A stretch of 41,905 nt of DNA, taken from NCBI GenBank assembly GCA_010365215.1, contig JAAFGT010000030.1, forward strand, positions 1 to 41,905, in the 5' to 3' direction. A model generated the notes under the pieces. It searched no databases. It saw only the letters and a list, made by a program, of their open reading frames with translations, and was not told the origin of the DNA. The stretch is from Acidipila sp. (GTDB lineage: Bacteria > Acidobacteriota > Terriglobia > Acidiferrales > UBA7541). How positions within the stretch are numbered: the stretch's first letter is position 1; every line of letters begins with the position of its first letter. Shown piece after piece: positions 1-41,905 of this stretch. Made by a program: the position numbers and the translations under genes.

Positions 1-71
1 CATCCAGTGGTTCTTATCATGCTGGGAGGTGGTCATGGATGGGACTCGTGGCCGCCTGGGCGCGTGGCCCT

Positions 72-1013
72 CTAGCCTAGAAGGGAATTCACAAACGTCG
101 ACGCGTCAAATGGCGCGAGATCGTCGATCTTTTCTCCCGTGCCGACGTAGCGGATGGGGAGATTCAGTTCACGCGTGATGGCCACGACGATGCCGCCCTT
201 TGCCGTGCCGTCGAGCTTGGTTAGAACCAAGCCGGTAGCGCCGGCGTTAGCCATAAATTCCCGCGCCTGCACCAACCCGTTCTGCCCGGTGGTGGCGTCG
301 AGCACCAGCAACACTTCGTGCGGCGCACCCTCCACCAGCTTTGCCGCGGTGCGCTTCATTTTGTCGAGCTCGGCCATCAGGTTCGACTTGTTGTGCAGGC
401 GGCCGGCGGTGTCGACGATCACCACGTCCACGCCGCGGGAGCGCGCAGCGGTCAGCGCGTCATAGACCACGGCCGCAGGATCGGCGCCGGTCTTCTGCTT
501 GATCATTTCGACGCCATTGCGCTGTGCCCAGATGGCCAGTTGTTCGATGGCGGCTGCGCGAAACGTGTCAGCGGCGCATAGCAGCACGCTGCGGCCTTCT
601 TTCTTCAGGCGATTGGCCAGTTTTCCGATGGTGGTGGTTTTGCCGGTTCCATTCACTCCCACTACGAATACTACGGCAGGTCCCACGCCGGTATTTCCAT
701 TGGTAGTGACCGGCACGGCGCGCAGGATACGCAGAAGCTGGGCCTTCAGCTCCACGCGAATCTGGCCCGAGTCTTTGAGCAGCTGTTTGGCGGCCTGGTC
801 CTTGAGCGCGGCGAGGACCTCTTTCGTTGTTGCCACGCCAAGATCTGCCGAGAGCAGCGCGGTTTCGAGTTTGTCCAGCAGCGCGGGATCGATCTCCCGC
901 CCGATGGGCAGCACATCCGCGAGGATCACCTCGAGGTCAGTGCGCGTTCGCTGAACGGACTCTTTCAGCCGTTCGAGCAGCGTCGGTTCCGGCGGTCCAA
1001 AAAGTGTAATCAT
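72..1013 (-). CDS. ftsY: Signal recognition particle receptor FtsY
   Basis: FtsY is the SRP-receptor GTPase that docks ribosome-nascent chain-SRP complexes at the inner membrane for co-translational insertion. The 313-residue protein has a helical N domain (about residues 10-100) and a G domain with P-loop GVNGTGKTTT (119-128), the DTAGR motif and the TKLDGTAKGG motif near the C-terminus, all typical of SRP GTPases. It is short for the family because it lacks the long acidic A domain of E. coli FtsY and is essentially an NG core. The ATG start fits the first conserved helix. The next minus-strand gene upstream is the EamA-type transporter, about 95 bp away, so the two may be co-transcribed. 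The identification is firm; Ffh is excluded because there is no methionine-rich M domain. Confidence 0.96.
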   Translation of the reverse strand: MITLFGPPEPTLLERLKESVQRTRTDLEVILADVLPIGREIDPALLDKLETALLSADLGVATTKEVLAALKDQAAKQLLKDSGQIRVELKAQLLRILRAVPVTTNGNTGVGPAVVFVVGVNGTGKTTTIGKLANRLKKEGRSVLLCAADTFRAAAIEQLAIWAQRNGVEMIKQKTGADPAAVVYDALTAARSRGVDVVIVDTAGRLHNKSNLMAELDKMKRTAAKLVEGAPHEVLLVLDATTGQNGLVQAREFMANAGATGLVLTKLDGTAKGGIVVAITRELNLPIRYVGTGEKIDDLAPFDASTFVNSLLG

Positions 1014-1107
1014 CGGATGATTTCTACTTTCAACTTGCAGCGTTCATTCTAACAGAAGGCTCTGGCCGGGGCAGTGAATCGGATGGTCCGATGATAACGA
1101 GCCGGTC

Positions 1108-1956
1108 CTAAAGAGCGAGGAGCACGGTGGCGGCCAGGGCCCCGGCGATGCCGAATTTTTGCGGGAGGTTCATGCGTTCGTGGAGAAAGATAATGGCGAG
1201 AGCGATGGTTACCGCGGGATAGAGGGAAGAAAGCACCGCGCTCACATCCATGCGCCCGGCGCGGGTGGCGAGGACGTAAAAGAGATTACCCAGCACGTCG
1301 AGGATTCCCGCAACAGTCGCCAATCGCCATCCCGACCACGAAGGCAGCCAGCGCTTCTCCGTGGACCAAAAAATTATCAGAACCAGAGCCAGCGATGCCA
1401 CGCGGATGACGGTGAGTATCCAGAACAGTCCGTGATCTCCCGCCAATTTACTGAGAATTAGAAAGCCGCCGAAGCCTGCTCCGGCAAGAACAGCCAGGCC
1501 GAATCCGCGCGGCGGGCCTGCGGCGAAATCGGAAAGAGAAATCAGCGCGATGCTCAGGAGCGCCAGCGTGAATCCAGCCAGTTGCACCGGCTTGGGAAGA
1601 CCTTCCGTAAACACGCCGAACAAAACGGGAAGGGACACGGCCAGCACGGCGGTTACGGAAGCGTTGAGGCCCACGCGTCCCAGCGACAGCGCGCGGTAAA
1701 AAGCCGTGAGCCCCGCGCCACCCACAATTCCGGCGAGTGCCGCCATGATCATGCCGTGCCGTGACGGTAGCGCTTCGCCGCGTCCGAGAGCCAAGGCCAG
1801 CATGAGCACTAAGCCCGCGATGTCCGCGATGATTACGACAGCGAAGACATTTCTCTGCTTGGCGGCCTGCCCGCCCGCAAAATCGCCGACACCCCAAGCG
1901 CAAGCCGCGGCTAGACTAAAACTTATGTTGGCGATCGGCGAACTCACGCCGGTCAT
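1108..1956 (-). CDS. EamA/DMT-family membrane transporter
   Basis: This 282-residue, very hydrophobic protein looks like a drug/metabolite transporter superfamily member with two EamA repeats and about ten membrane segments. The second repeat ends in the family-like stretch with SLYPAVTIALAIIFLHERM, where the E and R/H near the last helix pair are typical of EamA proteins. Substrates of the family range from amino acids to metabolites, and nothing here fixes the substrate. No Shine-Dalgarno is obvious before the chosen ATG, and a GTG three codons later is an alternative start. It lies between ftsY and an HD-GYP gene on the same strand. Confidence 0.85.
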   Translation of the reverse strand: MTGVSSPIANISFSLAAACAWGVGDFAGGQAAKQRNVFAVVIIADIAGLVLMLALALGRGEALPSRHGMIMAALAGIVGGAGLTAFYRALSLGRVGLNASVTAVLAVSLPVLFGVFTEGLPKPVQLAGFTLALLSIALISLSDFAAGPPRGFGLAVLAGAGFGGFLILSKLAGDHGLFWILTVIRVASLALVLIIFWSTEKRWLPSWSGWRLATVAGILDVLGNLFYVLATRAGRMDVSAVLSSLYPAVTIALAIIFLHERMNLPQKFGIAGALAATVLLAL

Positions 1957-2035
1957 TGTGGCTGGGATGAACGGTGAAAGGCAAACTTTGCGGGAACGCC
2001 GGACGGGAAGTGAGCGGCCGTTTTGTGCGACGGCG

Positions 2036-3799
2036 CTAAACCTCTACGAGCGTGGCACTGAGCTTAACTTTTCCGGCCAGGACGGCAGCTTCGAGCGCAT
2101 CCACGACTTTGGGATCGAAGCGCGTGCCGGCTAATTCCCGAACGCGTTTCAAAGCGAACTCCAGATCCATGGCCGATTGATACGGCCGGTTCGTAGTGAT
2201 GGCATCGAGCGTGTCGGCCACGGAAATAATCCGCGCCATAAGCGGGATCTGGTCGCCCTGCAAGCCGTGCGGGTAGCCTTTGCCGTTGACCTGTTCGTGG
2301 TGCAGTTCGATTCCGGGCAACATGTCTTTGAGCTGGGCGACGGGACGCATGATGTTGGCGCCTTTCACCGGATGCTGCTTCATCACCTGAAATTCTTCGT
2401 CGGTAAGCGAGCCCGGCTTCTTGAGCACGCGGTCGTCGATGCCGATCTTGCCCACGTCGTGCAGCAGCGCGGAGATGCGCAGGCGGTCGAGCTCGGCGGC
2501 GCCCAGGCCCAACCCCTCGCCGATGGTCATGGCATATTTTGCAACGCGCCCGGAATGGCCGCGCGTGTAGGGGTCCTTTTCGTCGATGGCCGCGGCGAGC
2601 ATGCGGATGGACCCGATAAAAAGCTCACGGTTTTCTTCCGCCGCCTGCTTGAGTTGTTCGATGTACTGTTCGATGTCGCCGGCCATGCGGTTGAAGGTTG
2701 CCGCCAAATCGCTGATCTCGGCGGCACCCTGAACGGAGGCGCGTTGATGGAACTCTCCGCGGCTGATGGCCAGAGTGGATTCGGCGAGCGAGCGGATTGG
2801 GTTGGTAATCCCTAACGCGAAGAGATAACCGAGGAGGAGCGCGGCAAAAGTGAGCACGGCGACGAAAGTCAGCGCCTGGCGGTTGAGCTCTTGCACGCCG
2901 GCATCCGCGCGCGCGTCGTTCAGGCTGCGCTGCGCGATCACCGCCCAACTCATATCCTGAACGGTGCTGTAGGTGCCGATCATGTCGATGCGGCGGCCGT
3001 CGCGGTCGATCTGGAAGCGGGAGGTCTGCGTCGCGCGCAACTGCAGTGGAAGGTCGCGAAGCTGGGCCACGATGCTGTAGCTCGAGCTGGCATCCTGGCC
3101 GGCCACCCAGCGGCGCTGCTCGGGATGCGCCACGATGCCGCCCTTGCGGTCGACCACGTAGACCACGCGGCCGCGCACGGTATTTTCCTGCAGGCGCTTG
3201 AGGATTCTATCGAGTGAAACCAGCGCGGCGAACATTCCTGCGGGTTGGTTGTTCCAAACCAGCGGCACAGCTACCACGAACGACGGGCTGCTTTCTTTTC
3301 CGGCCGAGAGCGGGTCGCTGCGAAACTTGGTGCCCTGCGAGCAAATCACCATGCCGCGTTCGAGCGCGTTCTTCACGAAGGGATCGTTGTCGGCCCGAAA
3401 ATTTCCGGACCAGGGTCCTTTGGCGTTGCGGTTGAGTGCGGTGACGTAGAGGATGTCGGGGTTACTTTGGACGAAATCTTCCAGGCGCGCGGTTACTTGA
3501 GCGGCGTGCGCCGGCGCATCCACGTCAGCAAGGGCGCCGTTCAACTTCAAGATCTGTATCTGGCTCTGGAGCTGCTGGTCCAGGTTGGATTCGAAAAGGT
3601 GAATTTCCTCGGACAGCGACCTGGTGATGCCGGCCTGCTGCAAGCGCTCGGTATCTTCGAGTTTGCCTTGGCTCAGCTCCAGCACCTGGCGGTGATAGAG
3701 AAGCAGAGGCAGTACGCTAACCAGCAACAAGGCGCCGAGCACCAACCACAGAATTCGCAAACGCGGAAGCACGCTCCGCGGGCTGGGGCTAGGGGACAT
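2036..3799 (-). CDS. Membrane HD-GYP phosphodiesterase with extracytoplasmic sensor and HAMP
   Basis: This 587-residue protein is a probable cyclic-di-GMP phosphodiesterase controlled by an external signal. Its order is a first membrane helix (about 13-35), a long extracytoplasmic Cache-like sensor (about 40-300), a second membrane helix (about 305-330), a HAMP linker (about 330-380) and an HD-GYP domain (about 395-587). In the last domain I see HSGRVAKYA, the HDVGK motif (H447, D448), H476, and the HHE...GYPHGL signature (HHE from 500, GYP at 508-510), so all expected metal and catalytic residues appear intact. HD-GYP enzymes hydrolyse c-di-GMP to pGpG or GMP; activity here is inferred. The intergenic region before it holds three TTAATYA repeats and a possible promoter. 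No GGDEF domain is fused. Confidence 0.9.
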   Translation of the reverse strand: MSPSPSPRSVLPRLRILWLVLGALLLVSVLPLLLYHRQVLELSQGKLEDTERLQQAGITRSLSEEIHLFESNLDQQLQSQIQILKLNGALADVDAPAHAAQVTARLEDFVQSNPDILYVTALNRNAKGPWSGNFRADNDPFVKNALERGMVICSQGTKFRSDPLSAGKESSPSFVVAVPLVWNNQPAGMFAALVSLDRILKRLQENTVRGRVVYVVDRKGGIVAHPEQRRWVAGQDASSSYSIVAQLRDLPLQLRATQTSRFQIDRDGRRIDMIGTYSTVQDMSWAVIAQRSLNDARADAGVQELNRQALTFVAVLTFAALLLGYLFALGITNPIRSLAESTLAISRGEFHQRASVQGAAEISDLAATFNRMAGDIEQYIEQLKQAAEENRELFIGSIRMLAAAIDEKDPYTRGHSGRVAKYAMTIGEGLGLGAAELDRLRISALLHDVGKIGIDDRVLKKPGSLTDEEFQVMKQHPVKGANIMRPVAQLKDMLPGIELHHEQVNGKGYPHGLQGDQIPLMARIISVADTLDAITTNRPYQSAMDLEFALKRVRELAGTRFDPKVVDALEAAVLAGKVKLSATLVEV

Positions 3800-3892
3800 T
3801 GCACGGGATTCTAGCTTTTCTGACGGTCCGCCACAACGGGACGGGGGTACTACTCGGTAGCAGGGCTGCTGCCAATGGAAATACGCGCCATC

Positions 3893-3921
3893 ATTCTGGA
3901 TACCAGCACCGAATTAATCAA
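3893..3921 (-). promoter_or_regulatory. Candidate sigma70-type promoter of the HD-GYP gene
   Basis: Read on the minus strand, TTGATT (3921-3916) and CAGAAT (3898-3893) are separated by 17 bp. Each matches four of six consensus bases. The -35 overlaps one of the TTAATCA repeats, so a protein bound there could block the polymerase. This is a pattern match only. Confidence 0.3.
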
Positions 3922-3939
3922 GTTAATCAGGCTTAATTA
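3914..3939. repeat. Three iterated TTAATYA units at 9-10 bp spacing
   Basis: TTAATCA occurs at 3914-3920 and 3923-3929, and TTAATTA at 3933-3939. The units face the same way and lie about one helical turn apart, in the 164-bp gap between gpsA and the HD-GYP gene. The AT-rich motif stands out in GC-rich surroundings and looks like a multi-site operator. Its binding protein is unknown. Confidence 0.45.
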
Positions 3940-3944
3940 GGCGC

Positions 3945-3960
3945 CCGGCAGCCGTGCCGG
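3945..3960 (-). terminator. Hairpin just after gpsA, possible weak terminator
   Basis: CCGGCA (3945-3950) and TGCCGG (3955-3960) form a perfect 6-bp stem with a 4-nt loop, beginning 3 bp beyond the gpsA stop codon. No U-run follows on the minus strand, only an AT-rich stretch, so it may stabilise the 3' end rather than terminate. Confidence 0.3.
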
Positions 3961-3963
3961 CGG

Positions 3964-4968
3964 CTATTCCTGTTTGAGTTGGCGGTCCATCAATTCGCGG
4001 ATGGCATCCCGCGGAGCCCGGCCTTCATAAAGTACCGCGTGCATCTGCTCGGTAATCGGCATCTCGATGCCGGCGCGGCGTGAAAGCTCCCTGATCGCAA
4101 TTGTGGTGCGCACACCTTCCGCCACCATGCGCGTGGAGGAAAGGATGTCCTCCAGGCGCCCCCCTTTCCCCAGTGCGACGCCGACCTGGCGATTGCGCGA
4201 GAGGCCGCCGGTGCAGGTGAGCACCAGGTCGCCCATACCGGCGAGCCCGGCTAATGTTTCCGTGCGTCCTCCCAGCGCGCAGGCCAGCCGCGTCATTTCC
4301 GCGAGGCCACGGGTGATGAGCGCTGCGGCCGTGTTGTGACCCAGGCCGAGACCCTCGCAGACGCCCGCAGCGATGGCCACGACATTTTTAACCGCGCCGC
4401 CTAATTCCACTCCGGTCACGTCCGAGTTTGTATAAAGACGAAACGTGGGTCCGGAAAGCTCCTCCTGCAGGGCTTCGGCAAGTCCTTTTTCCTGCGCGGC
4501 CACCACGACGGCGGTGGGATCGCCGCGCGCCACTTCGCGTGCGAACGATGGCCCTGAAAGCGCAGCTACGCGCGCCACGAATTTCGGCTGGCATACTGCG
4601 CTGATCACCTCGGTCATGCGCTCGAGCGAATCGGAGTCGAGTCCCTTGGTGGCGCTCACGAAAGTCATCCGCGAATGGATATAGGGCAGGATGGAAACGT
4701 AAAGTTCGCGCGCGTGTTCGGACGGCATTACGCCGAGGACGATTTCCGCGCCGTCGAGCGCAGTGCTGAGGTCGTGGGTAACCTCCACTTCGCGCGGGAG
4801 GTCAAAGCCGGGAAGATAGACTTCGTTTACGCGGCGCTCGCGCATGGCCCGCGCGAGCTCGACGTTGTGAACCCATAGCGACAGGGAATGCGGCTGGCGG
4901 CTGCGCGGCAGCGCAATCGCCAGCGCCGTGCCCCAACTTCCACCCCCGAGAATAGCAATTTTTTTCAT
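3964..4968 (-). CDS. gpsA: NAD(P)-dependent glycerol-3-phosphate dehydrogenase
   Basis: GpsA reduces dihydroxyacetone phosphate to sn-glycerol-3-phosphate, the backbone precursor of phospholipids. The N-terminal nucleotide-binding loop is ILGGGSWGTAL (GGGSWG at residues 8-13), followed by the SATKGL segment, the GAVKNVVAIAAG segment with the likely catalytic Lys194, and NTAAALITRGLAEM. I start at the ATG at 4968 (334 residues) because family members begin MKKIAILGGG and an AAGGA sequence lies just upstream. A start at 5004 would add 12 non-conserved residues with no ribosome binding site. plsY, which uses the product, lies immediately upstream in the same direction with a 74-bp gap, so the two steps are probably co-expressed. 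Confidence 0.95.
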   Translation of the reverse strand: MKKIAILGGGSWGTALAIALPRSRQPHSLSLWVHNVELARAMRERRVNEVYLPGFDLPREVEVTHDLSTALDGAEIVLGVMPSEHARELYVSILPYIHSRMTFVSATKGLDSDSLERMTEVISAVCQPKFVARVAALSGPSFAREVARGDPTAVVVAAQEKGLAEALQEELSGPTFRLYTNSDVTGVELGGAVKNVVAIAAGVCEGLGLGHNTAAALITRGLAEMTRLACALGGRTETLAGLAGMGDLVLTCTGGLSRNRQVGVALGKGGRLEDILSSTRMVAEGVRTTIAIRELSRRAGIEMPITEQMHAVLYEGRAPRDAIRELMDRQLKQE

Positions 4969-5042
4969 TTCCTTCGCCAAAGTGCCAAGCCTGCGCGGCC
5001 ACATAAAAATTTACGATAAAGATTTAACGCCAAGCTGCTGCG

Positions 5043-5663
5043 CTAGTCCTTCGAGCCGCCAATCTTCAGTCTATTTTCTGTGCCGGCCAGCAGCCGCCAG
5101 AAATTCGCGCGATGCTTCACGATGATCAGCACCGATACGATCGCCGCAGCCAGTGAAACGCCCAAGGGCGGCGCGTGACCTGGCGCGTACAGAGCATAAA
5201 CCAGCATGGGCAGCGCCGCGGCAGCCACCATCGACGCGAGTGAAACGTAGCGCCAGATGGTCAAGACAATCAGCCAGATGGCTGCCGCGGCCGCGATGGC
5301 CTGCCAGCAGATGAGCAGAAAAACTCCCACGGCAGTGGCCACGCCTTTACCACCGCGAAAATCAATCCATACCGGGAACATGTGTCCGATCACAGCGGCC
5401 AAGCCGGCGACCGCCATCCAAGTGATGTTCGCGGACGCAAACTGTTTCGCTCCCCACACCGCCAGAAAGCCCTTTCCCGCATCGAGCAACAAAGTCGCAG
5501 CGCCGGCGGCAATCCCGGCCACGCGCGCGACGTTGGTGGCGCCGATATTCCCGCTTCCCGAAGCACGCACGTCCGCCCCCTCACGGAACTTTACAATCAG
5601 ATAACCGAAAGGGATTGAGCCCAGCAGATATCCCGCGAACGGAAGGAGCCAAACGGGAATCAT
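5043..5663 (-). CDS. plsY: Glycerol-3-phosphate acyltransferase PlsY
   Basis: PlsY is an inner-membrane enzyme that acylates sn-glycerol-3-phosphate at position 1 using acyl-phosphate, the first committed step of phospholipid synthesis in most bacteria. The 206-residue protein is mostly hydrophobic. It has the three family signatures: GSGNIGATN (36-44), the GHMFPVWIDFRGGKGVAT loop (about 93-110) and a C-terminal segment with KHRANFWRLLAG. Length matches the family. Its ATG overlaps the thpR stop as ATGA, indicating translational coupling, and gpsA follows. The obligatory partner PlsX is not in this window. Confidence 0.95.
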   Translation of the reverse strand: MIPVWLLPFAGYLLGSIPFGYLIVKFREGADVRASGSGNIGATNVARVAGIAAGAATLLLDAGKGFLAVWGAKQFASANITWMAVAGLAAVIGHMFPVWIDFRGGKGVATAVGVFLLICWQAIAAAAAIWLIVLTIWRYVSLASMVAAAALPMLVYALYAPGHAPPLGVSLAAAIVSVLIIVKHRANFWRLLAGTENRLKIGGSKD

Positions 5664-6268
5664 GTCCGCGCTCCGGCGGCGCTGACGGTGGGGGCGGCCA
5701 CGAAGCGAAAAGTCTCGAGAGTGGTATGCACGGCGCCGGTGGGGCGCAGAGTGCTTTGCATCAAGTGAAATTCCTCGATCGTGGCCTTGCCGAAACTCGC
5801 GCCGCCGGATTGGGCACTCGGTTTCTCCAGCCGAACCAGTTCCGACTGCAGCGCGTGCAGACCCTCTCCAGATTTGAAACGAGCCAACGTCAGGTGCGGG
5901 CGAAACTCCCGCGGCTCGCGTTTGAATCCGCGCGGCGCCAGCCGCCCGTCGATTTCATCGGCGAGCTTTTCGAGAACGGCGTTCGCATGGACGCCTGCCC
6001 AGAATACTTGCGGCCTGCGTGCGTTGGGAAAAAACCCCCAGCCACGGAATTCAAGTTCCACGGCTGCGGGCATACATATTTGGTGAAGTGCTGCGCGCAT
6101 GTTCTGGGCCGCTTCGTCCGAAACCTCGCCGATAAATTTCAGAGTCAGGTGTATTCCTTCGGGACGCAACCAGCGCGCACCCGCGCACACCGGCGCAAGC
6201 TGGGCGACTAGCGCGCGCAGAGCGTCTCGCGTCGAGGCGGGGATTTCGAGCGCTACAAAAAGCCGCAA
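5660..6268 (-). CDS. thpR: RNA 2',3'-cyclic phosphodiesterase (2H family)
   Basis: This is a 2H-superfamily cyclic phosphodiesterase (formerly LigT), which opens 2',3'-cyclic phosphates of RNA ends. The two catalytic HxTx motifs are present as HLTL at residue 40 and HLTL at residue 125, with the spacing usual for the family, in a protein of 202 residues. I choose a TTG start at 6268. It begins MRLFVALEIP exactly where homologues begin, and an AGAAAGG ribosome binding site lies about six bases upstream. The longer frame reaching 6424 overlaps cinA and adds low-complexity basic sequence. The stop overlaps the plsY start by ATGA. The physiological RNA target is unknown. Confidence 0.9.
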   Translation of the reverse strand: MRLFVALEIPASTRDALRALVAQLAPVCAGARWLRPEGIHLTLKFIGEVSDEAAQNMRAALHQICMPAAVELEFRGWGFFPNARRPQVFWAGVHANAVLEKLADEIDGRLAPRGFKREPREFRPHLTLARFKSGEGLHALQSELVRLEKPSAQSGGASFGKATIEEFHLMQSTLRPTGAVHTTLETFRFVAAPTVSAAGART

Positions 6269-6314
6269 TTTTTTCCTTTCTAACCCTCTCGATTCTCGTG
6301 CCGGGTTTTGGTAG

Positions 6315-6334
6315 GGGCGGAGCTTGCCCCGCCC
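6315..6334 (-). repeat. GC-rich REP-like hairpin between cinA and thpR
   Basis: GGGCGGAGC (6315-6323) and GCCCCGCCC (6326-6334) form a near-perfect stem. On the minus strand, the sense strand for cinA and thpR, the single mismatch becomes a G-U wobble, so the RNA pairs along its whole length. No U-run follows. It resembles a short dispersed palindrome more than a terminator, and a related GGGCGG hairpin lies at 11530-11545. Confidence 0.45.
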
Positions 6335-6344
6335 TCTCTCGCCC

Positions 6345-7598
6345 CTAGGCCCCGTGGCGGCGTGCGTAAAGGAAGTACCGCCGCACCAGATCGAGCGCGG
6401 CCTGCGCGGCCTGCCAGCGCACACGTTCGCGATCCCCGGGGAAACGCAGCGCGCGCTCGGTTACCCCTTTCGGATTGGCCAGCGCCAAGTACACCGTGCC
6501 GACAGGTTTTTCCGCAGTGGCTCCGCCTGGCCCGGCGATTCCAGTGACCGCGAGACCCAGCGTGGCTCCGGAGCGCCGCCGGATGCCCTCGGCCAGGGCG
6601 CGAGTGACCTCCGCACTTACCGCGCCTCGAGTTTCGATCAGTTCCGCAGGCACGTCCACCCACGCGCTTTTTAAAGTATTGCTGTAACAGACCACGCCGC
6701 CCAGAAAATATGTTGAGCTTCCCGCGATGCGCGTCAGGCGCTGCGCCACGAGTCCGCCGGTAGCGCTTTCGGCGACGCAGATGGTGGCGCCGTGGGCGAT
6801 CAGCTCGCGCGCCACAACTTCCTCGAGAGCCTCGCCCTGTGTGGTGAAAATGTGATCGTCCAGCGCAAGCTTGAATCGCTCGACCATTTCGTCGAGCTGC
6901 CGCCCGGCGGCGGTGGCATCGTCCGTCCAGATCCTTAAGTGCAGCTCCACTTCACCCGGCCCGGCGAGAATGGTGGTCTGTGTGTTGCTGTAGCTGCGGT
7001 AGATGGATGACACGCGCTGTTCAACGTCGGATTCTCCAAGGCCAGCCACGCGCAGTTGGCGTGAATGCAGCTTCACGCCGCCGCCTAAGCCTTCCAGTTT
7101 TGGAACCACTGTATTTGTGAACATCGGCTCGAGCTCGGCCGGCGGCCCGGGCAATAGCACGACAATCCGGGAATCGTTCTCGAGCCACAAGCCGGGCGCG
7201 GTGCCGCGCTTGTTATCGAGTACGGTAGCCCCTTCCGGTACCATCGCCTGCCGCACGTTGATGTCCGGCATGGCGCGTCCCAAACGGCGGAATCGTTCCT
7301 CGATCCAAAGCAGGATGGCCTCATCGCGGTGCAGCGCACGGCCCAACAATTCAGCCACGGTCTCACGGGTCAGGTCGTCCGCGGTTGGCCCCAACCCTCC
7401 AATAGCGATCACCAGATTGACGCGTTCGAGCGCGCCGCGAAAGGCATCCCGCAGATGGTCGGGGTTATCCCCCACGACGTGCTTGCGCTGAACTTCTATT
7501 CCCAGCCGGTTCAGCTCACCGGTGAGGAACAGGGAATTGGTATCGAGCCGGTGCGGCGTCAGAAGCTCCGATCCGACCGCGATGATTTCCGCCTTCAT
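6345..7598 (-). CDS. cinA: CinA-family protein (nicotinamide nucleotide amidohydrolase)
   Basis: CinA proteins combine an N-terminal molybdopterin-binding-like domain, often with ADP-ribose or NMN-related hydrolase activity, with a C-terminal PncC-type NMN deamidase domain. The 417-residue protein has the GLGPTADDLT motif (68-77) in the first domain. The second domain (about 255-417) shows VAESATGGLVAQ, a GAVSAEVTRALAEG segment and GIAGPGG near the end. Both domains look intact and the length matches full-length CinA. It is the first gene of the minus-strand run cinA-thpR-plsY-gpsA. The role in competence implied by the name holds only in some lineages; NAD-cycle salvage is the safer inference. 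Confidence 0.93.
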   Translation of the reverse strand: MKAEIIAVGSELLTPHRLDTNSLFLTGELNRLGIEVQRKHVVGDNPDHLRDAFRGALERVNLVIAIGGLGPTADDLTRETVAELLGRALHRDEAILLWIEERFRRLGRAMPDINVRQAMVPEGATVLDNKRGTAPGLWLENDSRIVVLLPGPPAELEPMFTNTVVPKLEGLGGGVKLHSRQLRVAGLGESDVEQRVSSIYRSYSNTQTTILAGPGEVELHLRIWTDDATAAGRQLDEMVERFKLALDDHIFTTQGEALEEVVARELIAHGATICVAESATGGLVAQRLTRIAGSSTYFLGGVVCYSNTLKSAWVDVPAELIETRGAVSAEVTRALAEGIRRRSGATLGLAVTGIAGPGGATAEKPVGTVYLALANPKGVTERALRFPGDRERVRWQAAQAALDLVRRYFLYARRHGA

Positions 7599-7887
7599 TT
7601 CACCTTCATGTAATTTTCCAGTCCGTTTTTTGGTTGCCGCTTGATTCCAGCCTTAACTTTAGCCCTTCTATCTAACCGATGACTGTGACTCGGCGCAAGG
7701 TCAGGGTTGCGCGCTACCATCTATTTGAGGGTTAGCCAGTACTACGGTACCTGCAAAATAGGTCTCCCGGTTCATTGTGGCGCATGCTTACCAGGGCTAA
7801 ATTTGGTGCAGATGCGAGAGACGCACGCCTACGGGCCAGTCCGCTGGCAGGCGCGGCGGCGCATCTGAGTAGCGGAGCGAGAACCTT

Positions 7888-8331
7888 ATGGTCACGCGAC
7901 CGATTCTAGCCAATTTCTCTAACCTTTCGGATCAAGACGCGGGTGCGAAAGCTTCACGCAATTCAGTGCTACGCCCCGAGGAAGCCATTCGCCATTTGGC
8001 TGCAGACCTAGACAAGGTTTCCAGCGTTGTAGTACAGACGGAAGCGCTGGGCTGGAAAATGGTGGAGTTAAGCCAGTCGCTCACTCAAATGCAGCCGGCT
8101 ATGACTCACGCGGCGGGGCAGCTTGAGGGATCGAACCGCAAAATGAGCGAGACATCCGACCGCGTGCTGGCTGCCGTGGAAATCATGGAAATGGCGCAGC
8201 GGCAGTCCATGGAATCGCTAAATAGACGCGTGCGCACGCTGGTGGGTCTGGTGTACTGGGCACTCGGCCTGGCCTCCTGCGTGGCCGCCGGCGAAATTAT
8301 CGGCTTGGCCGTCTATTTCAGCAGGCATTAG
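7888..8331 (+). CDS. Coiled-coil protein with C-terminal membrane anchor, unknown function
   Basis: I do not recognise a family. The 147-residue product has a polar N-terminus (1-30), a long region of helical heptads rich in Leu, Met, Gln and Glu (about 32-112), and a single hydrophobic segment at the very end (about 117-143) followed by only a few residues. The layout is that of a tail-anchored membrane protein with its coiled coil in the cytoplasm. The ATG at 7888 is preceded by GGAG about 11 bases upstream. It stands alone between divergent cinA and the convergent IPT/NHL gene. The coiled coil vaguely recalls methyl-accepting or structural proteins, but no signalling motif is visible. Confidence 0.7.
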   Translation: MVTRPILANFSNLSDQDAGAKASRNSVLRPEEAIRHLAADLDKVSSVVVQTEALGWKMVELSQSLTQMQPAMTHAAGQLEGSNRKMSETSDRVLAAVEIMEMAQRQSMESLNRRVRTLVGLVYWALGLASCVAAGEIIGLAVYFSRH

Positions 8332-8414
8332 CCCAGGTCAGATTCGCTCAGATAATTCGAGCAGACAATTCCGAAAGATAATTCCTGAGTTGGGCCAGCC
8401 AAGCTCATGCGCGG

Positions 8415-9434
8415 CTAGGCGACCAGCGCCGCGCCTTCGATATCCCAATCCAAACTGAAGAGAGCTGAAGTGGTAGCCACAATTGCGCGCCGCGACGGTA
8501 GCAGAGCCAAGCCGACCATCGACGGGCCGCTAACTACAACTTCGGCGTTAGCGTCCGGTGTGATTCTCACTATGCCGCGGCGGCCGCCGAACGACGCCGC
8601 CACATAAAGATTACCGCTCGCGTCGAAGGCCAGGCCTTGCGGGCGTCCCAAGCCACGGAAGAACGCGCTGACGTCGCCGCCGGGCGTTATTTTGTAAACG
8701 CGATCGAAACTCGACGTGCTGGGTCCCGCAACATAAAGATCACCGATTGCACTGAAAGCCAGATGATACGCCGCCACCGAAGGCTCCAGAGTGGCGAAGA
8801 CCAGGATCTGGCGGTCGGGGCTGATCTTGAAAATCGTGCCGCTGCGGTCGCCGACAAACAGATCGCCGTGGCGATCGAAGGCCAGGCCCGTGGCAATGCC
8901 CATGCCTTCCACCCAGCGCTGCGCGCGCCCATCCGGAGTGATGCGGAAAATTGTGCCGTCATTGCGGCAGGAGACGTAGAGCACTCCATCCTTGCCAATG
9001 GCCAAGCCTGTGGGATTGGTCAACTCCGTGACGTAGGGCTTCACCAGGTAGTTAGGAGTGATCTTGTAAAGCGGCACGGGAACTTTCTGTCCGCGCTGGC
9101 CGCTGAAGGTCACGTAAATATTCCCCTCCATGTCGACGGCGGGATTGGCAACCGGATGCAGGTTATCGGCGATCTGAACTCCCAACGCCATGCGGTGGGG
9201 CTGGCTCTCGGCGTGGGTGGTGGCCACCTTTACGATTCCGCCCGCAGCGCCCTCCGGCACACGGGCAATCAGATAATTATCGGAAGAGAGCAACAGGCTG
9301 CCTGGGCTCGAGCCGAAGGTGACGGTGGGGCGGGAACCGTTGCGCTGTGTAAATCCGCTACCGCGGATGGTGACCTCGCCTCCGGGAATTGCCGCGGAGG
9401 GTTGGACGCTTTCGATTCGTGGATTTTCCGCCAT
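8415..9434 (-). CDS. IPT/TIG domain plus NHL/SMP-30-like beta-propeller protein
   Basis: The 339-residue product begins with an IPT/TIG immunoglobulin-like domain (about residues 3-85; motif IPGGEVTIRGSGFT). A beta-propeller of NHL/SMP-30 type follows (about 95-335), built from repeats of the form GLAFDxxGxLYVA and IFRITPDG. Such propellers often act as binding scaffolds or lactonase-like enzymes. I choose the ATG at 9434 because AAGGA lies five bases upstream and the protein then starts directly before the IPT domain; an upstream start at 9518 has no such support. No signal peptide or lipobox is visible, which is unusual for this architecture. The ligand and role are unknown. Confidence 0.82.
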   Translation of the reverse strand: MAENPRIESVQPSAAIPGGEVTIRGSGFTQRNGSRPTVTFGSSPGSLLLSSDNYLIARVPEGAAGGIVKVATTHAESQPHRMALGVQIADNLHPVANPAVDMEGNIYVTFSGQRGQKVPVPLYKITPNYLVKPYVTELTNPTGLAIGKDGVLYVSCRNDGTIFRITPDGRAQRWVEGMGIATGLAFDRHGDLFVGDRSGTIFKISPDRQILVFATLEPSVAAYHLAFSAIGDLYVAGPSTSSFDRVYKITPGGDVSAFFRGLGRPQGLAFDASGNLYVAASFGGRRGIVRITPDANAEVVVSGPSMVGLALLPSRRAIVATTSALFSLDWDIEGAALVA

Positions 9435-9702
9435 CGTTTCCTTGTGGCGTCGCCAACCTAGCAGCCAATCCCGCTTGTCAGCCAAAGGCATCCCGCCGCG
9501 TAAATTCCTGCCATCCAATCGTCGGCCATTATGCCCCAGCCATAGGCAAACACTCGCCGCGATTTACCGGGAAGAGATTCCAAGCATCCTAGACACAAAA
9601 AAGTATAAGGCCGGGCAATAAATATATCCAGTCAGGCGCCGACGAGCAGCAGGAAAGGGAAAGTGCGCCCAGGAAGCCGCTGGAGAGACTAGCATCCCAG
9701 CG

Positions 9703-9897
9703 TCAGCGAACGTCGTCACTCTCGTCGCTTTGCCCGGGCGCCGGATCGTCAATCACCGGCTCGGAGATTACGTATTTACCGGTGGCCCAGTTGCCCAGAT
9801 CCGTCAGGCGACAGCGCTCGCTGCAGAAAGGGAAGTCGGCGTGGACGGTGGAATCGACTGGCTTGCGGCAGATCGGGCAGTTCAACGCTATGCCCAT
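9703..9897 (-). CDS. yacG: DNA gyrase inhibitor YacG (zinc-binding)
   Basis: YacG is a small zinc protein that in E. coli binds GyrB and inhibits gyrase. The 64-residue product has the four zinc ligands as CPIC near the N-terminus and FCSERC about residues 28-33, followed by RLTDLGNWATGKYVISEP, which matches the family consensus. An AGGAGA ribosome binding site lies 6-7 bases before the ATG. It lies downstream of rimO on the same strand with a 103-bp gap. Gyrase inhibition is known for the E. coli protein and inferred here. Confidence 0.92.
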   Translation of the reverse strand: MGIALNCPICRKPVDSTVHADFPFCSERCRLTDLGNWATGKYVISEPVIDDPAPGQSDESDDVR

Positions 9898-10000
9898 CGA
9901 GGTCTCCTGACGCGCGGCTGTGCGGGTTTAAGTTTTAGACCGCGTTTTATGCCGCGCGGGAGCGCAGAAATTACTGGCGTCTGCGCTCAGGACGACACGC

Positions 10001-11434
10001 TCAGCGTAAGATTCGTAACGGTGATGCCGTTGACTGCATAGCCGTGCCCGCGAGTAGGGGAATCTCCAGAGGTGCGTCGATCACGTTTACGACGCGACCA
10101 ACCAGGTCGTAGGACTGCGCTTCGGTAATTTGCACGGTGACCATGCGGCCGGCAAGTGCGGCGATTTCCGGCTCATCCAGGCCGAGCGATGGGTCGATTT
10201 CCGTGATGTAAACCTTGCCGTCAATCTCCGGAGCCATGCCCTCGAGGCGCGCCTGCCACACCATATCGCTTTCGTTCGACGGCCCTTCGAGCAGCGCGGT
10301 ATAACGCCGGCCCACGCGCGCCTTCAGTTTTCGCGCGGAGATTTTCTTTTGAATGGCCATCAGCCGGTCACTCCGCTCGGCAATTACCTCGGGCGCCACC
10401 TTGCCGCCCAGCGCGTAACTTTCCGCGGTCTCGTCGTCCGAATAGGCGAACACGCCCATCCAGTCGAATTCCGCGGCCACCACGAAATCACAGAGCTCGC
10501 GAAAATCGGTTTCCGTCTCGCCCGGAAAACCGGCGATGAAAGAGGTACGCAAGCAGACGCCGGGAATCGTCGCGCGAATACGCTCGAGCAATTTGAGGAA
10601 TGTATCTCCGCTGGAGCCGCGCTTCATCCTTGCGAGCACCCGGCGGCTGGCGTGCTGCAGCGGCATATCGATGTACTTCACCAGGCGCGGATGGGCGGCG
10701 ATGGTATCGAGCAGGGAGCGGGTCACGCGATTCGGGTAGCAGTAGAGGAATCGCACCCAGGCCATGGATTCTACCGCGGCCAGGCGCGCCAGCAATTGCG
10801 GCAGGCCGTCGCGCATACCCAGATCCTCGCCATAGGCGGTGGTATCTTGACCGATCAGGGTAATCTCGCGTACGCCCCACTGCGCCAGATTTTCCGCCTC
10901 GCGGATCACCGACTCAAACCGCCGGCTACGGAACTTGCCGCGCAGTTCAGGAATGATGCAAAACGTGCAGGGGTGGTCGCAGCCCTCATTGATCTTAATG
11001 TACGCCTGGTGCCGAGGCGTGGTAAGCAGACGGGGCGTCAAATCATGATATAGAAACGCGGGAGGCTCGGGAGGCAGCTCGCGGAGTTCGCCGTTCACCG
11101 CTTCGAGGATGCGTTCCACCTCGCCGGTTCCGATCACCGCGTCCACTTCAGGAATGTCTTCGAGGATTTGCCGGCGGAACCGCTCGACCAGGCATCCCGC
11201 GACAATCAGGCGCCGGGCGCGGCCAAACTTTTTGTATTCGGCCATCTCCAAGATGGTGTCGATGGACTCCTGCTGGGCGGGCGCGATGAAGCTGCAGGTG
11301 TTTACCACCAACACATCCGCGTCGCCGGCACGGGGAGCGAGCTCGTGGCCATGGCGCGCCAGAATGCCCATCATCACCTCAGTGTCCACGAGGTTTTTGG
11401 GGCATCCCAAGCTGATGAATCCGACTTTTGACAC
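10001..11434 (-). CDS. rimO: Ribosomal protein S12 methylthiotransferase RimO
   Basis: RimO is a radical-SAM enzyme with two [4Fe-4S] clusters that methylthiolates a conserved Asp of ribosomal protein S12. The N-terminal MTTase domain has LGCPKN (Cys11), NTCSFI (Cys47) and VAGC (Cys81). The radical SAM cluster motif is CDHPCTFC (Cys152, Cys156, Cys159). A TRAM RNA/protein-binding domain occupies about 375-450. The S12-type sequence and the LGCPKNLVD start favour RimO over the tRNA enzyme MiaB. Translation starts at a GTG at 11434 (MSKVGFISLG), with AGGAG about 11 bases upstream. A 25-30 residue tail after the TRAM domain is not obviously conserved. Confidence 0.95.
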   Translation of the reverse strand: MSKVGFISLGCPKNLVDTEVMMGILARHGHELAPRAGDADVLVVNTCSFIAPAQQESIDTILEMAEYKKFGRARRLIVAGCLVERFRRQILEDIPEVDAVIGTGEVERILEAVNGELRELPPEPPAFLYHDLTPRLLTTPRHQAYIKINEGCDHPCTFCIIPELRGKFRSRRFESVIREAENLAQWGVREITLIGQDTTAYGEDLGMRDGLPQLLARLAAVESMAWVRFLYCYPNRVTRSLLDTIAAHPRLVKYIDMPLQHASRRVLARMKRGSSGDTFLKLLERIRATIPGVCLRTSFIAGFPGETETDFRELCDFVVAAEFDWMGVFAYSDDETAESYALGGKVAPEVIAERSDRLMAIQKKISARKLKARVGRRYTALLEGPSNESDMVWQARLEGMAPEIDGKVYITEIDPSLGLDEPEIAALAGRMVTVQITEAQSYDLVGRVVNVIDAPLEIPLLAGTAMQSTASPLRILR

Positions 11435-11529
11435 AGCTGTGCGCGCTCCTAAAATTTCGACAATTCAATAGTTTAGCACAGACCGAACAGAGCTCCGGCC
11501 TCCGCAGAGCGCCAGCGGGCGGCCTACAG

Positions 11530-11545
11530 GGGCGGTCGCCCGCCC
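11530..11545. repeat. GC-rich REP-like hairpin in the rimO upstream region
   Basis: GGGCGG (11530-11535) and CCGCCC (11540-11545) form a 6-bp stem with loop TCGC. A second GGGCGG at 11517-11522 could pair with the same right arm. Its flank CTACAGGGGCGG resembles GGTAGGGGCGG at 6310-6320, suggesting two copies of one dispersed palindromic family. The 290-bp gap between rimO and the next gene otherwise holds only a TTGACA at 11648-11653 without a good -10. Confidence 0.4.
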
Positions 11546-11725
11546 AGTAGGGTGTTCCAAAAGAGACAGACGTGAGATACTGTTGCCGCTAGCATGGCGG
11601 CGTTGGGGGCTACACGCCTGCGTAAAGAATTCCACCATACTGGCACTTTGACAACGGGGAAGTGATTTGGCTGGGTTTTGGACTGCCCGCACACGTCACG
11701 ATTTCAAACTTTGGAGGAGATAAAG

Positions 11726-12136
11726 ATGAGGATTAAAATGGCAATGGCGTTCCTCGCGGTGTTTGTATTCGCGAGCACTGCCGGGTTGGTCTCCGCACAA
11801 GACAATGACAAGATGAAAGATCACTCGATGAAGAAGACGCATAGCAAAACCCGTACGCTCACCGGCTGCGTTTCCAAGGGTGAGGACGCCAATGAGTACA
11901 GGCTGACAACCGCGAAAGGCGCCACCTGGGAACTGAACAGCGACGCGCTGAAACTGGCGGATCATGTCGGCCATTCTGTTACCGTCACCGGCACGGTGGC
12001 CCATAACAAGATGCATGGCATGAAGGAAGATGTAAAGGGCGAGGCGAAAGAGCACGGCATGGGCAAGCACTCCACCGAGCACGGCCACCTCACCGTAACC
12101 AATCTGACCATGGTCAGCGAGAGCTGCACCAAGTAA
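11726..12136 (+). CDS. Small secreted His/Met-rich protein with OB-like domain
   Basis: The 136-residue product starts at the ATG at 11726, chosen because GGAGGAG (11713-11719) lies six bases upstream and the protein then opens with a clean signal peptide, with likely cleavage after VSA at residue 24. A linker rich in Lys, His, Met and Ser follows. Next comes a domain (about 43-88) with TGCVSKGEDANEYRLTT and GHSVTVTGTVA, resembling small OB-like domains (DUF5818-like) seen repeatedly in Acidobacteriota. A second His/Met/Lys/Glu-rich stretch (about 92-118) and a C-terminal TNLTMVSESC end the protein. Two cysteines could form a disulfide. The His and Met clusters suggest metal contact, which is inference only. 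Confidence 0.75.
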   Translation: MRIKMAMAFLAVFVFASTAGLVSAQDNDKMKDHSMKKTHSKTRTLTGCVSKGEDANEYRLTTAKGATWELNSDALKLADHVGHSVTVTGTVAHNKMHGMKEDVKGEAKEHGMGKHSTEHGHLTVTNLTMVSESCTK

Positions 12137-12184
12137 CGTTTATTTTTAAATAGTCACCTTGCGCCGGCAGGGAACGTGATCGGG

Positions 12185-12208
12185 GGGACGATACCGGTGG
12201 ATCGTCCC
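12185..12208. repeat. Perfect inverted repeat after the small secreted protein gene
   Basis: GGGACGAT (12185-12192) and ATCGTCCC (12201-12208) form a perfect 8-bp stem with an 8-nt loop, starting 48 bp after the preceding stop codon and about 80 bp before the next start. The first T-run (TTTT) lies about 13 bases downstream, too far for a textbook terminator. It may be a 3'-end structure or an operator. Confidence 0.4.
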
Positions 12209-12289
12209 TGCACCTGCAGTTTTCGTAGTATCTAAGAATTATAAACCTGGCATGGGTCGTGGTGTCTCCGCCAGAGGGGAATAGGCCGT

Positions 12290-12505
12290 ATGCGTTCTGT
12301 ATACCATATTCTCGAAAAGCTTCCGGACGGCAAGCTGCTGCGGGTGGAGTCGGTGGAAAGTCTGGAAGAAGCCAGGATGCGTTTTCGATGCTTGTCTATG
12401 TACTCACGACGACAGTACCTGGTGTACGATCCCACGCGCGGGCGCGAAGTTTCGCTGAGCACGCCGATTGATGTTTACCTTCCGAAAGCCCTGGCACGTC
12501 CGTAA
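12290..12505 (+). CDS. Small conserved-looking protein of unknown function
   Basis: I do not recognise this 71-residue product. It is mixed alpha/beta in character, with charged helical stretch SVESLEEARMRF and a C-terminal strand-like segment containing YLVYDPTRGREVSL. It has no signal peptide, cysteine pair or membrane helix. A GAGGGGA sequence about 10-12 bases upstream could be its ribosome binding site. Its sequence looks coding (balanced codons, no low-complexity repeats), and no better frame covers the stretch. It could be a small regulator, but no DNA-binding motif is evident. Confidence 0.6.
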   Translation: MRSVYHILEKLPDGKLLRVESVESLEEARMRFRCLSMYSRRQYLVYDPTRGREVSLSTPIDVYLPKALARP

Positions 12506-12608
12506 AATAATTTTCCGCTCCTTGTTCTGAAATAGAGTGAGAACAGAATTTCTTTCCGTACTGAATTCCGATTCTTAAAGTAATGGGCAGATGTGCGAGC
12601 TCAAAAGC

Positions 12609-14897
12609 CTAGCGGGCACGCAGCCGGAGTGTGGCGCGCACGGCGCCGAGCTGGCGCGCCAATTCGCGAAGATCGGGCGGGGATGATCCGAAACGCGCGG
12701 CCTGATAGAGCGCGGTCATGCGAACGACTTGCGTGGAGAGTTCGGCCCCTGAAACGGAAGCAGCAAACTCCAGCGGGGTCTGGGCTTCGGCTTTGCGTAG
12801 ACCGCGCCGTGCGAGCAGGCGGAGAAGACGGCCATAGTAAATCGTAGCCACGCGCGGCGCGACCGCGGCGCCGGTGGCCCCCAGCCCGGCGCGAACCGCC
12901 ATTTCGGAGAAAAACTCCACCAGCAGCCGCGCGCGAAGGAGCACCAGCAGTAGCAGCGCGAAAATCAGCGCCACGCCGAGCAGAGAGACCGGCTGACGCC
13001 TGACGATTCCGCGAGCCCAAGCATGCAGCCGCTTCAAACGATCCACCGCGGCGCGATATTGCGCGGTGAGGAAATCACGCGCCCGATTCCCCCATTCGCG
13101 GGTGGTACGCGTAGCGGTGGCAGCGAGGGTTACCTGCTGGTAGGCGTTGTAGTTGATGACCCACTCGTTCCAATTCATTTCGAACCAGTCCCAGTAGTAA
13201 GCCAGCCGGCCGAGAAAAAATCGTGGCTTCTGGCCTCCGGGGGGAGTGGGGTCAAAGGGAATCCAGCCGTATCCCGGGAAATAAATCTCTACCCAACTGT
13301 GCGCATCACTGCCGCGCACGATGTAGGAATCGCCCACATCGTTGTATTCGCCGGGCAGGAAGCCGTTCACGTAGCGCGCGGGAATTCCCAGCGTGCGCAC
13401 CATCACGGTCATGGCAGTGGCGAAGTATTCGCAATGTCCGGCGCGGCGCCGAAAAAGGAAATGCGCCAGAGGATCGCGAGGAGCGGGGTCGGGCTGCTGC
13501 AGCGTGTAACCGAAGCGGGTACGCAGGTAGATTTCAATGGCCGCCGCCTGATCGTAGGGCGTGGTGGCGCGCCCGACGATTTCCCGCGCCAGCTTGGGGA
13601 TTCGGTCGTCGAGCTGGGGGATTTGCAGGTAGCTGTCCAGCACCTCCTGCGGGTAATTTTTTCCTGCCGCGCGCAGGACTTCCGGTTGCAGGATGGGCAA
13701 CTCGGATTGCCCTTCGTAGAGGGTCTTGGCAAAACTGCTGTAAGGCTTAAAGATCGAGGAAGTCCTGTCCCTGATAATGAATGGGGCCCGGCCGTCGCGA
13801 GTCCTGCGCTCGCCCTCTTGCTGAAAGTTTCCCTTCAACGACAATGGATGCGGCAGAACAAACAGTGCGTCGGTGGCCACCGGCTCGAGGAGCACGGAGT
13901 AATGAACGGGGCGAAACTGCCTGGCGTTGGAAGAGCTTGCCGGCTCGCCCACGTGGTACCAGCCCTGACCGTCGGCGGGAATCTTGTCGGGAGCCACGCG
14001 CTGATCGGAAAACCACCGGTGGCCGTCAAACGAGGTGAGCACGACACCTCGCCAGCGCATATAGGGGGCGCCGTCGGCGGTCACGCTCATCTTGGTGCGC
14101 ATGATCACTTCGGGGTTGAGCTTAATCTCCCCGATGCTGCCCAGCTCTACGGTGTCGCTGAAACCAGAGATCAAGGTGGGGTTGAAATTGAGGCCGCTCA
14201 AATATCCCGCGGGAAAGCGGGGAAGGACCAGGAAAATAAGCGCTCCGGTGAGAGCTGCGCCTGCGGTAACGCCTAACGCGGTAATCGCCAGCGCGCGTCC
14301 CAGTCGCTCCGCCGCTGGAGTGCCTGCATCAAGCGGGAGCGCCACGGCACCCTCGGCGCTGCGGCGCATCTCGATGGCCATGAATGTGGAGACCACGAGC
14401 ACCAGAAAGGCCAGGAGGAATATCATGAAGGCGGTATCCACGGTAAAAATGGCCGCAGCCAGCAGCGCCGAAGTGGCCATCATTGCCAGGAATAATTGAT
14501 CGCGCGACTTGGTGGCCGAAAATAAGCGCACGATCATTACAAACAGCATGAGATGAACGGAGGCGTGCAGCGCCGCGTAGAGGCTGGCGTTCGGCGCCCC
14601 GGACACGTAGGCGCGGGAGAGAACCATCAGATCGAAAGGGTAGAAAGGAATATAGAGAATAACCAGACCTGTAGCCAATCGCGGACTGAGCTCCGGCGGA
14701 CGCCGCCGCCAGTAGCGCACCGCTTTGAAGAGCATTGCCGCCGGCGCCAATACCGTGGTGACCGGATCCATCTTACCGGTCCATTCCAGCGCCATCACGC
14801 CATTTACCAGCAGCAGGAAGAGCGACACTTCGGCGTAGCGCTCCAATGCGGATAGGCGGGAGCTGGGAACGTCGAAATTTTGCGCCGCTGTGGCCAT
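12609..14897 (-). CDS. Transglutaminase-like membrane protein (TgpA/DUF3488 type)
   Basis: The 762-residue product has an N-terminal block of membrane helices (about 20-230, DUF3488/TgpA_N type). An extracytoplasmic region with a transglutaminase-like core follows, then another membrane helix (about 640-660) and a C-terminal cytoplasmic DUF4129-like tail. The catalytic triad is visible as Cys489 in RAGHCEYFATAM, His533 in DAHSWVEIYF and Asp549 in WIPFDPTPP. In Pseudomonas, TgpA is an essential periplasmic transglutaminase-type protein. The DUF58 and MoxR genes that normally accompany it lie upstream on the same strand but are separated by mutY and a DUF1572 gene. I start at the ATG at 14897 rather than 14933 because the extra residues are not hydrophobic or conserved-looking. 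Confidence 0.88.
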   Translation of the reverse strand: MATAAQNFDVPSSRLSALERYAEVSLFLLLVNGVMALEWTGKMDPVTTVLAPAAMLFKAVRYWRRRPPELSPRLATGLVILYIPFYPFDLMVLSRAYVSGAPNASLYAALHASVHLMLFVMIVRLFSATKSRDQLFLAMMATSALLAAAIFTVDTAFMIFLLAFLVLVVSTFMAIEMRRSAEGAVALPLDAGTPAAERLGRALAITALGVTAGAALTGALIFLVLPRFPAGYLSGLNFNPTLISGFSDTVELGSIGEIKLNPEVIMRTKMSVTADGAPYMRWRGVVLTSFDGHRWFSDQRVAPDKIPADGQGWYHVGEPASSSNARQFRPVHYSVLLEPVATDALFVLPHPLSLKGNFQQEGERRTRDGRAPFIIRDRTSSIFKPYSSFAKTLYEGQSELPILQPEVLRAAGKNYPQEVLDSYLQIPQLDDRIPKLAREIVGRATTPYDQAAAIEIYLRTRFGYTLQQPDPAPRDPLAHFLFRRRAGHCEYFATAMTVMVRTLGIPARYVNGFLPGEYNDVGDSYIVRGSDAHSWVEIYFPGYGWIPFDPTPPGGQKPRFFLGRLAYYWDWFEMNWNEWVINYNAYQQVTLAATATRTTREWGNRARDFLTAQYRAAVDRLKRLHAWARGIVRRQPVSLLGVALIFALLLLVLLRARLLVEFFSEMAVRAGLGATGAAVAPRVATIYYGRLLRLLARRGLRKAEAQTPLEFAASVSGAELSTQVVRMTALYQAARFGSSPPDLRELARQLGAVRATLRLRAR

Positions 14898-14966
14898 TGC
14901 GAATCTCAAGTCTAGCACCGCGCGCGACTGCACGCGGGGAACGCATACCGGCCTGTGCTCACGGAA

Positions 14967-16091
14967 TTACACGCGCGACAAGCCATGCGCCGCGGCATGG
15001 GCAATTTTGCGTGTGGCACTCGAAACCGGCGCGTCTTCCACGCCGGCGAGAAGGGGCCGAAGAAGCATTGCGCGGCCAGTTTGAACAGAACGCTTAGCTG
15101 CAATCCGATTGGGAAGCCGCTCGACTCGCAGCAGGAATGGGAGCAGCGTGATGTCGCGGTACGTGACCGAATGCCGCACCGGCGTCAAAGGGAGTAGCGT
15201 GGGTTGCGACAGCCTCAGAAGGACTTCGAGATGGCGGCGCAATTCTTCCCGCGCATTTCGCCGGACTTTTATGGCGGGGAATTGCCACAGATTCGAAAAG
15301 AGCTCGCGTGCATTTCCGTCGACGTTGCGCAAAAGCAGTGTGCGCCCGGCGGAATCGAGCAAAACGGCCGCGGCGATGCGCACGGAAACCGCGGCGCGCT
15401 TGCTGCGTTTCTCCGGCACGGAATCCGTGATGTCCAGAGCGAAAGCCCGGCAATCCGCGGAGAGCGGGCATTCGCCGCAGCGTGGCGCGAGCGGCGTGCA
15501 AACCATCGCGCCCAGCTCCATCATAGCCTGGTTCCATTCACCGGGGGCGCGGCGGTCGAGCAGTGCTTGTGCGCTGGCCTCCAGCTCACGCCAGCGCGCG
15601 GGAAGGCGCAGGTCGCCATGCAATGCTTGAAGCCGCGCGAGGACTCGCGCCACATTTCCATCGAGCGCGGCGAGGGGCAGATTATCGGCGATGCTCAGCA
15701 CCGCGGCGGCGGTATACCGGCCAACGCCGGGCAGCGCGAGCGCGGCCTCAGCGCCAACGGGGAAACAGCTGTTGTGGAGCGCCACGATCTGCTTGGCGGC
15801 GCGATGGATATTGCGCGCGCGGCTGTAATAGCCCAGCCCGGCCCAATGCCGCAGCAGAACCGGCTCGCGCGCCCGGGCGAGCGACAGGACGGTGGGGAAG
15901 CGGGCCACAAAACGGCGGTAGTAGGGAATTACCGCGGCCACGCGAGTCTGCTGGAGCATCACCTCGGAGATCCAGATGCGATAAGAATCCCTGGTGCGGC
16001 GCCACGGGAGATCGCGGCGATTCTGCCGGTACCATTGCAGCAGCCGGCGGCGCATGGCGCGCAGGTCTGGAAATGTTTTCTCCGGCGGCAT
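14967..16091 (-). CDS. mutY: A/G-specific adenine glycosylase MutY
   Basis: MutY removes adenine mispaired with 8-oxoguanine, starting base-excision repair of oxidative damage. The 374-residue protein has WISEVMLQQTRV with catalytic Glu43, the helix-hairpin-helix LPGVGRYTAAAV (about 120-131), and LDGNVARV with catalytic Asp144. The iron-sulfur ligands are Cys198, Cys205, Cys208 and Cys214 with C-x6-C-x2-C-x5-C spacing. The C-terminal part (about 230-345) is the NUDIX-like domain that recognises 8-oxoG. All key residues are intact. It lies between the tgpA-like gene and DUF58 on the same strand, with a 69-bp gap to the former. Confidence 0.95.
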   Translation of the reverse strand: MPPEKTFPDLRAMRRRLLQWYRQNRRDLPWRRTRDSYRIWISEVMLQQTRVAAVIPYYRRFVARFPTVLSLARAREPVLLRHWAGLGYYSRARNIHRAAKQIVALHNSCFPVGAEAALALPGVGRYTAAAVLSIADNLPLAALDGNVARVLARLQALHGDLRLPARWRELEASAQALLDRRAPGEWNQAMMELGAMVCTPLAPRCGECPLSADCRAFALDITDSVPEKRSKRAAVSVRIAAAVLLDSAGRTLLLRNVDGNARELFSNLWQFPAIKVRRNAREELRRHLEVLLRLSQPTLLPLTPVRHSVTYRDITLLPFLLRVERLPNRIAAKRSVQTGRAMLLRPLLAGVEDAPVSSATRKIAHAAAHGLSRV

Positions 16092-16171
16092 AGGTCATTC
16101 TTGCACGGTGTCGCCGCCGGGTCGACCGGTGCGCGCTTCACAAGATGCGGGCGCGGCGGTAGACTGCGCAG

Positions 16172-16720
16172 ATGGCACACCAATTTTCAACTTCTTATCT
16201 CGCTGATTCCATCGCGCTGCTGCGTTATTACAAAGCGTTGGCGGATCGCGCCATGGCCCAGGTGTCCGATGAAGACCTGGCGCGGGAGATCGACCCGGAA
16301 ACCAACTCGGTGGCGATCATTGTGAAACATATGGCCGGAAACATGCGGTCGCGCTGGACGGATTTCCTGACCAGCGACGGCGAAAAGCCGGATCGTCACC
16401 GCGACAGCGAATTTGAAGCAGCACCCGAAACGCGCGCGGAGGTATTGCGGATGTGGGAAGCAGGCTGGGAGTGCGTTTTTCGCGCCCTGGAAGAACTGGC
16501 TGATGCCGACCTGTCGCGACGCATAACCATTCGCACCGAACCGCACTCGGTGATGCAGGCGATCAACCGTCAGGTGGCGCACTACTCCTACCACGTGGGC
16601 CAGATCGTTCTGCTGTGCAAACATTTCAAGGGCGGCGACTGGCAGACTCTGACCGTGCCACGCCGGCGCTCGGCGGAATTCAACCGCAAAGTTGCCGACG
16701 GAGAAGCCAGCCAAAGATAG
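16172..16720 (+). CDS. DinB-superfamily protein (DUF1572 type)
   Basis: The 182-residue product looks like a four-helix DinB/YfiT-fold protein of the DUF1572 type. The family's metal-ligand histidines seem to be in IIVKHMAGN (about residue 53) and in HYSYHVGQI near the last helix. DinB-fold proteins bind a divalent metal, and some are thiol (bacillithiol or mycothiol) transferases; a specific reaction cannot be assigned. It is transcribed against its neighbours, divergent from mutY and convergent with DUF58, and so splits the moxR-DUF58-transglutaminase module. No clear Shine-Dalgarno precedes the ATG. Confidence 0.85.
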   Translation: MAHQFSTSYLADSIALLRYYKALADRAMAQVSDEDLAREIDPETNSVAIIVKHMAGNMRSRWTDFLTSDGEKPDRHRDSEFEAAPETRAEVLRMWEAGWECVFRALEELADADLSRRITIRTEPHSVMQAINRQVAHYSYHVGQIVLLCKHFKGGDWQTLTVPRRRSAEFNRKVADGEASQR

Positions 16721-16744
16721 CCACGGCAGTACCCTCGAGCGCAG

Positions 16745-18076
16745 CTACAGAGAATCTATAAACACAATGTAAGAGGACGTCCACAGACTGGTGGGAATGC
16801 TACCGCGAGGCTGACTGGTGAGAATGATCTTGAATTTGTGCGGCTCGGTGGAGATTCCGTCGAGGGCATTCGCACCGGGTAGGGGAGCGCGCGCCTCGAT
16901 CGTGGCCAGCTCGTGCAGCACGGCATAAACATTTTCCGCCGCCGGACCCATGGGACAGATGGCCTGTGCGGTGCGGAATTCCATTTCCGCATCGACTTGG
17001 TAAAAATGCCAGGCGAGACAGGCGCAGAGGGTAATGGCGCGCTCAAATTTTTCACGCAGCTCCGCCGCGGAGTGACGGCCCTCCTCACCAGGGTGCAAAA
17101 ATGGATCGAGCACCAGCACCACCTGGCGCTCGTCCTCGCGGGCAAACTCGCGGACCTTCAACATGGAAGTGCGCGCGGTGGCTTTCCAATCGACGAAGCG
17201 CGCACTGTCGCTGCTGTCGTAGTTGCGGATGGAGTACAGGTCGTGCCCGCGGCCGCGCTGAATGCTTTCCAGCTCGCCGCTCACCATCGGCAGAATCTCG
17301 TAGAACTCTCCGGTGGGCGCGATCGCGGGATACACCACCACCCTCATCGGGGACTCCACGCGCCGTGTTTTTTCCAGGAAGCCAAAGGGAAACCGGGTGC
17401 GAATGCCAAAGGCGTCCTGGCGATAAATGCCGCGCCGCGGGAATAGCAGCTCCACGCGCTGGCGCGCGCTGGATTTTCTGGGAATGAATGCGAAGTAGAC
17501 CGGCTGCATCAGGATCTGCTGCCCGATTTTTTTCTGGTCGCCGACGATGCGCAGCGAGAACGACGGAAACCATTCTTTCTCGTTGCGCAATTCCAGCAGC
17601 GCGAGCGCGGGTTGCGCGGCGAAGATGTGCTCGGGAATTTCCAGGTGCAGATGGTTCCCGCTCAGGACAATCGAGGAAAGCACTCCGCTCATCAGGATGC
17701 CGGCGAGCATGGCGGCCAGGATCAGAAAGACCAGGTTGTTGCCGGTGTTGAGCGCGGCCAGCGCCAGCAAAAAAACGCCGCCGATGTACACGATGCCTTC
17801 ACGGGTGAGGCGAAAGCGCACCTGAAAACTGAGCCAGCGGAGCGCCGTGCGGCGGGCCAGCGCGGGAACGATGGTGACGCTGACCCATCCCGCCAGGATC
17901 AGAGCGAGGACCGCCGAGGCTGCCGCCAAGCTGCTCTGTCCCGACTCCGCCGCCGCGGCGGAATAAAGCGAGAGCAGCAGAGCCAGGGCCAAGGCGGCCA
18001 TGCCAATGGCGAAATTACGCCAGCCCGGCCGGTCGAGATGCTTCCACCATTGGCGCAAAATTGAGGGGATAGGCAA
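16745..18076 (-). CDS. DUF58 domain protein
   Basis: The 443-residue product has two N-terminal membrane segments (about 20-60), a third hydrophobic region (about 90-135), and a C-terminal DUF58 domain. The family hallmark is visible as RNYDSSDSARFVDWKATART followed by LKVREFAREDERQVVLVLDP, a von Willebrand-like fold. DUF58 proteins are normally encoded beside MoxR AAA+ ATPases and transglutaminase-like membrane proteins and are thought to act with them in envelope maturation. moxR lies directly upstream, with a strong hairpin in the 66-bp gap. Its biochemical role is not known. Confidence 0.9.
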   Translation of the reverse strand: MPIPSILRQWWKHLDRPGWRNFAIGMAALALALLLSLYSAAAAESGQSSLAAASAVLALILAGWVSVTIVPALARRTALRWLSFQVRFRLTREGIVYIGGVFLLALAALNTGNNLVFLILAAMLAGILMSGVLSSIVLSGNHLHLEIPEHIFAAQPALALLELRNEKEWFPSFSLRIVGDQKKIGQQILMQPVYFAFIPRKSSARQRVELLFPRRGIYRQDAFGIRTRFPFGFLEKTRRVESPMRVVVYPAIAPTGEFYEILPMVSGELESIQRGRGHDLYSIRNYDSSDSARFVDWKATARTSMLKVREFAREDERQVVLVLDPFLHPGEEGRHSAAELREKFERAITLCACLAWHFYQVDAEMEFRTAQAICPMGPAAENVYAVLHELATIEARAPLPGANALDGISTEPHKFKIILTSQPRGSIPTSLWTSSYIVFIDSL

Positions 18077-18103
18077 TTCAGTGGAACCAGAATCTACGGG
18101 ACC

Positions 18104-18137
18104 GGATCTAGGTTACCGGAACTAGGTGACCTGATCC
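18104..18137 (-). promoter_or_regulatory. Strong stem-loop between moxR and the DUF58 gene
   Basis: GGATC-T-AGGTTACC (18104-18117) pairs with GGTGACCT-GATCC (18125-18137) around a 7-nt loop: thirteen base positions with one bulged T and one non-Watson-Crick position. It fills most of the gap between two genes of one module. No U-run follows, so it may process or protect the mRNA and set unequal expression of the two genes, rather than terminate. Confidence 0.5.
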
Positions 18138-18142
18138 CGCAC

Positions 18143-19093
18143 TTAGAGTGGAACGCGTGTCGACTCCATAATCTCGGTCAGAATACCTTCCGCCTGTTCT
18201 GATTTCCGCTGCGTCGACACGTAGCGCGTATTGACCACCACGCGGTGAGCAAACACCGGCAGGATGAGTTGCTTGAAGTCGTCGGGAATCGCATAGTCGC
18301 GCCCGGCCACGAAGGCCCGAGCCTGTGCCGCGCGATGCAGCATCACCGAGCCACGCGGGCTGACGCCTAAGAGCAGATGCTCATTCTTGCGCGTGCGTTC
18401 CACGATTTCGAGGGCGTAGTCGAGCAGCGAATCGTCCACCTTGACCGCCTGCGTCGCTTCCTGAAGCAGGACAACGTCGTTCGCTTCCATGGTGGGGCGG
18501 CCGCCGGCAGGCGCCTGCGTCCCGGAATGATTCAGAATGATGGCTTTCTCATTCGCGCGCGTGGGATAACCCATGCGGATGCGAATCAGGAAGCGATCGA
18601 GCTGCGATTCAGGAAGCGGATAGGTGCCATGGTGCTCGACGGGATTCTGCGTGGCCAAAACCAGGAAAGGCTGGGGCAGCGGATGCGTTTTATTGTCTAC
18701 GGTAACCTGCGCTTCATTCATCGCTTCGAGCAGCGCGGATTGCGTTTTGGGCGTGGTGCGATTGATTTCATCGGCCAGCACTACATTGGCGAAAATAGGC
18801 CCGGGCCGGAATTCAAACTCCTGCGTCGAGGGGACAAAGACGCTGGTTCCGATCACGTCGCTGGGCAGCAGGTCGGAAGTAAATTGTATGCGTTGAAAAG
18901 TGCAGTGAAACGATCGCGCCAATGCCTGGGCCAAGGTGGTCTTGCCCACTCCGGGAACGTCTTCGATGAGCAGGTGGCCGCGCGCCAGCAGCGTGATCAA
19001 CGCCAGCTCAATGGCTTCGTCTTTCCCGTGAATCACGCGGGAAATGGAATTGCGCAGTTCGGAAACTTGAGCGGTGGCAGCGGCCGGCGTCAT
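18143..19093 (-). CDS. moxR: MoxR-family AAA+ ATPase
   Basis: MoxR ATPases are chaperone-like AAA+ proteins that work with von Willebrand or DUF58 partners to mature or insert metals and cofactors in envelope proteins. The 316-residue protein has Walker A VPGVGKTT (46-53), Walker B VVLADEINR (Asp108, Glu109), a sensor-1-like LATQNPVEHHGTYPLPESQLDRF segment split across two motifs, and an arginine-rich lid domain with SPRGSVMLHRAAQA. It starts the minus-strand module followed by DUF58. A tRNA gene starts about 40 bp away on the other strand, so the two must use divergent promoters in a very short region. Confidence 0.93.
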   Translation of the reverse strand: MTPAAATAQVSELRNSISRVIHGKDEAIELALITLLARGHLLIEDVPGVGKTTLAQALARSFHCTFQRIQFTSDLLPSDVIGTSVFVPSTQEFEFRPGPIFANVVLADEINRTTPKTQSALLEAMNEAQVTVDNKTHPLPQPFLVLATQNPVEHHGTYPLPESQLDRFLIRIRMGYPTRANEKAIILNHSGTQAPAGGRPTMEANDVVLLQEATQAVKVDDSLLDYALEIVERTRKNEHLLLGVSPRGSVMLHRAAQARAFVAGRDYAIPDDFKQLILPVFAHRVVVNTRYVSTQRKSEQAEGILTEIMESTRVPL

Positions 19094-19096
19094 AAG

Positions 19097-19125
19097 TTGT
19101 AAATCACGCGTCCTTTTGCTACAAA
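19097..19125 (+). promoter_or_regulatory. Candidate promoter of tRNA-Val
   Basis: TTGTAA (19097-19102) and TACAAA (19120-19125) are spaced by 17 bp, each with four of six consensus matches. They would start transcription at about 19132, directly before the tRNA. The moxR start codon lies only a few bases upstream of the -35. Confidence 0.4.
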
Positions 19126-19133
19126 CGTGTTGC

Positions 19134-19210
19134 GGGCGATTAGCTCAGCTGGTTAGAGCGCTCCCCTCACACGGGAGAGGTCTAAGGTTCAAATCCTTAA
19201 TCGCCCACCA
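19134..19210 (+). tRNA. tRNA-Val (anticodon CAC)
   Basis: The acceptor stem GGGCGAT pairs with ATCGCCC, followed by a discriminator A and an encoded CCA (19208-19210). The D arm is GCTC/GAGC, the anticodon stem is CTCCC/GGGAG with loop CTCACAC, giving anticodon CAC (reads GUG, valine). The T arm is TAAGG/CCTTA with loop TTCAAAT. All stems are intact and the length is 77 nt. No repeat of its 3' end was noticed downstream, so there is no sign of an integrated element. Confidence 0.97.
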
Positions 19211-19462
19211 TTCCCGCGCAGTTCCGATTATTTCTGCACAGTCCTGCCCGCTGAAGTTTTGATGCCGCCAGTGGCTGGTCCATTTTGTGCCGGCGGTGGT
19301 TTGTTTCATCGGCGCGTAAAGCCGCGCTGAATAGGCCATTCTACCGGAATGTGGCAACGGCTACTACGAATGCCGGTCGGCGATGTTGTCATTGCGCTAT
19401 GGGCACCGCACGGGCAGCCTTAACTGGTTGCGCCTGGCGAATCGCGTTATCCTCGAACCGCT

Positions 19463-19993
19463 ATGACAACATTGCTGTACTTCCTGGAGATGCTGGCGCT
19501 AAGCGTTTGGGTTGGCGGCATCGTTTTCCTTAGCTTCATCCTTGCACCGAGCGCCTTCGTTCTACTGCCGGCGAACGAAGCCGGTGCACTGGTGGGGCTG
19601 ACCCTGACGCGCCTTCACCTGGCAGGCTATGTCGCTACGCTGGTCTTTCTTGGCAGCCGCGTGGCCAGGGCGGGCGTGGCAGCGCAGTCGGAATCCTTTT
19701 CCCGGTCAGAGCTGCTGCTGCGGCCGGCGATGGTTTGCGTGCTGCTGATGTTTCTACTGACGGCCATTTCGCAACAGGTCGTCCGGCCACGAATGGAAGT
19801 TGCGCGTGCGGAGAAGACTGCCAACGTGGGCACGCTCAATCCCTCTCCGCAGAGCTCGGCGCCAGGTGTCCCAGCCAGCGCAGCTTTTGACCGCCTGCAT
19901 CGGATTTCCGTAAAGCTCGAGGGCGGGGTTTTATTACTCGGGCTGGCTGCATTCTTCTTTACGGCCCGCGAGTACTCCCACCCCATCAGGTAA
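19463..19993 (+). CDS. DUF4149-type integral membrane protein
   Basis: The 176-residue product has about four membrane helices: residues 5-30 (LEMLALSVWVGGIVFLSFILAP), about 45-65, about 88-108, and a last one near 150-168. The first helix with WVGGIVF and the following FVLLP, and the overall layout, match the DUF4149/TMEM205-like family, whose function is not known. A loop rich in Pro, Ser and Ala lies before the last helix. The preceding 250 bp after the tRNA show no gene. No strong ribosome binding site is seen before the ATG. Confidence 0.78.
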   Translation: MTTLLYFLEMLALSVWVGGIVFLSFILAPSAFVLLPANEAGALVGLTLTRLHLAGYVATLVFLGSRVARAGVAAQSESFSRSELLLRPAMVCVLLMFLLTAISQQVVRPRMEVARAEKTANVGTLNPSPQSSAPGVPASAAFDRLHRISVKLEGGVLLLGLAAFFFTAREYSHPIR

Positions 19994-20078
19994 TACCTGC
20001 GCGCTGCACTCTGCATGACGCCGAGATTGCTCCGCGGAGCCGCACCGGAAAGAGTGCCTGTGCTAATATTGCCTGTTT

Positions 20079-21155
20079 ATGCGCACAGGAATTATCGGAC
20101 TACCGGGCGTTGGAAAGACCAGCCTCTTCAAAATTCTCACGCGCGCGCACGTGGATGCGAAGGCGGCGCGTGATGCCATGCACATTGGCGTTGCCAAGGT
20201 CCCGGACGCGCGCCTCGACCAGCTGGTGCCGCTTTACAAACCCAAAAAGGTAACCTGCGCCACCATCGAATATGTGGACGTGGCCGGCATTGCCAAAGAT
20301 CGCGCGCGGGATACGGCGCTGCTGGTGGAAATGCGGCAGATGGACGCGTTAGTGAATGTGGTGCGGCTTTTCGATGACCCGGCGCAACCGCATCCCGCGG
20401 GCTCGCTGAACGCGGCTCGCGACGTGGAAAGCGTGGAGATTGAGCTGATTCTGCACGACATGGATCAGGTGGCGCGGAGGCTGGAGCGGCTGGAGAAGGA
20501 TCTCAAGCGCAAGAAAGATCCGCTGCTGGAGCGCGAGCTGGCCTTGCTGCTGCGTTGCCGCGCCGCGCTCGATGCGGAACAGCCGCTGCGCCAGCTCGAA
20601 TTCACCGCTGACGAACTGAAGATGCTTACCGGGTTTATGTTTCTGACGCGCAAGCCCATGCTTTACGCCATCAATCTGGGAGACGCGGAAGCCGGGGAGA
20701 TCAACCGCGTAGTGGAGAAGCACGGGCTGACCGCGCTTGCCGCCAAACCGCAGACGGCCATCGTTCCCTTTTGCGGCAAGATTGAAGCCGAGCTCGCCGA
20801 CCTGCCCGATGCCGAAGCCGCGGAAATGATGGCGGGATACGGCTTGACTGAATCCGGCCGCGACCGCTTGATCCACGCCACCTACCAATTGCTGGGCCTG
20901 ATTTCATTTCTTACCGCGGGTGAGCCGGAAGTTCGCGCCTGGACGATACCGCGTGGATTTACCGCCGGGCAAGCCGCCGGGGCGATTCACTCGGACATCG
21001 AGCGCGGGTTTATCAAGGCGGAAGTGGTTTTCTGGGAGCATCTGCTGGCCGCGGGCAGCGTGGCGGCAGCGCGCGAGAAGGCCCAGGTACGCCTGGAAGG
21101 AAGAGAATATCTGGTCAAAGACGGGGACGTGATTCTATTCCGCCACAGCGGTTAA
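20079..21155 (+). CDS. Divergent YchF/OLA1-like P-loop NTPase
   Basis: The 358-residue protein has an N-terminal G domain, a central coiled-coil insertion (about residues 120-165) and a C-terminal TGS domain (about 270-355) with SFLTAGEPEVRAWTIPRG, GAIHSDIERGFIKAEVV and LVKDGDVILFRHS, matching YchF closely. YchF proteins bind ribosomes and take part in translation and stress control, with ATP preferred over GTP. The G domain departs from the family. The P-loop is GLPGVGKT (7-14). The usual switch I segment with TIEPN is replaced. The glycine-rich switch II segment after DVAG is shortened. The specificity motif reads NLGD (199-202) rather than NxxE. I therefore call it YchF-like and not simply ychF. 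Confidence 0.85.
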   Translation: MRTGIIGLPGVGKTSLFKILTRAHVDAKAARDAMHIGVAKVPDARLDQLVPLYKPKKVTCATIEYVDVAGIAKDRARDTALLVEMRQMDALVNVVRLFDDPAQPHPAGSLNAARDVESVEIELILHDMDQVARRLERLEKDLKRKKDPLLERELALLLRCRAALDAEQPLRQLEFTADELKMLTGFMFLTRKPMLYAINLGDAEAGEINRVVEKHGLTALAAKPQTAIVPFCGKIEAELADLPDAEAAEMMAGYGLTESGRDRLIHATYQLLGLISFLTAGEPEVRAWTIPRGFTAGQAAGAIHSDIERGFIKAEVVFWEHLLAAGSVAAAREKAQVRLEGREYLVKDGDVILFRHSG

Positions 21156-21199
21156 GTGTTCGTGGTTGAAGGCATCGCCGTCGCGAAGATCTTCTTTGA

Positions 21200-21976
21200 T
21201 TGAAGACTAAGCCAACAAGCGTTGCGCTCCCCAAATTTCTGAATGTGATCATGAATCTGGCTCTGCCCATTGCAGCGGGAACTGCCGCCGCTGCCGCGAC
21301 GCTAGCCGGCGGCTGGCTGGTGACGCGTCGCGATTGGTCGCGACGCATGCTGGCGTATTTCATCGCCCTGGGCGCGGGCTTCATGTTGGCCGCGGTGTTC
21401 CTGGAAATACTTCCCGAAGCGGTGCTGCAGTCAGGCAATACAGCGTGGCTGCTGGCGCTGCTGGGCTATTTTCTGGTGCATTTTTTCGAGCACACACTGG
21501 CGCCGCATCTGCATTTTGGAGAAGAGACGCACCTGGCAGAAGTTGCGCACCAGCATGCCGGACAATTCGCGGTGCTCGGTTTGGGGATTCACGCGCTGTT
21601 CGACGGCGTGGCCATCGGCTCGGGATTTCTGGTGTCCGGCTATCTGGGCGGAGTGATTTTTTTAGCCGTGTTGCTGCACAAAGTGCCGGAAGGTTTTACG
21701 GTAGCCTCGCTTCTGCTGGCCAGCGGGCAGAGCCGGCGTTCATCGCTTGCCGGGACCGCCACGCTGGCCGCGGCGACGCTCGCCGGCGTGGCGTTGATGC
21801 GTTTTCTGCCGGCCGAGGTCGGGCCGGCGCTGGCATTTTCCGGAGGTGTGACGCTTTACGTCGCCGCCACGGATTTGTTGCCGGAGGTTAACAAGCAGCC
21901 ACAGCCGCGAATGCCTTTGATGGTTTTCGCCGGCGTCGCGTTAATGCTCGCGCTACGGTTCCTGGCGTTCCGCTGA
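21200..21976 (+). CDS. ZIP-family divalent metal transporter
   Basis: The product (258 residues from a TTG at 21200) resembles ZIP (ZupT-like) transporters, which bring Zn, Fe or Mn into the cytoplasm. About eight membrane helices are visible. The metal-path motifs are HALFDGVAIGSGF in the fourth helix region and LHKVPEGFTVASLL in the fifth, matching the paired H-x-x-x-D/E-G signatures. A His-rich cluster (HFFEHTLAPHLHFGEETHLA, then HQHAG) lies between helices 3 and 4, the usual place for a metal-binding loop. The start is uncertain: an ATG at 21251 (MNLALPIAAG) lies right before the first helix and is a good alternative. Neither has a clear ribosome binding site. Confidence 0.85.
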   Translation: MKTKPTSVALPKFLNVIMNLALPIAAGTAAAAATLAGGWLVTRRDWSRRMLAYFIALGAGFMLAAVFLEILPEAVLQSGNTAWLLALLGYFLVHFFEHTLAPHLHFGEETHLAEVAHQHAGQFAVLGLGIHALFDGVAIGSGFLVSGYLGGVIFLAVLLHKVPEGFTVASLLLASGQSRRSSLAGTATLAAATLAGVALMRFLPAEVGPALAFSGGVTLYVAATDLLPEVNKQPQPRMPLMVFAGVALMLALRFLAFR

Positions 21977-22170
21977 GCAGGGAATGAACTGCCCATAAAG
22001 ACCGATTGCCGTGGATGAATATTGCAGGATTCCATTAATCGCAAAATTAAAGTGTTTTTCGCAAGAGTAACTAGTATTGGAGAATGAATGGATTTTTGGC
22101 CAGAAAGTTACTATCATTAACTCACCCACCCTTCCAGTGTTCCATTATTTCTATGTTCTTTGGGAGACGC

Positions 22171-24234
22171 ATGTATCGCAATTTGACAAATCGGCTGGTG
22201 ATACCTCTCTGCTTTTTACTCGGCGTTTTAAGTGGTTGCGGTGGATCGCCCTCCGGTGGCGTACCGCCGCCCGTGCCTGCTGTCGCCGCGATATCTTTGA
22301 CTCCAGCGTCCGTACAAGGCGGGGCGAACTCCATGGCCACGGTCACATTGAATCAGGCTGCGCCAGCCGGGGGGCTTATGGTTGCTCTTTCCAGTGGGAA
22401 CGGGGCAGCGATCGTTCCCTCGAATGTGAGCGTGCCGGCGGCCCTGAACGCCGCGACATTCCAAGTGCATACAAATGTCGTGGCGCAGACCACGGCCGCG
22501 ATGATCACCGCGTCGCTGAATGGCACGGTTTCCACAACGCTTACTCTGACGCCAGCGTCGATTACAGCGGTTCAGTCAATCAGACTTAATCCCAGCTCGT
22601 TAATCGGTGGAATGAATGCCACTGGAACCGTCACGCTGAGTGCGCCGGCTCCGGTTGGCGGCAGCAATGTGACGCTATCCAGCAGCGATCCGTCAGTGGC
22701 CACCGTTCCCCCTACGCTGGTGGTTGCGAATGGTAGTCTGTCAGCAATCGTAACCGTGACTACGTTCAACGTGGCTGGCACGAAGACTTCGACGATTACT
22801 GCCCAGATTGGTTCTGGAGCTCAAGCCGCCGCAGCCATCACGGTGAATCCTCAAGTCGCAGGCAATTCCGTGAACCTCACTGTGAACACCGGCATTGTTC
22901 ACCAGGCTTGGATAGCCTGGCAGGCTACTGCCACTGGCCCAACATTTTCAGGCTTTACCGGTAGCGTTCCACCAGCGGCGATGGCCAATATCCTCAGGGA
23001 CGTGGTCGACTTGGGAATAACAGGCTATCGTGTTCACCTCTTTGCCAATCTGCTGGGCGGCGGGCCGACTTACGATTTTAGTTCCGAGAACGCGCGGCTG
23101 TCGCAGGTTGTTGTGCCTACGCGCGCTCTGGTGACGGCCAACGGCGACCCGTTTACCAGCTATGTGACGATCGTCGGCAAGTTCCCCGCCAACTGGCCCT
23201 GGGCTAGCAACCCGGCAAGCTATGGCGACATGGTCGCTGCATTTCTAAGCAACTACGGTGTGGGAGGCGCGTCAGGAATTCTGTATACACCTACTCACTG
23301 GGTAACCGTGAACGAACCCGACGTGAACGGTTTTGCCTGTTGCAGCGCAAATAACGGGGGCGGGTTATACCTGTTCCAAAACGCGCTGGCTGTGAAATTG
23401 CAAGCTCTAGGTTCCAGCGTGAAACTCGAGCTGCCGGACACAGTTGGACCGAACAGCGCGTATGTGACCGGTAATTACGCTCTGTTGACCCACCCCGCTC
23501 AAGTCGGGCTGCTTGCTTGGCATGATTATGACATCCACGTTGACGGACCGGCGCCGTCGTTCGTCGAACGAAACCGTATTCGCGCGTTTGCACAGTCCAA
23601 AGGTCTACCGACAGGAGCCACGGAGATCTGCTGCGGCAACCACTGGATGGGCAGCTACGTTCCGCCCAGCGTGGCCAAGGGCAGCGGGCAGCCGCTGGGC
23701 TGGGCCCGCGACATCTACTGGAATATGACCGAGGGCGACATATCCATCTGGCAACCGCTAGCCATCATGGGCCCTTGTGCCACGCCGGGTTGCCCTGGCG
23801 GGTTGCAAGCTCCGATCACGCTCGATCCGAACTTGACGACAATTTTTAAATACCAATCCTATTATGCGCTGCGGCAGTTTGGACATTACATCCGCCCAGG
23901 TTATAAACGCGTGGATATGACCTGCGCGAATTGCACGTTCGATAATAATGATGCCATCGGGCAGGCGGTGAAACCGGTGGCGTGGGTGAATCCGGGGAAT
24001 AACAAACTGGTGATGGTAGTGGTCAACGACCAGTGCGTGGAAGTGGCCGGCGCTTGCACTCTATCGCAAAATGTTGCCATCAACGGTCTGCCGGCCAACG
24101 CTTCGTTTGTTGTTACCGGAGTCGATGCGTCGCAGCCCACGGATCAGACTTTCGGCACAGTCACATCGGACGGTTCCGGAACTTTGCACTTTACCTTCCC
24201 ACCACAAGCCATCCTGACATTCGTCCAACAATAA
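22171..24234 (+). CDS. Lipoprotein with two Ig-like repeats and a clan GH-A-like glycosidase domain
   Basis: The 687-residue product starts at the ATG at 22171, preceded by GGGAG. It opens with a lipoprotein signal peptide ending in lipobox LSGC, so it should be membrane-anchored outside the cytoplasm. Two Ig-like (BIG/CalX-like) repeats of about 95 residues follow (about 35-230), each opening with a motif like SLTPASVQGG or RLNPSSLIGG. The remaining 450 residues look like a TIM barrel plus C-terminal beta domain. VNEPDV (Asn381-Glu382-Pro383) fits the acid/base of clan GH-A glycosidases, and TEICCG (Glu485) fits the nucleophile. Paired cysteines (CC twice, CANC, GPCATPGC) suggest disulfides. 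The substrate and exact GH family are not assigned. A terminator follows at 24313-24346. Confidence 0.75.
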   Translation: MYRNLTNRLVIPLCFLLGVLSGCGGSPSGGVPPPVPAVAAISLTPASVQGGANSMATVTLNQAAPAGGLMVALSSGNGAAIVPSNVSVPAALNAATFQVHTNVVAQTTAAMITASLNGTVSTTLTLTPASITAVQSIRLNPSSLIGGMNATGTVTLSAPAPVGGSNVTLSSSDPSVATVPPTLVVANGSLSAIVTVTTFNVAGTKTSTITAQIGSGAQAAAAITVNPQVAGNSVNLTVNTGIVHQAWIAWQATATGPTFSGFTGSVPPAAMANILRDVVDLGITGYRVHLFANLLGGGPTYDFSSENARLSQVVVPTRALVTANGDPFTSYVTIVGKFPANWPWASNPASYGDMVAAFLSNYGVGGASGILYTPTHWVTVNEPDVNGFACCSANNGGGLYLFQNALAVKLQALGSSVKLELPDTVGPNSAYVTGNYALLTHPAQVGLLAWHDYDIHVDGPAPSFVERNRIRAFAQSKGLPTGATEICCGNHWMGSYVPPSVAKGSGQPLGWARDIYWNMTEGDISIWQPLAIMGPCATPGCPGGLQAPITLDPNLTTIFKYQSYYALRQFGHYIRPGYKRVDMTCANCTFDNNDAIGQAVKPVAWVNPGNNKLVMVVVNDQCVEVAGACTLSQNVAINGLPANASFVVTGVDASQPTDQTFGTVTSDGSGTLHFTFPPQAILTFVQQ

Positions 24235-24312
24235 AGCGGATAGAGTCCCAGCGTATTCACCGGTGTTCGACCGCTTGTGAAATGCAACTGTCGAAACGCG
24301 GCCAGGGCTGTG

Positions 24313-24346
24313 CCCCCGGCGGCAGGCTTGCCGGGAGGTTCTTTTT
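24313..24346 (+). terminator. Rho-independent terminator after the glycosidase gene
   Basis: CCCGGC (24315-24320) and GCCGGG (24330-24335) form a GC-only stem with a 9-nt loop, followed by AGG and then TTCTTTTT (24339-24346). It lies about 80 bp after the glycosidase stop codon and before the ECF sigma gene, so it separates the two transcription units. Confidence 0.7.
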
Positions 24347-24440
24347 ACGTCATTCGCGAGACCTGTACCGGCAACTGGCATGAGTCCGGCCCGGTGCGCA
24401 ACTTTCTGCCTGGGGTGGGGTTGGATACAATGTGGAGGTC

Positions 24441-25067
24441 ATGGCCAGCTCTGACGTCCAGCTGATGCTCGAGGTGAAGCAGGGAGACGAGGCCGCCTTC
24501 GAGCTTCTCTTGCAGCGCTATCGCACACCCTTGTGCCACTTCTTATCGCGCATGGTCCGTGATCCGGCCTTGGCAGAAGACCTCGCCCAGGAAGTGTTTC
24601 TGCGAGTTTATCGCGCGCGCAAGGATTACCAACCCAGCGCGAAGTTCACTACGTGGCTTTTCCGGATTGCTACCAATCTGGCGCTCAACGCCATCCGCGA
24701 CGGGCGCTTCCGCAAAAGCGAAGATTCTCTGGACGAGCGCAGGGAAGGCGAAGACGGCGAGTCCGTCGCTTTCGAGGTGCCGGATGGCCATCCCGGCGCC
24801 GAACAGCATCTGATCGACGAGGATCGCGCCGCCATGATCCGCCGCGCGGTACTGTCGCTCCCGGAAAAACAGCGCGCCGCCGTTCTACTGCACAAGTTTC
24901 ACGAAATGGATTACGAGGATATCGCGCGGATTCTGGATTGCTCGATGAGCGCGCTCAAGTCACTTCTGTTCCGCGCGTATGAAACGCTGCGAGTGCAACT
25001 GGCCCCCATGGCCGCATCTGCGAAAGCGGGAGGCTCAAGGGGCGGTGTTGGAGGAAGTTCGTCATGA
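24441..25067 (+). CDS. ECF-type RNA polymerase sigma factor
   Basis: The 208-residue product is a group 4 (ECF, sigma-E/RpoE-like) sigma factor. Region 2 (about residues 22-90) contains the -10 recognition helix with DLAQEVFLRVYRA and FTTWLFRIATNLALNAIRD. Region 4 (about 130-185) contains LPEKQRAAVLLHKFHEMDY and the helix-turn-helix DIARILDCSMSALKSLLFRAY. The start is taken as the ATG at 24441, with GGAGG only two to three bases upstream; a GTG at 24432 is the alternative. Its stop overlaps the downstream anti-sigma gene as ATGA, so the pair is translationally coupled. The sequence before it (GCAACTTT at about 24399) loosely resembles an ECF -35, which would allow autoregulation. Confidence 0.92.
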   Translation: MASSDVQLMLEVKQGDEAAFELLLQRYRTPLCHFLSRMVRDPALAEDLAQEVFLRVYRARKDYQPSAKFTTWLFRIATNLALNAIRDGRFRKSEDSLDERREGEDGESVAFEVPDGHPGAEQHLIDEDRAAMIRRAVLSLPEKQRAAVLLHKFHEMDYEDIARILDCSMSALKSLLFRAYETLRVQLAPMAASAKAGGSRGGVGGSSS

Positions 25068-25513
25068 TGAATTGCGAAAAAATGGAGAGGGAACTAATTG
25101 CCTATCTCGATGGGCGGGCCCCCGCTTCCTTGCGCCGGGAGATAGACCTGCACCTGGCCACTTGCCCTGCCTGCCACGCGCGTGCCGCGGAATTCCAGCA
25201 GATATCGAATCTGCTCGACGAGTTTCCGGCACCTGATCCTTCCCCCTATTTCGATGCGCGGCTGCGCAACCGCCTGGCTACCGAACCGCGGCGGAGCTGG
25301 TGGTCAGTGTGGCTGCCACAGCCGCGGCTGGCGCTGGCCACCGCCGCATTGTTGATTCTTGGCGCTTGGGTTTCCACATTTCCGCCGGATACGCCCCCGC
25401 CCGCACCTGTCCAGGCGGAGGAAGAATTTCGCATGATCAAAGACATGCCCGTACTGGAAAATTACGATGTGCTGGCGAATCTGGATGCTTTGTCGGAGAT
25501 CGCGGCGGATTAA
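25064..25513 (+). CDS. Membrane anti-sigma factor with zinc-finger-type (zf-HC2) domain
   Basis: The 149-residue product starts within the sigma stop codon (ATGA). Its N-terminus carries an anti-sigma zinc motif with Cys4 and HLATCPAC (His, Cys, Cys at about residues 30-37), the H-x3-C-x2-C signature of ZAS/zf-HC2 anti-sigma factors. One membrane helix (about 88-106, LALATAALLILGAWVSTF) follows, and a short external tail rich in Pro, Glu and Asp. It should hold the ECF sigma at the membrane until a signal arrives. The tail includes MPVLENYDVLANLDALSEI, which is seen in comparable short anti-sigma proteins. The signal is unknown. Confidence 0.9.
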   Translation: MMNCEKMERELIAYLDGRAPASLRREIDLHLATCPACHARAAEFQQISNLLDEFPAPDPSPYFDARLRNRLATEPRRSWWSVWLPQPRLALATAALLILGAWVSTFPPDTPPPAPVQAEEEFRMIKDMPVLENYDVLANLDALSEIAAD

Positions 25514-25531
25514 TCGGGGACAGACGAGAAT

Positions 25532-26302
25532 ATGCGCAGCGGGTACAACACTTTCGGCTTACTGAGCGTGGCGCTGGCCGCGGCGATCTCGGTAGCGCCT
25601 GCGCAGGCGCAGCGGGGTCTCGGTCAAGGCAAAGCCGCCCAAGCGAAAAACTCAAAGTCGAAAAAGAGGCCGCCAGCGGATCGAGCGAGTCGAGACAAAG
25701 CCCGTTCAGGGCACGCTCGTTCAGGCCAGGCCGCCGCTCCGCCCGCGCAGAATCACGGAACCGCGCCTGTTCCCCAATCTAAAACGGAGAATACTGTTCC
25801 GCCGAAACCGAATGCAGCCAGTCCGGGTGCCCGGAACGTGCCGGCCGGTCAGAACGTTCCTCCGCAATGGATGGAACGCCTTCAGAAGCTGCCTCCGGCC
25901 GAGCAAGAGCGCTTCATGACCAACAATGAGCGTTTCCGCAATTTGCCTCCGGAGCAGAAGGCACAGATTCGTGAACGGTTGCGTGAATTTCACCAGCTTT
26001 CGCCGGAGGAGCGGCAGAAACTTCGCGAGCGGGCAAATGTTTGGGAGAAAATACCGCCGGAGCAGCGCCAACGCGTGCGACAGGAGATTTTGCCCCGGTG
26101 GAAGCAGATGTCGCCGGACCGCCGCGAAGAAATCAAACACCGCCTCAATGCCCTAAATGGGCTGAGCGAACAGGACCGCGCCGCGAAATTGCGAGACCCA
26201 AATTTCGTGCGCGGGTTAGACTCCTCGGAACAGGACATGCTGCGAAACCTGAGCAATCTGCGCGTTACCCCCGCCACAGGAGCAGTTGGAGATCATCAGT
26301 AA
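25532..26302 (+). CDS. Secreted DUF3106 protein with tandem PPEQ-type helical repeats
   Basis: The 256-residue product has a signal peptide (residues 1-26, ending AQA). A low-complexity linker rich in Lys, Ala, Pro and Gln follows (about 27-115). The rest is a run of helix-turn repeats of about 17-23 residues, each opening with L-P/S-P-E-x-R/Q (LPPAEQERF, LPPEQKAQI, LSPEERQKL, IPPEQRQRV, MSPDRREEI, LSEQDRAAK). This is the DUF3106 pattern and recalls the LTxxQ repeats of periplasmic Spy/CpxP/CnrX-type proteins. It starts 18 bp after the anti-sigma stop, so it is probably the third gene of the ECF operon. It could be a periplasmic sensor or chaperone, which is inference only. Confidence 0.85.
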   Translation: MRSGYNTFGLLSVALAAAISVAPAQAQRGLGQGKAAQAKNSKSKKRPPADRASRDKARSGHARSGQAAAPPAQNHGTAPVPQSKTENTVPPKPNAASPGARNVPAGQNVPPQWMERLQKLPPAEQERFMTNNERFRNLPPEQKAQIRERLREFHQLSPEERQKLRERANVWEKIPPEQRQRVRQEILPRWKQMSPDRREEIKHRLNALNGLSEQDRAAKLRDPNFVRGLDSSEQDMLRNLSNLRVTPATGAVGDHQ

Positions 26303-26555
26303 GGTCAATTCGGCCGCAGATAGGCCCGGAGCGCCACAAACCGACTTTCCGCCACTTCCGTCATTCTGTCGTTTTTCCCATCTCCCTTAAAATTCCGCAG
26401 TAACTGTTTGGCCACAACCGCCCAAATCGTTTCCCGAGAAACATGCCGACTAGCTGTCGACGCTATTCTCAAGGCGGGCACCATAGGTGGTGTAATCGCC
26501 TCACTTCGGTCCTGGAACTATTTCCACAAAATTAAAAAATAGTTGTTGATAAGTC

Positions 26556-26583
26556 TTGACACACCAGGGAATGAGCGTAGATT
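26556..26583 (+). promoter_or_regulatory. mraZp: Sigma70-type promoter of mraZ and the dcw cluster
   Basis: A perfect -35 TTGACA (26556-26561) and a -10 TAGATT (26578-26583, four of six matches) are separated by 16 bp. Transcription would begin near 26590 and give a leader of about 85 nt before mraZ. The MraZ-type repeats start within and just after the -10, as in the E. coli Pmra promoter. Confidence 0.65.
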
Positions 26584-26584
26584 C

Positions 26585-26630
26585 GTGGCACAAAGTGGGA
26601 AGAAGTGGTTAGAAGTGTAAAGCGGTGGCC
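26585..26630 (+). promoter_or_regulatory. Phased GTGG repeats, probable MraZ operator
   Basis: GTGGCA (26585), GTGGGA (26595), GTGGTT (26605), GTGTAA (26615) and GTGGCC (26625) start exactly 10 bp apart. MraZ is known to bind tandem TGGGA or AAAGTG-type units at one-helical-turn spacing in its own promoter, and here the array overlaps the predicted transcription start. Autorepression of the cluster by MraZ is therefore likely. Confidence 0.75.
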
Positions 26631-26674
26631 GGGACGGGGCGTCCTGACATGGCTTTAGGGCTGGTTAGAAAACA

Positions 26675-27112
26675 ATGCTGCGGGGTAATCACCCGGCAAC
26701 GGTCGACCAGAAGGGGCGGCTCAAGATTCCCGCCGTTTTTTTGGAAGGCCTGGCCGAATACGGAGATGAGTTCTACGTCACCAGCGAGAACGGTGATCAT
26801 GCCCGGGTGTATCCGATGCGCGTGTGGAAAGCGATTGAAGAGAAGCTGGCGCAGCTTTCCACGCATAACGCGGCCAAGCAGAAATTTCTCACCCGCACGA
26901 ACTATTACGGGCAGGCCGTGAAGATGGACGGGCAGGGCCGGATTCTGATCGGCTCGGTGCTGCGCGACGCGGCGGATATGAAAGGTGAAGTGGACGTCAT
27001 GGGGAAGCTGACCTACCTGGAACTTTGGAACCACGGCCGCTTCCTTGATCACATGAAGACGCTGACTATTACCGCGGATGACTGGAAGGCTCTGGACGAC
27101 CTGGGAATTTAA
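26675..27112 (+). CDS. mraZ: Transcriptional regulator MraZ
   Basis: MraZ is the AbrB-fold DNA-binding protein that opens most dcw clusters and controls its own promoter. The 145-residue product has the two SpoVT/AbrB-like half-domains: MLRGNHPATVDQKGRLKIPAVF split over residues 1-22 with core DQKGRLKIP, and the second half with DGQGRILIGSVLRD at about 86-99. The family forms ring-shaped oligomers that match phased operator repeats, and such repeats lie 45-90 bp upstream. The start at 26675 matches the conserved N-terminus although the ribosome binding site is weak. rsmH starts two bases after the stop. Confidence 0.95.
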   Translation: MLRGNHPATVDQKGRLKIPAVFLEGLAEYGDEFYVTSENGDHARVYPMRVWKAIEEKLAQLSTHNAAKQKFLTRTNYYGQAVKMDGQGRILIGSVLRDAADMKGEVDVMGKLTYLELWNHGRFLDHMKTLTITADDWKALDDLGI

Positions 27113-27114
27113 CG

Positions 27115-28005
27115 GTGACCGGGCTGCACACGCCGGTACTTGTAGATGAGATTTTACACTGGCTGCAAATCAGGGCGGACGGCATCTACATCGACGCCAC
27201 GACCGGCACGGGCGGTCACGCCTTCGAGATTGCGAAGCAGCTCAGGACGGGCCGGCTGGTCGGGATTGACCGCGACGCACAAGCACTGGAAATTGCGCGG
27301 GAGAGACTGAAAGAATTCGGGGAGCGGGTGACTCTGGTGCAAGGAAATTTCTCAAGCATCGTCGAGATCGCAACGCGGCTGAAAATTGCGTCGGTGGACG
27401 GGATTGTGGCCGACCTGGGCGTCTCGAGCTTGCAGCTCGACACCATGGAGCGCGGATTTTCTTTTCGCGGCGCCGGCCCACTCGATATGCGCATGGATTC
27501 GGGAGCGGGAGAAACCGCCGCAGAGATTGTGAATCACTGGCCGGAGCGCGACCTGGCCAACCTCCTCTACCAGTTCGGCGAGGAGAGGGATTCACGCAGG
27601 ATCGCCAGGAACATTGTTCGGCAGCGCCCCATCCGGGACACCGAACATCTGGCAACGGTTGTGGCAGGAGCCCAGAACAGGGGAAGGCAGAGACTGCATC
27701 CCGCGACAAAAACATTTCTGGCGCTGCGGTTAGCGGTGAATAGAGAGTTGGAGGAACTCGAGCAGTTTCTTGACCAGGCTCCCGCCACATTATCTTCCGG
27801 GGGACGCCTGGCGATCCTCAGCTACCACTCGCTTGAGGATCGCCGGGTGAAGCACACCTTCAGGCGATTGGCGCAGGAAGGCACCCTCACCGTGTTGACG
27901 AAAAAAGTGATCGAACCCACAGAACGCGAGGTGGCCGCTAATCCGCGCGCGCGCAGCGCTCGCATGCGCGTGGCGGAACGGCGGCCTGCGCTGAGGCAGT
28001 CATAA
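27115..28005 (+). CDS. rsmH: 16S rRNA m4C1402 methyltransferase RsmH
   Basis: RsmH (MraW) N4-methylates cytidine 1402 of 16S rRNA at the P site. The 296-residue protein has the N-terminal HTPVLVDEI, the SAM-binding DATTGTGGHAFEI (about 24-36), GIDRDAQAL, VDGIVADLGVSSLQLD, a helical insertion (about 125-210) and the C-terminal ILSYHSLEDRRVK with NPRARSARMR. All are family signatures. Translation starts at a GTG right after the mraZ stop, with no independent ribosome binding site, so coupling is likely. The stop shares one base with the ftsL start (TAATG). Confidence 0.95.
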   Translation: MTGLHTPVLVDEILHWLQIRADGIYIDATTGTGGHAFEIAKQLRTGRLVGIDRDAQALEIARERLKEFGERVTLVQGNFSSIVEIATRLKIASVDGIVADLGVSSLQLDTMERGFSFRGAGPLDMRMDSGAGETAAEIVNHWPERDLANLLYQFGEERDSRRIARNIVRQRPIRDTEHLATVVAGAQNRGRQRLHPATKTFLALRLAVNRELEELEQFLDQAPATLSSGGRLAILSYHSLEDRRVKHTFRRLAQEGTLTVLTKKVIEPTEREVAANPRARSARMRVAERRPALRQS

Positions 28006-28385
28006 TGGAATTTTTTACAGTCAAACGCATCGACAATTCGCGGCTGGTTCGCCAGGTGGCGCCGCAGCAGTGGCGCGAGTTCGGCGGTCCGGCGCTGGTG
28101 GTAACGCTGCTCGCGGCGATTCTGCTGGTCTATGCCGCGCAATATTACCAGTGCCTGTCCGTTCGCTATCAGGTGGAAGAGCTCAAGGCCGCGCGGTCCG
28201 AGGCCTTGGAACTCAACCAGCAGCTAAAGCTCGAAGCTGCCTCGTTACGGGCCCCGCTGCGCATCGACATGATTGCGCGGAACCGCCTGGGCCTTACCGC
28301 ACCGGTTCCCGGGCAGGTGACGCCGGTGGCCGCGCCGGCCGGCGCCATGATGGCGCAGGCGAGCCGCTCGCAGGCTTCGCAGTAG
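28005..28385 (+). CDS. ftsL: FtsL-like cell division protein
   Basis: FtsL is a small bitopic divisome protein that with FtsB and FtsQ activates the FtsW-FtsI synthase. This 126-residue product has a short cytoplasmic N-terminus, one membrane helix (about 31-50, LVVTLLAAILLVYAAQYYQ) and an extracytoplasmic coiled coil (about 55-85) ending in the conserved-looking IDMIARNRLGLTAP. Sequence conservation of FtsL is always low, so the assignment rests on topology, length and position between rsmH and ftsI. The last 20 residues are Ala/Gln/Ser-rich. Its ATG overlaps the rsmH stop. Confidence 0.82.
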   Translation: MEFFTVKRIDNSRLVRQVAPQQWREFGGPALVVTLLAAILLVYAAQYYQCLSVRYQVEELKAARSEALELNQQLKLEAASLRAPLRIDMIARNRLGLTAPVPGQVTPVAAPAGAMMAQASRSQASQ

Positions 28386-28467
28386 GCACCGGGTCAGCGA
28401 CGCAACGGCTTAGCACAAAGTAAAAAAGGCGGCAGGAAGTCGCCCGACAAACTTGTCACAAACCGCA

Positions 28468-30555
28468 ATGGATCGCCGCCCTCCCTCGACACGCATTCTT
28501 TACCTGGCAATCTTCGCGGCCCTGTGGATGGGGGCGGTGGACGCCCGCCTAAGCTATCTGCAACTTTTCAAATACAGCGACTATCTGGCGCGCGCGCGCC
28601 GCCAGCAGCAGCGCATCGTTGAAGTCACCCCGCTGCGCGGTAATTTATACGACCGCAACCTGCGCGAGATGGCTATGAGCATCTCGCTCGATTCCTGCTT
28701 TGCGGTTCCCGCGGAAATTTCCGACCCGGAGATGGTGGCGCGTCTGCTGGCAGGCGTGTTGGGAGTGCACACCGAAGAGATCGAAACGCGGCTGGACGGC
28801 TCGCGCTCTTTTGTGTGGATTGCCCGCAAACTCCAGCCGGAAATCGTGGAGCGAATCCAGGCGCTCAATCTTCGCGGCATCTATTTTCAGAAGGAGCACC
28901 GCCGCTTTTATCCCAAAGGGGAGCTCGCCGCGCACGTTTTAGGGTACGTGGATATAGATGACCGCGGCCTAGGCGGGATTGAATATCAGTTCGAACAGCA
29001 GTTGCGCACCCCCGCCTCGCGCATGCTGGTGCTGGCCGATGCACGTCGCCGCTGGTACGAGCGCCACGGACCCAATCAGGCGCGCGACACCAGCCTGGTG
29101 CTGACGCTCGATGAAAATATTCAGTTCATCGCGGAAAAAGAGCTGGGGGCTGCTATTGCACGGACGCATGCCAAGGCGGGCACGGTCATCGTGCAGGATC
29201 CCAACAGCGGCGAGTTGCTGGCCGTAGCCAACTGGCCCACTTTCGATCCCAACAGCGCAGGCTCGAGCGCGCCCGAGGCGCGCATGGACCGCGCCATCAG
29301 CGCGCTCTACGAGCCAGGCTCGACGTTCAAAGTAATCACGCTGGCGGCGGCGCTCGAAGAACACCTCACCCACGCCGACGAGCTGATCGACTGCCAGATG
29401 GGCGCGATCTACATCGGGAAGCATCGTATTCGCGACCACAAGCCTTACGGCATGCTCACCGTGTCGCAGATTCTTTCGAACTCCAGCGACGTGGGCGCCA
29501 TCAAGCTGGGGTTGCGCCTGGGGCCTGAAAAATTTCATCACTACATTCGCGCCTTCGGTTTTGGCACGGCCAGCGGCGTCGAGCTACCGGGTGAAACGCG
29601 GGGCCTGGTGCGTCGCGTGGAGGCGTGGTCGGCGATTTCCATCGGCGCAGTTTCCATGGGCCAGGAAGTGGGGGTAACGCCCGTGCAGCTCGCTGGCGCG
29701 ATCTCCGCCATCGCGAATGGCGGTCTGCTGTACCGGCCGCGCGTGGTGCGCGAAATTCATCATGGCGGGCTTATCGTGCCGGAAACGCAGGAACCGCCGG
29801 CACGCGTGGTACGTCCGGAAACCGCTGCCACTTTGCGGGGCATGCTGGAGGGCGTGATTCGCGAGGGCACCGGCAAAAAAGCCAGGCTGAACGGATACAC
29901 CGCCGGAGGCAAGACAGGTACGGCGCAGAAAATTGACCCAGCCACCGGCCGCTATTCGGGCCGCGAGTACATAAGTTCTTTTGTCGGTTTCGCCCCGCTT
30001 AATTCGCCGGTGGTCACGGTGCTGGTAGCGCTGGACGCCGCCGTGGGAGCTCATGGTGGAGGCGACATCGCCGCACCGGTTTTCCAACAGGTGACGCAGC
30101 AAACGCTGGCGTACCTGCGCGTGGCGCCGGATACGCCGCTGCAGCCTGCAACCGAGCAGGCTGCAGGTCCGCACCCGCAGCAGTTCGTGAAAGAGGAAGA
30201 CTTAAGCGACTTCGATCCCGCGCAGGTTGCCGACGCTACCGCAGCGGCCGTGCCCGGTCCCGAAGATTTCAGTTCGCGCGACGCGAAAGGCGCCGAGCCG
30301 GCAGCAAAGAGCGCTCACGCGACGGTGGTGGTGGAAGATGGAGAAGGCATCGTCGTGCCGCAGTTTGGGGGGATGACCGTGCGCAACTTCATTGAGCAGT
30401 GTATGCGCCTCGGCTTTAACCCCGTGCCGGTCGGCACGGGAATTGCAGTAGACCAGTTACCGGCGCCCGGCCTGCGGGCGCACCCGGGCAGCCGTGTGGT
30501 TGTGCGCTTTACGCCCCGCGCAGCCACACAGACCGTGGCTCAGAAGGAAAAATAA
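28468..30555 (+). CDS. ftsI: Septal penicillin-binding protein FtsI (class B PBP) with C-terminal PASTA domain
   Basis: FtsI is the septal peptidoglycan transpeptidase. This 695-residue product has one N-terminal membrane helix (about 11-30), a PBP dimerisation/pedestal domain with RGNLYDRN, and a transpeptidase domain. Active-site motifs are STFK (Ser285, Lys288), SNS (337-339) and KTG (482-484). After a Pro/Ala-rich linker (about 560-625) comes a PASTA domain (about 629-690) beginning VVPQFGGMTVRNF. PASTA is common in Gram-positive PBP2x/SpoVD and uncommon in proteobacterial FtsI. The ATG at 28468 (MDRRPPSTR) is preferred; a TTG at 28453 would add five residues. The 82-bp gap after ftsL has no other feature. 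Confidence 0.93.
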   Translation: MDRRPPSTRILYLAIFAALWMGAVDARLSYLQLFKYSDYLARARRQQQRIVEVTPLRGNLYDRNLREMAMSISLDSCFAVPAEISDPEMVARLLAGVLGVHTEEIETRLDGSRSFVWIARKLQPEIVERIQALNLRGIYFQKEHRRFYPKGELAAHVLGYVDIDDRGLGGIEYQFEQQLRTPASRMLVLADARRRWYERHGPNQARDTSLVLTLDENIQFIAEKELGAAIARTHAKAGTVIVQDPNSGELLAVANWPTFDPNSAGSSAPEARMDRAISALYEPGSTFKVITLAAALEEHLTHADELIDCQMGAIYIGKHRIRDHKPYGMLTVSQILSNSSDVGAIKLGLRLGPEKFHHYIRAFGFGTASGVELPGETRGLVRRVEAWSAISIGAVSMGQEVGVTPVQLAGAISAIANGGLLYRPRVVREIHHGGLIVPETQEPPARVVRPETAATLRGMLEGVIREGTGKKARLNGYTAGGKTGTAQKIDPATGRYSGREYISSFVGFAPLNSPVVTVLVALDAAVGAHGGGDIAAPVFQQVTQQTLAYLRVAPDTPLQPATEQAAGPHPQQFVKEEDLSDFDPAQVADATAAAVPGPEDFSSRDAKGAEPAAKSAHATVVVEDGEGIVVPQFGGMTVRNFIEQCMRLGFNPVPVGTGIAVDQLPAPGLRAHPGSRVVVRFTPRAATQTVAQKEK

Positions 30556-30630
30556 AATTTGAGTATTCGCACTGTTGGCCGCAGCGGTTTGAGAGTGGAG
30601 ACTCGAAAATCTATCCGGGTAAATGTTGGC

Positions 30631-32118
30631 ATGAAGCTTAGGGAACTCTTGGAGGGCGTCGACGTCCTCGGAATTTTTGGCCCGGCTGATGCCCAGGTCT
30701 CCTCGATCGCGTGCGATAGCCGCAAGGCCGCTATTGGCGGGCTATTTGTGGCGCTGCGCGGTGCGGCCGCGGATGGCAATGCATTTGCCGGGCAGGCTAT
30801 TGAGAGCGGCGCAAGCGTTATCGTCAGCGAACAGGGACGCCCTGCGGGCGTAGCGGAATCGGTTTCGTGGGTGCAAGTGGAGAATTCCCGCCATGCATTG
30901 GCGATTATTTCCGCGAACTTTTACGGCAGGCCGGCAGAAACGCTGCAACTGGTGGGCATTACCGGGACGAACGGCAAGACCACAACATCTTATTTGGTGG
31001 ACTCGCTACTGTGTGCTGCCGGACACAAGACGGGTCTATTCGGCACAATCGCCTATCGAACTCCACGGGGTGGACAGGTGGCGAAGAACACGACTCCGGA
31101 GTCGCTGGACCTGGAGCGGTTCTTCGCAGAAGTGCGCGACGCGGGCGGCACGCACGCAACGCTGGAGGTCAGCTCGCACGCACTGGCCATGGATCGCGTG
31201 TGGGGCCTGCAGTTTGCCGTGGCCGTTTTCACCAATCTGACGCGCGATCACCTCGACTATCACAAGACCATGGAAGAATATTTCGCCGCCAAGCGTCTGC
31301 TGTTCGACGGCCTTGGCGCTCCTCCTCCGGGCTGCGGCGTTGTGAACGCGGACGATCCGCGCGCCGCAGACCTCGCCGGACGCGCGCGTAGAACGCTGAC
31401 TTATGGCATCGAAAATAACGCCGATATTTCGGTAAAAAAGTTTTCGTTGTCATCTACGGGCCTCGAATTTACGGCGCAGACTCCGGTGGGCCGGGTGGAG
31501 ATCAATTCTGCGCTGGTAGGGCGCATCAATGTTTACAACATTCTCGCGGCCGTAGGCGCGGGCATCGCGCTGGGCCTGGACCGCGAAGCTATCGAGGTTG
31601 GCGTGAGAAACTGCCGTGCGGTTCCCGGCCGGTTCGAGCGCGTGGATGAAGGCCAGCCATTTCTGGTAGTCGTGGATTATGCCCACACCGACGACGCGCT
31701 GCGGAACCTGATCCAGACGGCGCGCGAGCTGCTGGGAAAAAATGGCCGCGTCATTACGCTTTTCGGCTGTGGTGGCGAACGCGACCGTACCAAGCGGCCG
31801 CTGATGGGTGAGGCCGCCGGGTCCCTGAGTGATTTTGTTGTGCTGACCAGCGACAATCCTCGCAGCGAAGATCCACTCAAGATAATTAATGACGCAGTGG
31901 TGGGCCTGCAGCGCGCGCAGGCCAACTACGTGATTGAACCCGAGCGCTCGCGCGCCGTTGAAATCGCGCTGGAACGCGCGCAGGCAGGCGACATCGTTCT
32001 TCTGGCCGGGAAGGGTCACGAGACCTACCAGGTTTTGCGCGAGCGCACGCTGGATTTTGACGACCGTACCGAAGCACGTCGCGTGCTGCACGCGCGCGGT
32101 TTTCGAGGTTCGAACTGA
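30631..32118 (+). CDS. murE: UDP-MurNAc-tripeptide synthetase MurE (meso-DAP type)
   Basis: MurE adds the third residue of the stem peptide. The 495-residue product has an N-terminal substrate domain (DSRKAAIGGLFVALRG), the ATP loop GITGTNGKTTTS (about 110-121), the Mur central-domain FTNLTRDHLDYH, and a C-terminal domain with DNPRSEDP (Asp408-Arg411). DNPR is the meso-diaminopimelate recognition motif, so the wall should be mDAP type; the Lys enzymes have a different sequence here. I start at the ATG at 30631 (MKLRELLEGV), where homologues begin; an in-frame TTG at 30559 right after ftsI is the alternative. The 111-bp gap before murF is the longest among the mur genes. Confidence 0.94.
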   Translation: MKLRELLEGVDVLGIFGPADAQVSSIACDSRKAAIGGLFVALRGAAADGNAFAGQAIESGASVIVSEQGRPAGVAESVSWVQVENSRHALAIISANFYGRPAETLQLVGITGTNGKTTTSYLVDSLLCAAGHKTGLFGTIAYRTPRGGQVAKNTTPESLDLERFFAEVRDAGGTHATLEVSSHALAMDRVWGLQFAVAVFTNLTRDHLDYHKTMEEYFAAKRLLFDGLGAPPPGCGVVNADDPRAADLAGRARRTLTYGIENNADISVKKFSLSSTGLEFTAQTPVGRVEINSALVGRINVYNILAAVGAGIALGLDREAIEVGVRNCRAVPGRFERVDEGQPFLVVVDYAHTDDALRNLIQTARELLGKNGRVITLFGCGGERDRTKRPLMGEAAGSLSDFVVLTSDNPRSEDPLKIINDAVVGLQRAQANYVIEPERSRAVEIALERAQAGDIVLLAGKGHETYQVLRERTLDFDDRTEARRVLHARGFRGSN

Positions 32119-32229
32119 AAAAGTGGCAAGCACGGTAGCACCGCAGAGCGGAAGAAGGCCGGAACCGCACGCCGAATTCAACGACGACGTGGCGCCCCAG
32201 CGCATACCACCCGGCATCGGAAAGCGTCC

Positions 32230-33711
32230 ATGGAATGGACATTGGCAAAAACAGCCCGAGCGTTGGGCGTTGCCGCTCCTGGAGCGGTCGATGCCGCCCT
32301 CCGGTTGGCTGGCGTCTCCATCGATTCACGCACAGTGCGTGCCGGAGAACTTTTCTTTGCCGTGCGGGGGGAGCGCCACGATGGGCACGATTTTGTTGCC
32401 GAAGTTCTCGCCGCAGGGGCCGCAGCGGCGGTGGTCTCCCGCGAACGCTTCGCCAGCTACGCGGAGACGTTACGCGGACGATTTTTCGCCGTGGACGACC
32501 CGCTCGACGCGTTACAGACGCTGGCGCGCGCCGTACGAATGGACTGGGGAGAAGCCAATCCCACGCGGCGGCTGGCGGGCGTCACTGGTTCGGTGGGGAA
32601 GACCACCACAAAAGAGATCCTGGCGGCGCTGCTGGGCGCGCGGTTCAGTGTCCTGAAGTCCGCCGGAAATTTGAATAACCAGTTCGGCGTTCCGCTGATG
32701 TTGCTGCGACTCAATTCCGCGCACGACGGGGCGCACGACGCAGCGGTGATCGAGATGGGCATGAGCCGGCGCGGAGAGATTGCGCGCCTGGCGTGGATGG
32801 CGCGGCCGGAGGTCGGCGTGGTAACTCGGATTTCCGCCGTGCATCTGGAGAATTTTGACTCGGTGGACGGAGTGGCACTCGCCAAACGGGAATTACTCGA
32901 GGGATTGCGCGGCACGGAACCCGTGGCCGTGCTGAATGCGGACGATCCACGCACCGCATCGCTGGCGGAAGGCCTGCCCGTTCGAGTACTGACGTTCGGG
33001 GAAAGCGGTCATGCCGAATATCGCGCGGAAAATATTCGCGAGGCGGGGCTCGATGGCTGCAACTTCGAATTTGCCGGGCCTGCCGGACGGGCTTCGCTGC
33101 GGCTGCCGCTGGTGGGCCGCCACAATGTGTCGAATGCGCTGGCGGCGCTGGCGGCCGCTAGTGTGTGGGGCGTCGGCGCCGCCGAAGCCCAGGAAGTCTT
33201 TCGCGGGCTTCGACCGGCGTCGATGCGTGGCGAAGTGCTGCGCTTCGCGGCGGGTTTTTCCGTGCTGAACGATTGCTACAACTCGAGTCCCGCGGCGCTG
33301 GCCGCCCTGGTGGACCTGCTGGCCGCGACGCAAGGGTACCGGCGACGAATCCTGGTGGCGGGAGAGATGCTCGAACTTGGACCGGGGGCGGCCGAACTGC
33401 ACCGTGAGGCAGGGCGTGACGCCGCAGCGCGAGGCGCAGCGGACTGGATCTTCGGCGTCCGCGGCGACGCCAGGGAAATAGTTCGCGGCGCCATCGAGGC
33501 GGGCCATCCCGCGGATCGCGCGCGATTCTTTGCGTCCGCAGAGGAAGCCGCCGATTTCTTGCCGCGTGTGCTGGAGCGCGGGGACTTGATCCTGGTGAAA
33601 GGCTCGCGAGGCGTGCACCTGGAAAAAATCATCGAGGCGCTCGTGGCCAGCCATGAACTGGAGCGTTCACCCGCGGTTGCGACGGGCGCGGATTCGGGAA
33701 GCCGGAACTGA
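32230..33711 (+). CDS. murF: UDP-MurNAc-tripeptide--D-alanyl-D-alanine ligase MurF
   Basis: MurF completes the cytoplasmic pentapeptide by adding D-Ala-D-Ala. The 493-residue product has an N-terminal domain with SIDSRTVRAGELFFAVRG, the ATP loop GVTGSVGKTTTKE (about 117-129), the central-domain NLNNQFGVPLMLL and EMGMSRRGEI motifs specific to MurF, and the C-terminal domain with NDCYNSSPAAL and LVKGSRGVHLE. Length and motifs match the family. A GGAAAG sequence about six bases upstream may serve the ATG. mraY starts one base after the stop. Confidence 0.95.
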   Translation: MEWTLAKTARALGVAAPGAVDAALRLAGVSIDSRTVRAGELFFAVRGERHDGHDFVAEVLAAGAAAAVVSRERFASYAETLRGRFFAVDDPLDALQTLARAVRMDWGEANPTRRLAGVTGSVGKTTTKEILAALLGARFSVLKSAGNLNNQFGVPLMLLRLNSAHDGAHDAAVIEMGMSRRGEIARLAWMARPEVGVVTRISAVHLENFDSVDGVALAKRELLEGLRGTEPVAVLNADDPRTASLAEGLPVRVLTFGESGHAEYRAENIREAGLDGCNFEFAGPAGRASLRLPLVGRHNVSNALAALAAASVWGVGAAEAQEVFRGLRPASMRGEVLRFAAGFSVLNDCYNSSPAALAALVDLLAATQGYRRRILVAGEMLELGPGAAELHREAGRDAAARGAADWIFGVRGDAREIVRGAIEAGHPADRARFFASAEEAADFLPRVLERGDLILVKGSRGVHLEKIIEALVASHELERSPAVATGADSGSRN

Positions 33712-33712
33712 G

Positions 33713-34846
33713 ATGCTTTTTTACCTTTTCAACTATGTGCTGCGGCCGTACTTCAGCCCGCTGAATGTGTTCCGCTACATCACCGTTCGCACGGCGTTTG
33801 CCGGACTCACCTCGCTAACCGTGGGACTGCTGCTGGGCCCCTGGCTGGTAAAACGCTTGCGCGCGTTGCAGATTGGCCAGTTCATTCGTGACGAAGGACC
33901 GGAGAGCCACCAGGCGAAAGCGGGAACGCCGACGATGGGAGGATTGCTCATCGTCGTATCGATCCTGTTTGCGACTATTCTGTGGGCTGATCTGTTAAAC
34001 CCGTTTGTTCTGCTGGCACTTGCTTCCACATTGGCTTTCGCCGCCATCGGCTTTGCCGACGATTACAGCAAACTGGCGCGCAGGCGCAATCTGGGGCTTA
34101 CCGGCCGCAGCAAAATATTATTCCAGATTCTCACTGCTTTCGGAGTGGGAACCGCGCTGATGCTGCTGAACGCGTCGGGCATCTATTCGACGGAGTTGAT
34201 GATGCCGTTTTTCAAGCGCGTCCATCCTGACCTGGTATTCAGACCGTTGCTGACGCACCCGTTGCTGTGGCCGGTGGCCTTCCTGCCATTCCTGATATTT
34301 CTGGTATTGGTACTGGTGGGCTCGTCGAACGCCGTGAACCTCACCGACGGCCTGGATGGCTTGGCTATCGGATGCACGGTGGTGGCGGCGGGCGCGCTGA
34401 CCGTGCTGACCTACATCACCAGCCACGCCCGCTTCGCCGAGTACCTCGACATTCAGCACATTCCCGGCGTCGGCGAGCTGACTATTTTCTGTGGCGCGAT
34501 GGTCGGCGCGGCGCTCAGCTTTCTGTGGTACAACGCGCATCCCGCGGACATCTTCATGGGTGACGTCGGCTCCCTGGCATTGGGTGGAGCGATCGGCACC
34601 GTAGCGGTGATCATCAAGCAGGAGATTCTGCTGCTGTTCATCGGCGGAGTTTTCGTCATCGAAGCGCTTTCGGTGATTCTGCAGGTGGCCTCGTTCAAAA
34701 TGACCGGGCGGCGAATCTTCCGCATGGCGCCGATCCACCATCATTTCGAGCTGATCGGCTGGAGTGAATCGAAAATCATCGTGCGATTCTGGATTGCAGC
34801 GGTGGTATTCGCGCTTTTCGCGCTGACCACGCTGAAGCTGAGGTAA
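33713..34846 (+). CDS. mraY: Phospho-MurNAc-pentapeptide translocase MraY
   Basis: MraY is the membrane enzyme that transfers phospho-MurNAc-pentapeptide to undecaprenyl phosphate, forming lipid I. The 377-residue protein has about ten membrane helices. It carries the catalytic FADDYSK segment, NAVNLTDGLDGLAIG, the metal-site MGDVGSLALGG, and the C-terminal MAPIHHHFELIGWSE triple-His loop, all typical. I start at the ATG at 33713 (MLFYLFNYVL) right after the murF stop; an upstream in-frame start at 33653 lies inside murF and adds a charged stretch without conservation. murD follows after three bases. Confidence 0.96.
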   Translation: MLFYLFNYVLRPYFSPLNVFRYITVRTAFAGLTSLTVGLLLGPWLVKRLRALQIGQFIRDEGPESHQAKAGTPTMGGLLIVVSILFATILWADLLNPFVLLALASTLAFAAIGFADDYSKLARRRNLGLTGRSKILFQILTAFGVGTALMLLNASGIYSTELMMPFFKRVHPDLVFRPLLTHPLLWPVAFLPFLIFLVLVLVGSSNAVNLTDGLDGLAIGCTVVAAGALTVLTYITSHARFAEYLDIQHIPGVGELTIFCGAMVGAALSFLWYNAHPADIFMGDVGSLALGGAIGTVAVIIKQEILLLFIGGVFVIEALSVILQVASFKMTGRRIFRMAPIHHHFELIGWSESKIIVRFWIAAVVFALFALTTLKLR

Positions 34847-34849
34847 GGA

Positions 34850-36271
34850 GTGCAGAAGCCTTCCGTCCAACTCGAGGGCAAGCGCGTTCTGGCGGTAGGG
34901 CTGGCGCGTACCGGTGTGGCCACCGCGCTTTTCTGCGCGGCTCGTGGCGCGCGCGTCACTGCTACCGATGAACAGCCTGAGGCCAAGGTACTCCAGGCTG
35001 CGGCCACCTTGCGCGCCGCGGGCGTCGCGCTCGAGCTGGGTGGCCACCGGCGCGAGACATTTCTTACGCAGGATTTGATTATTCCCAGCCCGGGCGTGCC
35101 GCTCGACCAGCCCGACCTAGCAGCGGCGCGCGCGAATGAAATTACCGTGTGGAGCGAGATCGAGCTGGCCTGGCGGCTGTTACTCGGAAGATTGGTGGTG
35201 ATCACCGGCTCGAATGGAAAAACTACGACTACGGCGCTGCTCGGCCACATCCTTCAGACCGCGGGCTTGCCCGTGGCGGTCGGTGGCAATATCGGAACCC
35301 CGCTGATCTCGCTGGTGGATTCGTCGAGCGACGCGGGCATCACCGTGGCCGAAGCTTCCAGTTTTCAGCTTGAAGCGATCGAGGAATTTCGTCCCGATGT
35401 GGCGATGCTTTTGAACCTCACCCCCGATCATCTTGACCGCCACGGTTCGATGGAAAGTTACCGCCGGGCCAAAGCGCGCATTTTCGAAAATCAGCGCGAC
35501 GACGACGCGGCCGTGTGCAATGCCGACGATCCCGGCGCTGTGGCGATGGCGCCGACGGAGCCGCATCTTTACTGGTTCAGCCGCAAGAGTCCTGTGGCTC
35601 GCGGCGCTTATGTGCGAGGGCAAGAGATTATTCTGCGCGCGAGCGGAAAAGAAAGCTTGCTGATGCCGCGCGGGGATATTCCCCTGCGCGGCGATCATAA
35701 TATCGAAAATGTGCTGGCCGCAGCCGTGGCCGCGCAGCTTGTGGGCGCAGACGCCCAGGCTATCGCCGCCGGTGTGCGCAGCTTCCCGGGCGTGGCGCAT
35801 CGGCTGCAGTTTGTGGCGGCGATCGATGGCGTCGAGTTTTATAACGACTCGAAGGCCACCAACGTGGACGCCACGTTGAAAGCGCTCGACGCCTTTCCAG
35901 GCAATTTGCTGGTAATTCTCGGCGGCAAAGATAAGGGCAGCGATTATTCCGCGCTGCGCGAACCGCTGCGGCGGCGGGCGCGCAGGGTGTATCTGATCGG
36001 CGCGGCGGCGAGCAAAATCGCCAAAGAGATCGCCGGGATTGTTGCCGTCGAACACGCGGTCACACTGGAAAATGCCGTGGCCTCCGCATTCGGCTGCGCG
36101 CGTCCCGGGGACACGGTGTTGCTGGCACCGGCGTGCGCCAGCTTCGACCAATTCGATAACTATGAGCACCGCGGCAGCGTGTTTGCGGCGCTGGTGCATC
36201 AGATCGCGGCCACGCGCACGAGCGAGCCGGCCAAATCAAAAGTCCCGGAAAAAATCTCAGGAGGTAATTAG
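34850..36271 (+). CDS. murD: UDP-MurNAc-L-alanine--D-glutamate ligase MurD
   Basis: MurD adds D-Glu to UDP-MurNAc-L-Ala. The 473-residue product has the N-terminal Rossmann-like GKRVLAVGLARTGVA, the ATP loop ITGSNGKTTTTALL (Lys124), VAEASSFQLE, the LNLTPDHLDRHGSM motif and the C-terminal NDSKATNVDATLKAL and APACASFDQFDNYEHRG, the latter diagnostic for MurD. Translation starts at a GTG that directly abuts the AAGGAG sequence after the mraY stop, leaving no normal spacer; coupling to mraY is the likely explanation. The next gene starts two bases after its stop. Confidence 0.95.
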   Translation: MQKPSVQLEGKRVLAVGLARTGVATALFCAARGARVTATDEQPEAKVLQAAATLRAAGVALELGGHRRETFLTQDLIIPSPGVPLDQPDLAAARANEITVWSEIELAWRLLLGRLVVITGSNGKTTTTALLGHILQTAGLPVAVGGNIGTPLISLVDSSSDAGITVAEASSFQLEAIEEFRPDVAMLLNLTPDHLDRHGSMESYRRAKARIFENQRDDDAAVCNADDPGAVAMAPTEPHLYWFSRKSPVARGAYVRGQEIILRASGKESLLMPRGDIPLRGDHNIENVLAAAVAAQLVGADAQAIAAGVRSFPGVAHRLQFVAAIDGVEFYNDSKATNVDATLKALDAFPGNLLVILGGKDKGSDYSALREPLRRRARRVYLIGAAASKIAKEIAGIVAVEHAVTLENAVASAFGCARPGDTVLLAPACASFDQFDNYEHRGSVFAALVHQIAATRTSEPAKSKVPEKISGGN

Positions 36272-36273
36272 CC

Positions 36274-37383
36274 TTGCCCAGAAGTATTCGACCGGACCGC
36301 TGGCTTTTCCTGACGACCGTGGCGCTATGCCTGATCGGCGCGGTCATGGTGTTCAGCGCCTCGGCGGTGATGGCGCAGAGCACCTACAACAATGCCTATG
36401 GTTTTTTCGTGCGGCAGCTTGCCGCGCTGGTGCTGGGCGTGGCGGCCATGGTGGCGCTGGCCCGCGTGGACTACCACAAACTGCGCCAGCCGGCCGTAGT
36501 CTTCACCAGCCTGGGGCTTATCCTGCTGGCGCTGTGCGCGGTATTTTTTCTCGACCGTTCACACGCCACGCATCGTTGGATTCGTCTGGGCCCGGCCGGC
36601 GTGCAGCCTTCGGAATTCGCCAAGCTGGCGGTGGTGCTCTACCTGGCATGGTTTTTGGAGATGCGCAGGCAGTCGCGAACCTATGGCGTGAACGACGCGA
36701 TGCACACGCTGGCGCCGGCGCTCGGTCCGGTGCTGGCGCTGGTGCTGCTGGTGCTGCTCGAGCCGGACATGGGCACCTCGATGATGATTTTTTTGATCGC
36801 TTTGGCCATGCTGTTCGAAGCCGGCCTCTCGCTGCGTTACGCCGCGGGAGTGGTGCTCGCCGCGCTTCCCGTAATCTACCTGCTGATCGTGCGCGTGCCT
36901 TACCGCTACAACCGGTTGATGGCGTTTCTCCATCCCGATTCCGATCCGCAGGGCAAAGGATTCCAATTGCTGCAATCGCTCATCGCCGTAGGCTCGGGTG
37001 GATTTTCCGGCGTGGGCCTTATGGGCAGCCGGCAGAAGCTTTTTTATCTTCCCGAAGCGCACACCGATTTTATTTTCGCGGTGATCTGCGAGGAGTTGGG
37101 ATTTCTGGGCGGCATGGTGGTCCTCGCACTGTTCGTGATTTACGGTTGGCGCGGAATTCGTGCGGCGCTTGCGGCGCCGGATGACTTCGGACGGCTGCTG
37201 GCGCTGGGCGCGACGGTGCTGGTGGTAGGACAGGCCCTGGTGAACCTAAGCGTAGTGCTGGGCATGATGCCCACCAAGGGCATTCCTCTTCCATTCATCA
37301 GCTACGGCGGGTCGAGCCTGGTGATCATGTTGATTGCCACAGGAATTCTGTTGAACATCAGCCAGCACGCGGACCAGGGGTGA
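36274..37383 (+). CDS. ftsW: Septal peptidoglycan glycosyltransferase FtsW (SEDS)
   Basis: FtsW is the SEDS-family polymerase that works with FtsI at the septum. The 369-residue product has about ten membrane helices, with FSASAVMAQ near the start, the LEPDMGTSMMIFLIAL segment, an extracytoplasmic loop with HTDFIFAVICEELGF, and the C-terminal GIPLPFISYGGSS signature. Translation starts at a TTG at 36274, supported by a strong AGGAGGT (36259-36265) eight bases upstream, the best ribosome binding site in the cluster. Position beside murD and murG favours FtsW over RodA. Its TGA overlaps the murG GTG. Confidence 0.95.
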   Translation: MPRSIRPDRWLFLTTVALCLIGAVMVFSASAVMAQSTYNNAYGFFVRQLAALVLGVAAMVALARVDYHKLRQPAVVFTSLGLILLALCAVFFLDRSHATHRWIRLGPAGVQPSEFAKLAVVLYLAWFLEMRRQSRTYGVNDAMHTLAPALGPVLALVLLVLLEPDMGTSMMIFLIALAMLFEAGLSLRYAAGVVLAALPVIYLLIVRVPYRYNRLMAFLHPDSDPQGKGFQLLQSLIAVGSGGFSGVGLMGSRQKLFYLPEAHTDFIFAVICEELGFLGGMVVLALFVIYGWRGIRAALAAPDDFGRLLALGATVLVVGQALVNLSVVLGMMPTKGIPLPFISYGGSSLVIMLIATGILLNISQHADQG

Positions 37384-38450
37384 AGCTCGCAATCGCAGGC
37401 GGCGGGACTGGCGGCCACGTCTTTCCGGCGCTGGCAGTGGCCCGGGAGTGGCTGCGACGGGCGAAAGGCAGGGAAGTGGTGCTGGTAGGAACTAAACGAG
37501 GACTGGAAGCAAAACTCGTGCCGGCGGCAGGCTTGCCGCTCGAGACCATTCGTGTGGCTGGCCTTAAAGGTAAGAGCGGAGTGACCTTGCTGAGGAATCT
37601 GGCCATGCTCGGGCCGGCCATGGCGGACTGCGCGGCCATTCTCGAGCGGCACCGCTTCGCCGCTGCTTTTGGCGTGGGCGGTTATGCCGCAGGTCCGATG
37701 ATTTTGGCGGCGGCGCTACATTCCGTTCCCACAGTGATTTTCGAACCCAACGCGGAGCCGGGATTCACGAATCGGGTACTCGCGGGAATTTCCCGGCGCG
37801 TGGCGGTTGGCTATGCCTCGGTGGCAATTCGTATGGGAGCCAAGGCGGTGTTCACTGGCTGCCCGGTGCGCGCAGAATTTTTTTCCATCGCGCCGCACGA
37901 GCACGGTCTGCCGTTCCGCATCTTGATCACCGGCGGCAGCCAGGGCGCCCTGCCGATCAATCGCGCGGTGATCGACGCGCTGGATTTGCTCAGTCCTCGA
38001 AAAAAACAGCTTTTCATCGTTCACCAGACCGGCGAACGCGACTATAATGCTGTTCGCGTGGCCTATGCGCGCCGGGAGTTCAACGCGGAGGTTGTGCCCT
38101 TCATCCAGGAAATAGCGGAGCAATTTGCCCGCGCGGATCTGATCGTCTGCCGCTCGGGAGCGATCACGGCAGCCGAAGTGGCCGCCGCCGGCCGAGCCGC
38201 CATCTTCATCCCTTTTGGAGCCGCAACCGACAGCCACCAGTTGCAGAACGCGCGAGCCATGGAATCGGCCGGCGCAGCGCGCGTAATTCCCGAGCCCCAG
38301 CTCAGCCCAGAGCGTCTGGTTCAAGAAATTTTCTCGCTGCTCGACCAGCCCCAGCGAATCAGTGAAATGGAGCGTTGCGCGCGTTCAATGGCGCGGCCGC
38401 GCGCGGTGGAAGACATCGTGGATCTGATCGAAGAGACGGCGAGGCGATGA
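37380..38450 (+). CDS. murG: UDP-GlcNAc--lipid I N-acetylglucosaminyltransferase MurG
   Basis: MurG is the peripheral GT28 enzyme that adds GlcNAc to lipid I, giving lipid II. The 356-residue product begins [21 protein letters not shown] over two motifs, with the first glycine loop GGGTGGH at residues 7-13, a second loop with [22 protein letters not shown], and the donor-site [15 protein letters not shown]. It starts at a GTG whose last two bases belong to the ftsW stop. The stop overlaps the first possible murC ATG. The family usually shows GGSxGAxxLN and PYxxxxDxHQxxNA; here the latter reads [14 protein letters not shown], as in other acidobacterial-type MurG. Confidence 0.95.
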
Positions 38451-39868
38451 TGGTAGTCTTCCGCAATTTTCAGCGTATTCACCTGGTGGGTATCGGCGGT
38501 ATCGGCATGAGCGGCATCGCCGAGGTGCTGCTGACGCTGGGCTACTCGGTTTCCGGCTCCGACCTGAAGCACACGCCGATTACCAAACGACTGCAGGATC
38601 TGGGCGCGACGATATTTGAAGGCCATTACGGCGAGCAGGTGGAGGGCGCGCACGTGGTGGTCACCTCGTCCGCCGTTCGCGCCGACAATCCCGAGGTTGC
38701 CGAAGCTTTGCGCCTGAAAATCCCCGTCATCCCGCGCGCGGAGATGCTCGCTGAGCTGATGCGCTTGAAATATGGCATCGCCGTGGCGGGAGCGCACGGC
38801 AAGACCACGACTACTTCCATGACCGCTTCGGTGCTTGCCGCCGCGGGACTCGATCCCACATTTGTGGTGGGAGGGCGCGTCAACCAGGCCGGCACTACGG
38901 CGCGGCTGGGCAAAGGCGAATACATGGTGGTGGAAGCGGATGAGAGCGATCGCACATTTCTGCTTCTAGCTCCGGTGGTCGCCGTGGTTACCAACATCGA
39001 CCGCGAGCATCTCGATCAGTATTCCTCGCTGGAGGATATCCAGTCGGCGTTTTTGCAGTTCGTGAATCGCATTCCGTTTTACGGTGCCGCTATTCTGTGC
39101 GTCGACGATCCCCATGTGCAGGGCATCCTTCCCAGCGTGAAGCGGCCGGTGATCAGTTACGGGACGTCGAGCCAGGCGGACCTGGTGATCGGCGACGTCG
39201 AGCTCAAGGGCATGGGCAGCGAATTTAACCTGCGTTATCGTGGCGACGATCTGGGCCAGTTCCGCCTGAACGCGCCGCCGGGCGTGCACAACGTGCGCAA
39301 CGCTGCCGCCGCTGCTGCCGTGGGGCTCTATCTGAATATTCCCGCCGACCTGATTCGCGAGGGACTTGAAAAATTCGCGGGCGTCGGGCGGCGTTTCGAC
39401 GTCAAAGGCAATTTCGGCGGCGTCACGCTGGTGGATGATTACGGCCACCACCCCGCGGAGATTCGCGCCACGCTCGAAGCCGCGCGCGGCTGCCGCTTCA
39501 ACCGTCTGCTGGTGATCTTCCAGCCCCATCGCTACTCGCGCACGCAACATCTTTGGGATGAATTCTGCCGCGCATTTAATCAGGCCGATGTGCTGGTGGT
39601 GACCGATATTTATTCAGCCAGCGAAGAGCCGATTGAGGGGATCAGCGGTCAAGCTCTGGCCGATGCCATCGTCGCCGCGGGCCATCGCAACGTGCGCTAC
39701 CGCGCCTCGCTGCCGGAAGCGGCCGAGGAACTGTTCCGCGAAGGCCAGCCAGGCGACGCCATGCTGACCATCGGCGCGGGCAGCGTGGGCCGCGTGTCCG
39801 AGGAGCTGGCCGTGCGCCTCAGCGAGCAGACACAGATCACGGGCTCGATGCCCCGGCAGAGCGGCTAG
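38450..39868 (+). CDS. murC: UDP-N-acetylmuramate--L-alanine ligase MurC
   Basis: MurC adds L-Ala to UDP-MurNAc, the first ligase step. The product (472 residues) has the N-terminal [17 protein letters not shown], the ATP loop [33 protein letters not shown] and the C-terminal [14 protein letters not shown] and FQPHRYSRT, all diagnostic of MurC. The start is one of two adjacent ATGs at 38447 and 38450; I take the second because GAGG (38441-38444) then has a five-base spacer, while the first gives an ATGA overlap with murG. An upstream start inside murG adds only shadow sequence. murB follows after 16 bp. Confidence 0.95.
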
Positions 39869-39884
39869 TCTTGATGGCTACAGA

Positions 39885-40793
39885 ATGCGATTGACCGATC
39901 CAATTCTAATTGCTGCCCTCGCCGAGCTTGCTGTCGAAAGGCGGGAGGGCGCTTCCATTGGCGCGCTGACTTCGCTCGAGATTGGCGGCGTTTCCGACCT
40001 GCTGATCGTTCACGATTCGCGGCACCTTCCTGAACTGCTGCGGCGGTTATCCGGCTGCGGCATCGCGCATCGTTTTCTGGGAGGCGGGTCGAACGTCCTG
40101 GTGATGGATGGCGAGCTACCCTGGATAATGATTAAACTGGCGGGAAGAACTCCCGATGTGACCATTGAAGGACAGTCCGTTTTGGTCGAGGCCACAGCCG
40201 ACCTGGGCCGCACGGTCACGTTTTGCGCGAAAAACGACCTCGGCGGGATGGAAGGTTTGATCGGCGTCCCCGGAAGCGTGGGCGGCGCGCTGCGCATGAA
40301 TGCTGGCGCGTACGGCACGCAGATCGGCACTTTCGTACGCGAGGTCGAGGTGTACCGCGCAGCGAGCCAGCAGATCGAAACTCTGCGCGGCGAGCAGATC
40401 TCGTTCGCGTATCGCCACACCTCTTTCGCACCCGACGACATCATGCTGCGCGTGCGTCTGGAGCTGCCGCGCAAGCCCTATGCGGACGTGGTCCGCGACA
40501 TCCGCGTCTCCAACGAAAAACGGCGCGCCAGCCAGCCGATGAATCAGAAAAGCGCCGGCTGCATTTTCAAGAATCCGCCGGGCGGTTCCGCGGGCCGCAT
40601 GATCGACGGGCTGGGGCTGAAGGGCTTTGGCGTGGGGGACGCGCGGGTAAGCGATCGGCACGCCAATTTTTTCGTCAACGCCGGCCAGGCCACGGCACGC
40701 GAAATGCTCGCGCTGATCGATAGCGTTCGCGAGCGCGTGCATACGGCCCACGGCGTCTCTCTCGAAGAAGAGGTCATTGTCTGGAGCACGTAA
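39885..40793 (+). CDS. murB: UDP-N-acetylenolpyruvoylglucosamine reductase MurB
   Basis: MurB is the FAD enzyme that reduces UDP-GlcNAc-enolpyruvate to UDP-MurNAc. The 302-residue product has the FAD-binding FLGGGSNVLV, GLIGVPGSVGGALRMNAGAYG, the catalytic Ser in KSAGCIFKNPPG, and a C-terminal Glu in EEEVIVW. The short form with an AYRHTSF segment fits type II MurB. The first 30 residues are a divergent leader before the FAD domain. It lies between murC and ftsQ, where many clusters also have ddl. No strong ribosome binding site is seen. Confidence 0.94.
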   Translation: MRLTDPILIAALAELAVERREGASIGALTSLEIGGVSDLLIVHDSRHLPELLRRLSGCGIAHRFLGGGSNVLVMDGELPWIMIKLAGRTPDVTIEGQSVLVEATADLGRTVTFCAKNDLGGMEGLIGVPGSVGGALRMNAGAYGTQIGTFVREVEVYRAASQQIETLRGEQISFAYRHTSFAPDDIMLRVRLELPRKPYADVVRDIRVSNEKRRASQPMNQKSAGCIFKNPPGGSAGRMIDGLGLKGFGVGDARVSDRHANFFVNAGQATAREMLALIDSVRERVHTAHGVSLEEEVIVWST

Positions 40794-40798
40794 AAGGT

Positions 40799-41698
40799 AT
40801 GGAACGTGCAAAACGTCTGGTGCCGGAATCGCTTCCCGCCGAGATTCTCGGCGATGATGAGCCGCGCTATCTGCGGCGGCAGAAGCCCGTCGAGGTGCGC
40901 AAAAAAGGCCTGAGCCGGCGCGTGCGCGACTCGTGGCGTGTGTGGGTGACGCGCGGAGCGATCGCGGGTGCGATCTCCGGAGCGCTGGCCGGCGCAGTCT
41001 ACTTTTTTCTTTTTTCGCCGCAGGTGATCCTGGCAGCGCCCGAGCAGGTGGAAGTGATTGGTAACCGCTACGTTTCCCGCGAGGCGGTAGTGAATCTTTT
41101 TGCGGTGGACCGGGGACGCAGCGTGCTGCGCATTCCGCTGGCGGCGCGGCGCCTCGAGCTTGAGCGCATTGCCTGGGTGAACCAGGCCTATGTTCAGCGC
41201 ATCCTGCCGAATCGTATCCGCGTGGAGGTGTTCGAGCGGGAGCCTGTGGCGTTCCTGCGGTCGGGCAGCGAGCTATCGCTGGTGGATGCCGGTGGCGTAA
41301 TCCTCGAACGTCCCACGCAAGGCGCGTTTCATTTTCCAGTGGTGACCGGCATCAGCGAGGCCATGCCGCGGCCGGAGCGCGAACGGCGGATGAAAATGTT
41401 TGTAGAGTTCATGAAAGAAATTGAGCAGGTGCGCGCCGGCTCGATCGAGCGCCTGAGCGAGGCCGATCTTGCGGACGCGACAGACCTGCGCGCCACGCTG
41501 ACCGGCTTGCCGGATAGCGCGAGCGCGAGCGAAGGCCTGCAGGCCGTAGTCGTTCATTTCGGCGCGGGCGAGTTCGGCACAAAATTCGGCCTGTTGCTGG
41601 AAAACTTTCCACGCTGGCGCGCCGCCGCGGGACACGTGCAATCGATTGATCTGAGATTTCGCGGGCAGGTGGTGGTGAATCCGGAGTCGAAGCGTTGA
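40799..41698 (+). CDS. ftsQ: Cell division protein FtsQ
   Basis: FtsQ is the bitopic divisome scaffold that binds FtsB and FtsL. The 299-residue product has a long basic cytoplasmic tail (1-55), one membrane helix (about 57-76), a POTRA domain (about 83-150, with VEVIGNRYVSREAVVNLF and INRIRVEV-like segment PNRIRVEVFEREPVAFL), and a C-terminal beta domain ending in IDLRFRGQVVVNP. The last motif is shared by many FtsQ/DivIB. AAAGG lies almost against the ATG, so coupling with murB is likely. Its TGA overlaps the TTG of ftsA. Confidence 0.93.
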   Translation: MERAKRLVPESLPAEILGDDEPRYLRRQKPVEVRKKGLSRRVRDSWRVWVTRGAIAGAISGALAGAVYFFLFSPQVILAAPEQVEVIGNRYVSREAVVNLFAVDRGRSVLRIPLAARRLELERIAWVNQAYVQRILPNRIRVEVFEREPVAFLRSGSELSLVDAGGVILERPTQGAFHFPVVTGISEAMPRPERERRMKMFVEFMKEIEQVRAGSIERLSEADLADATDLRATLTGLPDSASASEGLQAVVVHFGAGEFGTKFGLLLENFPRWRAAAGHVQSIDLRFRGQVVVNPESKR

Positions 41699-41905
41699 GC
41701 AAGAAAGACCGCTATATCGTCGGCATCGACATCGGCAGCACCAAGACGTGCGTGCTCATTGGGCAGCTACCGCCGGAACCGGCAGGCGCCGGCAATGGCG
41801 ACGCGCCGGCGGAGACGATCGAATTTCTGGGTGTGGGAGTAGCCGATTCAAAAGGCATTCGCCGCGGTCTGATCGTGAACCTGGATGCCGCCAGGGCCGC
41901 CTTGG
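41695..41905 (+). CDS. ftsA: Cell division protein FtsA, N-terminal part (runs off the window)
   Basis: The frame opens with a TTG at 41695 overlapping the ftsQ stop, with GGAG about eight bases upstream, and runs open to the window end (70 residues seen). It reads MSKKDRYIVGIDIGSTKTC near the start; GIDIGSTKTCVLIG is the actin-fold phosphate-1 motif of FtsA. ADSKGIRRGLIVNL then matches the family's first subdomain. FtsA tethers FtsZ to the membrane. Between the two motifs is a Gly/Ala/Pro-rich stretch (about residues 25-42), longer than in E. coli FtsA. The C-terminal part and the expected ftsZ are outside the window. Confidence 0.92.
   Translation, partial: MSKKDRYIVGIDIGSTKTCVLIGQLPPEPAGAGNGDAPAETIEFLGVGVADSKGIRRGLIVNLDAARAAL

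Follow-up and report, generated by a model that had tools for sequence, protein, structure and literature searches.

What reads the row of GTGG-type repeats upstream of mraZ, the first gene of the dcw cluster, in this acidobacterial genome? We addressed this in a contig stretch of 41,905 nt (the window, meaning the whole stretch of DNA that was analysed). The initial annotation had described five GTGG or GTGT units in exact 10-bp phase just behind a TTGACA-N16-TAGATT promoter and had proposed them as an operator for MraZ. Direct reading of the sequence confirmed all five units and their phase, as well as the promoter, which has a spacer of 16 nt. A promoter scan of the intergenic region returned this promoter as its sole hit, with 10 of 12 matches, against 0.4 such hits expected by chance. 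Each unit has a GTG[G/T] core, usually with AA just before it, and the first unit starts 90 bp upstream of mraZ. The array lies directly upstream of the cluster. Because the -10 element ends at 26583, transcription would be expected to start near 26590 (about 26589–26592). A small palindrome, GGGACGGGGCGTCC (26631–26644), adjoins unit 5, is the same in locus L004 (genome G018), and folds as a leader hairpin, GGGACG-GGG-CGUCC. On the evidence below, the array is very probably an autoregulatory MraZ operator of the dcw promoter, with both binding and repression as predicted properties.

The identification of mraZ and of an acidobacterial dcw cluster was borne out by the protein family matches to mraZ, rsmH, ftsL/divIC-like, ftsI, and murE genes (Table 1) and by acidobacterial relatives, the nearest named ones being Acidobacteria gp2 and Ca. 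Acidiferrales. The genes on the other side of the intergenic region (window positions 24432–26302) share their strand with the dcw cluster and encode an ECF-type sigma factor (PF04542, PF08281), a zinc-finger anti-sigma-like protein (PF13490), and the DUF3106 protein.

Table 1. Features of the mraZ upstream region, the adjoining genes, and loci with long arrays
Feature	Position or locus	Strand	Basis or remark
-35 element TTGACA	26556..26561	+	direct sequence reading, promoter scan
-10 element TAGATT	26578..26583	+	direct reading, promoter scan; 1 base (C) before unit 1
MraZ box 1 GTGGCACAAA (putative)	26585..26594	+	direct reading
MraZ box 2 GTGGGAAGAA (putative)	26595..26604	+	direct reading
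MraZ box 3 GTGGTTAGAA (putative)	26605..26614	+	direct reading
MraZ box 4 GTGTAAAGCG (putative)	26615..26624	+	direct reading; degenerate unit, GTGT
MraZ box 5 GTGGCCGGGA (putative)	26625..26634	+	direct reading
DUF3106 gene, 5' border of intergenic region	25532..26302		
mraZ, presumed array-binding repressor, 145 aa	26675..27112	+	PF02381, E 4e-18
rsmH (mraW)	27115..28005	+	PF01795, E 1.6e-103
ftsL/divIC-like	28005..28385	+	PF04977, E 4.7e-6, under curated cut-off; cluster position
ftsI-type penicillin-binding protein	28453..30555	+	PF00905, PF03717
murE-type Mur ligase	30559..32118	+	PF08245, PF02875, PF01225
Long arrays (5–8 in-phase units)	L026, L029, L093, L100, L107, L111, L145		

Chance does not account for the array. 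Five GTG at 10-bp steps occurred once in the window and in none of 100 dinucleotide shuffles, and the mraZ array was the only place in the window with five GTGG at 10-bp steps when one mismatch was allowed. Among 20,000 order-1 Markov regions matched to the intergenic region in length and composition, the longest GTG chain had three units. A search of all 4.1 Mb of the genome placed three GTGG at 10-bp steps at mraZ and at one other site (C51:2101), the single further place that this search offered for a wider regulon. Four GTG at 10-bp steps were found genome-wide at the mraZ array and otherwise only in one 10-bp minisatellite (L065, G000:C26:23627-23669), which has ~4.5 copies of a GTGAGTTGAC-type repeat and mimics a GTG array with identical spacers.

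The initial annotation had stated that its proposal would be refuted if close relatives did not conserve the repeats; the repeats proved to be strongly conserved. MraZ relatives were found in 56 of the 61 related genomes, in 80 contigs from named genomes, and, phylum-wide, in 55 of 60 genomes. We scored each upstream region by its best chain, as the number of units plus the number of perfect units, counting as a unit anything within one mismatch of GTGG, a loose rule that may add a chance unit at the array end. When 118 distinct regions upstream of mraZ were scored in this way, the mean was 7.17 at period 10 versus 2.24–2.72 at periods 5–9 and 11–16; 107 of them reached a score of 6 at period 10, and 0–3 did so at any other period in the range 5–16. 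Neither shuffled regions nor mraZ coding controls scored above 4. In other parts of the phylum, a score of 6 at period 10 was reached by 27 of 49 upstream regions, and at other periods by none. The 11 regions of the 118 without a clear chain included second mraZ copies and regions whose array may lie elsewhere.

We note several features of individual loci. Three second mraZ-like genes, L051 (G027:C176), L052 (G029:C104), and L053 (G007:C333), have no 10-bp GTGG array upstream, and their products share about 50% identity with the window MraZ. A further mraZ copy, L060 (G034:C6), is cut by the contig end and has the array. Two loci labelled Bacillota and Betaproteobacteria (L103 and L123) encode acidobacterial MraZ proteins, 62% and 60% identical to that of the window, and are probably from misnamed bins.

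Because the register must not be chosen by chain length, we also fixed 94 regions on TTGAC plus units 1 and 2. Conservation of these two units in the anchored alignment is partly by construction, since both belong to the anchoring rule; unit 2 is also present in unanchored chains. At a step of 10, the anchored regions extended by a mean of 2.41 extra units, with three or more extra units in 41 of the 94, and at steps 7–9 and 11–13 no anchored region extended by three or more. The spacing of promoter and array was nearly constant, with TTGAC 28–33 bp before unit 1 in these relatives (28–30 bp in most regions), and a TA-rich -10 immediately before the array recurred. Conserved alignment columns corresponded to GTGG and the A-rich tract ahead of each GTGG.

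Conservation differed among units. In 47 close relatives, unit 1 was GTGG in 34 and GGGG in 13, and unit 3 was GTGG in 41. Unit 4 was degenerate, reading GTAG in 15, GTGG in 11, GTGT in 8, and GTGA in 8, a pattern that the initial annotation had missed and to which the window conforms, with GTGT at 26615. One conceivable reason is that the fourth site is used unevenly. Unit 5 was GTGG or GTAG in 33 of the 47, and these two forms also occurred at units 6 and 7, in 11 close relatives each; the corresponding rate at out-of-phase offsets was about 1.4%.

Arrays also varied in length. Among the 94 anchored regions, 2 had two units, 19 had three, 32 had four, 26 had five, 9 had six, and 6 had seven; the maximum, under the unanchored rule, was eight units in L145. 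A distant family within the phylum also has arrays of five perfect units (L174, L179, L180). The array of the window had earlier been called long, which holds relative to the three or four units reported elsewhere; within its own family, five units are typical rather than exceptional, relatives have from 2 to 7–8, and one group runs to 7–8. On an MraZ tree (146 columns, with many weak forks), array-length labels clustered yet needed at least 28 changes over four length classes. Length thus changes often, and we rejected unit number as a clade marker. In four loci of the Ca. Acidiferrum-like group (L093, L100, L111, L145), we observed an extra GTGG-N5-GTGG pair, with a 9-bp step, ~80–90 bp past unit 1; the first GTGG of this pair is in array phase, at offset 80.

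The protein encoded downstream is an intact MraZ. It passed the PF02381 cut-off, with two Pfam stretches corresponding to two AbrB-like halves, and the DxxxR residues D11/R15 and their second-copy counterparts D85/R89 were invariant across 32 MraZ sequences. R15 is the residue required for DNA binding in E. coli. An AlphaFold2 monomer model (pLDDT 96) matched Mycoplasma MraZ with Z 18.5–19.1, including Z 18.5 against 9sz7, MraZ with a 4-box promoter, at only about 16%–19% sequence identity to solved MraZ.

These observations suggest how the array might work. Each 10-bp unit would be the site for one MraZ subunit, and, because the period equals one helical turn, all five sites would face the same way, which would allow adjacent subunits within a single MraZ oligomer to bind them in series. 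Cooperative binding by a ring along one face of the helix, as proposed in the initial annotation, may be the form that this takes. The array would span from directly behind the -10 element, about -5 to +40/+45, and because it fills the space behind the -10, its occupation by MraZ should prevent either the open complex from forming or the polymerase from escaping the promoter. Binding would then lower expression of mraZ-rsmH-ftsL-ftsI-murE, amounting to negative autoregulation. We propose repression by analogy with E. coli and M. genitalium, where MraZ has a repressor role (PMC8475190). Homology leaves the sign of regulation unsettled, because MraZ of M. gallisepticum is reported as an activator (account in PMC7761207). 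It is possible, if rather doubtful, that in the family of the window, and chiefly in the Ca. Acidiferrum-like group, the operator has been lengthened to 5–8 in-phase units (loci in Table 1), more than the four boxes present in the solved complex. To coat 50–80 bp of promoter and leader would then take more of the ring, a ring that has opened, or at least two oligomers, and repression could be graded or steeper than in E. coli.

Other explanations of the array are weaker than an MraZ operator, whether they invoke chance, another regulator, or RNA. The repeats could be a chance occurrence or a functionless tandem repeat produced by slipped-strand events, and the genome does contain a GTG-bearing 10-bp minisatellite at another place. 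However, no chance control reached five units, and unit spacers vary while cores are kept across many genera (MraZ identity 40%–73%). Conservation has already refuted such an origin, which we consider vanishingly improbable. A transcription factor other than MraZ might instead read the array, as a similar GTG repeat, differing by 1 nt in its spacer, is the target of HsdC in Mollicutes (PMC5282649). The array nonetheless precedes mraZ across the phylum with the 10-bp spacing seen for MraZ. The array-less second mraZ copies (L051–L053) show that a nearby mraZ is not sufficient by itself, but the window has no gene for another regulator linked to the array, and we regard another reader as very unlikely.

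The repeats might also act in the RNA leader rather than in DNA, as a site for an RNA-binding protein or as part of a structured leader. Units 2–5 are probably transcribed, and the hairpin just past the array would suit such a role, but unit 1 adjoins the -10 element and lies largely ahead of the expected start, and a strict 10-bp step is a feature of the helical turn. The same motif is, moreover, bound by MraZ as DNA in other bacteria. We rejected an RNA element, as no Rfam family matched up to E = 1 and leader folding was no better than in shuffles (z -1.26); action at the RNA level thus has only a slight probability. A G-quadruplex was rejected as well, since the array holds just one GGG run and the four runs are missing.

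An MraZ operator at this promoter, which the comparisons support strongly, would add Acidobacteriota to the bacteria in which the division and cell-wall cluster has this known autoregulatory switch. We conclude that the array is a real and conserved feature, predicted to be an MraZ operator, and that its interest lies in its natural range of lengths. With about 2 to 8 units each and similarly laid-out promoters, these arrays form a natural operator series, which could be used to test how many MraZ ring subunits must engage DNA, a question posed by the 4-box structures. A limited literature search found no description of an acidobacterial MraZ operator, which is not proof of absence, and no paper describing the 2026 Mycoplasma MraZ-promoter complex was found.

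The array closely resembles MraZ operators described in other bacteria. At the same place upstream of E. coli mraZ, we find GTGGGAAATT GTGGGGCAAA GTGGGAATAA GGGG. As in the window, GTGGG units at 10-bp steps lie between the promoter and mraZ, with TTGACA upstream, and this dcw promoter is autoregulated; the E. coli array differs in having three GTGG and one GGGG, and in a distance from TTGACA to unit 1 of 37 bp versus 29 bp in the window. The PmraBc promoter of B. cenocepacia has four 7-nt repeats, separated by 3-nt spacers, that follow the -10 and extend across the start site, and a fragment carrying them is bound by MraZ (PMC7761207). The window has five units, and binding is demonstrated for PmraBc and predicted for the window. 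In Mollicutes, the MraZ motif is AAAGTG[T/G] (PMC8475190) and the site has been given as (AAAGTGKN3)3 (PMC5282649), with which the GTGG and preceding A-rich tract of the conserved alignment columns agree. The Mollicutes site and the complexes of M. genitalium MraZ with its promoter (PDB 9sz7 and 9r4j) share with the window the AA-GTG core and the 10-bp step, and their MraZ is oligomeric, the window MraZ having been modelled as a monomer; they differ in having three or four boxes, an AT-rich host, and a protein that shares only about 16% identity with the window MraZ. The array thus belongs to the known class of MraZ operators in E. coli, Burkholderia, and Mollicutes, and its sole new element is a length beyond the three or four units described there.
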